Source: a bacterium (GTDB lineage: Bacteria > Armatimonadota > Fimbriimonadia > Fimbriimonadales > Fimbriimonadaceae). Taken from it: a DNA stretch of 64,000 nucleotides. The notes beneath the pieces were generated by a model that was not told the origin of the DNA, made no database searches, and was given only the letters and a program-made list of their open reading frames with translations. The stretch is from contig JAIXQR010000001.1 in NCBI GenBank assembly GCA_027485645.1, positions 675,632 through 739,631 on the forward strand, in the 5' to 3' direction. A program made the position numbers and the translations under genes. Below, piece after piece: positions 1-64,000 of the stretch (positions within the stretch are counted from its first letter, which is position 1; every line of letters starts with the position of its first letter).

Positions 1-2
1 CC

Positions 3-83
3 GAGAAGGTGCATTTCCATTCCGTTTGGCGAGACCGTCAGCTCGATTACGGTGGATCGTTTGCGGCCACTCGCAACGACTAA
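3..83 (+). CDS. 3' end of an unidentified gene (partial, tentative)
   Basis: One plus frame is open from the left edge to a TAA at 81-83 and reads like a protein tail, with residues VWRDRQLDYGG near its end. It is only 26 codons long, so no family can be assigned. The other two plus frames are also open here, so this may be chance. It lies just upstream of the prfC promoter. Confidence 0.25.
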   Translation, partial: EKVHFHSVWRDRQLDYGGSFAATRND

Positions 84-94
84 CGCCGCGAGAA

Positions 95-131
95 TTGAGC
101 CAGATGCCGTCGCAAAGTACAATCTGCCGAC
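95..131 (+). promoter_or_regulatory. prfC promoter, apparently leaderless
   Basis: TTGAGC at 95-100, a 17-bp spacer and TACAAT at 118-123 form a good sigma70-type promoter. Only 8 nt separate the -10 from the GTG start at 132, so transcription would begin at or within a base or two of the start codon. No Shine-Dalgarno sequence is visible. Confidence 0.6.
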
Positions 132-1739
132 GTGGCAGCACTGGCTTCCGAAATTGCGCGAAGGCGAACCTTTGCCATCATCTCCCACCCCGACGCGGGG
201 AAGACGACTCTTACCGAGAAGCTGCTGCTTTACGGGGGTGCCATTCAGCTTGCCGGGACCGTCACCGCGAAAAAGAACCAGCGAAAGGCGACCTCCGACT
301 GGATGGAGCTAGAGAAGCAACGAGGGATTTCGGTCACCTCCACCGTGTTGCAGTTCGAATATCGCGACCACGTTCTGAACCTTCTCGATACTCCGGGCCA
401 CGATGACTTTTCTGCGGACACCTATCGAACTCTAACCGCCGCCGATAGCGCGGTGATGCTCATCGACAACGCGAAGGGCGTTGAAACGCAGACGAAAAAG
501 CTGTTTGCCGTCTGCCGACAGCGCGGGATTCCGATCTTTACGTTCATCAACAAAATGGACCACCCCGGCATCGGTCCGCTTGATTTGCTGACGGAAGTCG
601 AAGACACCCTTGGGATCAAGAACGTGCCGATGAATTGGCCGATTGGGCAGGGTGATGAATTCCGTGGGATTTATGACCGCGAATCCGAGACGGTGCATCT
701 GTTCAACCGTGTCGGTGGCGGATCGCAAAAGGCGACAGTAGACGTTTTCCCGCTCGACTCGGACGAGGCCCGCGCGGCGCTTACGCCGCAGGAGTTAGCC
801 CGGCTGCAGGAAGAGATTGAGCTCATCAGCATCGCGGGAGAAGAGTTTGATCAGGAAAAGGTGCTGGCAGGAGAGCTTTCGCCGGTCTTCTTCGGCTCGG
901 CGATCTGGAACTTTGGCGTAGAGCTGTTCTTGAATCGCTTCCTCGGCATGGCCCCGCCGCCGGAGAGCCGCAAGGCCGATGAGGCGGAGATTCAACCCGA
1001 GGACGAGGTCTTCAGCGGGTTTATCTTTAAGATTCAGGCGAACATGGACCCGAATCATCGCGACCGAATCGCCTTTATGCGGGTGGTCAGCGGACGGTTT
1101 GAAAAGGACATGCAGGTGAATCACGCTCGAATGGGCAAGTCCATCCGCCTCACCCGTCCGCAGCGCTTGTTTGCAAACGACCGTGAGACGGTGGAAGAGG
1201 CGTACGCGGGAGACATCGTCGGACTCACGAATCCGGGAGCATTCATTCTTGGCGACTCGCTTTCGGCGAAGGGGACACGGACTTTTCACGAGGTCACGCC
1301 GTTCGCGCCCGAAATGTTTGCGACGCTGGTGAATCGAAGCATCGACCGGTTCAAGCACTTTGAAAAGGGGTTTGAGCAGCTTTGTGACGAGGGGCTCTCG
1401 GACGTGTTCTTCGATCCGAAGTCATCGCAGCGGAATCCAATTCTTGGCGTCGTTGGTCGATTGCAGTTCGAGGTTATCCAGTATCGACTAGAGGCCGAAT
1501 ACGGCGTAAAGACGATGCTCGAGCCGCTAGCCTACGACCTGATGTGCTGGCTGGAAGGTGACGAAGCGGAGATCGCGGCGGTTTATTGGGGTTCGAACGC
1601 GAAAGCGGTGCAGACGCGAACTGGGGAGCCGGCCGTGCTCATCGGCTCGGAGTGGCATTTAGGCTATCTGATGGACAAGAATCCCAAGATCACGTTCCAT
1701 CGCCAAGCGGATTGGAAACGAAAGTTGGTGAAAGCATGA
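132..1739 (+). CDS. prfC: Peptide chain release factor 3 (RF3)
   Basis: This is a translational GTPase that recycles class I release factors after termination in the cytoplasm. The 535-aa length fits RF3. The N-terminal G domain shows the P-loop HPDAGKTT (about residues 19-26), the switch I region with RGIS, DTPGH (86-90) and NKMD (140-143), followed by the domain II/III region typical of RF3 rather than EF-G. The start is GTG, supported by the alignment of the N-terminus with the family and by a promoter ending 8 nt upstream. Its stop overlaps the next gene's start (ATGA), so the two are probably translationally coupled. Assignment is secure. Confidence 0.96.
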   Translation: MAALASEIARRRTFAIISHPDAGKTTLTEKLLLYGGAIQLAGTVTAKKNQRKATSDWMELEKQRGISVTSTVLQFEYRDHVLNLLDTPGHDDFSADTYRTLTAADSAVMLIDNAKGVETQTKKLFAVCRQRGIPIFTFINKMDHPGIGPLDLLTEVEDTLGIKNVPMNWPIGQGDEFRGIYDRESETVHLFNRVGGGSQKATVDVFPLDSDEARAALTPQELARLQEEIELISIAGEEFDQEKVLAGELSPVFFGSAIWNFGVELFLNRFLGMAPPPESRKADEAEIQPEDEVFSGFIFKIQANMDPNHRDRIAFMRVVSGRFEKDMQVNHARMGKSIRLTRPQRLFANDRETVEEAYAGDIVGLTNPGAFILGDSLSAKGTRTFHEVTPFAPEMFATLVNRSIDRFKHFEKGFEQLCDEGLSDVFFDPKSSQRNPILGVVGRLQFEVIQYRLEAEYGVKTMLEPLAYDLMCWLEGDEAEIAAVYWGSNAKAVQTRTGEPAVLIGSEWHLGYLMDKNPKITFHRQADWKRKLVKA

Positions 1740-3013
1740 GTCAGCCGGGATATCAGATCAATTTTGGTGAGTTCTTCATCCAGTTCGATCCCGCACGTGG
1801 AGCGGTGTCGACCGTAAGCCTCGGGAACATTCACTTTGTGGAGGACCTTTATCCGGCGGTCCGGAATTCACAATGGGGCACGCTTCCGATTGAAAAGGCC
1901 ACGCTTCGGATTGAAGAGAAGGTCGGCGAGAGTGCGGAACTGTTTTGGACGGGTGATGCAGTTGATGACGGCAGGGTTGCGGTCAAGCTTGAAGTTCACG
2001 TGGCAGTGAAAGAAGGTGAGCTGCGCTACGAGCTTGCAGCGACGCCGCAGGTCGACTTTGAGACCTGCCGAACTGGATTCTGTGTCTTGCATAACCCGGA
2101 CGAGGTGCACGCGGAGCAAGTCGTTGTGACCCACCCCGACGGCACCCAAACGCACGGCAGATTCCCAACGCTCATTTCTCCGCACGAGCCGTTCTTCGAC
2201 ATTCAGAAGCTCGAGCACGACGTCGCGGGACATGTCGTTTCTTTCGAGTTTGAGCACGAAGTTTTTGAGATGGAAGACCAGCGGAACTGGTCGGACTATT
2301 CGTTCAAAACCTACGGCCGCCCGGCGAGACTTCCGCGTCCATATTTGCTGCCTGCGGGGGTGCCGGTCCACCAGGCGGTCACGATTCGCCTCGTCAAGAA
2401 TTCGAGGGACCAGCGAACGTACAACTCGCGTTCCCGCACGACTCTCGATTCGCGCGTCATTGACGGTACCGATTTGGATGGGGCAATCACGTTGTGGAGT
2501 AACGCCGACGATTCGACCGATCAGTTCTCGTCTGCCTTGTCGGCAGTGATAGCTCACGATCCATGTCCGCTTGTTTGGCTTCTCGGTGATCCAACTTCTA
2601 GGCTCGAAGTTCTTGCGGCAAAGGGTGTTGTCGTAGCCGGGGTAGTCATCCCGGACTACCAAAGGCTAGAAAGCAAGCTGGCAGAGTTCCGACAGATCCT
2701 TCCCAAAGCTTCTTTCATTGCCGGAAGCTCTGGCAATTTCACCGAACTCAATCGGAATCGCCCGACGCAGGCTTGGGATGGAGTCGCTTTCTGTGCGAGT
2801 CCCAATGTTCACCAAAGTCACGAGGAGGCGATTAACCGCACGAATGAGACTTGGCAATTTCAAGTTGAGACCGCGCGGTCCTGGGGCTTTGAAGTTGTAC
2901 ACCTCGGCCCGATTCGGTGCCCGAAGGGCTACCCTAAGTTTTTGGCTTTTGCGCAGACCGCAAGATATTCAGCTTTCCTCTGCACAACCGCTTCTTACTG
3001 GCAACTGGACTAG
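1736..3013 (+). CDS. D-apionate lactonase-like TIM-barrel protein
   Basis: The 425-aa protein starts at the ATG overlapping the prfC stop. A long conserved block, including FCVLHNP, HPDGT, ISPHEPFFDI and FEMEDQRNWSDYSFKTY, matches what I know of ApnL-type D-apionate lactonases and related uncharacterised proteins. The C-terminal half has a TIM-barrel-like part with the SPNVHQ motif. Known relatives hydrolyse D-apionate lactone in apiose breakdown. No other apiose gene is visible here, so the substrate is uncertain. There is no signal peptide, so it is probably cytoplasmic. It converges on the M50 protease with a 4-base stop overlap (CTAG). Confidence 0.72.
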   Translation: MSQPGYQINFGEFFIQFDPARGAVSTVSLGNIHFVEDLYPAVRNSQWGTLPIEKATLRIEEKVGESAELFWTGDAVDDGRVAVKLEVHVAVKEGELRYELAATPQVDFETCRTGFCVLHNPDEVHAEQVVVTHPDGTQTHGRFPTLISPHEPFFDIQKLEHDVAGHVVSFEFEHEVFEMEDQRNWSDYSFKTYGRPARLPRPYLLPAGVPVHQAVTIRLVKNSRDQRTYNSRSRTTLDSRVIDGTDLDGAITLWSNADDSTDQFSSALSAVIAHDPCPLVWLLGDPTSRLEVLAAKGVVVAGVVIPDYQRLESKLAEFRQILPKASFIAGSSGNFTELNRNRPTQAWDGVAFCASPNVHQSHEEAINRTNETWQFQVETARSWGFEVVHLGPIRCPKGYPKFLAFAQTARYSAFLCTTASYWQLD

Positions 3014-4122
3014 CCAGTCTTGTTCCGGCGCGAGGCGGCGTCTTGGAGCATGATGAACTCGCTCAGGTTCTCTTGAGTGAGCATGCCGACGAGGTCATCG
3101 CCTTCCATGACGAGGACCGGGTGTCTTCCGGCGGCGGCGAACTGTTCCGCGGCCCATTCGAGGTCGTCATCGGGGCGGCAGCGGTAGGCGTTTCGGTTCA
3201 TTCGACCGGCGACGTAGGCGTGCGGGCCATCCTCGGTGAGGCCGATAGAGAGTTCATTTCGCTCAAGGATGCCGAGCACTTCGCTGCCTGAAATCACGGG
3301 GAAGTCTGTTTGGCTACCAGCGATGAGCAGTTCGCTCGCTTCTTGTAGGGTGGTACCGTGCGACAAGGTCGCGAAGTTTCGCATCATCGCATCGCGCACC
3401 TTTCGGCCCGCGAGCAGGGAGCGGGTGACGGTAGAGGTCAACTCCTGTCCGGCGACAAGGAAGACGAAGAAGGCGATGAGCATCAGCACGACTTGGCTCG
3501 TGACAATGCCAACGATGCCGAGAATGATGGCCACGACTTGACCCACGCCAGCGGCGATTCGCGTTGCCCGCAATTCACCTAGTCGCAGCGAGAGCGCAGC
3601 CCGAAGGATTCGACCGCCGTCCATCGGAAAGGCCGGAATCAGGTTGAAAAGCGCCAGCGAGATGTTGGTGAAAAACAGCGCCGGCAGAATTCCGCCGACG
3701 CGGATGTCGGGTGAGAGTTCAAACACCTGCGGCGACAGCCACATGTACAGGTACAGCGCGGCCGCGATGACGACGTTTACGACCGGGCCCATGATGGTTA
3801 CCCAGAGTTCTTGCTTGGCGGTCGGACGGCTTTCTAGCAGAGCCACGCCGCCGATGGGATAGAGCGTGATGTTCGTGGTTTTGATGCCGTACCGCTTCGC
3901 CGTTAGAGCGTGCCCGAACTCGTGCAAGACCACGCAGAAGAAAATGGCAACGACGTAGAGTGGCCATTGCCAGCCGGCCTGTTTCTGGCCGGTCCAGCCG
4001 ATCCAGACCAGGAAAAGCAAGAAGGTGATGTGGAGCCGAACCGGAATTCCGGCTACCACCGCCACGCGAAATGCCCAGGGGCTTTCCGGTCGTTCGCTTT
4101 GCGGCTTTTCCGTTTCTGGCAT
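3010..4122 (-). CDS. Site-2 type M50 metalloprotease with two CBS domains
   Basis: This is a membrane-embedded zinc protease of the S2P/SpoIVFB type, which cuts transmembrane segments. The 370-aa protein has several hydrophobic segments, the zinc motif HEFGH (67-71) and the third-ligand motif PMDGGR (Asp about 168). Two CBS domains follow at about 245-360; they may sense adenylate ligands. The start codon shares one base with the stop of the phytase gene (TGATG), so it is the last gene of the prepilin-phytase operon. Its substrate cannot be told from sequence; membrane-anchored regulators are a possibility. Confidence 0.9.
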   Translation of the reverse strand: MPETEKPQSERPESPWAFRVAVVAGIPVRLHITFLLFLVWIGWTGQKQAGWQWPLYVVAIFFCVVLHEFGHALTAKRYGIKTTNITLYPIGGVALLESRPTAKQELWVTIMGPVVNVVIAAALYLYMWLSPQVFELSPDIRVGGILPALFFTNISLALFNLIPAFPMDGGRILRAALSLRLGELRATRIAAGVGQVVAIILGIVGIVTSQVVLMLIAFFVFLVAGQELTSTVTRSLLAGRKVRDAMMRNFATLSHGTTLQEASELLIAGSQTDFPVISGSEVLGILERNELSIGLTEDGPHAYVAGRMNRNAYRCRPDDDLEWAAEQFAAAGRHPVLVMEGDDLVGMLTQENLSEFIMLQDAASRRNKTG

Positions 4123-5114
4123 CAGTTCTTTAGTTTGAGCGTTCGCGCAACATCACGCCAGCTCAAATAAAGAAAACGCCGATTCTTGCTGTCCATCACC
4201 ACCATTAGGCCATCTGGGAACTTCGGACCGAGGTTGGCGGAGGTGACGGCGATGCCGTCGGTTTCATCTGCGCCGGCCGTGAACTGGCCGAGGCGGGTTC
4301 CAGTGAACGAGGTGACGGTATAAACGCTCCGGTTCTTCAACTGATCCGTAAAGACCGCGAATCGTTTTGCCCCTTTCTCCCACAGGCCGATACCTTCGTG
4401 GTCACCTTTGAAGTCGGTGTTCCAGGCGGGCCGGGCGTCCATGTAGCCGTTTGGACGATCTTGCAGGACGAGCTGGCGATTGCCGTAAGTTTCGTCGCTG
4501 TAGAAGGCGCTGATGCCGTCGACGGAAGTGGCGATCGATTCGATCTCTTTACCACCCCGGAACTGGCCGGTGCGTCCGACGAAGATCGCGTCGATCTTGG
4601 CAGTCGCTGGGTTGACCTTAAGTTGGTATTGCTCCAGGTATGACTCGGTGAGGCCAAGTTTGGGGCTGACGAGGGCATAAAGGTTGCCGGTCGTCTTGGA
4701 CTTCCAGAGGGCGATGCCCATTGGCTCGCCGTAATCGGCGGTGCCTTTCATGGCGACTTCGGTATTGCCGGTGAGATCGGAAAGCGTGCCCTTAGGATCG
4801 ATTTTGTAAATGCGGAGTCGGCCCTGCAGGCGCTCGGTGCAAACGGCGATGTCGAGCCCGTTCCAATTCTGATGGACGTCGACGTTATTCGGTCGATCCA
4901 GCCCAGAAATTTTTTGGACGATTTTGCCGTCGAGGTCAAAAACGTAAAGACCGCCGGTGGGTCGCTTCACCTTGTTCGTGCCAATCACGCGGGACTGGGA
5001 AGGATTAGACTTGTTGACCCAAATGGCTGGATCATCGGCATCGTCGGGTACCGGCTGGGTGGCCAGCGTTGGAGGGATGAAAGGGATGGAGGCGACGAGC
5101 AGAACGTGGATCAT
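4122..5114 (-). CDS. Secreted beta-propeller phytase (3-phytase family)
   Basis: This enzyme removes phosphate from phytate outside the cytoplasm. The 330-aa protein begins with a hydrophobic signal peptide (residues 1-19). It carries the two hallmark beta-propeller phytase motifs, DDADDPAIW (24-32) and NNVDV (76-80), followed by propeller repeats with conserved acidic residues such as GKEIESIA and KGDHEGIGLW. The frame extends upstream for 171 codons with no family similarity; the start chosen here gives the signal peptide. It lies 67 bp downstream of a prepilin gene and is coupled to the M50 protease. A phosphate-scavenging role fits the Pho-like boxes in this cluster. Confidence 0.88.
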   Translation of the reverse strand: MIHVLLVASIPFIPPTLATQPVPDDADDPAIWVNKSNPSQSRVIGTNKVKRPTGGLYVFDLDGKIVQKISGLDRPNNVDVHQNWNGLDIAVCTERLQGRLRIYKIDPKGTLSDLTGNTEVAMKGTADYGEPMGIALWKSKTTGNLYALVSPKLGLTESYLEQYQLKVNPATAKIDAIFVGRTGQFRGGKEIESIATSVDGISAFYSDETYGNRQLVLQDRPNGYMDARPAWNTDFKGDHEGIGLWEKGAKRFAVFTDQLKNRSVYTVTSFTGTRLGQFTAGADETDGIAVTSANLGPKFPDGLMVVMDSKNRRFLYLSWRDVARTLKLKN

Positions 5115-5130
5115 GTCGGTGTAGACGAAG

Positions 5131-5162
5131 CGATGGCTACCGGGTGTACCCGGTAGCCATCG
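5131..5162 (-). terminator. Perfect 14-bp hairpin between prepilin and phytase
   Basis: A perfect inverted repeat has 14-bp arms (5131-5144 and 5149-5162) and a 4-nt loop. It sits 19 bp after the prepilin stop and 16 bp before the phytase start. No T-run follows on the minus strand, so it may act as an attenuator or 3'-end stabiliser for an abundant prepilin mRNA rather than a full terminator. Confidence 0.7.
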
Positions 5163-5181
5163 CGTGAATGTGAGCTTAAGC

Positions 5182-6165
5182 TCAGTTGACTGGGAAGCCA
5201 GTCGCTGGGTCGACAACAACGCTGCCGCCGAGCGAGTAGGCCTGCTTGCCCCAAGCGTAGTTGCGGACATCGAAGGTCTGCAGGGTGTTTCGGAACTTCG
5301 CGGACGAGTCTGCGAAGACGTAGTTGTTGCCCTGGTCGAATCGGCCACCGTTCGTGTAGCGAAGGGTGTGGGTTGCGCCGCCGTTGGTGGTTCGGAGTTC
5401 GCAGTCGAAGACCTGACCGACGGTGCCCTTTCCTGCCCACTTTCCGGTGGCGGTGTTTGCGCCGCTAACGGTGAGAGCTTCGAGTGGAAGATCGGCCGCG
5501 GAAGGGAGCGAAGAACCGCTGAGGTCTCGCTGTCCGCTTCGTCCGATACCGAAAGCTGGTCGGTAGCTTCGGAACTCGCCGCCGGCAGTGGTCTGCATGC
5601 AGAACTGCTTTTCGGTTGCTGGTGCAACGAGGATGGTCGAGCTTACGCCGTCGATTGCGGTTGCGCTAACAACGTTCGCGGTGTCGCTGTCCTGTCGCTT
5701 TCGACCGATGATGGCCTGGTTTGCAACGTAGGAAATTCGTCCGACCTGGAGGGTGTAGACGCCAGCCTGGTAGCCCTGCTGAACGCAGCCGTTACCCTGG
5801 ATTCCTGGCTTGCCGAAACCTCGGTTGTTGTTGGCTTCGTTGAAGCATCCTGGTGCCCATCCACCGATCGAGTCAGCTGGGGAAACGAAGAGCTGCTCGC
5901 TCTTGATGTATGGAAGGACCATCCAGCTCCAGTGAACTTCGTTTGCAGATGAGTTGTTTTCGCGGTGGTTGCTTGGCGGGAACATATCGTCCGTATCAGC
6001 GATGTAAAGCTGAAGTCCGAGGCCGATTTGCTTGGTGTTGCTGAGGTCAGCGGTCTTCTTAGCGGCCTGCTTAGCCTGAGCAAAAACAGGGAATAGGATA
6101 GCGGCAAGAATTGCGATGATTGCAATAACAACCAGAAGTTCGATTAGGGTAAATGCCTTTTTCAT
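5182..6165 (-). CDS. Type IV/T2SS-like prepilin with N-terminal methylation motif
   Basis: This is a major pilin/pseudopilin-type protein of 327 aa. The class III leader is very short (MKKA|FTLIEL), with Ala rather than Gly before the cleavage site, then the hydrophobic alpha1-N helix VVIAIIAILAAILFPVFAQAK. The C-terminus keeps the DG-type motif region (NNYVFADSSAKF) of the DUF1559-like family common in Planctomycetes and Armatimonadota. The ATG at 6165 is chosen over an upstream in-frame start because AGGTGAG lies just before it and the leader then fits. A Pho-like box lies about 50 bp upstream, and the gene follows the halogenase. Confidence 0.92.
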   Translation of the reverse strand: MKKAFTLIELLVVIAIIAILAAILFPVFAQAKQAAKKTADLSNTKQIGLGLQLYIADTDDMFPPSNHRENNSSANEVHWSWMVLPYIKSEQLFVSPADSIGGWAPGCFNEANNNRGFGKPGIQGNGCVQQGYQAGVYTLQVGRISYVANQAIIGRKRQDSDTANVVSATAIDGVSSTILVAPATEKQFCMQTTAGGEFRSYRPAFGIGRSGQRDLSGSSLPSAADLPLEALTVSGANTATGKWAGKGTVGQVFDCELRTTNGGATHTLRYTNGGRFDQGNNYVFADSSAKFRNTLQTFDVRNYAWGKQAYSLGGSVVVDPATGFPVN

Positions 6166-6195
6166 GTAGCTCACCTGCGAAGTCGCAGACGTGAA

Positions 6196-6230
6196 AGAGT
6201 GTTCCTTTGCCACGTTAAGCATATGTTAAG
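6196..6230 (-). promoter_or_regulatory. Pho-like box upstream of the prepilin gene
   Basis: On the minus strand CTTAACAT and CTTAACGT start exactly 11 bp apart (6230-6223 and 6219-6212). A weak -10 (CACTCT, 6201-6196) follows after 10 bp. The first repeat contains the TAA stop of the halogenase gene, so the operator overlaps the end of the upstream coding region. Confidence 0.6.
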
Positions 6231-7926
6231 AAATCATCATTTCTTCTAGGCGGTCTTGATTCTGATGAATCACCTCTGACTGATGCGGAGTAGCGATGGG
6301 GAAGTTTGGGTGTCCCGATTGAGATCGGCCGAGCACCCATCCAGAAACGACCATCGCCTCTAGAACTTCTAGCCCGTTTGTGTAGGTCGCTGGGGATGGG
6401 CAGGCGCTAGCAAGGTAGCCACGGACTTCCTCGGCGGTCCGTTCTGATTGCAGAAATTCGGCTAGTCGCTGGTACACGCCAACCAGCGGCAAGACTTGGT
6501 CTCCGCGTCGAAGGGTTTGCTTGACCAAGATTTGACCGTTGTGAAAGGCCGGCACGGTTTCTATTTCGGCGCCACTGAGGTCTGCCTTGAAGCGGTTGTA
6601 CTTCGAGAGTTCCCAGGTCGCTTCTCCGCCGCCGAAGAACTGCGTTAGCTGCTTGGTCGCGCCGAGGGCGAAGGTGGCGACCCGGGCGACGCGCCAGTCG
6701 TCGTTGATAAATCCGCCGGTGCCAAGCCACTGAAACGCTTCATTTGGTGAGAGTTCTAGACCCGCGTCCTTTGCGATTTCAGAAACGAACTCTTTGAGTT
6801 CGGAGAAGTGTCCGTTGGCGGTGTACCAGTAGTCAGCGAAACGAATATGCTGCCGGATCCGCTTTTGCTGAGTCACTTCATAGTGAGATGCTAGCCACGA
6901 CGGGTCGTTACCACCCTTGAGATGATCGACTAGGATGTACGCGAGTTCGCGTGCGCCGGTGTGAGTGAGGGTGAGCCCGGCGGCGAGAATGGGGTCGGCG
7001 AATCCTGCCGCCTCGCCGACGAGGTACCAATTTGGACCGGCCATTTGGTTTGCGACGAAGGACCAGTCTTTCGTTCCGTGAACCGGACCTTGCTGAGTGG
7101 CTTGACGAAGGAGCTTCGAGATAAGGGCTTCGCTTTGCACCGCTTCAAGATAGATTTCCTCGGGTCGGAGCTTCTTGTTTTTGTAAACTTCGGCCGGCAT
7201 GACCAGCCCGACGCTGGCGCGGGTCGCAGAAATTGGGATGAACCAAATCCAGCCGTAGCCGAGGCTCATCACATTAACGCGAGTCCCGCCTTTGCCTAGG
7301 GTTACCGCCCACTCGGCGTCGTCCCAGTAAGACCAGAACGCGACGTTCTTGAGGCGGCTTGGTTCGTCGACCGTGACGCCGAGAGCCCTTCGCAAGATGG
7401 CTGAGTTACCACTGCCATCGACATAGTATTTCGCGGTGACTTCGCCCTCGGGAGTCATCAGGCCATTGATCACGCCGTCTTGGTGACGAACCTGAGTGAC
7501 GCCGGTGTTTTCTCGCACTTCACAACCGCACTCCCGGGCGTGGTCGAGGAGGATCTTGTCGTAGATGGAGCGCTCTACTTGGAACGCAGTCTTGCGGCGT
7601 TCACCTTCGTACTTTGCCGGACGCTCGCTTCCGACGAAGTCTTTACCGGGGAGAAACTCGAAATCCCAAAGGTCGTCGGTCTGGCCCCATCGGTAGGTGG
7701 CTCCAATTTTGATCGGGAAGTTGGCCGCTTCGACTTTCTCCCAGACGCCCATCTCTTCGAGGATGCTTCCGATAAGCGGCAACTGGCTCTCGCCGACATG
7801 CTCACGGGGAAACTGTTCGCGTTCTAATATAACAACTGATGCATTTGGGGCGTACTTTTTGATTAAAGTACCGAGGGTACTCCCGGCAGGTCCGCCCCCG
7901 ATAATCGCGACATCAAAGTTATGCAT
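6226..7926 (-). CDS. Flavin-dependent halogenase (tryptophan-halogenase-like)
   Basis: This FAD-binding enzyme probably oxidises chloride or bromide to halogenate an organic substrate, with a partner flavin reductase elsewhere. The 566-aa protein has the N-terminal dinucleotide fold GGGPAGS (10-15), the motif FPREHVGESQLP (39-50), a candidate catalytic lysine at about 73, the diagnostic WxWxIP motif (W226-P231) and the second FAD motif GEAAGFADP (304-312). The C-terminal 200 residues are not recognised; carrier-protein-type halogenases also have such tails. It is 15 nt after the lipoprotein gene, so likely in one operon under the Pho-like box. A non-halogenating oxygenase of the same fold is the main alternative. 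No biosynthetic cluster is adjacent. Confidence 0.8.
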   Translation of the reverse strand: MHNFDVAIIGGGPAGSTLGTLIKKYAPNASVVILEREQFPREHVGESQLPLIGSILEEMGVWEKVEAANFPIKIGATYRWGQTDDLWDFEFLPGKDFVGSERPAKYEGERRKTAFQVERSIYDKILLDHARECGCEVRENTGVTQVRHQDGVINGLMTPEGEVTAKYYVDGSGNSAILRRALGVTVDEPSRLKNVAFWSYWDDAEWAVTLGKGGTRVNVMSLGYGWIWFIPISATRASVGLVMPAEVYKNKKLRPEEIYLEAVQSEALISKLLRQATQQGPVHGTKDWSFVANQMAGPNWYLVGEAAGFADPILAAGLTLTHTGARELAYILVDHLKGGNDPSWLASHYEVTQQKRIRQHIRFADYWYTANGHFSELKEFVSEIAKDAGLELSPNEAFQWLGTGGFINDDWRVARVATFALGATKQLTQFFGGGEATWELSKYNRFKADLSGAEIETVPAFHNGQILVKQTLRRGDQVLPLVGVYQRLAEFLQSERTAEEVRGYLASACPSPATYTNGLEVLEAMVVSGWVLGRSQSGHPNFPIATPHQSEVIHQNQDRLEEMMIS

Positions 7927-7941
7927 TTGTTAAGACTTCGA

Positions 7942-8298
7942 TCACTGCATCGTGAACGTGCCGGTGCGACCATCTTGGAAGGTGATCTCCAAATTGAGGC
8001 CATCACGCTTGTAGGTCCAAATCTGCTGCTGACCGTTGAGATCAACTGTAATCTGGCTCGCCTTCTCATCCATCGTGTACGTGCCCGATTTTGCGCCGGT
8101 CGAATCGGTGAAAGTCATCTCGTTTCCAGCATCAAACTGAACCTGCATGCCTTCGCTACGTCCGGTTCCGCTGAAAAGTCCCCATGGGGTGCTCGTCATC
8201 TCTCGGGTTTGCTCGGAACTCACTGGGGCGGAGGACTCTCCGCAACCAACTATTACAAAAGCCGATAGAATAAGAACCGCACACAGAACTCGTCGCAT
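7942..8298 (-). CDS. Small lipoprotein, first gene of the halogenase operon
   Basis: The 118-aa protein has a lipoprotein signal peptide ending in the lipobox VIVGC (Cys19), so it is predicted to be lipid-anchored. The mature part is a small beta-rich domain with the recurring pattern TFTDSTGAKSGTYTM and WTYKRDGLNLEITF, which resembles lipocalin-like or META-like stress lipoproteins, but I cannot assign a family. It precedes the halogenase by 15 nt. A Pho-like box and a -10 ending 6 nt before the ATG indicate leaderless, possibly phosphate-responsive expression. Confidence 0.75.
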   Translation of the reverse strand: MRRVLCAVLILSAFVIVGCGESSAPVSSEQTREMTSTPWGLFSGTGRSEGMQVQFDAGNEMTFTDSTGAKSGTYTMDEKASQITVDLNGQQQIWTYKRDGLNLEITFQDGRTGTFTMQ

Positions 8299-8339
8299 GG
8301 GTTAAGTAAGCCGCCTTTGACGGTTAACATGCTGTTAAG
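8299..8339 (-). promoter_or_regulatory. Pho-like box and leaderless promoter of the lipoprotein-halogenase operon
   Basis: On the minus strand CTTAACAG (8339-8332) and GTTAACCG (8328-8321) start 11 bp apart. Exactly 10 bp later comes CTTACT (8310-8305) as the -10, then 6 nt to the ATG. Another CTTAAC starts at 8306, still on the 11-bp grid. No canonical -35 is present, as expected for a PhoB-type activated promoter. Confidence 0.62.
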
Positions 8340-8347
8340 GTTCATTT

Positions 8348-8434
8348 GTTATGAACGATTTAACGAAAACTTAACCCTCGCTTAACAACGTCGGTGCCTA
8401 TGCTAGGCAGTCCGGGTAGCCGGAGGAGACTATT
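8348..8434 (+). promoter_or_regulatory. Pho-like box array and promoter of the second prepilin gene
   Basis: Four repeats start at 8348 (GTTATG, degenerate), 8359 (TTTAAC), 8370 (CTTAAC) and 8381 (CTTAAC), each exactly 11 bp apart. The last 8-mer ends at 8388, and after 10 bp comes TATGCT (8399-8404) as the -10. The 5' leader of about 25 nt carries GGAGGA (8422-8427), a strong ribosome-binding site for the GTG at 8435. Confidence 0.68.
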
Positions 8435-9337
8435 GTGCACAAGAAGCAGGCCTTTACTTTAATTGAACTTCTCGTCGTTATCGCGATTATTGCGATTCTC
8501 GCCGCCATCCTATTCCCAGTTTTCGCTCAGGCAAAGTCTGCGGCAAAGAAGACGGTTTCTCTCAGCAACCAGAAGCAGATCGGCACCGCGGTCATTCTTT
8601 ACAGCTCGGACTACGATGACATGCTCCCAGAAACCGGTTGGATCGGACCATGTTCCGCTCCTGGCGGCACCGCTGGTTTGAACGACGAGTTCTCCGGCGT
8701 TCAGAGCTTCCTTACCGGCATCTTCCCATACAGCAAGAACTGGCAGATGCTCGCTTGTCCAGCCGACGCGGACAAGGGCGTTTTCGGTAAGCCAGGCGAA
8801 GGCTGCTTCGAAAAGATGTTCCTCGCTGCCGGCGTCCCAGGCGCCTACGTTGGCATGGCCGACGTGAACAACGGTCTCGAGTTCGTTAAGGTTCTGCCTG
8901 CATCCTACGCTGGCAACTACCTGCTCATGCCAGGCTACCGACGCGTTAGCGAAGGTGCGTGGACCGGTGATCGAGGCCGAAACCTCAGTCAGATCGCGAC
9001 TCCAGCCAACATGTTCTACTCGACCGACGTAGGTTCGACCCGAGTTAACGGTCTCAACTTCTCCGGTTGGTACACCGTCCCAGGTTATGGCAACCTCGGA
9101 AACGGAACCGGTCGATGGGAGCGAGGACAGCGACACACGGGCGGCCGAAACTGGTCGTTCGCAGATGGTCACGCAAAGTACCAGAAGGAACTGGATTACC
9201 GAACCAGCACCGGCACGGCTAAGTCGATCCGACAGCTCGTTTGGGAATACCAGCAGGCCGGAATCTTCACCTACTGGGAAACGGAAACCAAAGACTACTG
9301 CGGCTTCCCAACCAAAGAAGCCGGCTGCGACCGATAA
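8435..9337 (+). CDS. Type IV/T2SS-like prepilin, probably highly expressed
   Basis: This 300-aa prepilin has a leader (MHKKQA|FTLIEL) and alpha1 helix nearly identical to the prepilin at 5182-6165, then a globular part with the conserved KQIG segment and a C-terminal WSFADGHAKY motif of the DUF1559/H-X9-DG type. It is predicted to be cut and methylated by a prepilin peptidase and assembled in the envelope. The start is GTG with GGAGGA upstream. Ten of its twelve prolines use CCA, unlike housekeeping genes here, which suggests very high expression. It is controlled by four 11-bp-spaced Pho-like repeats and followed by a strong hairpin terminator. Confidence 0.93.
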   Translation: MHKKQAFTLIELLVVIAIIAILAAILFPVFAQAKSAAKKTVSLSNQKQIGTAVILYSSDYDDMLPETGWIGPCSAPGGTAGLNDEFSGVQSFLTGIFPYSKNWQMLACPADADKGVFGKPGEGCFEKMFLAAGVPGAYVGMADVNNGLEFVKVLPASYAGNYLLMPGYRRVSEGAWTGDRGRNLSQIATPANMFYSTDVGSTRVNGLNFSGWYTVPGYGNLGNGTGRWERGQRHTGGRNWSFADGHAKYQKELDYRTSTGTAKSIRQLVWEYQQAGIFTYWETETKDYCGFPTKEAGCDR

Positions 9338-9353
9338 GGTCTACGCCTAACTT

Positions 9354-9385
9354 GGGCCCATTCCGAAAGGAATGGGCCCGTTTCT
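9354..9385 (+). terminator. Hairpin terminator after the prepilin gene
   Basis: A perfect 11-bp stem (9354-9364 with 9369-9379) is closed by a GAAA tetraloop and followed by GTTTCTC. It lies 16 bp after the prepilin stop. The short T-run may allow partial read-through into the downstream genes. Confidence 0.8.
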
Positions 9386-9419
9386 CGGCAAAACCGCTAT
9401 TCTTTGCGAAACCCCGACC

Positions 9420-10283
9420 ATGCTTAAAAAGTTCTTACCTGCCATCGCATTCGTCCTCCTGGCCGTCGCCGGATACCTCTGGGCCTCCCGGGGAGGAGAA
9501 ATTCTCAAGTCCAACGAGTCTCCGGACCAAAAGTACGTTGACGCAACGGTGGGGGCGGCATTCAAGGGGGTTGCAGAAACGGCAAGCATCGAACCTGCAC
9601 AGGCACGTGAGTTCCTAAAGAAAGCCGAAGAAGCTAAGCCAGAGAACGGATTTACGGATTACCTTCGGGCTTCGGTTGCCGCAAAGGAAGGCGACACCGC
9701 CGCGGCCACGAAGTCATTGGTTGATGGGAATGCGAAGAAAGACGTGATTCACTACATTCCCGAACTGCCGGCGTACGAGAACGAATCGAGTCTGAGCGTG
9801 CTACGCGCTCTGTCGAATCACGGCGAGAAGCTCGCCACAGAAAAGGGCCCGGAGGCAGGAGAGTATTTTGCCGCGCTCCGAACCGCCAGCTACCGAATCA
9901 TCGGCCTTGAACCGATTACGACGCTGAGCGTGGCATCGGGAGTGTCTTTGATCAACCAGGTCTACACCGATGGCATCAAGCATTACTCCAAAACCGCACC
10001 AGATACGGCGAAGGCTTGGGAGAAAGATCAGGCGGTCTTCAAGACTTGGAGCAAGGCTTACCGGGAAAAGCAAAGCACCCAGCTTGGCAACGTCATCGGC
10101 GAGGTTGGAAAAGAAGCTGGGCTGAGCAAAGCCGAGATCGAAGATGTCGCCATCAAGAAACCGCTCGCGGATGAAGCGAAGCAAGCCAAAGTGGACGAGC
10201 TGATGGCTCAAGTGGTTGTGAAGGAGCAAAAGATGCTCCGCGAGATCGTTGGCACTCTTCCGAAGATTGACGCCAGCAAGTGA
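9420..10283 (+). CDS. Hypothetical membrane-anchored helical protein
   Basis: The 287-aa protein has an N-terminal signal anchor (LPAIAFVLLAVAGYLWA) followed by a largely alpha-helical, lysine- and glutamate-rich domain. The stretch around EFLKKAEEAKPENGFTDYLRA resembles a TPR-like helical pair, but no family is recognised. The ATG at 9420 is preferred over an in-frame start 48 nt upstream because that one lies inside the terminator hairpin. It is separated by only 10 nt from the phosphoesterase gene, so the two probably form an operon. A role in supporting or tethering the phosphoesterase is only a guess. Confidence 0.7.
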   Translation: MLKKFLPAIAFVLLAVAGYLWASRGGEILKSNESPDQKYVDATVGAAFKGVAETASIEPAQAREFLKKAEEAKPENGFTDYLRASVAAKEGDTAAATKSLVDGNAKKDVIHYIPELPAYENESSLSVLRALSNHGEKLATEKGPEAGEYFAALRTASYRIIGLEPITTLSVASGVSLINQVYTDGIKHYSKTAPDTAKAWEKDQAVFKTWSKAYREKQSTQLGNVIGEVGKEAGLSKAEIEDVAIKKPLADEAKQAKVDELMAQVVVKEQKMLREIVGTLPKIDASK

Positions 10284-10293
10284 GAAACAAAAG

Positions 10294-12669
10294 ATGAACA
10301 AGAAGCTATCCCTTCTCGCCGGAATTGCCGTTGTTGCCTCGGCCGTAGCCTTCACCGCGTTCCAGCCAAAAATCGCGACTTACTTGCCTTCCGGTTGGCG
10401 CATTTCTCCGGCTGGGCCAAGCGAGACCATTGGCGATCTCGCGGCTGGCGGCGTTACGAGTCCGAACGGAAAATGGATTGCCTTCGTTTCGGCCGGACAA
10501 GGGAATCACCAGCTATTCGTAGTTGATGCTAAGACTGGCAAAGTCGCGAAGAAGTTGAGCCTTGGCCGAGCTTGGATTGGCATGGCTTGGATGGCCGACT
10601 CAACCAAGCTGGTCGTGAGCGGTGGGACGGGCAATAACTTCCACATCGTATCCGTCGCGCTGGATGGCGAACTTAAGCTGGAAAAGACGATCCCGGTTAC
10701 CGAGATCAAGGGCAACACCGGCTGGCTCGCTGGTTTGCAGCTAACCGCCGATGAGAAGCACGTTGTGCTGGCCCTGGCCGCTGGCGACGAGTTGCGAAAG
10801 ATCGACCTCGAAACCGGTGCGACGGTTGCAAAGCTGGCGTTGCCTGTTGGCTCTTCTCCGTACCAAGTTCGCAGGGTGGGCTACGACATGGTCGTCACGC
10901 TCCAGGGCGCTGAGCGAGCGATTCGAGTTGATGCAACGGACTTTACGATCACCAAGAGTTACGCCACCGGACGTCACCCGAACGACCTTCTGGTGCAGGG
11001 CGAGCGACTGTTTGTTTCGTGCGGAAACGATGACACGGTCGATGTTTTCGACCTCTACACCGGAACCCGGGAAGAGCGAATCAATGTTCGACCTTGGCCG
11101 AACGCACCTGCGGGCTCAACGCCGCACGCTCTGGCGGTGACCGCAGACGGAAAGCGACTTTACGTCGCAAACTCGGACAACAACTGTGTCGGCATTCTCA
11201 ACATCGCCGACCGAGTTGCGACTCGGGTGGAAGGATTTGTACCGACCGGCGCCTATCCGACCGCGTTAGGCGTTCTCGCCGATGGCAAGACGCTCCTTGC
11301 GGCTGCCGGCAAAGGTTTCGGCACTGGTCCTAACGGCGACACGGACAAGATTGATCCGATTGCGCCAAAGGGATATCCGTACATTGTTGTCCTTCTGAAA
11401 GGCTTGCTCACGAAGGTTGACGTTCCGAAGGGAACGGAGCTCGACAAGATGTCGAAGCAAGTTCGCGACCTGTCTCCGTACCGAGAAGGCGTCGTTGAGA
11501 AGCCGCTGACCGCGCCAAAGCCTGGCACCAACCCGATTCCGAGCCGCTTGGGTGACCCATCGCCGATCAAGCACGTTCTGTACATCATCAAGGAAAACCG
11601 AACCTACGACCAGATGTTCGGCGACCTGAAGAAGAACGGGAAGCCATACGGCAACGGCGATCCGAAGCTGACTTTGTTTGGAGAAGACGTCGCTCCGAAC
11701 CACCGCCAACTCGCGATGGACTTTGTTTTACAAGACAACTTTTATGCCAGCGGGGAAGTCTCGGTTGACGGGCACCACTGGAGCAAGGGTGCCTACGTTC
11801 CGGACTTTATGCAGCGCACTTGGCCGCAGCAATACAGCGGAAAGGGAACCCCGCGATTGAGTCTTGAGCTGTCCACGACGCCATCTGGCTTCATTTGGGA
11901 CCATGTTCGGCGCGCCGGAAAGACTTATCGCACGTACTACTATCACACCACCGATCGCCGAAGCGACGCTTGGGCGGCGGCAAGATCGAAGAACGAGCGC
12001 GACTACAAGGCGGTCGACATTTTTATCGACGAGTTTAAGAAATTCGAAGAGCAGAAGAACATGCCGGACTTCATGGTCATGGCGCTGAGCGAAGACCACA
12101 CCAGCGGAACCCGGGCCGGGGCGTTTACGCCGCAGGCATCCGTGGCGAGTAACGACTACGGACTTGGCAAGCTCGTTGAGACGATCTCGAAGAGCAGCTA
12201 CTGGTCGAAGTTTGCGATCTTCGTTCTCGAAGATGACGCGCAGAACGGCCCAGACCATGTGGACGCTCACCGAACCGTGAGCTTGGTGATTTCGCCATAC
12301 ACGCGAAATGCGGGTCACGACAAAACGCACTACACCACGACGTCCACTGTGCGAACGATCGAGCTGATTCTTGGCTTGCAGCCAATGAGCCAGTTCGATG
12401 CGGCCGCGACGCCGATGTATCGCAGCTTCCGAAACACGCCAGACCTAACGCCGTACGTCGCGAAGCGACCGAAGACGGATCTGGATGCGAAGAATCCTCC
12501 GGCGAAAGAAACTCCGCTGTTGGCGGCAATTGACTTCTCGGAGCCAGACCAGCTGACCTTGAGTCAGGAAATCGCGCTCAACGAAGCGATTTGGCGGAGC
12601 GTGAAGGGCAACGTTCCTTATCCCGGCGCGGTTCGCCGGTATGGGATGGACGTTCGAGACGAAGACTGA
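10294..12669 (+). CDS. YncE-like beta-propeller fused to a phosphoesterase domain
   Basis: The 791-aa protein starts with a signal anchor (residues 1-24), then a seven-bladed YncE-like propeller (about 40-390) with blades such as VANSDNNCVGILN, then a phosphoesterase domain (PF04185 type, about 430-770) with the signature HVLYIIKENRTYDQMFGDL and the catalytic-core segments VDGHHWSKGAY and EDDAQNGPDHVDAHR. That family includes phospholipase C and acid phosphatases. It is probably exported and cuts phosphoesters outside the cytoplasm, which fits the Pho-like control of the neighbouring genes. The ATG at 10294 gives the signal anchor; the frame continues upstream only into the previous gene. Confidence 0.85.
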   Translation: MNKKLSLLAGIAVVASAVAFTAFQPKIATYLPSGWRISPAGPSETIGDLAAGGVTSPNGKWIAFVSAGQGNHQLFVVDAKTGKVAKKLSLGRAWIGMAWMADSTKLVVSGGTGNNFHIVSVALDGELKLEKTIPVTEIKGNTGWLAGLQLTADEKHVVLALAAGDELRKIDLETGATVAKLALPVGSSPYQVRRVGYDMVVTLQGAERAIRVDATDFTITKSYATGRHPNDLLVQGERLFVSCGNDDTVDVFDLYTGTREERINVRPWPNAPAGSTPHALAVTADGKRLYVANSDNNCVGILNIADRVATRVEGFVPTGAYPTALGVLADGKTLLAAAGKGFGTGPNGDTDKIDPIAPKGYPYIVVLLKGLLTKVDVPKGTELDKMSKQVRDLSPYREGVVEKPLTAPKPGTNPIPSRLGDPSPIKHVLYIIKENRTYDQMFGDLKKNGKPYGNGDPKLTLFGEDVAPNHRQLAMDFVLQDNFYASGEVSVDGHHWSKGAYVPDFMQRTWPQQYSGKGTPRLSLELSTTPSGFIWDHVRRAGKTYRTYYYHTTDRRSDAWAAARSKNERDYKAVDIFIDEFKKFEEQKNMPDFMVMALSEDHTSGTRAGAFTPQASVASNDYGLGKLVETISKSSYWSKFAIFVLEDDAQNGPDHVDAHRTVSLVISPYTRNAGHDKTHYTTTSTVRTIELILGLQPMSQFDAAATPMYRSFRNTPDLTPYVAKRPKTDLDAKNPPAKETPLLAAIDFSEPDQLTLSQEIALNEAIWRSVKGNVPYPGAVRRYGMDVRDED

Positions 12670-12694
12670 TCATCGTTCGGGGTAGCGTTGTGTG

Positions 12695-13468
12695 ATGCGT
12701 GCGCCAGTCGCTCTCTTCGCTGCCCTTTTTCTTGTGCCTACCGTGGCCAATTCCTCTTTGGATGGCCACTGGTTCTCCATTTTTAACGGCAAAGATCTGA
12801 GCGGTTGGACCCCGAAGATTAAGGGCTACAAGCTGGGGGACAACTTTGGAAATACGTTCCGCGTTCAAGATGGCGCGATCTCGGTTGGGTACGAAAAGTA
12901 CGACAACTTCAACGAGCGATATGGGCACCTGTACTACAAGGTCCCTTACGGCAGCTACAAAATTCGTGCCGAGTACCGGTTCATTGGCGAGCAGTGCAAG
13001 GGCGGTCCGGGCTGGGCGTACAAGAACTCCGGGTTCATGATTCACGGACAGCGACCGGAGACCATTGGGCTCGATCAGGACTTTCCCGTTTCGATCGAGG
13101 TGCAGTTCCTCGGCGCCGATGCAGGCCAGACGCGATCTACCGGAAACCTTTGTACACCGGGAACGAACGTGGAGTACAAGGGCAAGCTCCACACGCAGCA
13201 CTGCACCGAATCGACGTCGAAGACCTTCCCCGGCGAGCAATGGGTGACCGCCGAGGTGGAGGTTCACGGCACCGGAGAGATCATTCACCGCATCAATGGC
13301 GAAGAAGTGATGCGCTACTCGAAGCCGCAGCTTGACCCGAGAGATGCGGACGGCAAGAAGCTGATTCGAGACGGGCAGCTTTTAATTCCGGAAGGAACGA
13401 TTAGCCTTCAGTCCGAAAGCCACCCGGTCCAGTTCCGGAAGATTGAAGTCCAGATTTTGAAGGATTAA
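12695..13468 (+). CDS. DUF1080 (3-keto-disaccharide hydrolase) family protein
   Basis: The 257-aa secreted protein has a signal peptide (MRAPVALFAALFLVPTVANS). The DUF1080 concanavalin-like fold follows: FNGKDLSGWTPK, GHLYYKVPYGSYKIRAEYRF, a middle GNLCTPGTNVEYKGK and the C-terminal GTISLQSESHPVQFRKIEV. Members of this family hydrolyse 3-keto-glycosides or simply bind glycans. A GTG three bases upstream is also possible, but TAGCGT (12683-12688) ends 6 nt before the ATG, which fits the leaderless pattern. It ends tail-to-tail on DUF3817 with a TTAA double stop. Confidence 0.88.
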   Translation: MRAPVALFAALFLVPTVANSSLDGHWFSIFNGKDLSGWTPKIKGYKLGDNFGNTFRVQDGAISVGYEKYDNFNERYGHLYYKVPYGSYKIRAEYRFIGEQCKGGPGWAYKNSGFMIHGQRPETIGLDQDFPVSIEVQFLGADAGQTRSTGNLCTPGTNVEYKGKLHTQHCTESTSKTFPGEQWVTAEVEVHGTGEIIHRINGEEVMRYSKPQLDPRDADGKKLIRDGQLLIPEGTISLQSESHPVQFRKIEVQILKD

Positions 13469-13758
13469 GCGCTTTGCTTTGCGAGCCAGCGGTCGAACAT
13501 GAACGGCCCGAGCGGTAGCACGGCTGCCATCCCGGCGAAGAAGGCGGTCTTAAACGGCCACTTCTCCTTGTTCCAAGCGAGCAGCAGGGCAATCATGTAC
13601 AGCACAAACAGGAAGCCGTGCAGGCTTCCGGTGATGTAAACCGCCTGCGGCTGCTTCGCGATGTACTTCAGGGGCATTCCGATGAGGAGAAGGATGAGGA
13701 ACGACGCGCCTTCGAGCATTCCGATGAACTTGAATCGTGCGAGCGCAGAGCTGACCAC
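13465..13758 (-). CDS. DUF3817 small membrane protein
   Basis: The 97-aa protein has three hydrophobic segments. It shows the DUF3817 pattern: an N-terminal FKFIGMLEGASFLILL, a central YITGSLHGFLFVLYM and a C-terminal GPFMFDRW. Function is unknown for the family. It starts with GTG and lies 19 nt after the DUF1275 gene at the end of a minus-strand run that begins with the GH13 gene. Confidence 0.85.
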   Translation of the reverse strand: MVSSALARFKFIGMLEGASFLILLLIGMPLKYIAKQPQAVYITGSLHGFLFVLYMIALLLAWNKEKWPFKTAFFAGMAAVLPLGPFMFDRWLAKQSA

Positions 13759-13777
13759 TGCTTAGTAATACCGATTC

Positions 13778-14443
13778 TTACGCTTGATTGTTAGTTTCGG
13801 CGCTGTGGCTGGACTGTAGTTGGTTGGCAACGAACATGAAAGTAAACGCGGCCACTGCCGCTGGCCACAAGCTGTATTGCTCGAATTTTGCGTGGCTTAT
13901 TGCGCCTAAAACGGCACCCGTGACCAGCCCGCTCCAGCTCAAGGCGTAGCGGAGCCAGCCGTCCCGGGGGCCGCCGAAGAACATTCCGGCGATCTGCTGT
14001 CCCAGCTTCACAAGGGTTCCGGTCATGTACGTGAGGCCGATGGTGACTTCGCCGTCGCGCTGGAATACGGTGTTTTCCGCACCCATCGCGAGAATCAGGA
14101 ATGCCGTACTCGCCCGATGCTGGCCGATGCCATACAGGGTGGCAGCGAGGCACAGACATACGGCAACAAAGAGCAGGACGGCAGCTTTACGGCGGCTTGC
14201 GGCTTGGCGAGAAATGATCGATCCCAGCACAACGCCGGTGACAAAGAGTGCAAGGACTCCGAATGTGAGGCCCGCGAGCTCGAACTTGCCTTCGGAAAGC
14301 TGCACCGCGAATCGGGTGGAGTTTCCGCTCATGAATGAGACGAATAGTCCGCCCGTCGCTAGGAATCCAGACGCATCCACGTAGCCCGCTAGCGCAGCAA
14401 GCCCTACCGCAAGCTTGATGGATGACCGATCATAACGCGTCAC
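13778..14443 (-). CDS. DUF1275 (YoaK-like) membrane protein
   Basis: The 221-aa integral membrane protein has about six hydrophobic segments and the family's typical N-terminus, AGYVDASGFLATGGLFVSFMSGNSTR. Its function is not established. The GTG start overlaps the stop of the GNAT gene by four bases (GTGA), so it is translationally coupled to it. Confidence 0.88.
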   Translation of the reverse strand: MTRYDRSSIKLAVGLAALAGYVDASGFLATGGLFVSFMSGNSTRFAVQLSEGKFELAGLTFGVLALFVTGVVLGSIISRQAASRRKAAVLLFVAVCLCLAATLYGIGQHRASTAFLILAMGAENTVFQRDGEVTIGLTYMTGTLVKLGQQIAGMFFGGPRDGWLRYALSWSGLVTGAVLGAISHAKFEQYSLWPAAVAAFTFMFVANQLQSSHSAETNNQA

Positions 14444-15012
14444 CGCTCTAGCTTAGCTTTCGGTGCACGCCAGTCATCTCGCAGCAATCCGTACAATGCG
14501 GAATCCGAAACTTCGTCGCCGACAATCCAGCGTTGCCGGAGCAAACCTTCTTGCTCAAACCCCAGCCGTTCCAAGCTCTTTGCGGAGGCGAGGTTGCGTG
14601 GGTCGATATCTGCTTCTAGCCGGTTGAGATCGAGCGTTTCAAACGCGTAGTTCAGCAACAGGCGGAGGGCCTCTTGCATGAAGCCTTGATGCCAGGCATC
14701 GGGGTGGAGGGCGTAGCCGACTTCGCATCGGCGGTTCTGCTTATCGAAGGCGAATAGGCTGCAGGTTCCGATAAGGGTCTCGTCTTGCTTTCGGATGATC
14801 CCTAGCCGCAAATGGTCGCCTTCGGCCACTTCCACCTCGTCCTGTTCAATCTGCTCTCGCGCGCTGGCGATAGATGTCCAAGCCGGATGGCTCCAGAATC
14901 GCATCGCTTGCGGATGCGAGAAAATCTGGAACAGCTCCTCGGCGTCCCCTTGCTGCATTGGGCGAAGGAGTAGGCGGTCGGAGTGAAGTTCCAGATTTGT
15001 GAACGAGCGCAT
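14440..15012 (-). CDS. GNAT N-acetyltransferase, RimJ/RimL type
   Basis: The 190-aa protein belongs to the acetyl-CoA-dependent GNAT acetyltransferases. The N-terminal LHSDRLLLRPMQQGDAEELF, the core GYALHPDAWHQGFMQEALRLL and the late NLASAKSLERLGFEQEGLLR segments are typical of RimJ/RimL-like enzymes that modify protein N-termini or small molecules. It lies 5 nt after the GH13 gene and overlaps DUF1275, so it is in the same operon. The substrate is unknown. Confidence 0.9.
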   Translation of the reverse strand: MRSFTNLELHSDRLLLRPMQQGDAEELFQIFSHPQAMRFWSHPAWTSIASAREQIEQDEVEVAEGDHLRLGIIRKQDETLIGTCSLFAFDKQNRRCEVGYALHPDAWHQGFMQEALRLLLNYAFETLDLNRLEADIDPRNLASAKSLERLGFEQEGLLRQRWIVGDEVSDSALYGLLRDDWRAPKAKLER

Positions 15013-15017
15013 GGGGC

Positions 15018-16565
15018 CTAGTTGTCGGAATCGAGAATTCGCTGGTAGGGGGAGTACCCACCAAAGGCGGCGGTACTTGGCACCAGGATCATTGCGCTTC
15101 TGGCTGGTACTTCAAGATTCAGCATTCCAGTGATGGATCGGTACTTTTTACCGGTCATCACATCCACCATCTCGCCCCAGCTCATGATCCGTCCGACTCG
15201 CGAAGCGAATGACTCTTTAACCGTTTTCGTCGTTGGGTTTATCACGACGACGACGATGTCCTGAAGTTTATCGGTGGTTCGGGCGAAGGCCAGCAGCTGA
15301 TCGGTTCTTAACGACTTATAGTCGCCGTACCTTAGAGCCGGAAGTGACTTTCGCAATTTAAGAAGGTTCTTTGTTGCGGCGTAGTCTGGATTTTTGTCCG
15401 AGACTGTGTCCCATGGCATAGGTGCCCTGCACTCAGGATCGCCAGTTCCGGCTAGTCCGAGTTCGGTTCCGTAATAAAGGCACGGAGAGCCGGGGAGAGT
15501 CATCTGAAGCACTTTAACCAAGTTTCGCGTTTCCGCATCCTTTACTACGCTCGATAGTCTTGGCGTGTCGTGGTTGTCGGTAATCAGCCAAGCCTTGAGC
15601 AAAGATTCGATGCCGGCGTCTGCAACAAGGTCGTCGTACATCTGCCCGACCTGTCCGCCACTCACGTTTCCATTCAGCATTTCAATGCCGAGATTGATGC
15701 TGTGGAAGTTGAAAACGCCATCTACTGCGCCGTTCCATTCGGCAGGGTATCCCGAGATTTCGCCAACGACCGCCGATCCCTTCTTTGTGGTGTGGGCAGA
15801 CTTCGTCAGTTCGGCAAGGTAATCGGGGCCAAGTTCGAAGGCGACATCTAGCCGCCAGCCGTCGATGCCGAGCTTGAGATAGTGATTGACCACGCTGGTC
15901 TTGGCTTTCCAAAGGTAGTCGCGCACTTCGGGATTCTCTAGCTTGAGAGCAGGCATCGAGGTGACGCCAGCCCAACCGCGATACCCTTTCTCATATTCGT
16001 CGCCCATGAAGAACCAATCTCGACGGGCACTCTTCGGATTTGACTTTGCCTCCAAAAAGATTGGCGATTCGTTGCCAATATGGTTAAAAACGCCGTCAAG
16101 CATGAGCCGCATTTTCTTGGCGTGAACTTGTTTGACAAGCGACTTGAAATCGTCTAAGGTTCCCAGTTGAGGATCGATCTCTAAGTAGTCGGTTGTGTCG
16201 TACTTATGATTGCTGGGGGAGGTGAAGATGGGGTTGAGATAAACGACATCTGCCCCGAGGTCCTGAATGTAGTCCAGCTTCGTCGAAAGGCCATTTAGAT
16301 CGCCTCCCCAGAAGTCGTAAACGTGCGGGTAAGACTTTGTCTTCTCGTCAAACCTGGCCTTAGGTAGCTCGGACCAAGGCTTTAGAGGTGACTTGTAGAG
16401 AGATTGCTTAGCGATTGGATTTGTAGGTGGGACAAATCGGTCAACGAAGACTTGGTAAACCACCGCGCCATTGCGCCAGTCATTCGCACGCGTTTTGAAA
16501 TCGCTTTTTCCTTGCTGCAAGGGCGTCATTGCCAATAATCCACCGGCTATCAGGGCCGTAACCAT
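15018..16565 (-). CDS. Secreted GH13 alpha-amylase-family enzyme
   Basis: The 515-aa glycoside hydrolase acts on alpha-glucans. It has a hydrophobic N-terminus (signal peptide) and all four GH13 regions: DGVFNH (I), GWRLDVAFE with the Asp nucleophile (II), VVGEISG with the Glu acid/base (III) and ITDNHD (IV). The set resembles neopullulanase/cyclomaltodextrinase-type amylases, though the exact specificity is open. TAAAGT (16572-16577) ends 6 nt before the ATG and there is no Shine-Dalgarno, so a leaderless mRNA is likely. It heads an operon with GNAT, DUF1275 and DUF3817. Confidence 0.93.
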   Translation of the reverse strand: MVTALIAGGLLAMTPLQQGKSDFKTRANDWRNGAVVYQVFVDRFVPPTNPIAKQSLYKSPLKPWSELPKARFDEKTKSYPHVYDFWGGDLNGLSTKLDYIQDLGADVVYLNPIFTSPSNHKYDTTDYLEIDPQLGTLDDFKSLVKQVHAKKMRLMLDGVFNHIGNESPIFLEAKSNPKSARRDWFFMGDEYEKGYRGWAGVTSMPALKLENPEVRDYLWKAKTSVVNHYLKLGIDGWRLDVAFELGPDYLAELTKSAHTTKKGSAVVGEISGYPAEWNGAVDGVFNFHSINLGIEMLNGNVSGGQVGQMYDDLVADAGIESLLKAWLITDNHDTPRLSSVVKDAETRNLVKVLQMTLPGSPCLYYGTELGLAGTGDPECRAPMPWDTVSDKNPDYAATKNLLKLRKSLPALRYGDYKSLRTDQLLAFARTTDKLQDIVVVVINPTTKTVKESFASRVGRIMSWGEMVDVMTGKKYRSITGMLNLEVPARSAMILVPSTAAFGGYSPYQRILDSDN

Positions 16566-16625
16566 GGCGTTACTTTACCGAGGTTTGGGGATTACTGTTG
16601 TAAAGTGGCTTGAGAATATTCTCGC

Positions 16626-16967
16626 TTACTTGTTGATCGGCTCGACGCGCGTAACCTTGCCTTTTTCGAAGGTGACCTTCACATCGTCGAACTCATAAAT
16701 GTCCAAGTGTTGACCTTCAGTCGCATGGGAATGCTCTTTTTGCTTGGGTGCGCCTTTGATCGCGATCACTTCATCCACAAACATTCCGATGTCGAGACGC
16801 CCTCGCTCATTTGCCGCGCTCTGGGTCGGTGCTGCGTCTTCGCCCGCCACGGGAGCTTGGCCGATTCGGTTAACCGCGCCGGGTGCTTCCTTTTCGGCGG
16901 CCGTTTCTTGTGGCCCAATGCACCCGGCCAAAATTGCGGCGCAAACGATGAGCGAAAGTTGCTTCAC
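16626..16967 (-). CDS. Small lipoprotein, SmpA/OmlA-like tail
   Basis: The 113-aa protein starts at a GTG that gives a clean lipoprotein signal, LIVCAAILAGC (Cys about 16). The mature end reads LDIGMFVDEVIAIKGAP and later FDDVKVTFEKGKVTRVE, similar to the GMxxxEVxxxxGxP pattern of SmpA/BamE-like lipoproteins. A longer frame upstream overlaps the divergent lipoprotein gene and is rejected. CATAAT (16974-16979) ends 6 nt before the start. Only 38 bp separate it from the divergent gene at 17006. Confidence 0.78.
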   Translation of the reverse strand: MKQLSLIVCAAILAGCIGPQETAAEKEAPGAVNRIGQAPVAGEDAAPTQSAANERGRLDIGMFVDEVIAIKGAPKQKEHSHATEGQHLDIYEFDDVKVTFEKGKVTRVEPINK

Positions 16968-17005
16968 CCCTAGATTATGAGCCGACCGAGGGTTAAGATA
17001 CAGGC

Positions 17006-17329
17006 ATGCGAAACCGTTTGGGTCTTCTTTTGTCAGGTGCAGTTGTGCTGGGTTCGATGTCGTTACTGGGTTGCGAACCACCAAAGCCGGCTGAGCCTGC
17101 TCCACCCGCAGAAGCGACCGGTGCTCCGCAGCCTGGAAGCACCGCCCAAGGTGGTGGTGGAGGCGTCGCTCCGATTGGTAGCGGAGCGGCCGGTGGCATG
17201 ACCCCGATGACGGGGACCGAGAACATTCAGGGTGGCGGATCGGGCGTCGGTCAAGCAGCGAAAGATCAGGCCCGACGCGCCGCCGGAATGGCCGGTGGCG
17301 GCTCGATCAGTACGGAATCAACGGAGTAG
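17006..17329 (+). CDS. Small glycine- and proline-rich lipoprotein
   Basis: The 107-aa protein has a lipoprotein signal ending at MSLLGC (Cys about 23). A low-complexity mature region rich in Pro, Gly and Ala follows, with runs such as GGGGGVAPIGSGAAGG. No domain is recognisable; it may be an envelope spacer or simply a fast-evolving lipoprotein. TAAGAT (16994-16999) ends 6 nt before the ATG. The last 23 bp overlap the end of the convergent GNAT gene. Confidence 0.72.
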   Translation: MRNRLGLLLSGAVVLGSMSLLGCEPPKPAEPAPPAEATGAPQPGSTAQGGGGGVAPIGSGAAGGMTPMTGTENIQGGGSGVGQAAKDQARRAAGMAGGGSISTESTE

Positions 17330-17975
17330 GTTCGAGCCCGCTGAGACATTCGAGTTCAAGCTCTGACCCAGCCGGAAGGCTATGGAACCGGCGGTGGAAC
17401 GACTTCACCGCCTCAACCCAGTCGATTTGCTCGGCAATCGGATACGCCAGCAGAATCATCGGTACCGGATCGCGGCCTTCGCCCATGCTCTGCATTACAT
17501 AGGTTCGGCTGACGATCCGGGCGCCAAACTTTCCGAATAACCGAAGTCGCTCCTTTCGCTTTTCGTGCTCTTCACCCTGGACCAGCTCGGGCCTCTCGCA
17601 CTCCAAAAACATCGCGACCAGCGGTTTCTCGCCCAGTTCCCGCTGACTGTCGTCTCTCGCATAGTCGATGAGCAGTTGTCCGATTCCGCGCCGCCGAAAC
17701 CGGGGATCGACGGCGAGATACACAAGGAATACCAAGCCGGAGTCCAGGTCTACGGCGAACACCCGGAACCCTGCGAGTTCGCTCCCTTCTTCGGCAACCG
17801 CAACCCGCCACAAAACGCTGCCTTCTTGTTTCCCCTCTTTAGCATCGCCGCCGAAGAACTCCGCCATGCGTCCAAGCGGCACGCGTTCATCGCGCGGAAA
17901 CGACTCTACGTACAGCTCCAGTGTTGGCCAGAACTGCGGGTCGGTCCGAGACTCCAGAATGCGGATGGTTGCCAT
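17307..17975 (-). CDS. GNAT acetyltransferase
   Basis: The 222-aa protein has the acetyl-CoA-binding segment VYLAVDPRFRRRGIGQLLIDYA, which matches motif A of GNAT enzymes (R/QxxGxG/A). The C-terminal region with ERLRLFGKFGARIVSRTYV is typical of the second half of the fold. Substrate unknown. Its 3' end overlaps the convergent lipoprotein gene. Confidence 0.85.
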   Translation of the reverse strand: MATIRILESRTDPQFWPTLELYVESFPRDERVPLGRMAEFFGGDAKEGKQEGSVLWRVAVAEEGSELAGFRVFAVDLDSGLVFLVYLAVDPRFRRRGIGQLLIDYARDDSQRELGEKPLVAMFLECERPELVQGEEHEKRKERLRLFGKFGARIVSRTYVMQSMGEGRDPVPMILLAYPIAEQIDWVEAVKSFHRRFHSLPAGSELELECLSGLEPTPLIPY

Positions 17976-18055
17976 GCATCCATTTTGAGCTACCGGGTTC
18001 GCGTGACCATGAAATAGGTACAGGAGCCCCTGCGCCCAGCATCCATACTTTAGCT

Positions 18056-18667
18056 ATGAAGTTTGTTGCTCGACTCGCTGTTGCCGTTTCCGCCGTGGTA
18101 TTGCCATTTGCAGCCCAGGCATCGCTCGTTGTTAATGGAACCTTTGAAGCTAACGTTTTGACCAGCGGACACGCTAACTACAACGTCGGTTCAACCGGCC
18201 TCACCGGCTGGAACGTTGTCGGTCCTTCCGGTCGAAATGTAACCCTCACCAAGAACGGCTACCTCGGACAGAGCACCCAGCAACTCGACCTCAGCGGCAC
18301 GAGCGACATCGCAGGCAGCGGAATCGAGCAGACTCTTTCGACCCAGGTCGGCAAGAAGTACACCGTTAGCTTCGACGTTTACACCGGCGGCACCACTTAC
18401 AACGGCGGCGTAAACTTCTTGGTCAACGGCACCAGCTTTGGCACCAACCTTCAGGGCAACGAGCCAGGCAACACCACCAAGCGATACAGCTACGAATTCA
18501 CCGCGACCGGCGCGAGCACGATCAAGTTCTTGACTTACACGAACGGACTCGTCAGCCACATCGACAACGTCTCGGTCGTCGCTTCGAACCCAGTTCCAGA
18601 GCCAGCCTCCCTCGCCGTCCTCGGCCTCGGCGCCCTCGGCTTCTTCCGCCGCCGCAAGTCGGCCTGA
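18056..18667 (+). CDS. PEP-CTERM protein with DUF642/choice-of-anchor-C-like domain
   Basis: The 203-aa exported protein has a signal peptide ending AAQA, an N-terminal LVVNGTFEANV typical of the DUF642 / choice-of-anchor C galactose-binding-like fold, and a C-terminal sorting signal: PVPEPAS, a hydrophobic stretch and RRRKSA. PEP-CTERM tails are recognised by exosortase, and none is encoded in this window. Prolines mostly use CCA (5 of 6), suggesting good expression. The ATG at 18056 is chosen for the signal peptide. A strong terminator follows. Confidence 0.9.
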   Translation: MKFVARLAVAVSAVVLPFAAQASLVVNGTFEANVLTSGHANYNVGSTGLTGWNVVGPSGRNVTLTKNGYLGQSTQQLDLSGTSDIAGSGIEQTLSTQVGKKYTVSFDVYTGGTTYNGGVNFLVNGTSFGTNLQGNEPGNTTKRYSYEFTATGASTIKFLTYTNGLVSHIDNVSVVASNPVPEPASLAVLGLGALGFFRRRKSA

Positions 18668-18682
18668 TCATCGTCGAATCTA

Positions 18683-18711
18683 GGGAGCCGGTTCACCGGC
18701 TCCCATTTTTT
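18683..18711 (+). terminator. Intrinsic terminator after the PEP-CTERM gene
   Basis: GGGAGCCGG pairs with CCGGCTCCC (18683-18704, short loop) and is followed by ATTTTTT. This is the most canonical Rho-independent terminator in the window. Confidence 0.92.
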
Positions 18712-18746
18712 GCGCTGAAGGTTTGTGTCATAATTAACCTTCGCTC

Positions 18747-18821
18747 GGGCGGTTAGCTCAGTGGTAGAGCACTACAATGACACTGTAGGGGTCACAGGTT
18801 CAATCCCTGTACCGCCCACCA
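18747..18821 (+). tRNA. tRNA-Val (GAC)
   Basis: The cloverleaf is complete: acceptor GGGCGGT pairs with ACCGCCC, a D arm with GCTC, the anticodon stem CTACA/TGTAG around loop ATGACAC, and the T arm ACAGG-TTCAATC-CCTGT. The CCA end is encoded. The anticodon GAC at 18779-18781 reads valine GUC/GUU codons. CATAAT at 18729-18734 is a possible -10. Confidence 0.96.
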
Positions 18822-18904
18822 CTCACCTTGCTTTTGAGTTGAGACGATCTCTATAGGTCTCCTCTGCAACAGCGATTTACCCCTTCCGCATTGCCCCTTC
18901 GTCG

Positions 18905-20986
18905 CTAAGGGTTCTGGACCACGCGGCGAAGGCGTTCGGCGTAGGGCATGGTCTCGATCTTGTCGATGTCGTAGGTTCCGAACGCTTTTTTCATGCGTAC
19001 CATCGGCTCGAGAACGGCGACGGTGAGCCAGGGGAGCCAGCCGTGGAGCCCGTGGCCGTGGGGGGGCGAGAGGGTGAGCACTTCGGTCAGCAGCCCTTTT
19101 TGGGCATAGTTTAGGGTGCCGTCCCAGTTCATCATTTGCAGCGTGGACTGCGAGATGAAGCGGGCGTAGCGCAGGTAATGCGGGTCTTTTGTGAGAATCC
19201 AGAGGCGGTAGTAGTCGTAGGTTGTCAGCGCCATACAGTTATCGGCCCCGGAATGTCCGGTGGCGATGATGCTGAGACCCAGGGTCGTGCGGTTTTGCGG
19301 ATAGACCACTTTCGGGTCGTTTTTCGGCAGCGGCACGTTCCACGCGTAGGTCCAGGTTTCGCAAAATGTTCCGGCTTGTGCGGCGGGTGCGATCCAGCGC
19401 GGTTCGCTGGTGAGGCTGTGGAGTGCCAGGAACGCCTGCATGGCCAAAATGCCGGCTTCTTTATCCGTGACGTTCGGATTGTCAGGCGCACCGCCGACAT
19501 ACGAGTAAGCCTTGTGGACGGTGGACAAACAGTACTCGCCAGCAAGAATTGCGGCCTTTCGGTACCGAACGTCTCCGGTTGCGGAGTGGAGAGAGATTAG
19601 AAACGGGATCGTTTGGTAGGTGACGTTTTTGTACGGGTTGTTTGGCGTACCGTCCCAATTCCAAAGTCCGCCGATTGATCCGTCCGATTCTTGTTTGAAG
19701 ACGAGAAAGTCGCCGAAGCGGCGGGCAAAAGCTAACCACGCGGGCCGCTTATCCAGTTTCCAAGCATCAAGAACGCCCATCATGCCATCGCTGGCGATCC
19801 GCAGATGCGTCGGGATTTCTCGCCAAGTCACCGGGCCTTCGTTATGGATGTCGTACCAAGTTTTCGGTACGCCAGAGGGCGTCATCGAGTTCTCAACCCA
19901 GTAATTGATCAGGTCTTCCGCTTGCCGCTTTCGCGCAGAATCGTTGGTGTCCAGGGCATCTTTGAGGAGTAGGGCAGCCGCCGGAATCGCCTTTCCCACG
20001 AAACCCATTTGGCTGCTCTTGTCAATCACTTCACCGTCGGGCACTCGTAGCTGGAACGGCATGCTCGGTACGCCGTTGTAGCGCACTCCGTACTTTGCCA
20101 AGAGGTCCATGCTGGCGCGGTACGCCTTGTCAATATCTGCCTTCGGCGGCTTCGGCGCCGCATCGTTGAATGCCCGCCGCCAACTCGACCGCACGGCATC
20201 GGCAAACTTTGTGGAAGTTCCGGCGGTCAGGCGGAGTCGGTACATGTGCTCAAATCCGAGTTGGATAGGATGGCTACGCAACGCCCAAGCCTTGCCCGGG
20301 CCTCCGACGTAAGTCCGATCTCCCTCGGAGCCCGGATACTGAAAGGCAAGGGCCAGGTTTCCGCGATTCAAAACGCCAATCGAGCCGAACCGCATTCGGC
20401 CATCGATAATCCTGGGTCGATGATCCTCGCCGGTGAAGGCCGTGCCTTCGGGCTGCAGATGCGCAAGCTCCAGCGTTGCGCCCCCTTTGGGATCCCGGAC
20501 CATGGCCAACGACAGGGGCAGGCGATCTTCGCGTACGAGAACCGCCTCGGCGTCGGGTTCCGAAGCGAGCGCATCCGGCGGCACCTCCTGATTGCGCAAG
20601 TACCAAACGCCCGGAATGAAGAACTCGCGGTCGCGGATGGTCGTAGGCGACCCGGTGGCTACAGAGAACCGAGAGCTGAACCCTTTCTCCGAACCTGCCG
20701 CGAGAACCCGTACCGTGCGGTCTAGAACTAAGCCGCTTTCGGTGGTGGAGAAGCGATCGGTTACGAGAAAGCGCGATCCGCCCGGGGTTGTCAGCACTCC
20801 CTCCGCTTGCCCGTCCTTCACCTCGCGATAGGGCGCCTTGAGCCAGGCAGCCGTCCCGTCGGCCCCAACTACTTCAATCTCAATCGGTCGCGCCTGCTCC
20901 CACCCGGCCAGCTTCAGTCCAGACTGCGAAACATCCACCGTTGAGGTTTGGTGGGATAGCACGGACAGGGCGAGGAACAGCGTCAT
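18905..20986 (-). CDS. Secreted six-hairpin-type hydrolase, family not assigned
   Basis: The 693-aa protein has a short signal-like N-terminus (MTLFLALSVLSHQ), a beta-rich first third and an alpha-helical C-terminal two thirds. The C-terminal part has repeating aromatic segments (GGLWNWDGTPNNPY, CMALTTYDYYRLWILTKD, HGHGLHGWLPWL) that suggest an (alpha/alpha)6 glycosidase or lyase. I cannot name the GH family. An in-frame ATG 57 nt upstream exists, but the chosen one gives a signal peptide and lies 9 nt after a TATGAT -10. Neighbours are tRNA-Val and a GH29 enzyme, which fits polysaccharide degradation. Confidence 0.75.
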   Translation of the reverse strand: MTLFLALSVLSHQTSTVDVSQSGLKLAGWEQARPIEIEVVGADGTAAWLKAPYREVKDGQAEGVLTTPGGSRFLVTDRFSTTESGLVLDRTVRVLAAGSEKGFSSRFSVATGSPTTIRDREFFIPGVWYLRNQEVPPDALASEPDAEAVLVREDRLPLSLAMVRDPKGGATLELAHLQPEGTAFTGEDHRPRIIDGRMRFGSIGVLNRGNLALAFQYPGSEGDRTYVGGPGKAWALRSHPIQLGFEHMYRLRLTAGTSTKFADAVRSSWRRAFNDAAPKPPKADIDKAYRASMDLLAKYGVRYNGVPSMPFQLRVPDGEVIDKSSQMGFVGKAIPAAALLLKDALDTNDSARKRQAEDLINYWVENSMTPSGVPKTWYDIHNEGPVTWREIPTHLRIASDGMMGVLDAWKLDKRPAWLAFARRFGDFLVFKQESDGSIGGLWNWDGTPNNPYKNVTYQTIPFLISLHSATGDVRYRKAAILAGEYCLSTVHKAYSYVGGAPDNPNVTDKEAGILAMQAFLALHSLTSEPRWIAPAAQAGTFCETWTYAWNVPLPKNDPKVVYPQNRTTLGLSIIATGHSGADNCMALTTYDYYRLWILTKDPHYLRYARFISQSTLQMMNWDGTLNYAQKGLLTEVLTLSPPHGHGLHGWLPWLTVAVLEPMVRMKKAFGTYDIDKIETMPYAERLRRVVQNP

Positions 20987-21183
20987 TCTGTTGAAATCAT
21001 ACAGGACCCCGTTCCGGTTGAGGTGCCGTATTATTACTCGCATTCAGCTACCAGCCGGACCCTGCCTCATACGCGACGAGACCGAGCAAAATGGGACATA
21101 GTTGAAACGCGTGCCGATCAATTGGCCCGAGATGCATCCGGAAGTATCGACTTATCGAAGTCACTCTCGCGATCACTAGACCC

Positions 21184-23268
21184 ATGAACCCCACCTTCCT
21201 CGCCGCCATTCTTTTTTGCTTCTTCACCCTCGGCGCCGCGAGCGCGCAGGTTAAGCCGCCGGCGGCGTTTGGGCCGGCGCCTTCGGAGAACCAGATGCGG
21301 TGGCAAGAGATGGAGTATTACGCCTTCATCCACTTCGGGCTGAACACCTACACCGACCAGTCGTGGGGATTTGGGAATGAGGACATCAACCTCTTCAACC
21401 CGACCAAGCTCGACGCCCGCGAGTGGGTGCGGGTTTGCAAGGAATCGGGGATGAAGGGCGTCATTCTCACCGCCAAGCACCACAGCGGCTTCTGCCTCTG
21501 GCCCACAAAGTACAGCGACTATTCGGTGAAGAACGCCCCGTGGAAGAAAGGGCAGGGCGACCTAGTACGGGAAGTCGCCGACGCCTGCAAGGAGTACGGC
21601 CTCAAATTTGGCGTGTACCTCTCCCCCTGGGATCGAAACCGCGCCGACTACGGCCGACCCGAGTACATCACCTATTTCCGAAACCAGCTGACGGAACTCC
21701 TCAGCCAATACGGCGATGTGTTCGAAGTCTGGTTCGACGGCGCAAACGGCGGAACGGGCTACTACGGCGGCGCGAACGAGAACCGCAAGATCGACGCAAA
21801 AACCTACTACGACTGGGCAAACACCTATGCCCTCGTGCGAAAACTCCAGCCGAAGATCGTGATTTGGAACGACGGCGGCGACCGCGGCGACCTGCGCTGG
21901 GTCGGCACCGAATCGGGCTACGTGGGCGAAACCAACTGGAGCACCCTGAACGCGACCGGTGAGGTCACCTGGCCGATGCTTCACTTCGGGCTCGAGGGCG
22001 GAAACGCCTGGGTTCCGGCCGAAGTCAACACCTCCATTCGGCCCGAGTGGTTCTATCACCCTAGCGAAGATGGCAAGGTGAAGACCGTTCCGCAGTTGCT
22101 GGATAGCTATTACGCCTCCGTCGGCCGAAACGCCACCTTCCTCTTGAACTTCCCGATCATGCCGAACGGCCAAATCCACCCGACCGATATCAAACATGCG
22201 ATCGAGATGGGCAAGGTGGTGAAGGAGACGTTCGCGGTTAACCTCGCCGAAAACGCGAGAGCCACCGCCTCGAACACGCGCGGTAAATCAAAGTCGTTCT
22301 CAGCGCAAAACGTGGTGGACGGGCAAAAGGACACCTATTGGGCGACGAACGACAACGTCCAACGGTCGACCCTGACTCTGGAACTTCCAAAGCCAACGCT
22401 TTTCAATCGCTTCCTGGTCCAGGAGCACATCCAGCTAGGACAACGAGTGAGAAGCTTCACCGTTGAAGCCCTTGTTAACAACCGATGGAAGGAGATCTCG
22501 CGCGGCCGCACGATTGGCTACAAGCGAATTCTTCGCTTCCCGGCCGTCACCGCGACCAAAGTGCGGTTAAGGATCACTGATACCTACGCGGCACCACTAA
22601 TCTCCTCGATCGGCCTCTACAATGCGCCGCTGATCCTCGACGCTCCGCTTATCACCCGCAACCGCCAAGGGGAAGTTCAGATCGCTAGCGCCGACGTCGG
22701 ACCGCACTTCTACTACACCCTCGATGGCTCAACCCCGACCGGAAAATCGGCGCGCTTCACCGGCCCGGTTCCGACCGGTGATGGCAAAGTCGAGGTCAAG
22801 GCCATCGCCTTCGACCCGTCCACCGGCAAGTTCAGCCCGGTGATGCAAGAGAAATTCGACATCTGCCGGAAGGATTGGAAGATCCTCGATGTGACCGGAA
22901 ACGAACCTTACAACCTCCTCGACGGAAACCCCGCAACCTCGTGGAAGCAACCCGGAAACAAGTCCCTCCCGATCGATCTTGTAATCGACCTGGGTTCCGA
23001 AAAGACCCTGTCAGGCTTCAAGTACTTCCCAGATCAGGGCATGTGGGGACCGGGCGTTATTGCGGAGTACGAATTTTACGTGAGTACCGACAACGTGGAA
23101 TGGAAGCTGGCCGACAAGGGCGAGTTCTCAAACATCAAGAACAACCGCGTTTGGCAAATTAAACCGTTTGCCGCGACGAAGGGGCGGTACATCAAACTGC
23201 GGGCACTTCGGAACACCGACGGGAACAACGAGATCGGTTACGCAGAAGTGGACGTGATCACCGACTAA
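21184..23268 (+). CDS. Secreted GH29 alpha-L-fucosidase with discoidin domains
   Basis: The 694-aa enzyme removes alpha-L-fucose from glycans outside the cytoplasm. It has a signal peptide ending SAQ. The GH29 barrel (about 35-340) has the motifs YYAFIHFGLNTYTD, TAKHHSGFCLWPTKYSDYS and EVWFDGANGG, where Asp185 is the expected nucleophile. An F5/8 discoidin-like domain (about 355-475), a chitobiase-type C-terminal piece (YYTLDGSTPTGKSARF) and a second discoidin-like domain complete it. The acid/base residue varies in the family and is not assigned here. Confidence 0.93.
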   Translation: MNPTFLAAILFCFFTLGAASAQVKPPAAFGPAPSENQMRWQEMEYYAFIHFGLNTYTDQSWGFGNEDINLFNPTKLDAREWVRVCKESGMKGVILTAKHHSGFCLWPTKYSDYSVKNAPWKKGQGDLVREVADACKEYGLKFGVYLSPWDRNRADYGRPEYITYFRNQLTELLSQYGDVFEVWFDGANGGTGYYGGANENRKIDAKTYYDWANTYALVRKLQPKIVIWNDGGDRGDLRWVGTESGYVGETNWSTLNATGEVTWPMLHFGLEGGNAWVPAEVNTSIRPEWFYHPSEDGKVKTVPQLLDSYYASVGRNATFLLNFPIMPNGQIHPTDIKHAIEMGKVVKETFAVNLAENARATASNTRGKSKSFSAQNVVDGQKDTYWATNDNVQRSTLTLELPKPTLFNRFLVQEHIQLGQRVRSFTVEALVNNRWKEISRGRTIGYKRILRFPAVTATKVRLRITDTYAAPLISSIGLYNAPLILDAPLITRNRQGEVQIASADVGPHFYYTLDGSTPTGKSARFTGPVPTGDGKVEVKAIAFDPSTGKFSPVMQEKFDICRKDWKILDVTGNEPYNLLDGNPATSWKQPGNKSLPIDLVIDLGSEKTLSGFKYFPDQGMWGPGVIAEYEFYVSTDNVEWKLADKGEFSNIKNNRVWQIKPFAATKGRYIKLRALRNTDGNNEIGYAEVDVITD

Positions 23269-23324
23269 CGCTTGAAAAACATATTACATCACACATCATC
23301 CTGAGTCGTATAATCGGATCTGAT

Positions 23325-23846
23325 ATGAGCGAAACCCCTGAAGTCACCGCCGAAGAAACCGCACCGTCCGGAACAAAGCCCGTTGCCGAGCATGCTTGGC
23401 TACACAACCTCGTTGGCGAATGGACCATCACGACGGAAATGTCGATGGGACCAAGCGGACCAGAGATGACCAGCGAAGGCTCCGAGACGGTAACGATGCT
23501 CGGCGGACTTTGGGCCTTCGGCGAGGGCGAGATGACGATGCCAGACGGCGAGTCGATGCACCACAAACTGGCCCTGGGCTGGGACGTTTCGTTCAATGAA
23601 TACCGTGGCTGCTGGTTCGCCTCGGCGACTTCGCACCTGTGGAAGTACTTTGGCGAGCTCAGCGAAGATGGCAAGGTCATGACCCTGAACTGCGAAGGGC
23701 CTAGCATGGTGAAGGACGGCGAAACCGCGAACTACCGCGACGTACACGAACTCATCGACGAGAACACCCGAACGATGACCGCGTGGGGGCAGAGCGACGA
23801 TGGTAGTTGGCGATCGTTCATGAAGTCCACCTATCGCCGAAAGTAA
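23325..23846 (+). CDS. DUF1579 family protein
   Basis: The 173-aa protein shows the DUF1579 pattern: an N-terminal HAWLHNLVGEWTI, a central SFNEYRGCWFASATSHLW and a C-terminal WGQSDDGSWRSFMKSTYRRK. The fold is probably a lipocalin-like barrel; function is unknown. No signal peptide. TATAAT (23309-23314) lies 10 nt before the ATG, so the mRNA would have almost no leader. Confidence 0.88.
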   Translation: MSETPEVTAEETAPSGTKPVAEHAWLHNLVGEWTITTEMSMGPSGPEMTSEGSETVTMLGGLWAFGEGEMTMPDGESMHHKLALGWDVSFNEYRGCWFASATSHLWKYFGELSEDGKVMTLNCEGPSMVKDGETANYRDVHELIDENTRTMTAWGQSDDGSWRSFMKSTYRRK

Positions 23847-23885
23847 GCGTGTTCGACCGGGGTCTGGGAAAGGTAGCCTAGCCAA

Positions 23886-24836
23886 ATGCTGCTCTCGGCA
23901 ATGGCGCTCGGATGGATCAGTCAACAGACCCCGAAACCAACGTTTCCAGACCCAACGCGTTCCGCTTGGATTGTGAGCTGGAACCCCGAGTGCCTCAAGG
24001 CGCTTAAGAGCCGCCGAGCCAAACTGTCCGAAATTCTCCCCGGATGGATGACGATTCAGGCTGACGGCAGCGTGAAATACGCCTATGGCGTCACTCCGGA
24101 GTTCCGTGCCGAGGTCCGAAAGATCACTGCCGGCAAAATTCGCCTGCTCGGAATGATCAACAACTACGGCGAAAATGGATTTGAGTCCACACGCATCACC
24201 AAGATGCTTGCAACGCCCGCGAGCCGAAAGAAGCATATCGATCAATTGCTGCATTTCATCAAGGCGGATAAGCTCGACGGGATCGATTTGGACTACGAAT
24301 CGTTGAAGGAAGCGGATGTGGACCGGTACAGTGCCTTTGTCCGCGAGCTCAAGGCGGCAATGGGGAAGAAGCACCTCAGCGTTACCGTTCATGCCAAGGA
24401 AACCGATAAGGTGGGCTGGGAAGCACCAAACGCGCATGACTGGAAGGCCCTCGGAGCGGCGGCGGATTCGTTCCGCATCATGGCCTACGATTTCCATTGG
24501 GATACCAGCGAGCCCGGACCAATTGCGCCCAACGATTGGGTGGAACGGGTGATCAAATACGCACTCACGCGCGTGCCTCGGTCGAAGTTGCGTTTGGGTG
24601 TTGCGGGTTACGGCTACGATTGGTCGCGAAAGCCAGCGTTAAGCCTGACGATCAATCAGTTCGATCGTAGAGAGGCGGTCATGCATCTCATGAGTGGTGA
24701 GCTGATGAAAGATAAAGTCTATTTCTCCGGCTCTCAAGCCATGTGGGCGAAACATGGAATCGCAAAGAAGTACGGCATTCCCGGCATCACCATCTGGTAC
24801 CTCGGCTCCGATGATCCGGAGTTCTGGAACCGGTGA
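23886..24836 (+). CDS. GH18-like glycoside hydrolase
   Basis: The 316-aa protein has the GH18 active-site signature DGIDLDYES (131-139, DxxDxDxE with Glu138 as acid/base), a preceding barrel strand LLGMINNYGE and the later FRIMAYDFHWD and GVAGYGYDW. This matches spore-germination-protein-like or chitinase-like GH18 enzymes acting on N-acetylglucosamine polymers or peptidoglycan. A signal peptide is possible but short. TAGCCT (23874-23879) ends 6 nt before the ATG. Its TGA overlaps the GTG of the next gene (GTGA). Confidence 0.88.
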   Translation: MLLSAMALGWISQQTPKPTFPDPTRSAWIVSWNPECLKALKSRRAKLSEILPGWMTIQADGSVKYAYGVTPEFRAEVRKITAGKIRLLGMINNYGENGFESTRITKMLATPASRKKHIDQLLHFIKADKLDGIDLDYESLKEADVDRYSAFVRELKAAMGKKHLSVTVHAKETDKVGWEAPNAHDWKALGAAADSFRIMAYDFHWDTSEPGPIAPNDWVERVIKYALTRVPRSKLRLGVAGYGYDWSRKPALSLTINQFDRREAVMHLMSGELMKDKVYFSGSQAMWAKHGIAKKYGIPGITIWYLGSDDPEFWNR

Positions 24837-25876
24837 CCCTGCTGTGGGTTCTGTACGGCCTAAACGCGACCGTAAGTACGGTCAATTGGTTGCTCATGAA
24901 GCGGCCAACCGAAAGAGCTGATGGCTTAGCCACCGGCTGGATTGCCCTCATTCCGGCCCGAAACGAATCTGAGAACTTAAAGCGACTGCTGCCAGGACTC
25001 GTCAAACAGATTCCAACCGTCGTCTTCGATGATGATTCCAGTGACGATACGGGAGAGGTAGCGCAGTCTCTCGGCGCACGAGTGATTCGATCATCTTCGC
25101 CGCTTCCGCAAGGTTGGACCGGAAAGAATCGGGCATGCTACACCCTTTGCCACCATGCGCTGGAGAATCCTGAAAACCAGTGGCTTATCCTCTTGGATGC
25201 GGATACGGAAGTGTGTCCTGATTTCATTGCTCGGCTGGCGCGAATGGCCGAAACGGATTCCAAACTTGGCGTCATCACCGGTATCCCAAGGGTATTTCCA
25301 GGGCGAGGGCTCGAGCCGCTTTTTGCCGCCTGGGTGGGTTGGATTTTGCTCGCGAGCAATCCTTTCGGGTTGGTGGACCGCACTGGGCTTGGGCACAGCC
25401 AGTTTCTGAACGGCCAAATCCAAGCTTGGCGACGATCGACCTACGAAACGATGGCGCCGCACGAAGCGGTGAAGGGCCGCATCATGGAAGACGTCGCAAT
25501 GGGTCGACTCCTCGCGAAGCGCGGCGTCAAGGTCTGGACGCTCAACTTAACCCAAGTGATGACGGTGAGAATGTACGAAACCTGGCGGCAAGCTTTCGAC
25601 GGGTTCAGCAAGAACTCCTTCGAAATCACGAACTCGTACATCGGCAGTGCGTTGCTCGCCTTGTTCCTGCTGTTCCTCGGCTGGGGATGGATCCTTGAGC
25701 CATGGACGCTAGGTCTGCTGATCTGGTCGGGCGTCATGGTTTCGCTCGCCGCCCGCGCGTCGAAATGGCCGGTTCTGCTAATGCCCGTGGTTCTGACGAT
25801 CGGAGCCGCGACCATCGTGCGTTCGATGGTCTGGCGAAAAGCCGGAAAGACCGAGTGGAAGGGCCGAACCTACTAG
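24833..25876 (+). CDS. Family 2 glycosyltransferase, membrane-bound
   Basis: The 347-aa GT-A fold enzyme has an N-terminal hydrophobic stretch, the nucleotide-sugar motifs VVFDDDSSDDTGE and LLDADTEVCPDF (DxD-like), an acceptor region with FLNGQIQAW and IMEDVAMGRL, and two or three C-terminal membrane segments. The layout resembles HpnB/CrtQ-type transferases linked to hopanoid or carotenoid modification, but no such pathway genes are nearby. The GTG start overlaps the GH18 stop. It ends 8 bp from a convergent gene. Confidence 0.88.
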   Translation: MTLLWVLYGLNATVSTVNWLLMKRPTERADGLATGWIALIPARNESENLKRLLPGLVKQIPTVVFDDDSSDDTGEVAQSLGARVIRSSSPLPQGWTGKNRACYTLCHHALENPENQWLILLDADTEVCPDFIARLARMAETDSKLGVITGIPRVFPGRGLEPLFAAWVGWILLASNPFGLVDRTGLGHSQFLNGQIQAWRRSTYETMAPHEAVKGRIMEDVAMGRLLAKRGVKVWTLNLTQVMTVRMYETWRQAFDGFSKNSFEITNSYIGSALLALFLLFLGWGWILEPWTLGLLIWSGVMVSLAARASKWPVLLMPVVLTIGAATIVRSMVWRKAGKTEWKGRTY

Positions 25877-25884
25877 CGGAACTC

Positions 25885-26178
25885 TTAGTGGTGAGCGTGC
25901 TCGGCAGCCGCTTCTTCCTCTTCATCTCGCTTCGTTGATTTTGGATAAGCGAAGGTGATGAAGGTGGCAACGGCGACGCCGACGAGGAAGCCGATGATCA
26001 GGCCATTGACGCCAATTCCGGAGATGTCCTTCGCCTGAAGATCGTAAACGTGCTTCTTGCCGAAGATCGTGCCGAGGTAGAAGCCACCAAAGGTGAACCA
26101 TGCGAGTCCGATGGTCCATGCAATGCCGGCCGCGAGCAGATTTCCTTCGTTGGACTTCAATTGGTCAAGAAACTTCAT
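25885..26178 (-). CDS. Small membrane protein with acidic/His tail
   Basis: The 97-aa protein has two hydrophobic segments (about 17-40 and 56-78), a short polar loop and a charged tail DEEEEAAAEHAHH. No family is recognised. A good promoter precedes it on the minus strand: TTACGG (26216-26211), 17 bp, TACAAT (26193-26188), then 9 nt to the ATG. It diverges from the GH5 gene with 47 bp between starts. Confidence 0.7.
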   Translation of the reverse strand: MKFLDQLKSNEGNLLAAGIAWTIGLAWFTFGGFYLGTIFGKKHVYDLQAKDISGIGVNGLIIGFLVGVAVATFITFAYPKSTKRDEEEEAAAEHAHH

Positions 26179-26225
26179 CCCGCTGAAATTGTATCCAATC
26201 TAGTCTCGCGCCGTAACGGGGAAAT

Positions 26226-28055
26226 GTGATAAAACGAATTATCATGATCGCAGCCTTGTCCCTTCTCGTGTCATCGGCGACTGCAGTGCAGACCAAGAAC
26301 CTGCCCGAACTTCTGCCCCGAGGGGAAAAGATGGTTACCGCGAGTGGAAAGCCCGTAACCCTGAAAGGCTGCAATCTCGGAAATTGGCTGATCCTCGAAA
26401 TGTGGATGCTCGAACTCTCGGGATACAAAGACCAGTACGAAGTCGAAGAGATCCTGACCAGTCGATTCGGCGAGGCGGAGAAGGACCGCCTGATGGAGCA
26501 GTTTTACGCCAACTGGATGAAGGACCGAGACTGGAAGCTCATCAAGTCGTTCGGCTTCAACTTGGTTCGACTTCCGCTCAACTACCGCATGTTCGAAGAC
26601 GACCGCGCGCCGATGAAGCTCAAGCCGAACGCGTTCCGCTGGGTCGATCTTGCAGTGAAGAAGGCCGCCGAACACGGGATGTACACGATCATTGACCTCC
26701 ACGGCATCCAGGGTGGACAAAGCCCATATGACCACACCGGGCGCAGTGAGCAGAACAAAGTCTGGACCACCGAGTCCGATCAGGTCCGCGCGGAATGGCT
26801 CTGGAAGGAGTTTGCCAAGCGCTACCGCTCGAACCCCAACGTTGTGGCGTACGACTTGTTCAACGAACCGTACGGCGGCACCAAGCCTCAACAGGTCGCC
26901 TTGTTCAAGCGGCTTTACCCAGTTGTCCGCGCTATCGATAACAAGAAGCTCATTTTGGCAATGGGCAACTACGACGACTTCGGCCACTACGGCAACCCAA
27001 AGGCGAATGGCTGGAAGAACGTTGGTTTCCAGATGCACTACTATCCAGGGCTTTTTGGTGGCGGTTCACCGTCGATCCCAACGCACGTTGCGCACATCAA
27101 CCGGCTTAAGGATGTCGAGAAACAGCAGAACGCGACGAACGCTCCGTTCCTTATCGGCGAGTTCAACGTGGTCTTTAACGGAGCTGGTGGTGCCAGCATG
27201 ATGCGGCGCTACTACGATCTCCACGCCTCGTACGGCTGGATGAGCACGATGTGGTCCTACAAGGTTCTCAGCCGAGATGGCGGAATCGGATCAGCGACTT
27301 GGGGAATGGTGACCAGCAAGGCGCCCGCGCCGAAGGTCGACTTCCGCAAAGACAGTAAGGAAGCTATTTCTGCCTACATGACCGGTCTTGGAACCATGTC
27401 CCTCGCTGTGAATGAGCCGCTTCGAAACTTCCTGGTCGCTAAGAAGCCCAAACTAGCACCGTTGCCGAAGCCGCCGGTGCCGATCTTGGTGGCACCCGCC
27501 AACGATGCTGTGCCCGGCTGGACTCAGACCGATATCGGCGGCGCGAAGACCGGCGGCGCAAGGTTCGTCGCACCGAAGCTGGAACTGTTCGGTGGCGGAA
27601 GTGATATCTGGGGAGAACGTGACCAGTTCCGTTTCCTGCATCAAATCGTTGACGGAGACTTCGAAATTTCCTGCGAAATCGAAGCGCTGCGAGATACCGA
27701 TTCTTACGCGAAGGCCGGAGTGATGGTCCGGTTTGGCCTCGAGCCAAATGCCGCCACCACGCTCCTCTCCGTATTCCCATCTGGCGAAGCCCAACTGGCT
27801 CACCGAGAGTCTGCCGGAAAGGAGATGTCCGGTCAAAAATCTGCGATGGGTGACCTTGCGGGAACCCGTCTCGTGCTCAGGCGAACCGGCACCAAGCTCG
27901 AAGGATTCTTGGGCCGGAAAGGGAAAGCGCTTGAGCTATTCCATACGGTCACGGTCGGAGAAGGGCCAGTCCAGGTCGGTCTCGTCGGGCTCAGCCACAA
28001 CAATGGTCAACTCGGCTCGGCAAAGTACACACAATTTAGCCTCAAAAAGCTATGA
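26226..28055 (+). CDS. Secreted GH5-type glucanase with C-terminal DUF1349-like domain
   Basis: The 609-aa protein begins with a signal peptide (to about residue 21). The GH5 barrel (about 35-400) shows GCNLGNWLILE, NLVRLPLNYR, DLFNEPYG (acid/base Glu214) and LIGEFNVVF (nucleophile Glu312), typical of exo-beta-1,3-glucanase or cellulase-like enzymes. The last 180 residues form a beta-sandwich-like module (WGERDQFRFLHQIVDGDF, AGVMVRFGLEPNA) resembling DUF1349/DUF1080 domains. The GTG start at 26226 is preceded by GGGGA; an in-frame ATG lies 18 nt downstream. Confidence 0.9.
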   Translation: MIKRIIMIAALSLLVSSATAVQTKNLPELLPRGEKMVTASGKPVTLKGCNLGNWLILEMWMLELSGYKDQYEVEEILTSRFGEAEKDRLMEQFYANWMKDRDWKLIKSFGFNLVRLPLNYRMFEDDRAPMKLKPNAFRWVDLAVKKAAEHGMYTIIDLHGIQGGQSPYDHTGRSEQNKVWTTESDQVRAEWLWKEFAKRYRSNPNVVAYDLFNEPYGGTKPQQVALFKRLYPVVRAIDNKKLILAMGNYDDFGHYGNPKANGWKNVGFQMHYYPGLFGGGSPSIPTHVAHINRLKDVEKQQNATNAPFLIGEFNVVFNGAGGASMMRRYYDLHASYGWMSTMWSYKVLSRDGGIGSATWGMVTSKAPAPKVDFRKDSKEAISAYMTGLGTMSLAVNEPLRNFLVAKKPKLAPLPKPPVPILVAPANDAVPGWTQTDIGGAKTGGARFVAPKLELFGGGSDIWGERDQFRFLHQIVDGDFEISCEIEALRDTDSYAKAGVMVRFGLEPNAATTLLSVFPSGEAQLAHRESAGKEMSGQKSAMGDLAGTRLVLRRTGTKLEGFLGRKGKALELFHTVTVGEGPVQVGLVGLSHNNGQLGSAKYTQFSLKKL

Positions 28056-28089
28056 ACAATGAACTGAAACGGGGTACGGTGCGTTTTAC

Positions 28090-28536
28090 ATGGGTATGAA
28101 GAGTTTCTTGAGCATTGCTGCACTGCTGCTAGTAGCCGGTGCAATGGCCGCTGGTCCAAAGTGGTTAACCAGCTACGACGAAGCGGTGAAGCAGTCCAAG
28201 AAAACGGGCAAGCCCATCCTCGCAGACTTCACCGGAAGCGACTGGTGCCCGCCATGCATGCGACTGCACAAGGACGTTTTCTCCAAGCCTGAGTTCATGA
28301 AGTGGGCCGAGAAGAACGTTGTTCTTCTTGAGCTCGACTTCCCACGCCGAACCAAGCAGGATCCAAAGCTGAGCAAGCAGAACGAAGCCTTGGCAAACAA
28401 GTACGAGATTCAAGGATTCCCAACCGTCCTGATCTTGAACTCTGCTGGCAAGGTCCTTGGAACCTCCGGGTTCACCCCTGGCTCGACGCCATCGAGCTGG
28501 ATTGGCGAAATCAAGCCATTTCTCGCTAAGAAGTAA
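28090..28536 (+). CDS. Secreted thioredoxin-family protein
   Basis: The 148-aa protein has a signal peptide ending AMAAG and a thioredoxin fold with the redox motif WCPPC (Cys53, Cys56) and the cis-proline segment GFPTVLIL. It is likely to work in thiol-disulphide exchange outside the cytoplasm. CPPC differs from the CGPC of classical thioredoxin. Many prolines use CCA, which hints at high expression. It is followed by a strong hairpin. Confidence 0.9.
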   Translation: MGMKSFLSIAALLLVAGAMAAGPKWLTSYDEAVKQSKKTGKPILADFTGSDWCPPCMRLHKDVFSKPEFMKWAEKNVVLLELDFPRRTKQDPKLSKQNEALANKYEIQGFPTVLILNSAGKVLGTSGFTPGSTPSSWIGEIKPFLAKK

Positions 28537-28551
28537 GAGACTGAACGAACA

Positions 28552-28592
28552 GCGGGTCCGTCAGCATCGGTGACGGACCCGCTTCTTTTATG
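28552..28592 (+). terminator. Terminator between thioredoxin and VOC genes
   Basis: A perfect 12-bp stem (28552-28563 with 28571-28582) with a 7-nt loop is followed by TTCTTTTAT. It lies between two converging genes and may serve both directions. Confidence 0.88.
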
Positions 28593-28602
28593 TAATCTGG
28601 GC

Positions 28603-28953
28603 TCAGAGGAACTTCTGGATCTCTAGCCGGTACCCGTTCGGGTCGGTCGTGTAAAAGTGCTGAATGCCAAACCGCTGGTTGATGCGGGGTGGTCCATCGA
28701 CGGTTGCACCTTCGACGGTCAGGCGGACGTGCCATTCGTTGACGTCTGGCACGACCATCGTGAGCGTTACTTTGCTCGGGTCGTCGAGGAGCGGTACGTT
28801 CTCACAGAATCCCCACGCGCCGTCAATTCCAACGGAATAGATGCGACAGACGCCTTGGTCTAGTGCGAGTTGAAGCCCGAGCATTCCTTGATAGAAGCGA
28901 TCGGTCGCCTTGAGGTTTTTCGTTGGAAGGAAGGTGATGCTTCTAGCGTTCAT
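28603..28953 (-). CDS. VOC (glyoxalase/bleomycin-resistance) family protein
   Basis: The 116-aa single-domain protein has the paired beta-alpha-beta pattern of the vicinal oxygen chelate fold: TFLPTKNLKATDRFYQGMLGLQL at the start and FGIQHFYTTDPNGYRLEIQKFL at the end, with the usual late Glu ligand. The reaction cannot be predicted. It overlaps the isomerase gene by four bases (ATGA), so the two are co-translated. Confidence 0.88.
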   Translation of the reverse strand: MNARSITFLPTKNLKATDRFYQGMLGLQLALDQGVCRIYSVGIDGAWGFCENVPLLDDPSKVTLTMVVPDVNEWHVRLTVEGATVDGPPRINQRFGIQHFYTTDPNGYRLEIQKFL

Positions 28954-29717
28954 CGGTTTGCGTCCACGGCAACTCGGCCAAGGCCAAGCTTTTCTCTCAT
29001 CAAAAATTGATAGCTCTCGCGGACGGCATGCATCATGTCACCCTCGTACTCATCAAGTTCTATTACAAGCCATTTTGGCTGACAAGCTTCAATGCAAGCC
29101 CGCACTGGGACATTTCCTTGCCCAAGTGGGACCATTGGCTGATCTTTGACCAGCGGACCGTCCTTGACGTGCAGCAGGGTGATCCGGTCGGCGTACTGTT
29201 TGCAAATTTCGGCGCTGTTGTGTTCGCCGAAGTTGCTGGCCCAATAGATGTCCAGTTCAAGACAAAGGTCTGGGCAGTGTTGAATCATTAGGTCGAGGAC
29301 TCGGACGCCTTCTCGCGTCTCAAACTCCATCCAGTGGTTGTGCATCGCGTAGTCGATGCCGTGTTTTTTCAACTCCGGAATTGCCCAAGCAAGCTTTTCG
29401 GCCGAGGCTCGAATGGTGTCGGGGGTTTGTAGGTCAGGAATCCAGAATCCGCCGGTGAGAAGATTCGTTCCGAGATCGCCGAGGTCGTCAACAATCTTTT
29501 GCAGGTTGTCGGCGTCTGGAATGGGGCCGTAGCTGGAACTGATGACCATGCCCAGATCGGCCATGAACTTTCGAAAGTCGGAATTGGAAAATCCTGGGGC
29601 AACGCCCTCAACTCCGTTTAGGCCAATATCGGCCAACTCTCGCATGATTGCCGGCGCACTTTCCGAATTCAGTATGGTTCTCAGGGTCCAAAACTGGATA
29701 GATATGGGCGACGCCAT
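28950..29717 (-). CDS. Sugar phosphate isomerase/epimerase-like TIM barrel
   Basis: The 255-aa protein belongs to the xylose-isomerase-like AP-endonuclease-2 fold (IolE/IolI group). Segments include SIQFWTLR at the N-terminus, LDIYWASN and LLHVKDGP, with acidic and His residues that would bind a divalent metal. It is probably a cytoplasmic sugar or inositol isomerase/epimerase. TAAGCT (29730-29725) lies 7 nt before the ATG. The overlap with the VOC gene suggests a two-gene operon. Confidence 0.86.
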   Translation of the reverse strand: MASPISIQFWTLRTILNSESAPAIMRELADIGLNGVEGVAPGFSNSDFRKFMADLGMVISSSYGPIPDADNLQKIVDDLGDLGTNLLTGGFWIPDLQTPDTIRASAEKLAWAIPELKKHGIDYAMHNHWMEFETREGVRVLDLMIQHCPDLCLELDIYWASNFGEHNSAEICKQYADRITLLHVKDGPLVKDQPMVPLGQGNVPVRACIEACQPKWLVIELDEYEGDMMHAVRESYQFLMREKLGLGRVAVDANR

Positions 29718-29776
29718 CCGTAATAGCTTAACCTAAACGCCGCCCTTTGCCAACCACGTAAACGCGTTACTTGGCT

Positions 29777-31306
29777 TTAACCGTGATGGCAAGTGCAATC
29801 TTCATGAACGGCATACATATCAAGCCATCCCTGATCCAGACTGACCTTCATCTTTTCGTAATACCCTTGCGCCGTGCCGTAATCCATGGTCGGGTTCTTG
29901 TGCTTGATGCCCTTTGCCGCAAGCATCAAGTCGAAGAACTCCACGTTGCGGGTGAGGCCCTTGATCATTTCACTTCCTGGTCCGAGAGCGGTCACCATCA
30001 CGTGCTCGGCGGTGTGGTTACCGCTCGTCCACGTCACGGCCGTGTGGTTGCCCAGAATGTTCGCCATGGTCATTCCGCTAGCTTTCAGGAAGCCGCTGAT
30101 GTTGAAGGGCCCTTGTCCCTTTTGTCCCGCTACGATGGCCGCCGCTTCTGCCGCGCTGAGTTCCAATCCGAGATCGGCCTTGACGATGTCTCGAACTGAA
30201 TCTGCGGTCGGGCTGGCGCCGAACTTTCGAGCCAGAACTTCGTAGCTCGCCTTCATTCCGTTCACGGTCAGGATGCCCTTGTTCGAGTCCGTGTACTCCT
30301 CACCCATGCCGTTCAGCGATGGTCCGCCGGTGGCGTGGTCTGCCGTGATGATGACGAGGGTTTCTTTGTCCTTGAGCGCGAACTCGACCGCAACCTTAAC
30401 CGCTTCTTCGAATGCGATCTGATCGTAAACCAGGGAAGCCAAGTCGTTCGCGTGGCCGGCGTGGTCAACCTTTCCGCCTTCAACCTGAAGCAGGAATCCG
30501 TTCTTGCTATCCTTCAAGTTGTCGATCGCATGCTTGGTCATTTCGGCCAAGGTCGGGACGGTCTTCTGAAGCTCTGGACTGTTGTTTCGGTCAACCGAGA
30601 ACGGCAGGTGGCTGTCCGAGAAGATTCCGAGAACCTTCTTGCTCTTCGTCGCCATCAAGGCTTCTCGGTTCTTGACGACCGTGTAGCCCGCCTTTTCGAA
30701 CTCTGGGTACATATCGCGCTTGTCTTTTCGCTTGTCGCCCGCGAAGTGGCGGTTGCCTCCGCCCATGAGCACATCAACGCCAGACACGAGGTACTTCTCG
30801 GCAATGATCGGCTCAAGGTCGCGGCTGACAATGCTGACGGCAAACCCGGCGGGGGTTGCGTGGGTAATTGTCGTGGTTGTGACGAGACCGGTTCGGACGC
30901 CCTTTTCGTGCATCAGCGTCGTCAGAGTCTTCAACGCGGTCAGATCGGGATACATGTTGATCATCCCGTTGAAGATTCGCTGCCCGCTACCCCAAGTGGA
31001 ACTCGCCGCCGCGGAGTCGGTGACGATGGAGTTGAGCGACCGCGTTGCCTGGAGACCGTTGGTGACGAACTTTTGGTCCATCAGCCAGCCCCAGTAAGAG
31101 GACTTTCCACCGTTGAGCTGAGACAGGACATCCACGATCCCGAGGGTCTGCATCGCCATGCCATCGACGACCAAGAAGATGATGTTCTTGATCTTCGACT
31201 GCTTCGAGCCCATGCCCTGGAGAGAGGCGAACGCGCCTGCTCCCGATGCGATGCCGGCGGCACCCGCAATACCCGTACCCAAAAGTGAACGTCGCGACAG
31301 CTTCAT
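29777..31306 (-). CDS. Tat-exported alkaline phosphatase, PhoA family
   Basis: The 509-aa enzyme removes phosphate from monoesters outside the cytoplasm. The N-terminus has a twin-arginine signal (SRRSLLG plus a hydrophobic stretch). The metal-binding FLVVDGM (Asp49), the nucleophile region TDSAAASS (Ser98), VEGGKVDHAGHAND and ITADHATGGP are all present and typical of PhoA. Upstream is a Pho-like box with two TTAAC repeats 11 bp apart, then CAGAAT ending 6 nt before the ATG. This is the best functional anchor for reading the repeats as phosphate-responsive. Confidence 0.95.
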   Translation of the reverse strand: MKLSRRSLLGTGIAGAAGIASGAGAFASLQGMGSKQSKIKNIIFLVVDGMAMQTLGIVDVLSQLNGGKSSYWGWLMDQKFVTNGLQATRSLNSIVTDSAAASSTWGSGQRIFNGMINMYPDLTALKTLTTLMHEKGVRTGLVTTTTITHATPAGFAVSIVSRDLEPIIAEKYLVSGVDVLMGGGNRHFAGDKRKDKRDMYPEFEKAGYTVVKNREALMATKSKKVLGIFSDSHLPFSVDRNNSPELQKTVPTLAEMTKHAIDNLKDSKNGFLLQVEGGKVDHAGHANDLASLVYDQIAFEEAVKVAVEFALKDKETLVIITADHATGGPSLNGMGEEYTDSNKGILTVNGMKASYEVLARKFGASPTADSVRDIVKADLGLELSAAEAAAIVAGQKGQGPFNISGFLKASGMTMANILGNHTAVTWTSGNHTAEHVMVTALGPGSEMIKGLTRNVEFFDLMLAAKGIKHKNPTMDYGTAQGYYEKMKVSLDQGWLDMYAVHEDCTCHHG

Positions 31307-31346
31307 GCTTTCATTCTGCCTGAGATCACGTTAACGTACTGTTAAA
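31307..31346 (-). promoter_or_regulatory. Pho-like box and leaderless promoter of the alkaline phosphatase
   Basis: On the minus strand TTTAACAG (31346-31339) and GTTAACGT (31335-31328) start 11 bp apart. After 9 bp comes CAGAAT (31318-31313) as the -10, then 6 nt to the ATG. No canonical -35 is seen. The arrangement matches the lipoprotein promoter at 8299-8339. Confidence 0.68.
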
Positions 31347-31399
31347 TGCCTTGGCTGATACCGCTAGAGCTGATGGATTTCGCTGTCCGGGCTCACGCC

Positions 31400-31933
31400 T
31401 TACGGCTCGAACTCGACAAACTGAGGTTCTTCCGTAGGCTCGTCTTCGGTAGCTACATTCGAAAGCTTGAGCGACCGGACGATGCACCCTCGCATCTTAG
31501 GCTCAATGAACACGTACAGGTTCACTCGGTCGGATCGCACGATGGCGCAAGCCGCGTGCCAGTCGTCAATCACGATGTCGCGCAAAGACCGCCGTCGCTC
31601 GCCACGCAAGGTGTGCGCCTCGAGCTTGTCGGGCGAGCCGTAGATCACCGTTGCCTCAATGTGCGGACCTTCTGCCGCGAGGAGTTGCAGCAGCTTTAGA
31701 TCCCAGTTTTGGTAAATCGATTCATCGTTGAAGAATCGATTTCCGAAAGAAGCCTTCGGCAAACCGAACTTCCGGAGGAACAGCGTGTGCATGTGCGTGG
31801 GCACCAAGTTGTCCAGGAACTCGTCAAACGCTGCGTCGGTCTCGGCTTCATTCAGTTTCTTTGGTGTGGCCCAAAGCTTTTTCCAGCGCTCGATTCGGTT
31901 TGGCGGAGTGACAAAAGTTACTGGCTTAGCCAC
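31400..31933 (-). CDS. Hypothetical protein coupled to galT
   Basis: The 177-aa protein starts at a GTG whose first base is the last base of the galT TAG stop (TAGTG), so translation is probably coupled. It looks soluble, with charged N-terminal helices and a C-terminal half with beta-strand-like segments (IEATVIYGSP, CAIVRSDRVNLYVFIEP). I recognise no family. An in-frame extension upstream runs antisense-free through galT and is rejected because it lies in another frame of that gene. A sugar-nucleotide-linked role is only guilt by association. Confidence 0.7.
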   Translation of the reverse strand: MAKPVTFVTPPNRIERWKKLWATPKKLNEAETDAAFDEFLDNLVPTHMHTLFLRKFGLPKASFGNRFFNDESIYQNWDLKLLQLLAAEGPHIEATVIYGSPDKLEAHTLRGERRRSLRDIVIDDWHAACAIVRSDRVNLYVFIEPKMRGCIVRSLKLSNVATEDEPTEEPQFVEFEP

Positions 31934-32946
31934 TAAATCGCATCCCGTAGCCGCTGGGCTGCTTGTTCCGGAGTTAAGTCTCGCTGGGCTTCCGCCATCA
32001 TTTCGTATCCAACCATAAACTTTCGAACCGTTGCGCTTCTTAATAATGGCGGATAGAAGTGGGCATGTAGCTGCCAAGACGACGTAAAGTCTCCAGAATA
32101 TGGGGCGGGATGCCAACCCATGCTGTACGGAAACGGGCAATCGAACAGGGCATCGTAACGTTTCAGCAACCCTTGCAACGCATCGGCAAGGCTAGATCGC
32201 TGCTCGCCGAGATCTTCCAGTCGGCTGACTTCGAAGCGTGGCAGCACCATGGTTTCAAACGGCCAGGTCGCCCAAAACGGCACAACCACCGCCCAATCTT
32301 CATTGGCATAGACCACTCGCGAGCCCAATTCGACTTCGCGCTGAGCATAATCGAGAAGCATTCGGGATCCGTGCTCTGCGTAGTAGCGAGCCTGAGACGC
32401 ACCTTCCCGAATAATCAAACTTGGCAAATGCTCACTCGCCCAGATCTGCCCGTGCGGATGTGGATTCGAGGCCCCCATCGCTTCACCCCGATTCTCGAAA
32501 ATTTGGACCCAGCCGTAACGGGCACCAAGTTCGGCCGCCTGCGAAGCCCACAAGTCGACAACCAATTCAAGCTCGTGCTGACTCAGTTTGGAGAGCGTCA
32601 GGTCATGCCGAGGTGAAAAGCAAATGACGCGGCACTCGCCCCGCACTGCCTCTGATCGGAACAATCCATCGTCAACGACTCCCTCCGGTGTGCCCGAAAG
32701 AAGCGCCGAGTAGTCGTTAACGAAAACAAAAGTGTTCTCGTAGGCAGGATTAACCTCGCCATTGGCCCGAACATTGCCGGGGCAAAGATAGCACGTCGGA
32801 TCGTAAGCGGGTCGGTCCGGGAGGGAGGACTTCTCCTGCTGCCCCTGCCAAGGACGCTGGGTCCGGTGCGGTGACACCAGAACCCATTCGTCAAGGAGCG
32901 GATTGAACCGCCGGTGCGGGTGTAACTCCGGTTCAAATTCGATCAT
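31933..32946 (-). CDS. galT: Galactose-1-phosphate uridylyltransferase
   Basis: This Leloir-pathway enzyme swaps galactose-1-phosphate with UDP-glucose to give UDP-galactose and glucose-1-phosphate in the cytoplasm. The 337-aa length fits class I GalT. It has the N-terminal RFNPLLDEWVLVSPHR, zinc-type cysteines CYLCPG (52-55), the active-site NPHPHGQIW with the nucleophilic histidine (about H165), and the C-terminal HAHFYPPLLR. It lies 5 nt after the TIM-barrel gene and overlaps the next gene. No galK or galE is visible in the window. Confidence 0.95.
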   Translation of the reverse strand: MIEFEPELHPHRRFNPLLDEWVLVSPHRTQRPWQGQQEKSSLPDRPAYDPTCYLCPGNVRANGEVNPAYENTFVFVNDYSALLSGTPEGVVDDGLFRSEAVRGECRVICFSPRHDLTLSKLSQHELELVVDLWASQAAELGARYGWVQIFENRGEAMGASNPHPHGQIWASEHLPSLIIREGASQARYYAEHGSRMLLDYAQREVELGSRVVYANEDWAVVVPFWATWPFETMVLPRFEVSRLEDLGEQRSSLADALQGLLKRYDALFDCPFPYSMGWHPAPYSGDFTSSWQLHAHFYPPLLRSATVRKFMVGYEMMAEAQRDLTPEQAAQRLRDAI

Positions 32947-32951
32947 GCTGC

Positions 32952-33872
32952 TTAGAACGCGTCCGACTTTCGGTAAGCGTCGATGACTGCGCGTTCGCCA
33001 TCCTTTCCGGATTTAGAGTTTCCGTGTTCCATACCGAGCACGCCAGTAAAGCCCTTGGCGCTCACGTGCTTAAACACGTTGAGGTAGTTGATCTCCCCGC
33101 TGGTCGGCTCGTTTCGGCCTGGATTGTCGCCGATCTGCAAGTAAGCAACTTCGCTCCAGGCCCGATCCATATTCGGAATCAAGTTTCCTTCTTGGATCTG
33201 CTGGTGGTAGATGTCGAAAAGGATCTTGCAGGCAGGGCTATCCACCGCGCGGCAGATGCTGAACGCCTGCGGAATCTTGTTCAAGAAAAGATTTGGGTGG
33301 TCGCGGAAGTTGAGCGGCTCCAGCACCATCACAAGGCCATGCTTGGCGAGAATATCGCTGCCGCGTCGAAGGGCTTCGATGACGTTGGCAGTTTGGAAAC
33401 CGATGTCCTGGCGAAGATCGCAAGTGCCCGGCACAACCGTCATCCACTTCGCATTCACGCGCTTTGCGACTTCAACCGAATCCTGGCAGTTCTTGATGAA
33501 CTTATCTAGGTGGTCCTTTGAACCTGTGGTTAGCGTCGGGTTGTTCCAGTCAATGTCGTTAGCGACGAAGACGCCCATCGTGATGCCGAGGTCGTTCATT
33601 GCCTTCGCGCAGCGCTCTTGATCGGCCACGGAGCGGCCTTTCATGCCGTTGTCTTCCCACGCGGTGAATCCTTCATCGGCCGCAAATTTCAGCTGATCAA
33701 CGAGGTCTGGGCCAGCATGGTTTTGGAACATGCCGAAATGCGGCGCGTATTTGAGCTTGAATTTTGGAGCCATGGCTTTCTCGCTAGGGATGGCAGCTGC
33801 CAACGGGGCAACCGCAACGGAAAGTCCGGCCGCGAGGCCGGACTTGATGACTTCTCGTCGGGTGATATCCAC
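32952..33872 (-). CDS. Tat-targeted hydroxypyruvate-isomerase-like TIM barrel
   Basis: The 306-aa protein begins with a twin-arginine-like signal (TRREVIKSGLAAG) and continues as a xylose-isomerase-like barrel with the Hyi-type segments KLKYAPHFGMF, MTVVPGT, VLEPLNFRDHPNLF, ILFDIYHQQIQEGN and LGMEHGNS. Related proteins isomerise hydroxypyruvate or other small keto sugars. The GTG start is one base after the stop of the upstream oxidoreductase, so the genes are tightly coupled. Whether it is truly exported is uncertain. Confidence 0.86.
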   Translation of the reverse strand: MDITRREVIKSGLAAGLSVAVAPLAAAIPSEKAMAPKFKLKYAPHFGMFQNHAGPDLVDQLKFAADEGFTAWEDNGMKGRSVADQERCAKAMNDLGITMGVFVANDIDWNNPTLTTGSKDHLDKFIKNCQDSVEVAKRVNAKWMTVVPGTCDLRQDIGFQTANVIEALRRGSDILAKHGLVMVLEPLNFRDHPNLFLNKIPQAFSICRAVDSPACKILFDIYHQQIQEGNLIPNMDRAWSEVAYLQIGDNPGRNEPTSGEINYLNVFKHVSAKGFTGVLGMEHGNSKSGKDGERAVIDAYRKSDAF

Positions 33873-33873
33873 C

Positions 33874-35124
33874 TTACTTCAGCGGAGTTTTGCCCGGAAC
33901 TGCAACCGCGGGCGTTTCTAGCGATGTGAAACCAAGGGTGGCTGGAAGCAAACTTTCCGTGCTGTTGAGCGCCTGTTCCCAACTGACTTCTTGTCCGGTG
34001 TAAGCCGACATTCGGCCCATGATTGCGGTGAGCGTGCTCTCAGCAACCTGGCGGCCTTCGTTGATCGGCTTGCCTTCCTTAATGCTCGCGATCAGGTGCT
34101 TGTGCTCCTGAACGTATGGATTGGTTCGATCGCCTTCGAATCGCCAAGCCTTCGCGCCCTTGATCGACTGCGCGTTACTCGTTCCCTTCGAACCGACAAT
34201 GTGCTCCGAAACGCGGGAGGCAGTGTTGTCGATCTGGCGGCACATGCTGAGCATCTTCACTCCGTTGGCGTATTCGTACTCGGTCGCAAAGTGGTCGAAA
34301 ATGTGGCCGTAGGCCTTATCCGTTCGGACCTGTCGTCCGCCAAGGCTGGTTGCCTTGACCGGGTGGCCCTTCATGGCCCAGTTGCAAACGTCGAGGTTGT
34401 GCACGTGCTGCTCGGTGATGTGGTCGCCCGAGAGCCATGCGAAGTACAGCCAGTTTCGAAGCTGCCATTCCATGTCGGACCAACCTTCCTGTCGTGGGTT
34501 CATCCAAAGTCCGCCCTGGTTCCAGTAAGCGTAAAGGGCAACGACATCGCCGATGTCTCCGTTGTGGATGCGCTCCATGGCACCGCGGTAAGCGAAGTCA
34601 TGTCGTCGCTGCGTTCCCGCAACAATCGAGAGCTTCTTCGATGCGGCCATGTCGGAAGACTCCATGACGCTGCGAATTCCAGGCGCGTCGGTCGCAACCG
34701 GCTTCTCCATGAAAACGTGCTTGCCTGCTTCGATCGCAGCCTTAAGGTGAATCGGTCGGAACGCTGGCGGGGTAGTGAGAATCACGACGTCTACGCCGCT
34801 AGCAATAACCTTCTTGTAAGCATCCCATCCGCTGAATGCGCGGTCGTCGGTGACCTTGTACCGGTCGCCCAGCTTCTTCAGGCCATCCCGTGAGCCGTTA
34901 AGTCGGTCTGGGAACACATCGCCCATTGCCCAGAGCACGGTGCTGGAATCGGCTTCGATATTGTCCTGTGCAGCGCCCGTACCGCGTCCCCCACAACCGA
35001 TCAAGCCGACCTTAATCTGCGCCTGAGAACCGGCAAAAACGAAAGAAGGGACGGCCATTGCGGCGCCGGCCACGGCCGTCTTCGCGATCAGATCGCGGCG
35101 AGAGAGTTCATTTTGGTTCGACAT
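33874..35124 (-). CDS. Tat-targeted Gfo/Idh/MocA oxidoreductase
   Basis: The 416-aa NAD(P)-dependent enzyme has a twin-arginine signal (LSRRDLIAKTAVAGAAMA), the Rossmann motif VGLIGCGGRG and the family's catalytic EKPVA motif (in HVFMEKPVATDAPG). The C-terminal domain has the N-W-x-x-HNLD pattern (EQHVHNLDVCNWAM) typical of secreted glycoside-oxidising members. It is likely to oxidise a sugar or glycoside in the envelope. The ATG at 35124 is chosen for the Tat signal and upstream GGAGC. First gene of a tight run ending with galT and an unknown. Confidence 0.92.
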   Translation of the reverse strand: MSNQNELSRRDLIAKTAVAGAAMAVPSFVFAGSQAQIKVGLIGCGGRGTGAAQDNIEADSSTVLWAMGDVFPDRLNGSRDGLKKLGDRYKVTDDRAFSGWDAYKKVIASGVDVVILTTPPAFRPIHLKAAIEAGKHVFMEKPVATDAPGIRSVMESSDMAASKKLSIVAGTQRRHDFAYRGAMERIHNGDIGDVVALYAYWNQGGLWMNPRQEGWSDMEWQLRNWLYFAWLSGDHITEQHVHNLDVCNWAMKGHPVKATSLGGRQVRTDKAYGHIFDHFATEYEYANGVKMLSMCRQIDNTASRVSEHIVGSKGTSNAQSIKGAKAWRFEGDRTNPYVQEHKHLIASIKEGKPINEGRQVAESTLTAIMGRMSAYTGQEVSWEQALNSTESLLPATLGFTSLETPAVAVPGKTPLK

Positions 35125-35182
35125 TGAATGTGCTCCGTGAATATGCAGAGTTAAAGCCCCGCGTGTTTGCGAGTATAGCCAT

Positions 35183-35929
35183 TTAGGGCAAATCGCAAAC
35201 AAGCCGAATGCCAACGTACGGTGCGTTTGACAACCACCACCGGCTTTTCGGGTTCTGGGGGTCGTTTTCGTTCCACTTCGGAATCTGATAGGCGCGAGCC
35301 GTAAAGCCAATCTGACCCTTCTTCGAAAGGTAGTGCCCGCCGCAAGTCACCGGCTTGCCGTCCTTGTCGACTGCCCACTCCGCCATGTTGCCAAGGGTGT
35401 CAAAAAGCCCCCAAGCGTTCGGCTTCTTGGTGCCAACTGCCCAAGCCTTGTCCTCTGCGTTGTCCCAGTACCAAGCCACCTGGTCCAGTTCCGGCTCGGT
35501 GGTCGCACCGGCTCGGGCGGCGTACTCCCACTCGGCTTCGGTCGGCAACCGGTACTTCTTGCCGGTCTTCTTGCTTAGCCACTGGCAGAAGGTCTGCGCG
35601 CCGAGGTAGGTCATGCCCAGCGCGGCATATCCTTTGTGACCAAAACCTTTATCTGGCGCGCCGTATGGCTTGCTCGGGCGCGAAACAGCGTCCACGCCTT
35701 TCGCCTGATCTTCGACGCTTTGGTCTAATCGGAAGGCCCAAATGTCAAAAACGTCCCACGTGACTTCGGTAGTCGAAATGTAAAACGGCTTTCCACCGGG
35801 AAGAGCAGGAATTGGCTGCATCTTGAAACTGGCCAGCGTGCCCGGAATCTTCTCCTCAAAAGGAGCAGCCGACTGAGGAGCCAGGAGCATCGTTGCCAAC
35901 GCGACAGAAACCGTGAACATACGACTCAT
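35183..35929 (-). CDS. SUMF1/formylglycine-generating-enzyme-like protein
   Basis: The 248-aa protein has a signal peptide and an FGE-sulfatase domain: YISTTEVTWDVFDIW, YLGAQTFCQWLSKKTGKKYRLPTEAEWEYAARAG, WGLFDTLGNMAEW and the C-terminal GIRLV. True formylglycine-generating enzymes need a C-terminal CxxxC-like pair, which is not evident, and no sulfatase is nearby, so this is more likely a carbohydrate-binding or structural SUMF1 relative. It lies 58 nt upstream of the Gfo/Idh gene and may lead that operon. Confidence 0.86.
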   Translation of the reverse strand: MSRMFTVSVALATMLLAPQSAAPFEEKIPGTLASFKMQPIPALPGGKPFYISTTEVTWDVFDIWAFRLDQSVEDQAKGVDAVSRPSKPYGAPDKGFGHKGYAALGMTYLGAQTFCQWLSKKTGKKYRLPTEAEWEYAARAGATTEPELDQVAWYWDNAEDKAWAVGTKKPNAWGLFDTLGNMAEWAVDKDGKPVTCGGHYLSKKGQIGFTARAYQIPKWNENDPQNPKSRWWLSNAPYVGIRLVCDLP

Positions 35930-35999
35930 TTTGTCCGATACATCACAGCTCAGGTTGGACTAGACAAATCCCGCCAACTTCCGCAAACTACGCGATGCT

Positions 36000-37100
36000 A
36001 TGGGCAAGATTCGGATTGGCATTATCGGCTGTGGACAGATCGCACAACAACACATGCGAACCTACAAAGACATTCCCGATGCTGAGATGGTCGTATGTTG
36101 TGACCTGAACCGCGAAGCCGCCGAAAAATCTGCCGCAACCTACGGCATCCCCGAAGTCACAACCGACTTCCGCGAAGTCCTAAACCGCGACGACATTGAC
36201 GCCGTCGACGTTTGCCTCTATAACAACCTCCACGCCCCAGTCTCCATCGCTGCCCTCGAAGCCGGTAAGCACACCTACTGCGAAAAACCCATGGCGGGCA
36301 CTTATGTGGATGCCGTGGCGATGCGCGATGCCGCGCTCCGAACCGGCAAAAAGCTCCACATCCAGCTTGGAACGCTGTACTCAGACGAGGTCAAAGCGGC
36401 GAAAGAACTCATCGACGCTGGTGAACTCGGCAACGTCTACCATTCCCGCTCCACCGGATTCCGCCGACGTGGCCGACCGTACGTTGACGGCTACGCCACC
36501 CCTCCGTTCGTGCAAAAGAAGAATGCCGCGGGCGGCGCGCTTTATGACATGGGCGTCTACCACATCTCCGTCCACCTCTTCCTCCTCGGAAACCCCAAGG
36601 TTGAGCGCATCACGGGCAAGACTTACCAAGAGATTTGGATGGACGAGAAGCGCCGCGAGATCGCCCAGTACGACGTCGAAGAGCTCGGCCTGGGCTTCGT
36701 CCGATTTGAAGGCAACAAGTCGCTGGACATCATCGAAGCCTGGGCAGTAAATCTCGATGGTCTGGAGGCCAACGTCATCCTCGGCAGCGATGCCGGCATC
36801 CGCCTCTGGCCGTTCGGCTTCTTCAAGAACTACGGCAACCTTGCCATGAGCGCCACCGCCGACATCGGCGCCGCCAGTTTCCGTTGGGAAACCGTGGAGG
36901 GCCTCGGGACGAAGTACGCCAACTCCCAGTCCCACTGGATCGCCGCCCTCAACGGCGAAGTCGAACTGATCCCCACCGCCGAAATCGCGCTGAACACTAT
37001 GCTTGTTTCCGAAGGGATTTACCTATCGGAAAAGCTTGGCAGGGAAGTCACGGCAGACGAAGTGCAGGAGCACAGCGTCTCGACCGCGATTGCGATTTGA
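36000..37100 (+). CDS. Cytoplasmic Gfo/Idh/MocA oxidoreductase
   Basis: The 366-aa NAD(P)-dependent dehydrogenase has the Rossmann motif IGIIGCGQIAQQH at its start, the catalytic motif YCEKPMAGT (about 96) and a C-terminal domain with GGALYDMGVYHISV. It lacks a signal peptide, unlike the homologue on the opposite strand. It probably oxidises or epimerises a sugar or inositol. It diverges from the SUMF1-like gene with 70 bp between starts. Confidence 0.92.
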   Translation: MGKIRIGIIGCGQIAQQHMRTYKDIPDAEMVVCCDLNREAAEKSAATYGIPEVTTDFREVLNRDDIDAVDVCLYNNLHAPVSIAALEAGKHTYCEKPMAGTYVDAVAMRDAALRTGKKLHIQLGTLYSDEVKAAKELIDAGELGNVYHSRSTGFRRRGRPYVDGYATPPFVQKKNAAGGALYDMGVYHISVHLFLLGNPKVERITGKTYQEIWMDEKRREIAQYDVEELGLGFVRFEGNKSLDIIEAWAVNLDGLEANVILGSDAGIRLWPFGFFKNYGNLAMSATADIGAASFRWETVEGLGTKYANSQSHWIAALNGEVELIPTAEIALNTMLVSEGIYLSEKLGREVTADEVQEHSVSTAIAI

Positions 37101-37320
37101 TGTCCGGGTTCTACTTCTGCAGTTAAGGGAATGTTACGCCTTGGGTAGTCGACGGCTTTTTTGCTCTATCCTGCGCGTCTAATAATGGTGGTTGCCAGAA
37201 GCGTTCCAGACTCGTGTTTCAGCGTTATGCGAGAGACTTATCCTAGGCATCTCAGGTTTGGGTACACGCAGCCTGATTGTGGAAACTGGTTGACCACAAC
37301 TATCAGAGGACAAGGGCACG
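37101..37320. other. Intergenic region of 220 bp
   Basis: I see no gene here. It contains a T-rich stretch (37157-37162) without a convincing hairpin, and GAGGA with AAGG just before the ATG at 37321, which could serve as a ribosome-binding site. A pair of GTTA(A/C)G elements 11 bp apart (37122 and 37133) points the wrong way for any gene. Confidence 0.5.
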
Positions 37321-38304
37321 ATGGTCTTTGCTGATTTTCCGCAGCTTTCTGACTTCCGGGCCAGCATTCTTACGGTGCACCGCCAGGATTCCTATAGATC
37401 ATCTCTCAATTGGAGCACTATTGATGCCTTTGGCGAGCAAAAGAGGGTTTTTAGTTTTCCTTCTCGCGACGTAGCATGGTCCGCTCTTAGCCCCGACGGT
37501 ACGCAAGTGGTGACTTTGCAGAATTTGCAGAAGGGCACCTTGGTGTCCACATTTCGAATAACCAGGAAGGGAGTCAGCAGTGTAAAGGTGCGAACTTCCA
37601 AAATCAATGCCAAAGGCATAAAGTGGAACCTCAGCTCAACAAAGTTTGCGACGGAGGAGTACCGTAACGGTGCAAAGGAACTTCGCGTTTTTACGAGTTC
37701 GCTCCGGCTGGATTCTTCCTATGCCATTCCGTTCCGAGCGACATGGTATTGGCAAAAGGATGGTCGAATTGCGGTCGTGACTTCAGACAAATTGTTTAAG
37801 GCAACCGCCGGTCTTGTGCGTTACCCGTCGCTACAAGTTCCCGCCACTAGCGCCAGTGCTTTCAATCCTTCGGATCGATCGGTGATCTGGGACAGCGACG
37901 GTATCGTTTACAGCCAAAATGGAACTGCCGCATCTATATTGCGCTCCGCCGGCAGCTTAGAATTCCGAGGGTTCTGGAAGAATCGGTCAGAGTTACTCTA
38001 TTCCGTCGTACAAGACGGACCTCTCGGGTCGCGCTGGATTTGCAGCCTTTGGATCGTAACTTGGCGACCTGGTCAGAACGACCGACTTCAGCCGAGATTG
38101 CTCTACAAAACTAGCCGAAATAGTCCCGAGCCAGAGGGTGGATTCCATCTGGCCCCGCTCGCGGTCATCGGTGGTGGAGTGATCGCGGTTTCAAATCGAA
38201 GTGAAGGTGACCGAGTCGAGTGGATAAAAGACGGACTCCCGTTTACAATCGCCACGCTACCAGCGGGCGAGCAGATCGTTGACTTTGCCGTCACTGCTAG
38301 ATAG
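37321..38304 (+). CDS. Hypothetical WD40/PD40-like propeller protein
   Basis: The 327-aa protein has repeated short strands and SPDGTQVV-like motifs (SALSPDGTQVVTLQ, IKWNLSSTKFATEEY) typical of PD40/TolB-like propellers. No signal peptide is seen and no enzyme motif is recognised. Base and codon use is more AT-rich than neighbours (TTT, AAA and ATA codons are common), which may indicate recent acquisition. In-frame stop TGA at 37291 rules out a longer start. Confidence 0.65.
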   Translation: MVFADFPQLSDFRASILTVHRQDSYRSSLNWSTIDAFGEQKRVFSFPSRDVAWSALSPDGTQVVTLQNLQKGTLVSTFRITRKGVSSVKVRTSKINAKGIKWNLSSTKFATEEYRNGAKELRVFTSSLRLDSSYAIPFRATWYWQKDGRIAVVTSDKLFKATAGLVRYPSLQVPATSASAFNPSDRSVIWDSDGIVYSQNGTAASILRSAGSLEFRGFWKNRSELLYSVVQDGPLGSRWICSLWIVTWRPGQNDRLQPRLLYKTSRNSPEPEGGFHLAPLAVIGGGVIAVSNRSEGDRVEWIKDGLPFTIATLPAGEQIVDFAVTAR

Positions 38305-38453
38305 TGCTATCTCATCCGGCGTTCGAGCTCCGCTCCGCAAAGACGGACTCTCGATTCGCCTGTTTCACTTACAAGACCGAAACTTCCGGATTCGTCGTTC
38401 GGTGGTCCTCAAGCCAAAGAACTAAGACCGAACCAAATCAGGACAATCAAACC

Positions 38454-39545
38454 ATGTCCGCAATCATTCGCCCGAACGTGCTTCAGATGGAGCCCTATGC
38501 GCCCGGGCGACCGATTGAGGACGTCAAGCGCGAGTTCAACCTCGACCGCGTCGTCAAGCTGGCCAGCAACGAGAACCCCTTCGGGCCCTCGCCGCTGGCC
38601 GTAGGGGCCATTCAGCGCGCCGCAGCGAACCTCCACCAGTACCCAGACGGAAGCGCCGCCGCGATTCGGAACGCCATCGCGGCAAAGTTCGGTCTCGAAG
38701 CCGAAAACATCCTCCTCGGAAACGGAAGCGACGAACTGATTCATCTCATCGGCTTGCTCTTCTTGGACGGTCCCGACACGGAGATGATCATGGGCAACCC
38801 GAGCTTCGTGCGTTACGATGCCGCCGCTCACCTCGCCCCGGCCAAGCTCACTAAGATCCCGCTCGACGCGGACCATAAACACGATCTCGACCGGATGCTC
38901 GAAGCCGTCACATCCAATACTCGCGTGATCTTCGTCGCGAACCCCAACAACCCGACCGGCACCGTTGTCACCGGCACCGCCATTCGAGCCTTCCTCGACA
39001 AGCTTCCAGCCCACGTGACGCTGGTGCTTGACGAAGCCTATTTCGAGTTCGCCGCCCACGCGCCAGACATGCCGAACAGCGCCGAACTCGTGCGCGAAGG
39101 CTACAACGTCATCGGCCTCCGCACCTTCTCGAAAGCCTACGGCCTCGCTGGCATCCGCGTCGGGTTTGGCTTTGCGCCAAAGAGCGTCGTAGACGCCTAC
39201 CACCGCGCCCGAGAGCCGTTCAACGTCAACAGCCTCGCCCAAGTCGCCGCCATCGCGGCTCTCGATGACACGGAGCACTTGCAGAAGACCGTCGAGAACA
39301 ACACGTTCGGGCTGAAATTCCTGAAGGACCTCTTTGAGCAAACCGGCGGTACTCCGGTCGAAAGCTACGCCAACTTTGCCTACGCAAACATCCACCGCGA
39401 AGCCGACCCGGTCTTCCAAGCCTTGCTGCGAAAAGGCGTCATCGTCCGCTCTGGGAAGCATGTCGGCCACCCTAACTTCCTCCGCGTCAGCGTGGGAACG
39501 ATGGACGAGCTGGAAATCTTCGCGAGCGAATACCGCGCCCTTTAA
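38454..39545 (+). CDS. hisC: Histidinol-phosphate aminotransferase
   Basis: This PLP enzyme converts imidazole-acetol phosphate and glutamate to histidinol phosphate in histidine synthesis. The 363-aa length is right. Motifs are KLASNENPFGPSP, NGSDELI, NPNNPTGT, DEAYFEF and TFSKAYGLAGIRVG, where the lysine binds PLP. No other his genes are nearby, so it is a stand-alone copy and could also act on aromatic amino acids. The ATG at 38454 is chosen by family alignment. It ends tail-to-tail with the antiporter gene (TTAA). Confidence 0.93.
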   Translation: MSAIIRPNVLQMEPYAPGRPIEDVKREFNLDRVVKLASNENPFGPSPLAVGAIQRAAANLHQYPDGSAAAIRNAIAAKFGLEAENILLGNGSDELIHLIGLLFLDGPDTEMIMGNPSFVRYDAAAHLAPAKLTKIPLDADHKHDLDRMLEAVTSNTRVIFVANPNNPTGTVVTGTAIRAFLDKLPAHVTLVLDEAYFEFAAHAPDMPNSAELVREGYNVIGLRTFSKAYGLAGIRVGFGFAPKSVVDAYHRAREPFNVNSLAQVAAIAALDDTEHLQKTVENNTFGLKFLKDLFEQTGGTPVESYANFAYANIHREADPVFQALLRKGVIVRSGKHVGHPNFLRVSVGTMDELEIFASEYRAL

Positions 39546-40825
39546 GCCGTCGCCGGAGCCGCATTCGGCTCCACTCGGCCGTAGATCAGCAAGAACAGTG
39601 GCGACGCCATCAGCGTCGTCACAATCGCCATCACGACCATGATCGCGAACAGCGTCGGCGTGATCACGCCCTGCTGCAAGCCGATATTCAGAATGATCAG
39701 CTCCATCAGCCCGCGGGCGTTCATGAGGGTGCCAATCGTCCAACTCTCTCGCCAAGGCTCGCCCGATGCCCGCGCCGCCAAAGCGCAAGCCACGCCTTTC
39801 CCAAGGATCGCGGCCAGGCAAATCACAATTGTCACCGTCCAAAGTTCAGCCCCCGAAATGAGGTTGATGTTAGTATTGAGCCCGCTGTAGACGAAGAAGA
39901 ACGGAAGCAGGAACGACACCGTCATCGGCTCAATCCGCTCGCGAATCGCCTCTGCATACCGACCTCGCGGCATGGCACAGCCGACCAGGAACGCGCCGAA
40001 CACGGCGTATATTCCGATCGCGTCGGTAAACCAAGCCCCCGCCATCAGGATCAAGATGACTGTGGTCATCTGCCCCTGCGAAAACTTCCCGGTCTCGTTC
40101 GTTACAGAAGCGAGCTGATTGAGAAGTTTCTTGCCCACGGTGAGCATCAACACGCCGAACAAAATTCCGCCGCCAATGGCAAGCCAAGCAATGCTCATGT
40201 TGCCCTTGCTGAAGGCCAATACAATCGCGAGCAAACACCAAGCCGCCGCGTCGTCCGTGGCCCCGGCTCCGAGCGCCAGCGTCCCCATTGAGGTCCGCGC
40301 GATGCCGCGCTCATACAGAATCCGCGCGAGCATTGGGAAAGCCGTAATGCACATCGCCGCCCCAAGGTAAATCGCCGCGTTCGTATCCGTGATCGCCGGT
40401 GCGAACAAATCGGTCCGCTCACGATAAATGTAAGCGATGCCGAACCCAAGCGTGAACGGCGCAATGATCCCGGCCAGTGAAACGGAAACCGCGCCACCAA
40501 TCCGGTTCGATATGAGCTTAATGTCGAACTCAAGACCGATGAGGAACATGTAAAGCACCAAGCCAACCTGGGCGATGATGTACAGGATCGACATGGATGG
40601 GTGCGAGCCCGTCAATCCTTCGAGCTTGCGAGGGAAAAGGTAGCCCTGAAGCTCTGGCATCGATCTCCCGAGCACCGATGGTCCGAGCAACACCCCGGTG
40701 ACCATCTCCATCACCACCTGCGTTTGGCCAAGGTACTTCGAGCCGAGCCAGCCGACGGCTTTGCAGGCCGCCAAAACGATCATTACCTGCAGCATGAACC
40801 GCAGCATCAAGTCTAAGTCCGTCAT
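39542..40825 (-). CDS. Kef-type cation:proton antiporter
   Basis: The 427-aa membrane protein has about 12 hydrophobic segments and the CPA2 features LQVMIVLAACKAVGW, GVLLGPSVLG, the GLEFD motif and the ion-site stretch GAGATDDAAAWCLLA. It exchanges Na+ or K+ for protons across the inner membrane. It lacks the C-terminal RCK/TrkA-N domain of KefB/KefC. The ATG at 40825 is chosen because upstream residues are polar and outside the family. It diverges from the AAA ATPase gene. Confidence 0.9.
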   Translation of the reverse strand: MTDLDLMLRFMLQVMIVLAACKAVGWLGSKYLGQTQVVMEMVTGVLLGPSVLGRSMPELQGYLFPRKLEGLTGSHPSMSILYIIAQVGLVLYMFLIGLEFDIKLISNRIGGAVSVSLAGIIAPFTLGFGIAYIYRERTDLFAPAITDTNAAIYLGAAMCITAFPMLARILYERGIARTSMGTLALGAGATDDAAAWCLLAIVLAFSKGNMSIAWLAIGGGILFGVLMLTVGKKLLNQLASVTNETGKFSQGQMTTVILILMAGAWFTDAIGIYAVFGAFLVGCAMPRGRYAEAIRERIEPMTVSFLLPFFFVYSGLNTNINLISGAELWTVTIVICLAAILGKGVACALAARASGEPWRESWTIGTLMNARGLMELIILNIGLQQGVITPTLFAIMVVMAIVTTLMASPLFLLIYGRVEPNAAPATA

Positions 40826-40901
40826 TGGATTCACTCGGGCCTGAGCATTATCACCTAATCGGTGCAACGGCGCTCAACGCATTTCGGTAGCATCATCCGA
40901 C

Positions 40902-42404
40902 ATGAATCCGATCCGCGAGATCGAAATCCTGATTCGGGCGAAGTACCCAATCCTATACGTAGTGAGTTGGGAGGAGCGCCGCGTGGAAGAAGCCCTTCAA
41001 AAAATTTGTGGTGGGCTCAATCGAACCGTTCACACATGGTCGGTTACGCAGGGGATGCGTCCGCCCGTCTCGCGACCCGGAATGGCGACCCGCACCTCCG
41101 GCCTGCCCGGAGAGTTAGAAGCCCTGGCCCAAGTTCACGAAGCCCCGGAATACACAGTTTTCCTGCTCCGCGATTTCCATCCCTACATGAAGGACTATCG
41201 TGTGGTGCGGTTGCTTCGCGACCTCGCCCTGCGGCTCCGCGGTCGAACCCAAACCCTCATCCTCACCGGACCGACCCTCAACCTTCCGTCGGACCTCGAG
41301 AAAGACGTCACCGTCATCGACTTCCCGCTGCCGGATGTCGAGGAAATTTCGGATTGCCTGGACAAGGTCATCAGCGCGGTTAAAGACAACGTCAACATTG
41401 ACCCCAAGCTTGAACCGCTGGAACGAGAACTGCTCGTAAAATCCGCCCAAGGACTAACCCTCGACGAAATCGAGAGCACCTTCGCCCGCAGCCTAGTCGA
41501 GCGAAAGAAGTTCGATGTGGAAGTTGTTCTCGAAGAAAAGAAGCAGATCATCCGGAAGTCGGGAACGCTGGAGTACTACGCTCCGGAAGCGCATCTAAAG
41601 GACGTCGGTGGACTCGAGCTGCTGAAAGACTGGCTTGAAAAGCGCCAAACCAGCTTCACCGACAAAGCGCGCGATTTCGGAATCCCGGCACCGAAAGGCA
41701 TCCTCCTCTTGGGCGTTCAAGGCTGCGGAAAATCGCTGACCGCGAAAGCCGTCGCCGCGCACTGGAACCTTCCGTTGCTCAAGCTCGACGTTGGCCGAAT
41801 CTTTGGCTCCCTTGTCGGGCAAAGCGAAGAGAACATTCGAAAGGCGATCAAGACCGCCGAGTCCGTCGCGCCCTGCATCCTTTGGGCCGATGAACTCGAA
41901 AAGGGCTTCGCCGGAGTCAGCGGCGGAAACGTCAGCGACAGCGGCACGACCGCCCGCGTGTTCGCCACCTTCCTTACTTGGATGAGTGAAAAGACCAGCT
42001 CGGTGTTCCTCATCGCCACCGCCAACGACGTGTCGGCCCTCCCGCCAGAAATGCTCCGAAAGGGCCGCTTTGACGAAATCTTCTTCGTCGACTTGCCCGA
42101 CAAAGATGAGCGTGCAGAGATTTTCCGCATCCACCTCGCCAAGCGAAAGCGCGATCCGGGTAAGTTCAAACTTGGCCCGCTCGCCGAAGCCACAGCCGGA
42201 TTCAGCGGGGCAGAAATTGAGCAGGTCGTCGTCGGCGCGCTCCATTCCGCGTTCCACGTGGAGAAGGAAGTCACGCAGAAAGACCTCCTCACCGAAGCTA
42301 AAAGCGTGGTGCCGTTGAGCGTGATGATGAGCGAAGAGATCGGGGATCTGCGGGAGTGGGCACGGCTCCGAACGCGTCCGGCAAGCAAGAACGACGACAA
42401 CTGA
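40902..42404 (+). CDS. Ycf46-like AAA ATPase
   Basis: The 500-aa protein has an N-terminal region of about 230 residues (EIEILIRAKYPILYVVSWEE start) typical of Ycf46, then an AAA module with Walker A GVQGCGKSLTAK (about 268-279), a Walker B ILWADELEKGF, sensor 1 FLIATANDV and arginine-finger region RKGRFDEIFFVDLP. In cyanobacteria Ycf46 is linked to inorganic carbon use; the role in other phyla is unclear. TAGCAT lies 8 nt before the ATG. A hairpin overlaps its stop codon. Confidence 0.9.
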   Translation: MNPIREIEILIRAKYPILYVVSWEERRVEEALQKICGGLNRTVHTWSVTQGMRPPVSRPGMATRTSGLPGELEALAQVHEAPEYTVFLLRDFHPYMKDYRVVRLLRDLALRLRGRTQTLILTGPTLNLPSDLEKDVTVIDFPLPDVEEISDCLDKVISAVKDNVNIDPKLEPLERELLVKSAQGLTLDEIESTFARSLVERKKFDVEVVLEEKKQIIRKSGTLEYYAPEAHLKDVGGLELLKDWLEKRQTSFTDKARDFGIPAPKGILLLGVQGCGKSLTAKAVAAHWNLPLLKLDVGRIFGSLVGQSEENIRKAIKTAESVAPCILWADELEKGFAGVSGGNVSDSGTTARVFATFLTWMSEKTSSVFLIATANDVSALPPEMLRKGRFDEIFFVDLPDKDERAEIFRIHLAKRKRDPGKFKLGPLAEATAGFSGAEIEQVVVGALHSAFHVEKEVTQKDLLTEAKSVVPLSVMMSEEIGDLREWARLRTRPASKNDDN

Positions 42405-42428
42405 ACCGTAATGTGTACGGTTCAGTTG
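42398..42428 (+). terminator. Hairpin overlapping the stop of the Ycf46-like gene
   Basis: A perfect 13-bp stem (42398-42410 with 42416-42428) with a 5-nt loop includes the TGA stop at 42402-42404. Only a weak T-rich tail (TATAC) follows, so it may stabilise the mRNA end as well as terminate. Confidence 0.75.
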
Positions 42429-42496
42429 TATACGCAACGGTACTAGGATTTACGGGGACGCTTGTAGGGCCGGTCAAAACCCGGTAAATATAAGGG

Positions 42497-44440
42497 ATGC
42501 TACTGGCAGTTCTTGGGCTCACATCGAGCTTCGTTACAACGTGGTACGGACCCGCCGTCGCTGAATTCAAAATCGAGTTCAGCGGCAACCCGTATGATCC
42601 CGCGGAGAACGACGTTCGGGTGAAGTTCACCGCGCCCGACGGAAAGGCCGAAGAACGGCTTGCCTTTTACACCGGCAACGGTTCCTGGAAATCTATCCTC
42701 GTCACCAAAACCCCCGGAACCTATAAGCCAACCCTGCTTCGAAACGGCAAACCCAGCATCCAAGCCGCCACCACCGGCACCGTAGATGCCACCAAGGCCA
42801 TCGCAAAAGGATTCTTGAAGCGCCGCGATACGGGCTTTGTCTTTGACGACGGCAGCACCTACGTGCCGCTCGGCTTTAACCTCAGTTGGCAAGGAGGCGA
42901 CCTGCCACCGATGACCGAATCGCTAAAGAAGATGGGCGAGAGCGGCACCAACTGGACCCGAATTTGGGCCTGTCACTGGGACGGAAAGAACCCATGGTGG
43001 CCGGTTGAAGGCACGGTCAAGGACGGCGAGTTCAACCCACCTGCCCTCGAAAAGTGGGATAGCCTTCTCACCGCCTCCGAAACCCACGGCCAGTACGCCC
43101 AGTTCGTTCTCTTCCACCACGGCCAATGGACCACGCGGGTGAACCCGAACTGGCAAGACAATCCCTGGAATACCGCAAAAGGCGGCTTCCTAAAGGATCC
43201 GGGCGACTTCTTCACGAACGCCGAAGCCAAGCGTCGCGCAAAGAACTGGCTGCGTTACGCCGTCGCCCGCTACGGCCACTACCAGAGCGTCATGTGCTGG
43301 GAGCTTTTTAACGAGGTGGAGTGGGTCGAAGCCCGGTACCAAGACCGCTGGCCCGACATTGCCGCTTGGCACGGAGAAATGGCCGACTACCTGCGTAGCA
43401 TCGATCCGTACAACCACCTCGTCACCAGCAGCAGCGATCCAATTCCGGCGGTCGAAGAAGCCTTCTACGCGAAAATGGATTATTACCAGCCGCACACCTA
43501 TCCGGCCAACGTTCTGGCCGCGATCGGAAAGCGAAAGTTCCCGACCGACAAGCCCGGATTTTTTGGCGAATTCGGCCCACCCGACGGCCCCGACTATAAG
43601 CAGGGCATTCGAGACGGGATCTACGGTGGACTCTTGGCGGGTCATGCCGGAGCGGGGCAGTACTGGTACTGGGACCGCGTTGAGAAGGACAATCTCTATC
43701 CGATCTTCGCTCGCGCCGCTGCCTTCATGAAAGCAGCCAATTTCGGCAACCACCGCACCGCCGCGCCGGTTTCAATCCGCACCAACTCTGGGCAAAACGT
43801 AGATCTCAGCTTCCGACCTGGCATCGGCTGGGGCAAATCGCGAACGGGCACCTTCAACCTCCCGGCAGACTGGGAAAAGGAAGGCGAGGTCAGCTCCTAT
43901 CTCATCGGCGCAACGGGCGGAAACAAGGCCATGTACGTTCCGATTGAATTCAAATTCCGCCTCGCCGAGCCCGGAACCGCCCGGTTCCGCATCGCCAGCG
44001 CATCGAAAGGCGGCGCCAGCTTGCGGATCAGCGTGAACGGCGTTGAAGCCTACAAGCGAGACTTCCCGGCCGGAGAGAACGAAACCCGCGTTCCCGAACC
44101 GATTGAGCTGGCCCTGCCGAAAGGGGATGTCAGCGTGAAGGTCGAAAACCTCGGGGCCGACTGGGTGAACTTCAGTTCCTTCAGCCTGCCTGGGCTTGCC
44201 GACGCGGCAAAGGCGCATGGCCTCAGCGAAGGCAGCTGGGCCGCCGTGCGTTTACTGGCAAAGCCCGGCTCGAAGGTCACCCTCGGCGGCTTGCCGCTGC
44301 TCGATGGAACCTACACCGTGCAGTGTCTGGACCTCGCCGCCGATGCCGAAACCACCACAACCGTGACCGTGAAGAACGGCAACGCAGAAATCCAGCCAAA
44401 GTATGCCGAAACAGGTCTCGTTTTCCGCAAATCAGGTTAG
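42497..44440 (+). CDS. DUF5060-containing GH5-like glycoside hydrolase
   Basis: The 647-aa protein starts with a weak signal peptide, then a DUF5060-like beta-sandwich (FKIEFSGNPYDPAENDVRVKF), then a (beta/alpha)8 barrel with FNLSWQGGDLP, TRIWACHW, MCWELFNEVEWV (acid/base Glu) and GFFGEFGPPDG (nucleophile Glu). Two C-terminal beta domains follow, including a carbohydrate-binding-like part (GGASLRISVNGVEAYKR). The exact substrate is open; beta-mannan or beta-glucan is likely for this type. It ends 19 bp before tRNA-Asn. Confidence 0.86.
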   Translation: MLLAVLGLTSSFVTTWYGPAVAEFKIEFSGNPYDPAENDVRVKFTAPDGKAEERLAFYTGNGSWKSILVTKTPGTYKPTLLRNGKPSIQAATTGTVDATKAIAKGFLKRRDTGFVFDDGSTYVPLGFNLSWQGGDLPPMTESLKKMGESGTNWTRIWACHWDGKNPWWPVEGTVKDGEFNPPALEKWDSLLTASETHGQYAQFVLFHHGQWTTRVNPNWQDNPWNTAKGGFLKDPGDFFTNAEAKRRAKNWLRYAVARYGHYQSVMCWELFNEVEWVEARYQDRWPDIAAWHGEMADYLRSIDPYNHLVTSSSDPIPAVEEAFYAKMDYYQPHTYPANVLAAIGKRKFPTDKPGFFGEFGPPDGPDYKQGIRDGIYGGLLAGHAGAGQYWYWDRVEKDNLYPIFARAAAFMKAANFGNHRTAAPVSIRTNSGQNVDLSFRPGIGWGKSRTGTFNLPADWEKEGEVSSYLIGATGGNKAMYVPIEFKFRLAEPGTARFRIASASKGGASLRISVNGVEAYKRDFPAGENETRVPEPIELALPKGDVSVKVENLGADWVNFSSFSLPGLADAAKAHGLSEGSWAAVRLLAKPGSKVTLGGLPLLDGTYTVQCLDLAADAETTTTVTVKNGNAEIQPKYAETGLVFRKSG

Positions 44441-44459
44441 GTAATATCTTCGATAGCGT

Positions 44460-44535
44460 TGCCGCATAGCTCAGTTGGTAGAGCAGCTGACTGTTAATCA
44501 GCTGGTCACAGGTTCGAGTCCTGTTGCGGCAGCCA
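44460..44535 (+). tRNA. tRNA-Asn (GUU)
   Basis: The full cloverleaf is seen: acceptor TGCCGCA with TGCGGCA, D arm GCTC, anticodon stem GCTGA/TCAGC around loop CTGTTAA, and T arm ACAGG-TTCGAGT-CCTGT. The discriminator is G and CCA is encoded. The anticodon GTT is at 44493-44495. TAATAT (44442-44447) is a likely -10, 12 nt before the gene. Asn tRNA genes are common integration sites, and an accessory patch follows. Confidence 0.96.
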
Positions 44536-44714
44536 TCCTCTTTCCGCTCCAATTGCTCTTGCGTCTCCGTTGAGCACGCGCCGCAGGAGAGTCAAACTCC
44601 TAGTCCCGTTTGATGCTTTCCATGCCAGGTTCGGCCTGAGTGACGAACGAAAGCTCGCAACGTCAATGCATCAATCGTGTCGAACCGAGCAATAATCTTG
44701 TAGTCAAATAGGCA

Positions 44715-45029
44715 ATGACCGACGACTCGCTCCTAACCATGCTGCTTGACCGGCTCGGTCAAGAGTTCGACATCCAAAAAGTTGTCCTTTTTGGATCTCG
44801 GGCTGGAGCGAACTTCTCGCCCGAGAGTGATTGGGATGTTCTTGTCGTCACGAACTCTGACCTCCCGTTTCTTCAGCGGCAAAAGCTGGCCATACATAAA
44901 ATGGGGCGTCGCGATTTTGCGCTCGACCTCCTTGTGTTCACGCCTGAAGAGTTTCAAGAAGGTTGTGAACTGAACGGCTCCGCACTTTACTGGGCGAATC
45001 TAGAGGGGCGGGTTCTCTATGCCAGATAA
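44715..45029 (+). CDS. MNT-type minimal nucleotidyltransferase (antitoxin-like)
   Basis: The 104-aa protein has the nucleotidyltransferase signature GSRAGANFSPESDWDVLVV (GS...DxD) and a third acidic residue in FALDLLV. In MNT/HEPN pairs this protein can add AMP to the HEPN partner and so neutralise it. Its last 11 bp overlap the HEPN gene, confirming a coupled pair. The pair follows tRNA-Asn, with 179 bp of apparently non-coding DNA between. Confidence 0.9.
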   Translation: MTDDSLLTMLLDRLGQEFDIQKVVLFGSRAGANFSPESDWDVLVVTNSDLPFLQRQKLAIHKMGRRDFALDLLVFTPEEFQEGCELNGSALYWANLEGRVLYAR

Positions 45030-45399
45030 CTCGGCACAATCGTGGTTGCTAAAGGCGCGAGAAGACGAGACCGTAGTTGCCGTCATCGCAAATGCCGGCG
45101 GTCCATACGGAATCGCGGCCTACCATGTTCAGCAAGCGGCAGAAAAGTATCTGAAGGCAGCACTCGTGTCCGTCGGCATCACTCCGCCAAGATCACATGA
45201 TCTAGTTCAGCTACTGAGTCTTCTTTCCCCCGAAACCGTATCTGAAGAAGTACTCGATGCGGCCGGTAGTTTGAGCGTTTTTGCTTGGATGACGCGTTAT
45301 CCAGGAGGTCCAGAAATCGAGTCGCCTGACTTAGTTAAGGCACAACAAGAATTCGATCTGCTCAAGACTTGGGTGTTGCCGATCATTGTGCTGCCATAG
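45019..45399 (+). CDS. HEPN-domain partner of the MNT protein
   Basis: The 126-aa all-helical protein shows the HEPN pattern AAYHVQQAAEKYLKAALVSVGI and PPRSHDLVQLLSLL, then the TRYPGG segment common in this branch. Toxic HEPN RNases normally carry an Rx4-6H motif, which I do not find, so it may be a non-catalytic, ligand-binding version of the type found in MNT/HEPN pairs of unknown function. Partner and overlap as described for the upstream gene. Confidence 0.86.
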   Translation: MPDNSAQSWLLKAREDETVVAVIANAGGPYGIAAYHVQQAAEKYLKAALVSVGITPPRSHDLVQLLSLLSPETVSEEVLDAAGSLSVFAWMTRYPGGPEIESPDLVKAQQEFDLLKTWVLPIIVLP

Positions 45400-45500
45400 G
45401 TGTGCTTGTAGGCAGATCGACTGCGGCTCAAGAAACCTTGCGGGTGCCCAACTACCTTTGCGTGGTTGCACACCCGGACGTATTCCAGTGCATTTGAACC

Positions 45501-46349
45501 CTAATTCGTATTTCTACTCGCCGCTTCCCAAGCCAATTCCTGCAACGCCTTCGCCTGTGCCGGACTCAAATCAACCAGCGGCTGGCCCCAAATGTTTTTC
45601 ACCGTCCCGGTTGCTCCGACCGGCGACTTGCCGATCAATGTTGCGTACATCACGCAGCCGATGTAGTAGCACCCGATCTTGTTCAGGTGGATGTCATCGG
45701 AGAGCGCAGCCTTGATGTTCTTACCGAGCCAAGGGAGCTTGCCTGCTTCCAGTCGGTCGTAAAGAATGCCCATCGCCGTGTGGCCGGGAACTAGGCGGAT
45801 GGTCGCGCCTTTCGTGGATCGCGGATCGACGCTGGCATCCGCCGAGACCTTCGCGAAGAGTTGGCCGTCTTGCTCGGTTCGCTTGCGCCAGGTCGGCAGG
45901 TCGGGCACGTCCTTCCACCACTCGCCGTTCTTGAATCCGACCCAAGTGGAGTACATGTAAATCTTCGCTTTTGGGTTCTGCTTCAGGGTCAGGTTGCGCC
46001 AGTTGATGACGTTTCCGACCGTGTCTTCCCAACGAATGCACTCCGCAATCGCCACACGCTCGGTCAAAACGACAGCGTCAAACGGCGGGGAGGCTTTCGC
46101 TAGCTCCGCCCGCAAATCGCCGTAAAGATTGTCGGGATGCTTCTCGGCGCTGGCGCTATTCTTCCAGTTGTTGCTCAGTGGCGACCCGTTGATGATCTGT
46201 TCATAAACCGCCACCGGGGTGCCTTTACTGGCGGCAATCGACCGCAGCATCTGCGGAATGTCGTGGTTCACCAGCGAATGCCCAACCATCCCAACCCGAA
46301 GCGGAGCAACCGTGCCCGACATAACTAACGCTAACGTTGCGCAAAGCAT
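45501..46349 (-). CDS. SGNH/GDSL-like hydrolase
   Basis: The 282-aa protein has a signal peptide (LCATLALVMSGTVA) and an SGNH-like block I (VGMVGHSLV, with His in place of the usual Asp before Ser) and a block V DDIHLNKIGCYY with the Asp-His pair. The middle VLTERVAIAE and MYSTWVGF are compatible with blocks II and III. It is probably an exported esterase or acetylhydrolase. The GHS variant is seen in several uncharacterised branches. Confidence 0.8.
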   Translation of the reverse strand: MLCATLALVMSGTVAPLRVGMVGHSLVNHDIPQMLRSIAASKGTPVAVYEQIINGSPLSNNWKNSASAEKHPDNLYGDLRAELAKASPPFDAVVLTERVAIAECIRWEDTVGNVINWRNLTLKQNPKAKIYMYSTWVGFKNGEWWKDVPDLPTWRKRTEQDGQLFAKVSADASVDPRSTKGATIRLVPGHTAMGILYDRLEAGKLPWLGKNIKAALSDDIHLNKIGCYYIGCVMYATLIGKSPVGATGTVKNIWGQPLVDLSPAQAKALQELAWEAASRNTN

Positions 46350-46391
46350 GACTCTTTAGATGCGTAAGCCGACGGTTGGTGTCACGCACCC

Positions 46392-46435
46392 GTCCCGTAG
46401 CTAAAAGGTCCCGTAGCTCACCCGTCTCGGGTGAG
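46392..46435. repeat. Direct repeat and hairpin in intergenic DNA
   Basis: An 11-nt sequence (GTCCCGTAGCT) occurs at 46392-46402 and again at 46408-46418. The second copy runs into a hairpin with an 8-bp stem, CTCACCCG/CGGGTGAG (46417-46424 with 46428-46435). It lies between two minus-strand genes; it could end the transcript of the gene starting at 47066. Confidence 0.5.
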
Positions 46436-46529
46436 TTCGCATAGCCGAAACTTCGATTGCTTAGGCAGCCTAAGACTAGAACTTCCGAACCCCGTGCAAA
46501 TCCGAACAAACCCGAACGCGGAAAGACCC

Positions 46530-47066
46530 TCATCCGCCTTTTAACTCGTACAGTCGCGCCGCCCAGAACATCACGATTGAGCGCTTTGCTTTCCAGCCAC
46601 ATTCGTTATCCCTCGTCGCGACAAAAACGAGCCAAGCAACCAAAGCTTCCGTCTCCGAATGAGTGAGGTTGTCAGCGATCGATCGGACGCGTTCCAGTCC
46701 AGCACCTTCGACGGCGAGGCTACTGGTCAGTTCATCAACGAGATACTCATCATCTGCCGCCGATCGAGTCCGAGGAAGCATCTCAATCGCCGCCCGCGCA
46801 ATGCTTGGAAACAGCAATCGAAAAACTTGCGGCGGGCACTCGAAAAGGGCCCGGGTTCCAATATTGCTGGCCGGACTGTCCCAGTCCAAACCTGCATGGC
46901 TAGAAAGGTCCGAGGCAACGCAATAGCCACAAGTTTCGCTGATCATTGCCAAGTCTTCCAAAGTCAACTCAGTTCGGAACGCCGTCTCGACAAGAGCCAG
47001 TACCGCTACCGTCCTTTCGTCGTAATAAGAGTCGTACCAAGAGGGGATGTTATAGTCTCGCGGCAC
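46530..47066 (-). CDS. Hypothetical protein
   Basis: The 178-aa protein is predicted to be soluble and mostly helical, with an acidic N-terminus (DYNIPSWYDSYYDE) and a central ARAAIEMLPRTRSAADDEYLVDEL. I recognise no family. The start is GTG. It lies in the patch after the MNT/HEPN pair, where the genes look unrelated to those outside. Confidence 0.55.
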   Translation of the reverse strand: MPRDYNIPSWYDSYYDERTVAVLALVETAFRTELTLEDLAMISETCGYCVASDLSSHAGLDWDSPASNIGTRALFECPPQVFRLLFPSIARAAIEMLPRTRSAADDEYLVDELTSSLAVEGAGLERVRSIADNLTHSETEALVAWLVFVATRDNECGWKAKRSIVMFWAARLYELKGG

Positions 47067-47170
47067 TTTCCGAATCCCTCGATTTCTTTTTACCTAGCCG
47101 TCAGAGGACTACAAGTAGCTCAATCGACTCGGGGAAGTTCGGCCCGGGACCACGACCTGGCGCAGGTAAA

Positions 47171-48205
47171 TCACTCCGACCGACGCAACAAAATTAACAA
47201 CGAAGGTGCCCCCAAGAGCGCTGACACGATCCCGACGTTCACTTCCATCCCGGTCCCGAGTGATCCCATGATGACGCTCATGACGCGCTGCCCAATCAAG
47301 TCCGCCAAGAGCATGACCGCCGTACCGATCAGCGCTGATCCCGGCAAAGACACACGCCAGTCCACGCCAAATATTCGTCGAGCCAAATGCGGCGCGACTA
47401 AACCAACGAATCCGACGATGCCCACCGCACCAACTGCCGCCGCCGTCATGGCGGTTCCTACAATGAGGATCTCTTTTGTCAGCCGCTTCACATCGACCCC
47501 AAGTCTCTCCGCGCTCGCTTCTCCGACCGCCAAAGCGTTCAGCCGCCGGCTACGTGAATACAAGAACGCCAACCCGATCACCAATGTCGGGAAAAGCAAG
47601 CCAACCTTCGTCCAGGTCGAATCTGATGTGTGACCGAGTAAGAAGCCAAGAATCCGCGTTGTGTCCTTCCCGGCCAGCATCAGAATGAACGACAAGACAG
47701 CGCTCAGGAGAGCCGCGACCGTCACTCCGGCGAGTAACAGGTTTTGCACGTCGACGACTCGGTTCTTCCGTGCCAATCCGTACACAAGGAGCAGAGAAAG
47801 AATGCCGCCCGAAAATCCTGCCGCGAGCATGCCAGCGCCGCCTAGCCAAGCTCCAAAGCCGAAGATGAGCGCCAGCGCACCCCCGACAGCCGACCCGCTA
47901 GACACCCCAACAATGTAAGGGTCGGCCAGCGGGTTTCGGAAAAGAGCCTGAAATGCGCAACCCACCAGGCCCAGGATGGCCCCAACCAATGTGACGGTGA
48001 AACCCCGAGGCAACCGGACTTGCCAAACGATCGTGTTCAAATTGTGTTCGCCGCCAGGCCCGTTCCAGATCTGCTCTGCAATTGCAGTCGTGCCGTGGTC
48101 ACCATCACTCCCGATCCGGACATAAATCAGCAACAAGAGTAACGACACCACCGGAAAGGCGATGAAAAGGAGTCTTGCCCGTTGCGATAGGGCGCGGGCG
48201 GTCAC
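47171..48205 (-). CDS. FecCD/BtuC-type ABC transporter permease
   Basis: The 344-aa inner-membrane permease has about ten hydrophobic segments and typical family segments: WQVRLPRGFTVTLVGAILG, GCAFQALFRNPLADPYIVGVSSGS, LLAGVTVAALLSAVLSF and GFVGLVAPHLARRIFG. It would import an iron-siderophore, haem or cobalamin with an ATPase and a binding protein, but neither is in the window. The GTG at 48205 is chosen because upstream sequence is antisense to the aminotransferase gene. TATATT ends 6 nt before it. Confidence 0.92.
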   Translation of the reverse strand: MTARALSQRARLLFIAFPVVSLLLLLIYVRIGSDGDHGTTAIAEQIWNGPGGEHNLNTIVWQVRLPRGFTVTLVGAILGLVGCAFQALFRNPLADPYIVGVSSGSAVGGALALIFGFGAWLGGAGMLAAGFSGGILSLLLVYGLARKNRVVDVQNLLLAGVTVAALLSAVLSFILMLAGKDTTRILGFLLGHTSDSTWTKVGLLFPTLVIGLAFLYSRSRRLNALAVGEASAERLGVDVKRLTKEILIVGTAMTAAAVGAVGIVGFVGLVAPHLARRIFGVDWRVSLPGSALIGTAVMLLADLIGQRVMSVIMGSLGTGMEVNVGIVSALLGAPSLLILLRRSE

Positions 48206-48229
48206 AAGGGGAATATACTCCGCAACAAG
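48206..48229. promoter_or_regulatory. Overlapping bidirectional -10 between divergent genes
   Basis: The 24 bp between the two GTG starts contain AATATACT (48212-48219). The plus strand reads TATACT (48214-48219), 10 nt before the aminotransferase start. The minus strand reads TATATT (48217-48212), 6 nt before the permease start. The two -10 boxes share four base pairs. Confidence 0.6.
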
Positions 48230-49417
48230 GTGAAAACCCTCGGCCTTTCTGCTCGCGCGGCCGCCCTGCGCCCCTCGCCCACCCTCGCGATTACCGCGAA
48301 AGCCAACTCCCTGCGTGCCGAAGGTAAAGATGTCATCTCCTTCGCTGCCGGAGAGCCTGACTTCAACACGCCTGACCCGATCTGTGAAGCTGCCATCGAT
48401 GCCATCCACAAAGGCTTCACAAAATACACGCCAAGCGCCGGAACCAAGGATCTCAAAGACGCGATCGTTTCCAAATTGGCAACCGAAAACGGACTCAATG
48501 TAGCGCCCGATCAAATCGTCGTGAGCTGCGGTGCCAAGCACTCGCTCTATAACGTCATGCAGACGCTTCTGGAACCCGGCGATGAGGTCATCCTCCTCGC
48601 CCCGTACTGGATGACCTATGCCGAACAGGTGAAACTCGCCGAAGGCGTGCCGGTGGTCATCCACTGCGCCGCCGAGGCTGGCTTTGTGCCGACCTTCGAT
48701 CAGCTTAAAGAGGCGATCTCGCCGCGAACCAAAATGCTGGTGCTTAACTCGCCCAGCAACCCAACCGGTGCGGTTTTGCCACGCGAAACCCTGAAGGAGA
48801 TCGCCGCCCTTGCGCTTCGCCACGGCTTCTGGGTCGTGTCGGACGAAATCTATGAGCGACTTGTTTACGGCGTCACCCCGCAATGCTTCGCTTCGCTCGG
48901 AAAGGAAATCGCCGAGCAAACGATCACGATTGGTGGAGTCTCAAAGACCTACGCCATGACCGGTTGGCGAATCGGATTCGCGGCTGGCCCCAAATGGGTC
49001 GCGGCTGGCATGAGCCATCTGCAAGACCAGGTGACCTCCAACCCAACTTCGTTCGCTCAAGTCGGCGCGGCTGCCGCATTTCGAATGCCTGCTTCGTCCG
49101 TAGAAACGATGAGAGCGGAGTTCGAAGCACGTCGGGACATCATCCTCGCCGGACTTCGTGCGATCCCGGATGTCAAGGTGCCTACGCCGGAGGGCGCGTT
49201 CTATGCCTTCCCTGACTTCTCGGCCTATCTCGGACCGAAGGTGCCCGATGACCTCGCGCTCGCAACCTACCTTTTGGACGAAGCCGAAGTCGCCGTCATC
49301 CCAGGTTCGGTGTTCGAAGGCAATGGCCACCTGCGGCTCAGCTATGCCGCAAGCCGAGACAACATCACCCGTGGTCTCGAAAGAATCGCAAAGGCGGTAA
49401 GCAAACTCCGCGCATGA
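48230..49417 (+). CDS. Class I aspartate/aromatic aminotransferase
   Basis: The 395-aa PLP enzyme moves amino groups between aspartate-type amino acids and 2-oxoglutarate in the cytoplasm. Motifs are RPSPTLAITAKANSL, FAAGEPDFNTP, LNSPSNPTGAVL, VSDEIYERLVY and GGVSKTYAMTGWRIGF, with the PLP lysine in SK. It matches the AspB type 1-beta group, which may also make prephenate-derived amino acids. The GTG start agrees with the family N-terminus. Its stop overlaps rnc (ATGA). Confidence 0.93.
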   Translation: MKTLGLSARAAALRPSPTLAITAKANSLRAEGKDVISFAAGEPDFNTPDPICEAAIDAIHKGFTKYTPSAGTKDLKDAIVSKLATENGLNVAPDQIVVSCGAKHSLYNVMQTLLEPGDEVILLAPYWMTYAEQVKLAEGVPVVIHCAAEAGFVPTFDQLKEAISPRTKMLVLNSPSNPTGAVLPRETLKEIAALALRHGFWVVSDEIYERLVYGVTPQCFASLGKEIAEQTITIGGVSKTYAMTGWRIGFAAGPKWVAAGMSHLQDQVTSNPTSFAQVGAAAAFRMPASSVETMRAEFEARRDIILAGLRAIPDVKVPTPEGAFYAFPDFSAYLGPKVPDDLALATYLLDEAEVAVIPGSVFEGNGHLRLSYAASRDNITRGLERIAKAVSKLRA

Positions 49418-50121
49418 TCCCAAAGGCCGTTCCGCTCCGCAACGAAGCTTTATTCAAGCTGGCCATGCGCCACCGTTCTGCAACCAAAACGGTGGAGGAG
49501 AGCTACGAACGGCTGGAGTTCTTTGGCGACTCGGTACTGGGCATGATCATTGCCCAGTACCTCTATGAGCACCACCCAGACTGGGATCAGGGCTTGCTTT
49601 CAAAAGCAAAGTCCAGCATCGTTCAAGAGGCCCCGCTCGCCCAGGTCGCGGCTCGGCTGGGATTCGATCAGTACATTGAGCTCTCGGCTAGCGAAGAAGC
49701 GACCGGCGGCAAAACCCGCCCTTCTGTGCTCGCCGATGTCCTGGAAGCGGTCATCGGCGCGGTGTATCTGGAGAACGGCCTCGAGGTTGCCCGATGGTTT
49801 GTGCTCGAGCAAATGCACGAAGCCATCATGCGCATCCGCGGAGGCGACGTGAACCCAGACGACTACAAGTCGAAGCTTCAAGAGCAAGCGCAAGCCATCT
49901 GGCGAACGCAACCGAACTACCGCGTGATTCAGGAAAGCGGCTTCTCCCACGACAAACGGTTCACCGTCCAGGCGCTGATCTACGATGAGGTCATTGGCGA
50001 AGGGACTGGCCGATCGAAGAAGGAAGCGGAACAGTCCGCGGCCCAGGATGCGCTAGTCGTCATCGAGCGGCATCGCCAACAACAAAACGAGCCAGCTCGA
50101 TCCGACGAAGTCGAGTTCTAA
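49414..50121 (+). CDS. rnc: Ribonuclease III
   Basis: This double-strand-specific RNase matures rRNA and processes mRNA. The 235-aa protein has the catalytic signature ERLEFFGDSVL, a downstream metal-binding EAVIGAVYLENG, and a C-terminal dsRNA-binding domain (about 158-225; DYKSKLQEQAQ, GEGTGRSKKEAEQSAAQDAL). It overlaps the aminotransferase stop by four bases, so both are in one operon. Secure. Confidence 0.96.
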   Translation: MIPKAVPLRNEALFKLAMRHRSATKTVEESYERLEFFGDSVLGMIIAQYLYEHHPDWDQGLLSKAKSSIVQEAPLAQVAARLGFDQYIELSASEEATGGKTRPSVLADVLEAVIGAVYLENGLEVARWFVLEQMHEAIMRIRGGDVNPDDYKSKLQEQAQAIWRTQPNYRVIQESGFSHDKRFTVQALIYDEVIGEGTGRSKKEAEQSAAQDALVVIERHRQQQNEPARSDEVEF

Positions 50122-50167
50122 GCTTCTTCAGCTTGCTTTCATTTCACCGAAGTTGAATGTAGGTGAC

Positions 50168-50971
50168 ATGAAACGAGATTCGAACCACGCAACTCTGCGC
50201 CGAATACTGGTGAGTTCGGTACTGCTATTGATCGCTGGGGCCTCTTGGGCTCAGTTCCCAGGCGGGCAATTCCCAGGCGGCCAACGGCCCAACCCCACAG
50301 AGCAGCCGAGCTTCCGGGTGACGAAGTTTGGGATCCTGCTCCGGAACGACGTCGCGGCCGAACTGAAGCTTAGTTCGGAGCAAAAGGAGCGCATCTCCGC
50401 CGAACTCGATAAGTCGATGCAGATGCCGTCTGGTGGCCCTGGTGGTGGCTTTCCCGGAGGGGGCTTTCCTGGCGGAGGCGCTCCGGGGGGAGGCGGCGGC
50501 TTTCCTGGCGGCGGAGGTGGATTCCCAGGAGGCGGAATGCCAAGCATGGAGGAGATTGAATCCATGATCCAAAAGAAGGTGGAAGGCGCAGAGAAGAACG
50601 CGATCAAGCTTCTAACCTCAGACCAGCAATCCCGGCTGAGCGAGCTATACGTTCAGTCCAGAGGAAGCCTGATGCTGTTCTCGAAGGAGTTTCGAAAGAA
50701 CTTCAAGTTCACTAAGGAAGAGAACAAAACGATTTCGTCGACAGAATCTGACCTCAAAAAGCGCTTACGAAGCATTGGTACGGCCCTCCGAGAACGGTCG
50801 ATCGATGTGGAGACGGCGGCGAAGGAATTCACCCAGGCCGAAAACAACGCGCGCGTCAAGTTGGACCCGATCATCCAGGCCGGTCGCCTAGAAGCATTCA
50901 TCGCTGCCTCCGGGCCGGTGTTTGCATTCTCAACGCAACCTGGGTCGTACTACTCCGCGAACCGGAACTAG
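50168..50971 (+). CDS. Exported Spy/CpxP-like protein with FPGGG repeats
   Basis: The 267-aa protein has a signal peptide ending ASWAQ, then short FPGGQ repeats, a helical part with an LTxxQ-like LSSEQKERISAEL, a glycine-rich low-complexity linker of FPGGG units (about 88-127) and a second LTSDQQSRLSEL. The paired LTxxQ motifs resemble Spy/CpxP periplasmic chaperones. The ATG at 50168 with AGGTG just upstream is chosen over a TTG 15 nt earlier. It ends tail-to-tail on DUF1801 (CTAG). Confidence 0.72.
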   Translation: MKRDSNHATLRRILVSSVLLLIAGASWAQFPGGQFPGGQRPNPTEQPSFRVTKFGILLRNDVAAELKLSSEQKERISAELDKSMQMPSGGPGGGFPGGGFPGGGAPGGGGGFPGGGGGFPGGGMPSMEEIESMIQKKVEGAEKNAIKLLTSDQQSRLSELYVQSRGSLMLFSKEFRKNFKFTKEENKTISSTESDLKKRLRSIGTALRERSIDVETAAKEFTQAENNARVKLDPIIQAGRLEAFIAASGPVFAFSTQPGSYYSANRN

Positions 50972-51465
50972 CCCTTTGCCGCCAAACGAGCAGCTTTGCG
51001 CGCGGCCGCGTCAATCGCCGCCTGCGCGCGGGCTCGCTCGTAGTCGGCGATGACCATCTCAACCGTCGTTTCCTTGATCAGCTGGGCGACAACATCTAAA
51101 GAAAGCTGATCAAGCTTCTTGAACCGCAGGCAACTCACACCCATGTCAAGTTTCTTTCCGGTCGCAAGATAGTCCTCGCGGAACTTCTTGGATTGCTCCT
51201 CGCTGCACAAGCAAAGGTACAGGGCCATATGCTGCTTCTGTGAGGCGAGCGAGACAAACGCAAGCGGCATCTTCGGGTCGCAGTGGTAGCCCGCCGGATA
51301 GAGCGAATGAGGGACCCAGTAGCCGATGTGACCGTAACCCATGCCTTCGACAAACCCTTCATTTAGGTTCTCCAAAATCATGGTCCGAATCGTGGAAAGC
51401 GCGGCTCGGCGATCCTCGGGCAGTCCGGCCAAGTACTCGTCAACGGTTTTTGCATCACTTGTCAT
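50968..51465 (-). CDS. DUF1801 family protein
   Basis: The 165-aa protein shows the DUF1801 (YdhG-like) pattern: VDEYLAGLPEDRRAALSTIRTMI, GYGHIGYW and the core LAFVSLASQKQHMALYLC. The fold is known but no clear function is established. Alanine-rich C-terminal helix. Cytoplasmic. Confidence 0.88.
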   Translation of the reverse strand: MTSDAKTVDEYLAGLPEDRRAALSTIRTMILENLNEGFVEGMGYGHIGYWVPHSLYPAGYHCDPKMPLAFVSLASQKQHMALYLCLCSEEQSKKFREDYLATGKKLDMGVSCLRFKKLDQLSLDVVAQLIKETTVEMVIADYERARAQAAIDAAARKAARLAAKG

Positions 51466-51523
51466 GCAGCCATTATAGTGTGATGTTTTCGGTACGTATG
51501 CGAGATTTGGAGGCTTGGTAGCG

Positions 51524-51558
51524 TTGTCGAAATTTGGTGAACAGACTACAATCCGACC
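51524..51558 (+). promoter_or_regulatory. Leaderless promoter of the NHL-repeat gene
   Basis: TTGTCG (51524-51529), a 17-bp spacer and TACAAT (51547-51552) lie 6 nt before the GTG at 51559. No Shine-Dalgarno is seen. Confidence 0.65.
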
Positions 51559-52587
51559 GTGAACTTCGACCGCAATGTTTCCCGACGAAAATTCTTAGCA
51601 ACCACCGGCACGGTGGCCGTTGGTGCGGTTGCGCACAGCCTCGGCATGAAGCCCCAAGAGCCGCTCATCCTAGGCTCCGGTGATCACCGCTATGAGTGCG
51701 TTCACGATTGGCTAAAACCGCCCGCTCACATCAAATTTGGTGACACCCACGGCGTTGCGCAGGACAGCCATGGTCGCATCTACATTGCCCACACCGTCCA
51801 CTCTGGCAGTGCCAGTTCAGATGCCATTTGTGTCTTCGCCGCGAACGGAAACTTCGCTGGCTCGTGGGGAGCGCAGTTCCGTGGCGGTGCGCACGGATTG
51901 GACATTCGAAAAGAAGGGAATCGGGAGTTCATCTACCACTGCGATGTCGCACACAACAAGGTAGTGAAGACCACCCTTGATGGCGTAGTGATCTGGGAGA
52001 AGGGAGTGCCGAAGGAATCGGGCAAGTATCCATCTGGGGGTGGCTTTACACCGACTAACGTTGCCTTTGCTCCAGACGGCGGGTTCTTTGTGGGGGATGG
52101 CTACGGTTCAAGCTGGATCCACCAATACGACAAAAACGCCGAGTACGTGCGAAGCTTTGGCCAGCCGGGACAAGCAGCAGGGATGACCAACTGCCCCCAT
52201 GGCCTTTGGCTGGACGATCGCGGATCAGAGCCGCTTTTGGCTGTTGCCGACCGTGGGAATCGCCGAATTCAGTACTTCGACCTTGACGGTAAGCACGTCA
52301 AGTTTGTGACGGATGGCGTTCGAATGCCGTGCCACTTCAGTATTCGTGGCGGCGAAATGCTCTTCCCAGACTTGGAGAGCGTGGTCACGGTTCTCGACGA
52401 GAACAACAAGGTTATCGTCCACCTGGGCGACGGAAAGCCGTCCAATCTTCGAGACCGACCTCGGACAGATTTCATCCCGGGCAAGTTCATTCATCCGCAC
52501 GATGCGATGTTCCTTGCGAACGGCGACATTTTGGTGGCCGAGTGGGTTCCCATCGGCCGAATCACGTTGCTCCGTAAGCTGAGTTAA
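51559..52587 (+). CDS. Tat-exported NHL-repeat (six-bladed propeller) protein
   Basis: The 342-aa protein starts with a twin-arginine signal (SRRKFLATTGTVAVGA). A six-bladed NHL-type propeller follows with repeats such as HGVAQDSHGRIYIAHTV, HGLDIRKEGNREFIYHCD and IHPHDAMFLANGDILVAEW. It resembles peptidylglycine-lyase-like or SMP-30-like propellers. No clear catalytic site can be named. It ends tail-to-tail on DUF1501 (TTAA); such propellers are often near DUF1501/PSD1 genes, as here. Confidence 0.85.
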   Translation: MNFDRNVSRRKFLATTGTVAVGAVAHSLGMKPQEPLILGSGDHRYECVHDWLKPPAHIKFGDTHGVAQDSHGRIYIAHTVHSGSASSDAICVFAANGNFAGSWGAQFRGGAHGLDIRKEGNREFIYHCDVAHNKVVKTTLDGVVIWEKGVPKESGKYPSGGGFTPTNVAFAPDGGFFVGDGYGSSWIHQYDKNAEYVRSFGQPGQAAGMTNCPHGLWLDDRGSEPLLAVADRGNRRIQYFDLDGKHVKFVTDGVRMPCHFSIRGGEMLFPDLESVVTVLDENNKVIVHLGDGKPSNLRDRPRTDFIPGKFIHPHDAMFLANGDILVAEWVPIGRITLLRKLS

Positions 52588-54050
52588 ACCAGCAGGTCTT
52601 CCATCACCTCACCGAATACGTCGGTGAGGCGGAAGTCTCGACCTTGGTACCGATAGGTGAGTTGTGTGTGGTCTACGCCCAGCACGTGAAGCATGGTCGC
52701 GTGGAGATCGTGCACGCTCACCGGATTTTCGGTGATGTTGTAGCCGTAATCGTCGGTCTGACCCCAGGTCATTCCCGGCTTGAATCCGCCACCAGCAACC
52801 CATAGCGAGAACGCCCGTGGGTGGTGGTCGCGGCCGTAGTTTGTCTGGCTAGAAGTTCCCTGCGAGTAAACCGTTCGGCCGAATTCGCCGCCCCATACGA
52901 CGAGGGTGTCATCCAGCATTCCGCGCTGTTTGAGGTCCTTGATCAAGGCCGCGCTTGGCTGGTCGGTGTCCATCGCTTGTCCTCGGATGGCGCCGGGCAA
53001 ACCGTCGTGGTGATCCCAGCCGCGGTGGAACAGCTGCGTGAATCGGACCCCTCGCTCGGCAAGACGCCGGGCCAGCAAGCAGTTGTAAGCAAACGTGCCA
53101 GGGCGCTTTACGTTTGGACCGTACATTTCCAGAATGTTCGAGGGTTCCTTCGAGATATCCAGAAGATCTGGAACCGAAGTCTGCATTCGGAAGGCCATTT
53201 CGTACTGCGAAATTCGCGTGTTGATTTCGGGGTCCCCGACGAGGGTGTGACGAATCTTGTTCAGCTGACCGAGTTCGTCTAGCATTTCGCGGCGCGTGCT
53301 GCGATCGACGCCATCTGGGTCATTCAAATACAACACGGCGTCGCCGGCGCTTCGGAATCGGACGCCTTGGTGCTGGGTTGGCAAGAAGCCGGTACCCCAA
53401 AGGCGATCGTAGAGCGGCTGGTCGTCGCTTCGTCCGGTGCCGACCGAGGTCAGCACCACGTAGGCCGGAAGGTTGTCGCACTCGGTCCCGAGGCCATAAG
53501 CCAGCCAGGAGCCGATGCTTGGACGACCTGCGAGCTGGTTTCCAGTTTGGAAGAACGTTACGGCCGGGTCATGGTTGATCGCGTCCGTGTGCATGGAGTT
53601 GATCATGCAGATGTCATCTGCGATGGTCGCCATGTGCGGAAGGATTTCGCTCATCCAGATGCGGGCTTTGCCGTGCTGGGAGAACTTGAACATGCTGCCG
53701 GTGACCGGGAACTTGGCCTGGCCAGAGGTCATGCCGGTGAGACGTTGTCCTTTTCGGATGCTATCCGGGAGGTCCTCGCCAAATCGCTTTTCTAGACCAG
53801 GTTTGTAGTCAAACAGGTCAAGGTGCGAAGGTGCGCCACTTTGGAACAAGTAGATGACGCGGTTTGCTTTCGGCTTGAGGTTCGGAAACTTCTTCAGTCC
53901 GCCGGTACGCCGTGGGCCCTGCTGCGGCGTCGCGGCGTAGCCTTCTTTTCCAAACAAACCTGCCAACGCGGCGAGTCCAAGACCGGAAGTCTTGATGAAC
54001 ATGCGCCGATTGATGGCGTCTTGGAGGTGAAGAATCTGCTCGTCTTTCAT
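52584..54050 (-). CDS. DUF1501 (sulfatase-fold) protein
   Basis: The 488-aa protein has an N-terminal Tat-like signal (NRRMFIKTSGLGLAALAGLFG) and the DUF1501 core: VIYLFQSGAPSHLDLFDYKP, SMHTDAINHDPA, GRPSIGSWLAYGLGTE, TQLFHRGWDHH, VVWGGEFGRTVYSQG and GRDHHPRAFSLWVAGGG. The alkaline-phosphatase/sulfatase fold is likely, but substrates are unknown. It overlaps the PSD1 gene by four bases (ATGA); the pair is common in Planctomycetes and Armatimonadota. Confidence 0.92.
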   Translation of the reverse strand: MKDEQILHLQDAINRRMFIKTSGLGLAALAGLFGKEGYAATPQQGPRRTGGLKKFPNLKPKANRVIYLFQSGAPSHLDLFDYKPGLEKRFGEDLPDSIRKGQRLTGMTSGQAKFPVTGSMFKFSQHGKARIWMSEILPHMATIADDICMINSMHTDAINHDPAVTFFQTGNQLAGRPSIGSWLAYGLGTECDNLPAYVVLTSVGTGRSDDQPLYDRLWGTGFLPTQHQGVRFRSAGDAVLYLNDPDGVDRSTRREMLDELGQLNKIRHTLVGDPEINTRISQYEMAFRMQTSVPDLLDISKEPSNILEMYGPNVKRPGTFAYNCLLARRLAERGVRFTQLFHRGWDHHDGLPGAIRGQAMDTDQPSAALIKDLKQRGMLDDTLVVWGGEFGRTVYSQGTSSQTNYGRDHHPRAFSLWVAGGGFKPGMTWGQTDDYGYNITENPVSVHDLHATMLHVLGVDHTQLTYRYQGRDFRLTDVFGEVMEDLLV

Positions 54051-57000
54051 TCTTTGGTCACGGCTTCGTCAAGGTTGAGGAGGGTGCTGGCGATGAGGGT
54101 GTAGGTGGCTACTTCAACCGGGTCTTGACCGGGCACGGTGGGCAGGTAGCCGACTTTGAGCAACTTTTCCGCGTCGGCGGGTTTCGCCTTAAATCGCGCA
54201 CGTCGCTTTTGGACGGCGGCTTTCAGGACGCTGACTTCCGATGCACTTGGCGACCGGGAGAGCAACGATTGGTACATCGATTTGATGCGTGCATCGTCGC
54301 TATTGCTCGATGCGGAGATCGCCGCCTGAGCGAGGCCTCGAGCAGCTTCGATGTACGTTTCGTCGTTCATGAGAACGAGCGCTTGCAGCGGAGTGTTGGT
54401 TCGAGATCGGCGGACTCGGCAGGTTTCGCGAGTCGGGACGTCGAACATCGTCATGTTGGGCGGCGCTGCAGTTCGCTTCCAGATAGTGTACAGGCTTCTT
54501 CGGTGGAGGCCCTCGCCGCTGTCTGGTTTGTAGTCGCGCAAGTTTCCATAGGCGCCAAACTCGTCCCACATTCCTTTTGGTGCGTAGGGGCGGGCGGATG
54601 GTCCGCCAATTTTCTCTTTGAGCAAGTTCGCCGCAAAGAGGGCTTGGTCACGGAGCACTTCGGCAGGGAGTCGGAAGCGAGCACCACGAGCGTAGAACTT
54701 GTTCGTAGGGTCCTTTGCCAGTTTTGCGGCGCTTACGGTGCTTGATTGCTGGTAGGTCCGGCTCATCACCAAGGTCTTTACGGAAGACTTGAGGTCCCAG
54801 CCAGAACTCACGAACTTAACGGCGAGCCAATCTAGCAACTCAGGATGCGAGGGGAACTCAGCTCGGGTGCCGAAGTCTTCGGAGGTTGGAACGATGCCTT
54901 GACCGAAGAACCTTTCCCAAAGTCGGTTCACAGTCACTCGGGCGGTCAGCGGATTTTCCGGAGAAACGATCCACTTGGCAAGTCCAAGTCGGTTGTTTGG
55001 AACGCCCTTGGGCAGTGGCGGCAAGGCCTTCGGGGTACCCATTCCGACCACGGCGCCGCGCTTGTCGTAGAGGCCGCGTTCGAGAACATAGGCGGGTCTT
55101 GGCTTCGGCATTTCCTCCATGACCATGACCGTCGGGACGGACATTTCAACCTGCGACAGTTGCTGGGCCGTTGCGGTTTGTTTTGCTTCTAGCTCAGGGA
55201 ATTCGGGTACGTGCTTTCGGGCGTAGAACTTTGCGAGCTCCGCGGCTTGGGCCGGGGTTCGCTTTTCTGCTGGAATATCGATGATCGGCTTGATCGGGTC
55301 TTGGTCCGCAAGGGCGATGACCTCCGCTTCCGAGAGCACTCTAGAGTACAAGTTGAGCGCATCCACCTTTCCGGTGAACATGTTGCCGCCCGTTCGACGT
55401 CCGACGGCCAAGTTCGCCGAAACGCGGATCGATTCGGTGAGGCGATCAACTTCGGTTTCCGTTTCGACCTTTGCCCCGTTGACGTACATCTGAATCCCGG
55501 CGGCCTTGCTGGAGCCATCGATCGTGACCGCGATGTGCATCCACTTGTTCTCGGGGAATGCCGACTTTGCGCGAACCTTGATCGCGTTTTCGGGCCATCG
55601 GCTGATGAGGTGGACCATCGGGCGACCTCCGTCCATGAACAGGTCCCAACCGCGGAAATTCTCGCTGACGTTTAGCTTCGAGATCGGCGCGCCGCCGCTT
55701 TGCGGGAAGACCCAGGCGGCAAAGCTGAATGCCTGATCACGCTCGAAGTCTCCAACCTTCTCGATTTCGAGGTAGTTCTCGTTGGTCGTCAAGACCGCGC
55801 CGGTGGAGCGTCCGGTTTCGAATACCGGCTTACCAAAGGTCTTTAGGTTTGAGGACTGGGTCAACGGCGCGTTGAACTGGCGACCTTCGGCAAGCGTTGC
55901 GGGAGGCTTTGGTGCTTCGTAGTTCCATGCTTTGGCGGCTGGAACATTGGCCTCCACAAGTCGGCCGAGCTGCATTTCGATCAAGCCACGCTCGGTCTGA
56001 AGCTTTTCCAGCATTGCCGTCTGTTCTGGGCTTGGTGCCTTGATGAATGGCGGGTGGTTCACCGGTCGCTCTTCGCCCGTGCCCGACTCCGGAACGTTGT
56101 TGAAGTACGCGAAAAGACTGTAGAACTCCTTCTGGCTGATCGGGTCGTACTTGTGGTCGTGGCATCGGGCGCACCCGGTGCTGAGACCTAGCCAAACGGT
56201 GGAAGTGGTCTCCACGCGGTCGATGACGGTTTCGACGCGCCACTCTTCGGCAATTACGCCGCCTTCGGTGTTGATTCGGTGGTTCCGATTGAAACCGGTC
56301 GCGATGACCTGTTCTTGGGTCCGGTTCGGCAGCAGGTCTCCGGCCAACTGTTCGACCGTGAATTGGTCGTACGGCATGTTGGAGTTAAAAGCGTTGATGA
56401 CGTAGTCGCGCCAGCGCCACTGGTATCGCTCGTAATCGGCTTGGTACCCGTTTGAGTCGGCGTAGCGGGCATAGTCAACCCAGTCCATGGCCATTCGCTC
56501 GCCGTAGCGGGGCGAGGCCAACAGGCGATCGACAACTTTCTCGTATGCGTTTGCCGAAGTGTCGGCGAGGAATGCCTGTTGCTCCTCAAGGGTTGGCGGA
56601 AGGCCGGTGAGGTCCAGAGTTACTCGGCGAAGCAAGGTGGCTTTGTCGGCCTGTGGGTTTGGCGCGAGCTTCTTTTCTTCAAGCTTTTTGAGGATGAAGT
56701 TGTCGACCGGGTTCTTTGGCCAAGCCGTGTTCTGTACTTTTGGCACGGCAGGGAGCGTTGGCTTGACGAAAGCCCAGTGCTCTTTGTATTCGGCGCCCTG
56801 CTGAATCCAGAGCTTAAGCAGGTACTTCTCTTCTCCGGTCAGGGCCTTGTTGCTGCTTGCCGGAGGCATAACGATGCCGGAGTCGGTTGGAGCGTGGATG
56901 CGCTTCAGCAAGGAACTTGCGCTGGTGTTGCCGGGAACGACGGCAAATCGGCCGGATTTGAGTTTGGCGGTGGCTCCGGCACGGGTGTTTAGGCGGAGGC

Positions 57001-57190
57001 CAGCCATAACCGTCCCTTTGTCGTTTCCGTGGCAGCTGAGGCACTTGTTCGCCAGAATTGGCCGAATGTCTCGGTTGAAATCCACTTTCTGAACGGGGGC
57101 GGCCGCTTTGGTCTGCTTTGGGGCCTGACCAACGGCGAAAGCCAAAATCGCCACGTTCGCGATGCAAAAGACTACTGGAAATGTTCTCAT
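54047..57190 (-). CDS. PSD1 domain cytochrome c with DUF1549, LamG and DUF1553
   Basis: The 1047-aa exported protein starts with a signal peptide, then a haem c site KCLSCHG in the PSCyt1 domain (about 35-140), DUF1549 (about 155-365; WPKNPVDNFILKKLEEKKL, YGERMAMDWVDYARYADSNGYQAD), a LamG-type concanavalin domain (about 460-620), and DUF1553 (about 755-1010; NRLWERFFGQGIVPTSEDFG, RRSRTNTPLQALVLMND). Such proteins are proposed to act in polysaccharide or organic-matter breakdown. It is the first gene of a pair with DUF1501. Confidence 0.94.
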   Translation of the reverse strand: MRTFPVVFCIANVAILAFAVGQAPKQTKAAAPVQKVDFNRDIRPILANKCLSCHGNDKGTVMAGLRLNTRAGATAKLKSGRFAVVPGNTSASSLLKRIHAPTDSGIVMPPASSNKALTGEEKYLLKLWIQQGAEYKEHWAFVKPTLPAVPKVQNTAWPKNPVDNFILKKLEEKKLAPNPQADKATLLRRVTLDLTGLPPTLEEQQAFLADTSANAYEKVVDRLLASPRYGERMAMDWVDYARYADSNGYQADYERYQWRWRDYVINAFNSNMPYDQFTVEQLAGDLLPNRTQEQVIATGFNRNHRINTEGGVIAEEWRVETVIDRVETTSTVWLGLSTGCARCHDHKYDPISQKEFYSLFAYFNNVPESGTGEERPVNHPPFIKAPSPEQTAMLEKLQTERGLIEMQLGRLVEANVPAAKAWNYEAPKPPATLAEGRQFNAPLTQSSNLKTFGKPVFETGRSTGAVLTTNENYLEIEKVGDFERDQAFSFAAWVFPQSGGAPISKLNVSENFRGWDLFMDGGRPMVHLISRWPENAIKVRAKSAFPENKWMHIAVTIDGSSKAAGIQMYVNGAKVETETEVDRLTESIRVSANLAVGRRTGGNMFTGKVDALNLYSRVLSEAEVIALADQDPIKPIIDIPAEKRTPAQAAELAKFYARKHVPEFPELEAKQTATAQQLSQVEMSVPTVMVMEEMPKPRPAYVLERGLYDKRGAVVGMGTPKALPPLPKGVPNNRLGLAKWIVSPENPLTARVTVNRLWERFFGQGIVPTSEDFGTRAEFPSHPELLDWLAVKFVSSGWDLKSSVKTLVMSRTYQQSSTVSAAKLAKDPTNKFYARGARFRLPAEVLRDQALFAANLLKEKIGGPSARPYAPKGMWDEFGAYGNLRDYKPDSGEGLHRRSLYTIWKRTAAPPNMTMFDVPTRETCRVRRSRTNTPLQALVLMNDETYIEAARGLAQAAISASSNSDDARIKSMYQSLLSRSPSASEVSVLKAAVQKRRARFKAKPADAEKLLKVGYLPTVPGQDPVEVATYTLIASTLLNLDEAVTKE

Positions 57191-57469
57191 TCGAAGACAC
57201 CCATAACTTAGCAGGTTTGCCTGCTTTTCGGAACCAAGTTAACTTCGATTCATCGTGGTTTTTCTGGTCAAGATTTCTCGCGCTCCGGGGTCCCGCAACG
57301 GGCGAGTGAGTGTTATTTGACGCAATCTTGATATCGGCCGCCGATCTCCACGAGTAATGTACGAATGATGCGCGACGGGCGACCTGATCCAGATGAGTGA
57401 AGGATCTTCGACGCACTCGCGAGAGAAGCAATTGTCCTATACGAACATCGCACAATCTGCAAGGCAGCT
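57191..57469. other. Intergenic DNA upstream of the PSD1 gene
   Basis: No intact gene is visible. The left part must hold the PSD1 promoter, but I find no clear -10. The right part runs into the kdpC relic, and its plus-strand frame (open from 57401) is too degraded to align. Confidence 0.5.
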
Positions 57470-57813
57470 GGTGCGGTTGCGGCGCCTGCTGAGTGCGTCG
57501 GTTCCTATCTCAGGGGGCAGCCGTTTGCGTCGCCCAAGTGCTTCCAACCGCGGCCTTCCGCCGCTGGCGCAGGTTATGACGGCGCGAATTCAAGCGGAAC
57601 TAACCTTGGCCCGATAAACCCAAAGTTGTTGGAAGGTGCCGATGGCTTTGATGGCGTGAAGCAATTTGCGGCGGCCAATCGAAAGCTCGCGGCGTTTCTC
57701 TCGAAAGTATTCAGAAGCTTGTTGCTGAATGCACAGAAGCTCCGCTGTTGGGCGTGTTCGGCGAAAGTCGCGTGCATGTTTTGCGACTCAATCTAAAGCT
57801 CAGCGGAAACTGA
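57470..57813 (+). pseudogene. Relic of kdpC (K+-transporting ATPase subunit C)
   Basis: One plus frame reads VGSYLRGQPFASPKCFQPRPSA, GYDGANSSGTNLGPINP and GVKQFAAAN, closely matching the central part of KdpC (GQxF...YFxxRPSA, SGGSNLxPxNP). From about 57691 the next frame reads SLESIQKLVAECTEAPLLG and RVHVLRLNLKLS up to a TGA at 57811, matching the KdpC C-terminus. The membrane N-terminus and the middle block with SGSGLDPH are missing, and a frameshift joins the parts. No kdpA, kdpB or kdpD remains. KdpC normally helps the KdpFABC pump take up K+. Confidence 0.85.
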
Positions 57814-57820
57814 AGTGATT

Positions 57821-57845
57821 CTCCGGGGACTACTTGTCCCCGGAG
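57821..57845 (-). terminator. Hairpin downstream of the lipoprotein gene
   Basis: CTCCGGGGA (57821-57829) pairs with TCCCCGGAG (57837-57845) around a 7-nt loop, 6 bp after the stop of the minus-strand lipoprotein. There is no T-run, so terminator activity is uncertain. Confidence 0.55.
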
Positions 57846-57851
57846 GAATGG

Positions 57852-58292
57852 TTACGTGCCGACAGGCTCGATCACGGCTGACAGGGTTGTGCCGTTGAAC
57901 GTAACCCGAATTCTGGTGGTGCCGGCTTTAATTGCTTGGGCTTCGAAGACGTTAATGTTTAAATTGCTGGTTGCTAGAGTCGTGCCCGGTCTCGAGGCGA
58001 CGTACTGGACGGTCACGGCGCCGGATGAATTGAAGAAGACTTGGCTCGAACCACCGACGACCTTGGTCTGACCTGCGGCGAAGCGGTTCGCGGTGGTTTC
58101 GGCTTGACTCGATTCTCGGATGTGTAAGTCGGCACCTGCGGCCCCATGTACACCGGTGAAGTTCAATGGCCCTACCACCTGTGAACTCGATTCGTCATCG
58201 CCACCGCACTCTCCTCCGCACGCTAGGACGGTAAGGACGGCGCAAGCCATGAGCGTGTTCTGCATCATTGAGGAACGGAATGGCAATTTCAT
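57852..58292 (-). CDS. Putative lipoprotein, unknown function
   Basis: The 146-aa protein has a lipoprotein signal with LTVLAC, then a cysteine-bearing CGGECGGDDESSS linker and a beta-rich domain of about 100 residues with FNSSGAVTVQYVA and TTRIRVTFNGTTLSAVIEP, perhaps an immunoglobulin-like or BACON-like fold. GGAG lies at a good distance before the ATG. No close neighbours in the same direction. Confidence 0.72.
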   Translation of the reverse strand: MKLPFRSSMMQNTLMACAVLTVLACGGECGGDDESSSQVVGPLNFTGVHGAAGADLHIRESSQAETTANRFAAGQTKVVGGSSQVFFNSSGAVTVQYVASRPGTTLATSNLNINVFEAQAIKAGTTRIRVTFNGTTLSAVIEPVGT

Positions 58293-58383
58293 GGAATCTC
58301 CACGGTGAGCTTAGGCCGATGAATTACATTTGTCAAATTTTCATTGAATAAGCCGTTTCTTGGGATTGTGCGTAGATAACGTC

Positions 58384-58872
58384 ATGTTTGCCATTCTTCT
58401 CGCCCAAGTACCGCTTGATGCCAAAGTCACCGACCTGAAAGATGGGTTCGTGAAGGTTGTAACTTCTGCTTATTCCCTTGAAGTGCCGAAGGGCTGGGAA
58501 GTCTCCAAGGAGACTTCTTTTGGTCAGCGAGAGTTCGACGGAAAGAACGGCAAGATGACCGCGATGACGGCTAATGCGGGTCCAAAGCCAGATTGGGATC
58601 AGCTCTACAAGACCTCGATGTTCTTCATCATGCGGGAGAAGAAGGGAACGGCCACTCCGTACAAACTTGGCAAGACCGATCAGGGCTACAACACCTGCAG
58701 CTTCACGATCAGCGACGAAAGCGGATTTGCCGATCGTCGGTACGTTTTGCTCCATAGCCCGAAGGGTCCGGTGCTTGCTCTCAGCGTGAAGATTCCTAGC
58801 AAGACCGAAGAAAAGGTTCTCCAGGCAGCGTTTGCTCGAATGGTGAAGACCGCTCGATTTGCTAGTAACTGA
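58384..58872 (+). CDS. Hypothetical protein, PsbP/DcrB-like pattern
   Basis: The 162-aa protein has a short hydrophobic N-terminus (MFAILLAQ) and a domain with SLEVPKGWEVSKETSF, MTAMTANAGPKPDWDQLY and FTISDESGFADRRYVLLHSP, ending with ARMVKTARF. The arrangement resembles small PsbP/DcrB-like domains (YSLxxPxGW start, F-x-x-xxxSx-x-F end), but this is only a resemblance. ATG at 58384 is preferred to a TTG 24 nt upstream. Its 3' end overlaps vapC by 11 bp. Confidence 0.68.
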   Translation: MFAILLAQVPLDAKVTDLKDGFVKVVTSAYSLEVPKGWEVSKETSFGQREFDGKNGKMTAMTANAGPKPDWDQLYKTSMFFIMREKKGTATPYKLGKTDQGYNTCSFTISDESGFADRRYVLLHSPKGPVLALSVKIPSKTEEKVLQAAFARMVKTARFASN

Positions 58873-59239
58873 GGATCTCGAGTCCTGGAACGCGCTCAAA
58901 TTCTCTCACATTCCGCGTGAGGATTGGTAAACCGTGCTCTAGGCACGTGGCGGCTATCCAAAGGTCATTCGGCCCGATCAGGTTGCCGTTCCGCTTTAGT
59001 CGGTTCCAGATGCGGGCGTAGAGTTGCCAAGTGTCTGAGGTTACGGGCTTGACGCTAAACTCGGCCAGGACTCGCATTCCTTGTTCCGGGATGGCATCGA
59101 ACCCGATGAGAAATTCCGCCGCCGCAATGAAGCTCAGTTCTAGTTGAACATCTGGGTAGCGATCATGCAGTCTTTCTGCGGCGGCATTTTGTCTCTGAAG
59201 ATCGATCAGGACGCAGGTATCGGCAATAGCTCTATCCAT
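58862..59239 (-). CDS. vapC: PIN-domain ribonuclease toxin, VapC type
   Basis: The 125-aa protein has a PIN fold: the first Asp in AIADTCVLIDL, a Glu in AAAEFLIGF, and Asp in GPNDLWIAATCLEHG followed by LTRNVREF. VapC toxins cut RNA, often initiator tRNA or rRNA loops. It lies 18 nt after the antitoxin gene and is in the same orientation. Confidence 0.92.
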   Translation of the reverse strand: MDRAIADTCVLIDLQRQNAAAERLHDRYPDVQLELSFIAAAEFLIGFDAIPEQGMRVLAEFSVKPVTSDTWQLYARIWNRLKRNGNLIGPNDLWIAATCLEHGLPILTRNVREFERVPGLEILSY

Positions 59240-59257
59240 GGCGCTACGGATGAGAAA

Positions 59258-59509
59258 TTATTCGGCCCAGGCGTCTCGTGCAGGCGAGCCGGAGTCTCTC
59301 GCCTCTTCGATTTTGGCGACGTCCTCGTCGGTTAGGATCCCGCTCTTTAGCTCACCGGCATCGTACAGGGCTCGGATTTCACGCACGGTTCTGGCTCGCT
59401 TCGGAACGGTTCGGCGGATGACCTCAGAGAAGGACTCCGACGGACTGATCTTGAGCTCCTTTAGAAGCTCGTAAACATCGACCTCAATAGATATGGTTTT
59501 CGTTGCCAT
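59258..59509 (-). CDS. vapB: VapB-type antitoxin
   Basis: The 83-aa protein has an N-terminal ribbon-helix-helix-like segment (TKTISIEVDVYELLKELK, SESFSEVIRRTV) and a charged C-terminal half (VREIRALYDAGELKSGILTDEDVAKIEEARD) that would bind and block VapC. This belongs to the DUF217/PF02697-like antitoxins. The ATG at 59509 is preferred to one 15 nt upstream by family length. It probably also represses its own promoter. Confidence 0.9.
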   Translation of the reverse strand: MATKTISIEVDVYELLKELKISPSESFSEVIRRTVPKRARTVREIRALYDAGELKSGILTDEDVAKIEEARDSGSPARDAWAE

Positions 59510-59592
59510 GCATGAATCATACACGAAACCGCCAGATTTTCCAACCTCCAGCCTAAAGTCCCCGGTATAATTTCAGTCGTTCTTGAAAACTT

Positions 59593-61419
59593 ATGGACCA
59601 GTCAAAATTCGACCAGTCTAATATCGATCAGTCGCGGATCCGAAACTTTTGCATCATCGCGCACATCGATCACGGCAAATCTACGCTCGCTGACCGATTG
59701 ATTGAGCGATGCGGTGCCATTCGCGGAACGGCTCAAGAACAAATGCTCGACAGCATGGACATCGAGCGAGAGCGCGGCATTACGATCAAGATGGCGGCTG
59801 TCCGATTGCTTTATACGGCAAAAGACGGAATTACCTACCAGCTAAATCTGATTGACACGCCGGGTCACGTTGACTTCACCTACGAAGTTTCTCGAGCCTT
59901 GGCCGCTTGCGAAGGCGCGCTTTTGGTGGTTGATGCGAGCCAAGGCGTTGAAGCGCAGACGATTGCGAACGCTAGCATGGCGATGAACCAGAACTTGGAG
60001 ATCATTCCGGTGATTAACAAGATCGACTTGCCCCACGCAGATATTGAGCGGGCAAGGGAAGAAATCGAAAGCGCGGTCGCGATTGACGCCACCGACGCCA
60101 TTCCTTGTTCCGCAAAGGCCGGAATTGGAATTGATGAAATTTTGGAAGCCGTCGTGGCTCGCGTTCCGCAGCCGAAGGGCGACCCGAATGCGCCGCTCCG
60201 AGCACTGATCTACGACTCTCACTTCGACGCTTACCAGGGTGCAGTTGCCTACATTCGAATCACCGACGGAAGCGTCAAGAAAGGCGACAAGATTCAGATG
60301 ATGGCGACCGGGTCGAAGTTTGATATCGACTCGACGGGCCATTTTGGTCCTGCGCTGACCGTTGATAACGGCCTCGCTTGCGGGGAAGTAGGATTCTTGA
60401 CTGCCGCCATGAAGAGCATCGGCGATGCTCGCGTCGGCGATACGGTGACCAACGCGTTAGAACCCGCGACGCAGGCACTTCCGGGCTATCGACAAGCGCT
60501 CAGTATGGTCTTCTGTGGCTTGTATCCGAGCGACGGCGATCAGTACGAAGATTTGCGCGACGCGATCGACAAGCTCCGCTTGAACGATGCTGCGCTGCAG
60601 TTTGAGCCGGAGACTTCTGCCGCGCTAGGTTTCGGCTTCCGTTGCGGATTCCTTGGACTGCTCCACATGGAAATCGCTCGAGAAAGACTTGAGCGCGAGT
60701 TCGGTCTCGATTTGATTCTCACGGCACCGTCGGTGGATTACCGCTTGACGATGAAGAGTCAGGAGATCATTCAGATTTCCAACCCAGCCGAATGGCCGGA
60801 CCCGAACTTGATTGAGATGGTGGAAGAGCCGACCGTAACGGCAACCATCATGGTTCCGAACGACTACGTCGGCGCGGTTATGACACTTTGCCAAGAGCGA
60901 CGCGGGACCTACGTTCGAACCGAATATCCGACACCGCAGCGCGTGATTCTGCACTACGTGTTGCCACTCGGTGAAATTCTTTTGGACTTCTTTGACAAGC
61001 TCAAGAGCTCGACCCGAGGTTATGCGTCGTTCGACTACGACCTCAGTGAGTACGTTCAGAGCAGTCTGGTGAAGGTAGACATTCTGTTGAACGGTGACCC
61101 CGTCGACGCGCTTTCCTTCATCGTCCACAAGGAATTTGCCTACAACCGGGGCCGCGGAATGGTGGAACGACTGAAGGAAGTCGTTCCGCGACAGCAGTAC
61201 GAAGTCCGCGTTCAGGCGGCCATCGGGGCAAAGGTCATCTCTGCCGACACCATCAAGCCGTTCCGAAAGAACGTCATTGCGAAGTGCTACGGCGGAGACA
61301 TCACCCGAAAGCGAAAGCTGCTTGAGAAGCAGAAGGAAGGCAAGAAGCGAATGAAGCAGATCGGAAGTATCGAACTGCCTCAGGAAGCCTTCCTCAGCGT
61401 TCTCAGGGTTGCGGACTAA
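59593..61419 (+). CDS. lepA: Elongation factor 4 (LepA)
   Basis: This ribosome-bound GTPase back-translocates stalled ribosomes. The 608-aa protein shows [39 protein letters not shown], the EF-G-like domains and the LepA-specific C-terminus ([23 protein letters not shown]). The N-terminus carries three copies of a DQSxx unit before [10 protein letters not shown], where most LepA have one. TATAAT is at 59566-59571. Its last 17 bp overlap the convergent FHA gene. Confidence 0.97.
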
Positions 61420-62323
61420 CCTCTACGGTCAGCCGCACGGAACCAAGCTGGATTTCGTCGTCTGGACGAACCAGCGTTCGCATGTTCGGCACGAGCTTCG
61501 CTCCGCTGAGCACCGTTCCGTTTGAGCTGCCGATGTCGGTGATGTAGACACCAGCGTCGGTGAGTTCGATGGTGCCGTGCTTTCCACTAACGTACGGGTC
61601 TGGGATGCAGACATCGTTATCCGCTTTTCGGCCGAAGGTGTTGATGCCCTGCTTGAGGGGAAGGTCGTAGTCACCGCCCTTGAGGCGACCCGGGGTGACG
61701 TCCTTCTTTGGCGCGGCGGCGATTGCGGCGGTCTTGTTGCTGGCGAAGACTTGGGTCGTGTTGCCACCCTTCGCGCCCGGAAGTTGGAGTTGCAACTCGA
61801 GGCCACCGAAGCTGAGTTTCTCGCCACCAGCGAGGGTTTGCGACTGGCCGGCTGCGAGCGCGTTGCCGTTGACCTTTGTTCCGTTCGTCGAGCCCAGGTC
61901 TTCGATCGATAGCACCTCGTTGGCGTCGAAGGTGATCTGCGCATGGCGGCGCGAGACTCGGGCGTCGGGGAGCTGAATATCGGCTTCTCGTCCGACTACA
62001 TTGGTTCCGGGGCGAATGAGGTGTTCGCGGCCATTGCTGTCGATCAGCATCGGCAGTTGGATGGCCGGCGCTCCGAAGGCATCACCGGGGAGAGCCCGGT
62101 CGAAGATGAGGCCGCACTCGACGCAGAACATGACGCCGGTCGGGTTGAACGTTTTGCAGACTGGGCATTGAACCGGCTTGATCGTCTGGGTTGCGTTCAG
62201 GCTGGGGGCCGAACCCATCATCGTCTTATTTGGATCTGCCACCGGCGGCGCGCCCATTTGGGTGCGGTTCGGGTCGCCGGAAAGAATCTGGGTGCGGTTT
62301 AGGTCGGCCATGCGCTCATCCAT
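61403..62323 (-). CDS. Protein with zinc ribbon and two FHA domains
   Basis: The 306-aa cytoplasmic protein has an N-terminal tail with repeated NRTQ/NKTM/NATQ units, a zinc ribbon ([18 protein letters not shown]), and two FHA domains with the phosphothreonine-binding core ([22 protein letters not shown]...GSTNGT and [24 protein letters not shown]...GSSNGT). FHA domains bind pThr made by Ser/Thr kinases. The Thr-rich tail could be the phosphorylated ligand. An in-frame ATG 12 nt downstream is also possible. Confidence 0.92.
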
Positions 62324-62373
62324 TGGACGGCTTAGGCCGCCTCATTCGTTTTACTCGGAATCGCGAAGCGGCA

Positions 62374-62814
62374 TTAAGTCTCTCGTGCCAGCCACTCCAT
62401 GATTTGTTTCTCTAGCGCTGGATTGGGTTCTGAAGTGGCGATCGCTACATCCGCCCAGCACAGTAGATCGCTCAGAGTCTTGGTTTCAAGGAACGTTTCA
62501 AGCGAGGCGGATTTCCACAACGCGTCGACCGCTTCTATGGGACTTTGCCCGGCCAGGAGTCCCCTTTGGATATAAATTCTTGCAAGCTCTTCAGCTGGAC
62601 TTGGGGTCGTGATGAATCCAAGTTTTGAAATCAGATCCGAGAGAATTGGCTGGGATGTTTCCCAGTTCTGGTCATCGGCGATGGCAAGGTCCAGTATTTC
62701 AGGATCGCTGTGTCCTCTTAGGAGCAACTCGTCAGCCAGTTCCCGGACCATCTCGCGGTCACCGTTATTGAGCCTAACCATCAGACAAAGCTCATAGAAG
62801 TGCTCTTGGGTCAC
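62374..62814 (-). CDS. Hypothetical helical-repeat protein
   Basis: The 146-aa protein starts at a GTG 6 nt downstream of TATGCT (62826-62821). It is all-helical, with repeats such as HFYELCLMVRLNNGDREM and AEELARIYIQRGLLAG that look TPR- or Sel1-like. Function unknown. An upstream in-frame start adds 16 residues with no support. It diverges from the AAA gene. Confidence 0.68.
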   Translation of the reverse strand: MTQEHFYELCLMVRLNNGDREMVRELADELLLRGHSDPEILDLAIADDQNWETSQPILSDLISKLGFITTPSPAEELARIYIQRGLLAGQSPIEAVDALWKSASLETFLETKTLSDLLCWADVAIATSEPNPALEKQIMEWLARET

Positions 62815-62862
62815 GGGAAAAGCATACGACAGTCTTGACTTTTTTAGCGCATACCGGGACAA

Positions 62863-62874
62863 TAAAGTTTCGTC
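62863..62874 (+). promoter_or_regulatory. Leaderless -10 before the AAA gene
   Basis: TAAAGT (62863-62868) ends 6 nt before an ATG at 62875, the same spacing as in many genes here. That ATG opens only a 10-codon frame, one base out of register with the AAA coding frame. Confidence 0.5.
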
Positions 62875-62938
62875 ATGAACCGCTACGCCGCCACCGCTTC
62901 TTGGTAGTCAATCCGGACTCGATCTTCGAGTCTCGGCG

Positions 62939-64000
62939 GTGTTCCTGCTTCCGGCCCTTCTGGGCACGTTCATGATGCGCAATTTAACCCAGATCATTAA
63001 CAGCTGTTTGTCGTCCTATCCGGCCCTTGTACCATACAAGCTGAGTCAGGAAATTCATGACTACTTTAGCGGGTTCTACATTCTAGAAACCGAAGACTTC
63101 GACTTTGACTTGCACGATTTCGTTTCCGCTACAAAGGCTTTTGCCAGCCCATCGGACGACGTGCATAGTCCACTCCTTGCGAACTGGTTTAACTCGGACC
63201 TTCCGGTTACGTTTTCTGCACCGACCGGTCTTTTTGACGTTCATTGGGGCGAGCATAAGCTACGAGTTCTGATGGTCTCGTACGGAGATTGCGATAAGCG
63301 TCAGTTCATCATTACGGATTCGGCCAAGTTGGCCCACGACTTCTTCGAGGAAGTCTGCCGCCATGGCTACGCCTCGCGTGCAGCCCTACTGGTCTATGCA
63401 AACGGAGGGTTTGCTAATGACGAAAGAATGTACGAGCAGATCCGGAAGGCATCGCTTGACGATCTGACATTGAGCGACGAGCTTCGTCAGGATATTCAGG
63501 AGAATATCTTCGACTTCTTCTCTGCTGAAGAAGTTTACAATCGCTACCGACTTCCTTGGAAGCGTGGAGTGCTGCTTACCGGACCACCCGGAAATGGCAA
63601 GACCCAAACGATCAAGGCGGTGATGGCGCAGTCAAAGCTGCCTTGCATCAGCGTGCGTAACTTCAATTCGGGACAAAAGACTAGTGCAATCGGCATCTCG
63701 GAAGTTTTCCGAAGAGCTCGCCAGATGGCTCCGTGCATGTTGGTTATGGAAGACTTGGACAGCTTGATTGATCGAAACGCGCTTTCGTATCTCTTAAATG
63801 AGCTTGACGGCTTTGCGGAGAACCGGGGCGTGTTGATCTTAGCGACCACCAACCACCCCGAAAAGCTAGACCCGGCTCTTACCGAACGTCCAAGTAGGTT
63901 TGATCGAAAGATCAGATTCGAGCTTCCAGGACCCGATGAGCGTTGTGCATACTTGCGCTCCCGCGCCGAGTTGCATCCGCCCGAGATGCGTCCCGACGAG
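62939..64000 (+). CDS. AAA ATPase (BCS1-like), 3' end outside the window
   Basis: The coding frame runs to the right edge. It has an N-terminal hydrophobic stretch (VFLLPALLGTFMM), a beta-rich middle region and an AAA module with Walker A GPPGNGKTQT (63581-63610), a Walker B MLVMEDLDSL and sensor 1 ILATTNHPEKLDPAL followed by RFDRKIRF. The pattern resembles BCS1/ClpX-like AAA unfoldases. The start is uncertain: GTG at 62939 or ATG at 62972 are in frame, but coding-like sequence continues back to 62879. Removing one base at 62878 would join it to the ATG at 62875, so a frameshift is likely. Confidence 0.8.
   Translation, partial: MFLLPALLGTFMMRNLTQIINSCLSSYPALVPYKLSQEIHDYFSGFYILETEDFDFDLHDFVSATKAFASPSDDVHSPLLANWFNSDLPVTFSAPTGLFDVHWGEHKLRVLMVSYGDCDKRQFIITDSAKLAHDFFEEVCRHGYASRAALLVYANGGFANDERMYEQIRKASLDDLTLSDELRQDIQENIFDFFSAEEVYNRYRLPWKRGVLLTGPPGNGKTQTIKAVMAQSKLPCISVRNFNSGQKTSAIGISEVFRRARQMAPCMLVMEDLDSLIDRNALSYLLNELDGFAENRGVLILATTNHPEKLDPALTERPSRFDRKIRFELPGPDERCAYLRSRAELHPPEMRPDE

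Follow-up and report, generated by a model that had tools for sequence, protein, structure and literature searches.

In this genome, the direct repeats of TTAAC with an 11-bp period are, as judged from their sequence and their place, Pho boxes, and they precede not only classical phosphate-acquisition genes but also a battery of prepilin genes. The explanation as a whole, in which PhoB-type operators drive both groups of genes, is in our opinion very probable, on sequence evidence without data on expression or binding. The box and the way it operates have been described before, and a Pho regulon dominated by prepilins is apparently new, as we found it described nowhere. The genome comprises 3.19 Mb in 7 contigs; the whole stretch of DNA that was analysed (64 kb, C3:675632-739631) is called the window hereafter.

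The identity of the box was examined by phylogenetic footprinting of pstS in 30 relatives belonging to 17 genera of the family, a box being accepted when at least 9 of its 10 bases matched. The repeat is located just upstream of pstS in 27 of these 30 genomes and in 15 of the 17 genera (shuffle expectation of 0.2). Furthermore, 15 of the 27 pstS promoters have a TANNNT element exactly at +26 from the first TTAAC, with only 0 to 1 occurrences at other offsets. In the genome studied here, the box lies before pstS, which is followed by pstC and pstA, and boxes are also carried by phoA and by genes encoding a purple acid phosphatase (L066), two metallophosphatases (L150 and L187) and a PhnZ-like phosphonate oxygenase (L195, TIGR03276 above cut-off). 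Among the relatives, pstB is boxed in G072 (L297) and phoU in G033 (L314), both genes being named by eye from sequence; G072 has few sites, pstS and pstB among them. PhoU is encoded at C1:228 kb in this genome. The original prediction had proposed a Pho regulon and pointed to pst, phoU and phoB as the genes to look for. The box before pstSCA, phoA, the three phosphatases, the PhnZ-like gene and a PhoB-like regulator supports this reading, together with boxed pstB and phoU in relatives.

Other boxed genes have no obvious role in phosphate metabolism, namely those encoding DUF7948 proteins and a WecG-type glycosyltransferase, and one site lies near a gyrase-like gene (C4:427.7 kb). Near-identical boxes (positions 4299 and 6975 of locus L060, i.e. 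C1:840298 and C1:842974) are found beside two DUF7948 paralogues of about 830 aa. These boxes are 5' of the genes, with the motif on the opposite strand in this genome; boxes beside such genes recur in G008 (L286). Such DUF7948 pairs are possibly phosphate genes of unknown function; with the small lipoprotein and the halogenase module described below, they join the list of probable phosphate genes.

In Bacillus, PhoP boxes are of the TTAACA type and consist of 11-bp direct repeats upstream of the -10. The boxes found here share with them the TTAAC-type repeats, the 11-bp period and the position upstream of the -10, but the target set differs and the candidate regulator is nearer to RegX3, MtrA and PhoB. 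The Bacillus type that had been suggested for these repeats is thus right as to the 11-bp TTAAC repeats; however, the closer match is the cyanobacterial SphR box, CTTAACCT, made of 8-bp units and 3-bp linkers (PMC1906773). The likeness to the SphS-SphR (PhoR-PhoB) regulon includes CTTAAC in 8+3 units, the 11-bp period, two or three copies, the TTAA core, which SphR needs for binding (PMC11126600), and the presence of pst and phoA among the targets. In contrast, the final CT of the 8-bp unit is not matched here, where the positions after TTAAC are A-rich and loose (base counts at the boxes give C or G before TTAAC and mostly A after it). The system described here also differs in that two units suffice at most promoters, in its many prepilins and in its phylum. 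A Pho box is now available for a phylum with few cultured members and could help to find candidate phosphate-starvation genes in metagenomes of lakes and soils.

What is unexpected here, and also broad, is the conserved Pho control of the prepilin battery, as inferred from the boxes without expression data. The genome encodes 73 N_methyl prepilins, 71 of which have readable upstream DNA, and 15 of these 71 carry a sense box at most 130 bp upstream (0.3 in shuffles). Four of the 15 also read as a box on the other strand, and a single prepilin of the 71 has an antisense box only. As a control, 256 non-prepilin genes from 285 kb of random stretches were considered: one is boxed, and it encodes a phosphatase. 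Sense boxes are carried by 16 of 65 prepilins, and antisense boxes by none, in the distant congener G008, whose pstS is 48% identical (0.1 expected). Boxed prepilins are also present in other genera, with 3 of 41 in G033 (genus g10) and 1 of 36 in G072 (genus g30), and they resemble boxed prepilins of the genome studied here. Moreover, TANNNT is found at +26 to +28 in 10 of 24 prepilin promoters (shuffle mean 1.1, maximum 6). The N-terminal FTLIE methylation motif of prepilins (PF07963) is present, with Ala and not Gly before the cut. The boxed prepilins are spread over several branches of a poorly resolved tree. A single origin was considered and is unsupported, with about 10 tree changes versus 13.3 after shuffling, that is, weak clustering on a tree of poor resolution. 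In G033, a boxed prepilin is located about 2.3 kb from the boxed pstS (C9:175935-178326). Seven short pilins, five of which are almost identical (128 aa), are arranged in tandem without Pho boxes in locus L339 (C4:95200-99700) and probably constitute the major pilin array.

The Hxc type II secretion system of Pseudomonas is phosphate-regulated and exports an alkaline phosphatase. If our inference holds, both cases have in common that pilin-like subunits and secreted phosphatases are made together under phosphate limitation. However, Hxc is one complete gsp-type cluster, whereas here scattered prepilins of the H-X9-DG/DUF1559 type are boxed and the GspG-like gene (C1:534 kb, C1:534003), the sole core secretion gene looked at, has no box. 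A limited literature search gave no report of Pho-controlled prepilins in Armatimonadota, which is weak evidence of absence, and no precedent was found in it for a Pho regulon with more prepilins than phosphate genes, one that is conserved in the genus and can be traced to the family. Genomes of Armatimonadota and Planctomycetes encode dozens of prepilins with DUF1559 or H-X9-DG features; Rhodopirellula baltica, for instance, has 74 DUF1559 genes (PMC2754498). The literature that we found gives no established function for these prepilins. With a conserved Pho box on about a fifth of the prepilins, one can propose what induces them, when they are expressed and which genes are their partners, and their role becomes directly testable.

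Within the window, TTAACN6TTAAC with at most one mismatch is found 9 times, against 1.3 +/- 1.3 in shuffles, none of the 100 shuffles reaching 9. The 11-bp-period repeats that had been claimed are real: all of them are seen in the window, at their places, and read CTTAAC-N5-CTTAAC or GTTAAC on the strand of the gene. On the minus strand, the box of prepilin A (CTTAAC-ATATG-CTTAACG, 6213..6230) has its TTAAC half-sites at 6214 and 6225, exactly 11 bp apart, and reads CTTAACATATGCTTAACG. The box of the lipoprotein-halogenase operon (CTTAAC-AGCAT-GTTAAC, 8323..8339, minus strand) has half-sites at 8323 and 8334 with the same exact period and reads CTTAACAGCATGTTAACC on that strand, and a third CTTAAC follows in phase two units (22 bp) on, at 8306-8301 (minus strand). 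The triple box of prepilin B (TTTAAC-GAAAA-CTTAAC-CCTCG-CTTAAC, 8359..8386, plus strand) has three half-sites at 8360, 8371 and 8382, again with an exact 11-bp period, preceded at 8349 (plus strand) by a weak unit, TGAAC. Its putative -10 element, TATGCT (8399..8404, plus strand), is 12 bp past the last TTAAC. Finally, the box of phoA (31330..31346, minus strand, half-sites at 31330 and 31341) precedes a gene encoding an alkaline phosphatase (29777..31306, minus strand; PF00245, E=4e-73), and phoA of the sister genome is boxed too (L283). Another repeat, at 7918-7933, overlaps the start codon of the halogenase gene; 9 of its 10 bases match in this genome, and all 10 match in the sister one. 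It was not counted as a functional box, being within coding sequence and without room for a promoter.

The minus-strand genes are arranged in the order box, lipoprotein, halogenase, box, prepilin A, hairpin and, about 20 bp later, phytase. The first gene of the boxed operon encodes a small lipoprotein (118 aa, 7942..8298) for which no Pfam or NCBIfam family was matched; 15 bp after it comes the gene of the halogenase-like flavin-dependent enzyme (566 aa, 6226..7926; PF04820, E=8e-33). Prepilin A (327 aa, 5182..6165; PF07963 and PF07596) has boxed homologues in other genomes; its AlphaFold model, obtained with eight homologues, has a pLDDT of 30. A perfect 16-bp hairpin without a good T-run (5130..5163) separates it from the phytase gene (4122..5111; PF02333). 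On the plus strand, the triple box is followed by prepilin B (300 aa, 8435..9337; PF07963, H-X9-DG motif TIGR04294 with 20.5 bits for a cut-off of 19), an 11-bp hairpin (9354..9379), a membrane-anchored protein of no known family (9420..10283, start assigned by eye) and a beta-propeller protein with a phosphoesterase domain (10294..12669; PF04185). The sister genome G009 keeps the whole block (contig L324), including the boxes and the hairpin at 5130. There, the spacer ATATG of the prepilin A box is replaced by AGTCA with both half-sites kept, and the triple box of prepilin B has one change, in a spacer.

The lipoprotein, the halogenase, both prepilins, the phytase and the phosphoesterase had been predicted to be induced together by phosphate starvation. 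The boxes support this inference for the lipoprotein and the two prepilins, which are boxed, and for the halogenase by its position in the operon; in contrast, the phytase and phosphoesterase genes have no box of their own, each being located behind a boxed prepilin and a hairpin, and their co-induction would need read-through, which is only inferred. No plain sigma-70 consensus promoter was found behind the hairpins before these two genes. Since neither hairpin has a good T-run and the space behind them could hardly hold a promoter, read-through is presumed to be partial and to yield more prepilin than enzyme. Hence, one side of the divergent promoters at 8.3 kb would provide the lipoprotein, the halogenase, prepilin A (with the second box) and, by read-through of the hairpin, the phytase, and the other side prepilin B and, again by read-through, the phosphoesterase operon.

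The halogenase-like enzyme falls in the PltA/CmlS group (180 bits for PltA and 148 bits for CmlS). It shares with these flavin-dependent halogenases the FAD fold, the active-site Lys in FP[IV]K[IV]G (here FPIKIG) and WxWxIP (here WIWFIP), the Lys and WxWxIP being present in nearly all relatives looked at. However, Ala replaces the Ser of FxxPxxSxG in this enzyme (FADPILAAG, versus FADPILSAG in about half of the relatives), there is no biosynthetic cluster, and the partners are a prepilin and a lipoprotein. The enzyme is also similar to QhpG and LodB, which are protein-modifying flavoenzymes. In relatives, the family has expanded to as many as 16 copies. Four genomes (G017, G021, G022 and G019) have 14 to 16 copies each, often two or three in tandem, and some of these copies are split or contain stops.

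In nearly half of 30 halogenase loci, a prepilin is encoded at most 1.5 kb from the halogenase, sometimes with a small lipoprotein between them. Several loci of relatives include LacI or GntR genes, LacI genes being visible in L212 and L217. The second halogenase copy of this genome belongs to a LacI-prepilin-lipoprotein-halogenase unit (L200, C6:606700-617500), with a divergent unit encoding GntR, a prepilin, a small lipoprotein and a glycosidase-like protein. Close to these units, a glycerophosphodiesterase-like gene precedes a boxed prepilin. As far as gene order can tell, prepilin, lipoprotein and halogenase form a stable module with different inputs.

The halogenase might be a mere passenger, brought into a Pho-driven transcript by a local rearrangement and without any role in phosphate acquisition. 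Near the gene start, a box is absent from all 28 other halogenase loci that were fetched from relatives (the single match, in L206, is coding), and LacI/GntR-type neighbours are found in several loci, including that of the second copy here. Yet the sister genome, whose halogenase is 85% identical, keeps the lipoprotein box, the operon and the prepilin A box, so the arrangement survived this divergence; moreover, the recurrence of the module suggests that its genes work together whatever the inducer. The passenger explanation remains a serious contender that we consider slightly less probable than its opposite. The membership of the halogenase in the Pho set, a novelty of the original prediction, is upheld by operon position here and in one sister genome, but not by any box in other relatives. 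The boxless modules of these relatives, several with LacI/GntR, indicate that its Pho control is a recent and local recruitment.

The function of the products is inferred more weakly still. The prepilins may become part of a type II/type IV-like filament by which phosphatases are exported, displayed or fed with substrate, and the halogenase-like enzyme may modify a substrate or a protein of its module. A wider scheme is conceivable, in which the numerous prepilins of these bacteria are interchangeable, nutrient-specific parts of a common machine. The regulator of a given nutrient, acting through Pho boxes for phosphate and being LacI/GntR for sugars, would switch on each prepilin together with a small lipoprotein and an enzyme of its own, and the prepilin would plug into a common type II/type IV-like machine for capture or export related to that nutrient. 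The halogenase-like flavoenzyme would modify either the prepilin or its cargo. We regard this scheme as speculative and rather unlikely in its entirety.

Only three full OmpR-type regulators are encoded by the genome. Two of them accompany efflux- or metal-type kinases; the third is an orphan at C3:648.7 kb (C3:648691); a box lies 88 bp before its predicted start, and no kinase is encoded beside it (neighbourhood only). Its DNA-binding domain is matched best by RegX3 and E. coli PhoB, and its recognition helix is RTVDVHIRWLR versus RTVDVHIRRLR in PhoB. The protein remains under the cut-off of the NCBIfam PhoB model and has an equal score for MtrA. This putative regulator, the only PhoB/RegX3-like one of the genome, is the candidate for binding the box, as inferred without binding data. 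When phosphate is scarce, it would bind two or three CTTAAC units head-to-tail, 11 bp apart, and so cover the -35 region, with the TANNNT -10 box some 10 bp further downstream. RNA polymerase would then be recruited to the classical phosphate-acquisition genes and, unusually, to the conserved prepilin battery. Binding by this protein, induction at low phosphate and read-through to the phytase and phosphoesterase are inferences.

The equal scores of the candidate for MtrA and PhoB leave room for another regulator type, i.e. an OmpR-type, MtrA-like regulator of the envelope or pili that would bind the repeats and govern a surface regulon including pst and phosphatases, without responding to phosphate. 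The boxed prepilins, which outnumber the boxed phosphate genes in this genome, would fit such a regulon. However, pstS is boxed in the great majority of relatives (27/30), pstB, phoU, phoA, several phosphatases and the PhnZ-like gene are boxed as well, and G072, with its few sites, still boxes pstS and pstB. Furthermore, the motif equals the SphR phosphate box (PMC1906773), and the DNA-binding domain is nearest to RegX3 and PhoB. We hold a surface regulon blind to phosphate to be very improbable, and retain the phosphate-responsive PhoB-type operators.

The whole genome was also searched for TTAACN{0,30}TTAAC, which gave 59 exact matches. The 11-bp period accounts for 17 of them; the next commonest periods have 4 each. 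Over all other periods from 5 to 35 bp, the mean is 1.3 and the maximum 4, and the harmonic, at 22 bp, gives 4 matches. All sites with at most one mismatch were placed on the gene map and merged to 81 places. Gene calls outside the window were automatic, the analysis used stretches around sites, prepilins and random controls, and four sites that had been called coding were corrected by hand, mostly because the start chosen by the caller preceded the prepilin motif. At one mismatch, raw counts show no excess in the genome, with 97 for the motif and 96 for the reversed control pattern. Chance thus accounts for roughly one third of the degenerate sites, and what carries the signal is the spacing, the intergenic position, the orientation and the nature of the gene downstream. 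Of the 81 places, 29 are coding and 52 are intergenic, for 9.2% of intergenic DNA expected (binomial p about 9e-34), and 33 are in sense orientation at most 110 bp from a start. Among the exact-match places, 12 of 15 are intergenic and 10 of 15 are in sense orientation within the same distance. A motif just as common within coding sequence as in front of phosphate genes would have refuted the Pho boxes, and this is not what the 12/15 and 52/81 intergenic places indicate. Chance TTAAC words of AT-rich promoter DNA, which could be invoked since intergenic DNA is rich in TTAAC and one-mismatch matches are no more frequent than the reversed control, are already refuted as the source of the window repeats by spacing, strand, position, -10 geometry and the family-wide conservation at pstS.

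Follow-up and report, generated by a model that had tools for sequence, protein, structure and literature searches.

Between the starts of a small lipoprotein gene and a prepilin gene lies a compact region of 136 bp (8299–8434), for which the original prediction proposed two Pho-like repeat arrays pointing in opposite directions. The question raised by this locus is whether the region is a two-sided phosphate-starvation promoter and, if so, what part prepilins may have in the response. The region was analysed within the window, i.e., the whole stretch of 64,000 nucleotides (64 kb), and compared with related genomes of the family Fimbriimonadaceae. The motif and its spacing, its association with pstS, phoA and the purple acid phosphatase gene, and the conservation of the gene pair and of its boxes were all computed.

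Repeat arrays and the family Pho box

The gene coordinates confirmed the divergent arrangement: the ATG of the lipoprotein gene (8298, minus strand) and the GTG of the prepilin gene (8435, plus strand) flank the 136 bp. Arrays pointing both ways were also present, with an exact 11-bp period, and each strand holds at least two direct 8-bp repeats with 3-bp linkers. On the prepilin side (8359–8388, plus strand) the array consists of three units, TTTAACGA-aaa-CTTAACCC-tcg-CTTAACAA, located at 8359–8366, 8370–8377 and 8381–8388, with TTAAC cores at 8360, 8371 and 8382, 11 bp apart. On the lipoprotein side (8321–8339, minus strand) it consists of two units, CTTAACAG-cat-GTTAACCG, at 8339–8332 and 8328–8321, whose TTAAC cores at 8338–8334 and 8327–8323 are likewise 11 bp apart. 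Between the arrays a perfect inverted repeat, GTTCAT-TTGTT-ATGAAC (8340–8356), was found, unchanged in the nearest species (G044) and not seen in G062 in the form GTTCAT-N5-ATGAAC; it is possibly the operator of another regulator.

With one mismatch at most, the pattern TTAAC-N6-TTAAC occurred nine times in the window against 1.29 expected, a number reached by none of 100 shuffles. Genome-wide, the exact pattern gave 17 rows and the reversed pattern 4. The plus-strand array is the sole perfect three-unit array of the genome, and the perfect triple was found only nine times, in seven genomes, among 85 genomes of the family (0 for the reversed control). These nine are the one described here, its copy in G044, two before pstS (L061 and L064), three beside other prepilins (L058, L059 and L060, that of L059 pointing away from its prepilin) and two with no assigned gene (L057 and L062).

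The strongest PstS homologue from each of 63 family genomes, partial and paralogous matches being left out, was used to define the promoters of pstS. TTAAC-N6-TTAAC (at least 9 of 10 bases) was present within 300 bp upstream of pstS in 60 of the 63, compared with 3, 10, 3, 2, 2 and 9 of 63 for the control periods 8, 9, 10, 12, 13 and 14, respectively, and with 0–2 of 63 in twenty Markov shuffles of the same upstream regions. The loci with no box were L094, L098 and L110, the last with just 87 bp before the contig end; L082 gave no usable row, and the column counts therefore have n = 59. The divergent PstS paralogues of G018, G043, G017, G038 and G006 (second matches) carry one in-frame stop codon each.

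A matrix was trained on 57 pstS sites, with this genome and G044 left out. Its best six sites in the window were 6213–6232 (minus strand, score 26.3), 8368–8387 (plus, 19.9), 7917–7936 (minus, 18.5), 37121–37140 (minus, 15.5), 31329–31348 (minus, 14.1) and 8322–8341 (minus, 13.0). In 100 Markov copies of the window the highest scores had a median of 10.9, a 95th percentile of 17.9 and a top value of 20.2; the sites at 6213, 8368 and 7917 exceed the 95th percentile, and only the first beats every copy. Since the scores of the lower boxes are within the range of the Markov copies, these boxes gain weight only from their genes. Within the 136 bp, the plus-strand score of 19.9 was reached by none of 400 shuffles of the region, and the minus-strand score of 13.0, which is within the best-score range of the 64-kb Markov copies, by one.

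The same motif precedes this genome's own pstS (27.2) as it does the pstS of the clade, and elsewhere in the genome boxes were found before genes for a purple acid phosphatase (17.4) and for the regulator closest to PhoB (18.8). In the window, the box at 31329–31348 precedes an alkaline phosphatase gene, phoA (29777–31306, minus strand; PF00245, 247 bits). Boxes were also found at a phoA-like gene of G056 and at metallophosphoesterase-like genes of G069, G072 and G073 (with a Pfam assignment for G069 only). The pstS promoters, phoA, the purple acid phosphatase and regulator genes, the genes of the locus and the conserved gene pair described below together support, at the level of sequence, the proposal that the region is a compact divergent promoter with activator arrays of the Pho type.

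Two further observations concern matches of the motif. The box at 37121–37140 has no sensible gene downstream on its strand and is perhaps due to chance. Two near-identical elements, CCCTTAACAAAYTCTTAACTTTAG, lie 2.7 kb apart in L073 (G000:C1:840295 and 842971), one of them preceding an ORF that resembles murA by eye; they match the box with no usual -10 and may be something else.

Spacing of the -10

The original prediction placed the last 8-mer of each array exactly 10 bp from a candidate -10, with no -35 on either side, and considered this geometry hard to explain by chance. The distance was measured correctly on both strands and the -35 is indeed lacking (best hexamers, 2/6 and 1/6), but the conclusion drawn from the geometry did not hold. 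TATGCT (8399–8404, plus strand), conserved in G044, matches TATAAT in 4/6 positions, and CTTACT (8310–8305, minus strand) in 3/6, with no A at position 2; for this composition, matches this good at a fixed place have P values of about 0.05 and 0.21, respectively.

In the pstS promoters of the clade, a -10 of the form NANNNT was found at offset 15 from the last TTAAC, which corresponds to 8 bp after the last 8-mer, in 50 of 59 cases, and TANNNT in 35 of 59; only 3 of 59 have the -10 at 10 bp. Among 13 box promoters listed for this genome, NANNNT stood at offset 15 in seven cases, at 16 in three (one of them also at 15) and at 17 in three, namely the prepilin side at 8435, as its only one, and two others that also have it at 15. 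One of the remaining promoters has NANNNT at 13 only and two have none. On the minus side of the divergent region no NANNNT occurs at offsets 13–19.

The 10-bp argument is weak because the rule is quoted for E. coli and is not followed by this clade, whose mode is 8 bp, and it was rejected as evidence; as the hexamer matches are near chance quality, their coincidence on the two sides is modest evidence only. CTTACT was likewise rejected as a sound -10; transcription from it would begin roughly at the ATG of the lipoprotein gene. The features that chance can hardly account for are the repeat array and its conservation, not the spacing of the -10.

In many of the Pho promoters a start codon follows a few nucleotides past the -10, with 12 of 39 first in-frame ATGs at 4–9 nt; examples are pstS promoters, positions 8305–8298 of the window and L068 near C7:63239. 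Such start codons suggest leaderless or very short-leader transcripts.

Genes of the locus and conservation among relatives

Leftward, the gene order is lipoprotein, FAD-dependent halogenase-like protein, second prepilin and phytase, all on the minus strand. The lipoprotein (7942–8298) belongs to no Pfam or NCBIfam family and is predicted as a small eight-stranded lipocalin-like barrel (AlphaFold2 pLDDT of 78–91 from residue 41); the fold searches gave common barrel folds only, and no function was therefore drawn from them. The halogenase-like protein (6226–7926; PF04820) is preceded by a Pho-type box at 7917–7936 (18.5; 23.0 in G044). The second prepilin (5182–6165, scanned as 5182–6174) scored over the cut-off for both PF07963 and PF07596 (28.0 bits), and its box at 6213–6232 (26.3; 24.4 in G044), which straddles the end of the FAD gene, forms with the -10 AACACT (6203–6198) the best promoter of the window (30.7). 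Both boxes had been missed by the original prediction. The phytase (4122–5135, start approximate) matched PF02333 with 93 bits.

Rightward, on the plus strand, the order is prepilin, secreted gene, propeller-phosphoesterase and 3-keto-disaccharide hydrolase. The prepilin (8435–9337) has the type IV prepilin N-terminus (PF07963, 36.5 bits, cut-off 21.2) and the H-X9-DG motif (TIGR04294, 20.5 bits, cut-off 19); it is below the cut-off of DUF1559 (PF07596, 16.9 vs. 23.3 bits) and far below that of GspG (TIGR01710, 28.9 vs. 88.85 bits). Its predicted structure, with a mean pLDDT of 36, was not used. The secreted gene (9420–10283) has no Pfam family and resembles by eye the gene that follows the prepilin in related loci, with N-terminal likeness in L275 and L276. 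The next gene (10294–12669) encodes a beta-propeller joined to a PF04185 phosphoesterase, as assigned by Pfam, with homologues in L143 (95% identical), L197 (68%), L145 (60%) and L144 (61%); a scan of the genome contigs gave one close relative and otherwise mostly matches to a short propeller stretch. No secretion-system core genes were found in the locus. The phytase and the phosphoesterase fit a phosphate-scavenging locus. Genes were called by a longest-ORF rule, which gave some false frames (e.g., in L144), and the coordinates used were checked by eye.

The 136 bp are 96% identical (131/136) to those of G044, with no gaps, and the five differences avoid every TTAAC core as well as TATGCT. 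For comparison, neighbouring genes are 44–82% identical at third codon positions, two other spacers 68% and 80%, and some short spacers 95–100%; when a 136-bp window was slid along the alignment, 18 other positions were equally or more conserved, the highest-ranking one lying in the second prepilin. The public label of G044 (CAMCWC010000010.1), Chthonomonas calidirosea, looks wrong, as the sequence was placed in the genus of the window genome, with many Fimbriimonas-like relatives.

A profile of the lipoprotein run against the 85 genomes gave nine strong homologues, the other matches having E values of 2e-4 or worse, and in all nine the gene is divergent to a prepilin. A phosphoesterase-like gene follows the lipoprotein in six of the nine loci, as judged by alignment for G062, G049 and G006 and by N-terminal likeness for G080, G081 and G061; in this genome (G000) and G044 the phosphoesterase sits in the gene row of the prepilin instead. 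The divergent regions have clear boxes on both sides in three species, with prepilin-side and lipoprotein-side scores of 19.9 and 13.0 here, 20.2 and 13.0 in G044, and 17.2 and 22.8 in G062, where both sides have a -10 at offset 15. Boxes are weaker or absent in the other six: 18.2 and 8.1 in G068, 10.4 and 9.5 in G049, one side each in G080 (10.1) and G006 (9.2), and none of 8 or more with the pstS matrix in G081 and G061. Among 400 shuffles of each region, the best boxes of the two sides were reached by 0 and 1 in this genome, 0 and 4 in G044, 0 and 0 in G062, 2 and 4 in G049, and 31 and 10 in G006. Because the lipoprotein/prepilin pair is kept in 9/9 loci and the boxes are patchy, the pair is older, or has been kept more stably, than Pho control from both sides.

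The case against control of both sides is that the minus-strand score of 13.0, considered by itself, is no higher than chance can give in 64 kb, below the 17.9 of the 95th percentile of the Markov maxima, and that this side has two units only and no -10 of the clade type. Pho control might then be one-sided, with only the plus array functional, the minus units being a chance match or a remnant, or the lipoprotein gene using another promoter. This we regard as rather improbable, since the minus box was reached by just 1 of 400 region shuffles and is unchanged in G044, and since the stronger box of the pair in G062 (22.8, -10 at offset 15) belongs to the lipoprotein homologue.

Regulator, prepilins and comparison with known systems

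Three OmpR-type regulators of the genome scored over the PF00486 cut-off. The best candidate gave 229.4 bits with the PhoB model TIGR02154 (cut-off 296.2) and 231.8 bits with MtrA. PhoU is present in the genome; neither a PhoR kinase nor a pstB gene was located there, and no PhoR-type kinase was tied to the candidate regulator. A repeat period near 11 bp is typical of the binding sites of OmpR-family regulators in general, so that the TTAAC motif alone does not name the regulator. Another member of the family, of the MtrA or WalR kind, might own the repeats, the genes answering envelope stress and not phosphate; the slightly higher MtrA score and the envelope nature of pilins and lipoproteins point that way. 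The occurrence of the motif before 60 of 63 pstS genes, and also before phoA, purple acid phosphatase and metallophosphoesterase genes, makes such a regulator unlikely. Chance repeats in an AT-rich spacer are least probable by far: TTAAC is short, the -10 matches are of chance quality and single boxes elsewhere may be fortuitous (17 vs. 4 control rows genome-wide), but the only perfect triple of the genome, nine window matches where 1.29 were expected, conservation of 131/136 positions, an independent matrix and orthologous boxes in G062 all stand against them.

The 136 bp are thus very probably a back-to-back Pho-regulon promoter, controlled by a PhoB-type regulator and serving organophosphate scavenging together with prepilins. 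We infer the binding regulator, activation on starvation as the direction of control, the exact starts and the role of the prepilins, as follows. Phosphate starvation would lead to a phosphorylated PhoB-family response regulator, most likely G000:C3:648691, which would occupy the TTAAC repeats on both sides in a head-to-tail arrangement, take the place of the -35 and bring RNA polymerase to a nearby downstream -10. The prepilin at 8435–9337, the secreted gene at 9420–10283 and the propeller-phosphoesterase would be induced rightward, and the lipoprotein, the FAD enzyme, the second prepilin and the phytase leftward, the leftward genes gaining further activation from the boxes at 7917 and 6213. 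The encoded proteins would obtain phosphate from extracellular organic phosphates, and the prepilins may build or serve a surface fibre or a secretion pseudopilus.

The prepilin N-terminus has 75 matches in this 3.2-Mb genome. Boxes scoring at least 14 lie upstream of 10 of the 75 in the right direction and of 4 in the wrong one, a difference that is not significant (Fisher P = 0.079); partial palindromy of some boxes inflates the reverse-direction count. Elsewhere in the genus, a prepilin begins no more than 200 bp downstream of 17 of 49 distinct period-11 sites and of 5 of 30 sites at the control periods 9 and 10, i.e., 17 at one spacing vs. 5 at two; the contrast of fractions is again not significant (Fisher P = 0.068). 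The 49 sites all come from loci that were read, with the rows of this genome left out, the control loci covered 30 of 37 rows, and 5 of 18 period-9 control sites lie in pstS promoters themselves.

The strongest argument for prepilins as putative Pho targets is recurrence at like places in the sequence. Prepilins with boxes recur beside a gene for a Clp ATPase (G000, G044 and G073) and after a NamZ-type gene (G000 and G056), and look-alike prepilins with boxes occur in G044, G064, G067 and G068; the members of these groups were taken as orthologous by eye, on the basis of neighbouring genes and N-termini, without trees. These recurrences suggest that in the Fimbriimonadaceae the starvation response also turns on a set of pilin-like surface proteins. 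More tentatively, the Pho response might command dedicated H-X9-DG prepilins, in the settings of this divergent pair, the Clp ATPase neighbour and the position after the NamZ-type gene, which with the lipoprotein and the propeller-phosphoesterase would form an induced surface fibre handling organophosphate-cleaving enzymes, that is, exporting, displaying or binding them. If true, this would be the first function for a large prepilin family that has none. A tandem row of seven short prepilin genes (133–166 aa) was also observed at G000:C4:95516–99045.

A search of the available literature found nothing linking DUF1559 prepilins to phosphate and nothing relevant on H-X9-DG. Some DUF1559 proteins of Rhodopirellula have been tied to salt, cold and heat shock in the available text on that genus. 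The genome of Fimbriimonas ginsengisoli has 79 PulG-type genes and PhoB/PhoR, which the accessible part of its description does not connect (PMC4072686). Nor did the search find a Pho regulon described for this family of Armatimonadota. The present result provides this family with a specific Pho box and promoter spacing, and it links part of a very large and unexplained group of prepilins, with 75 matches here, to a nutrient signal.

As described in the available portions of PMC1906773 and PMC4415409, the Pho box of E. coli PhoB also consists of tandem 11-bp direct repeats upstream of the -10, although the unit sequence differs. The distance to the -10 quoted for E. coli in the former source is 10 bp (PMC1906773), which TATGCT on the plus side matches and the clade, with its mode of 8 bp, does not. 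The box of the cyanobacterial PhoB, SphR, in Synechocystis PCC 6803 and relatives is given in the same excerpt as at least three tandem 8-bp units of the consensus CTTAACCT, with 3-bp linkers (PMC1906773). Units and linkers have the same lengths as here and likewise stand before pst and phoA genes; unlike SphR, the present system belongs to another phylum, its pstS -10 sits 8 bp past the last unit, and its probable targets include prepilins, a lipocalin-like lipoprotein and a propeller-phosphoesterase. In the sections available, the Hxc type II secretion system of Pseudomonas with LapA (PMC7035377) is a case of starvation genes that join a pilin-type secretion apparatus with a phosphatase, and Caulobacter ElpS with its type II system (PMC2996285) one of a starvation lipoprotein joined with phosphatase activity. 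In contrast to both, the present locus has no secretion-system core genes and encodes an H-X9-DG prepilin that scores far under the cut-off of GspG. These comparisons are analogies and not memberships. The control region itself belongs to a type already described; of wider interest are the prepilins that it seemingly controls.
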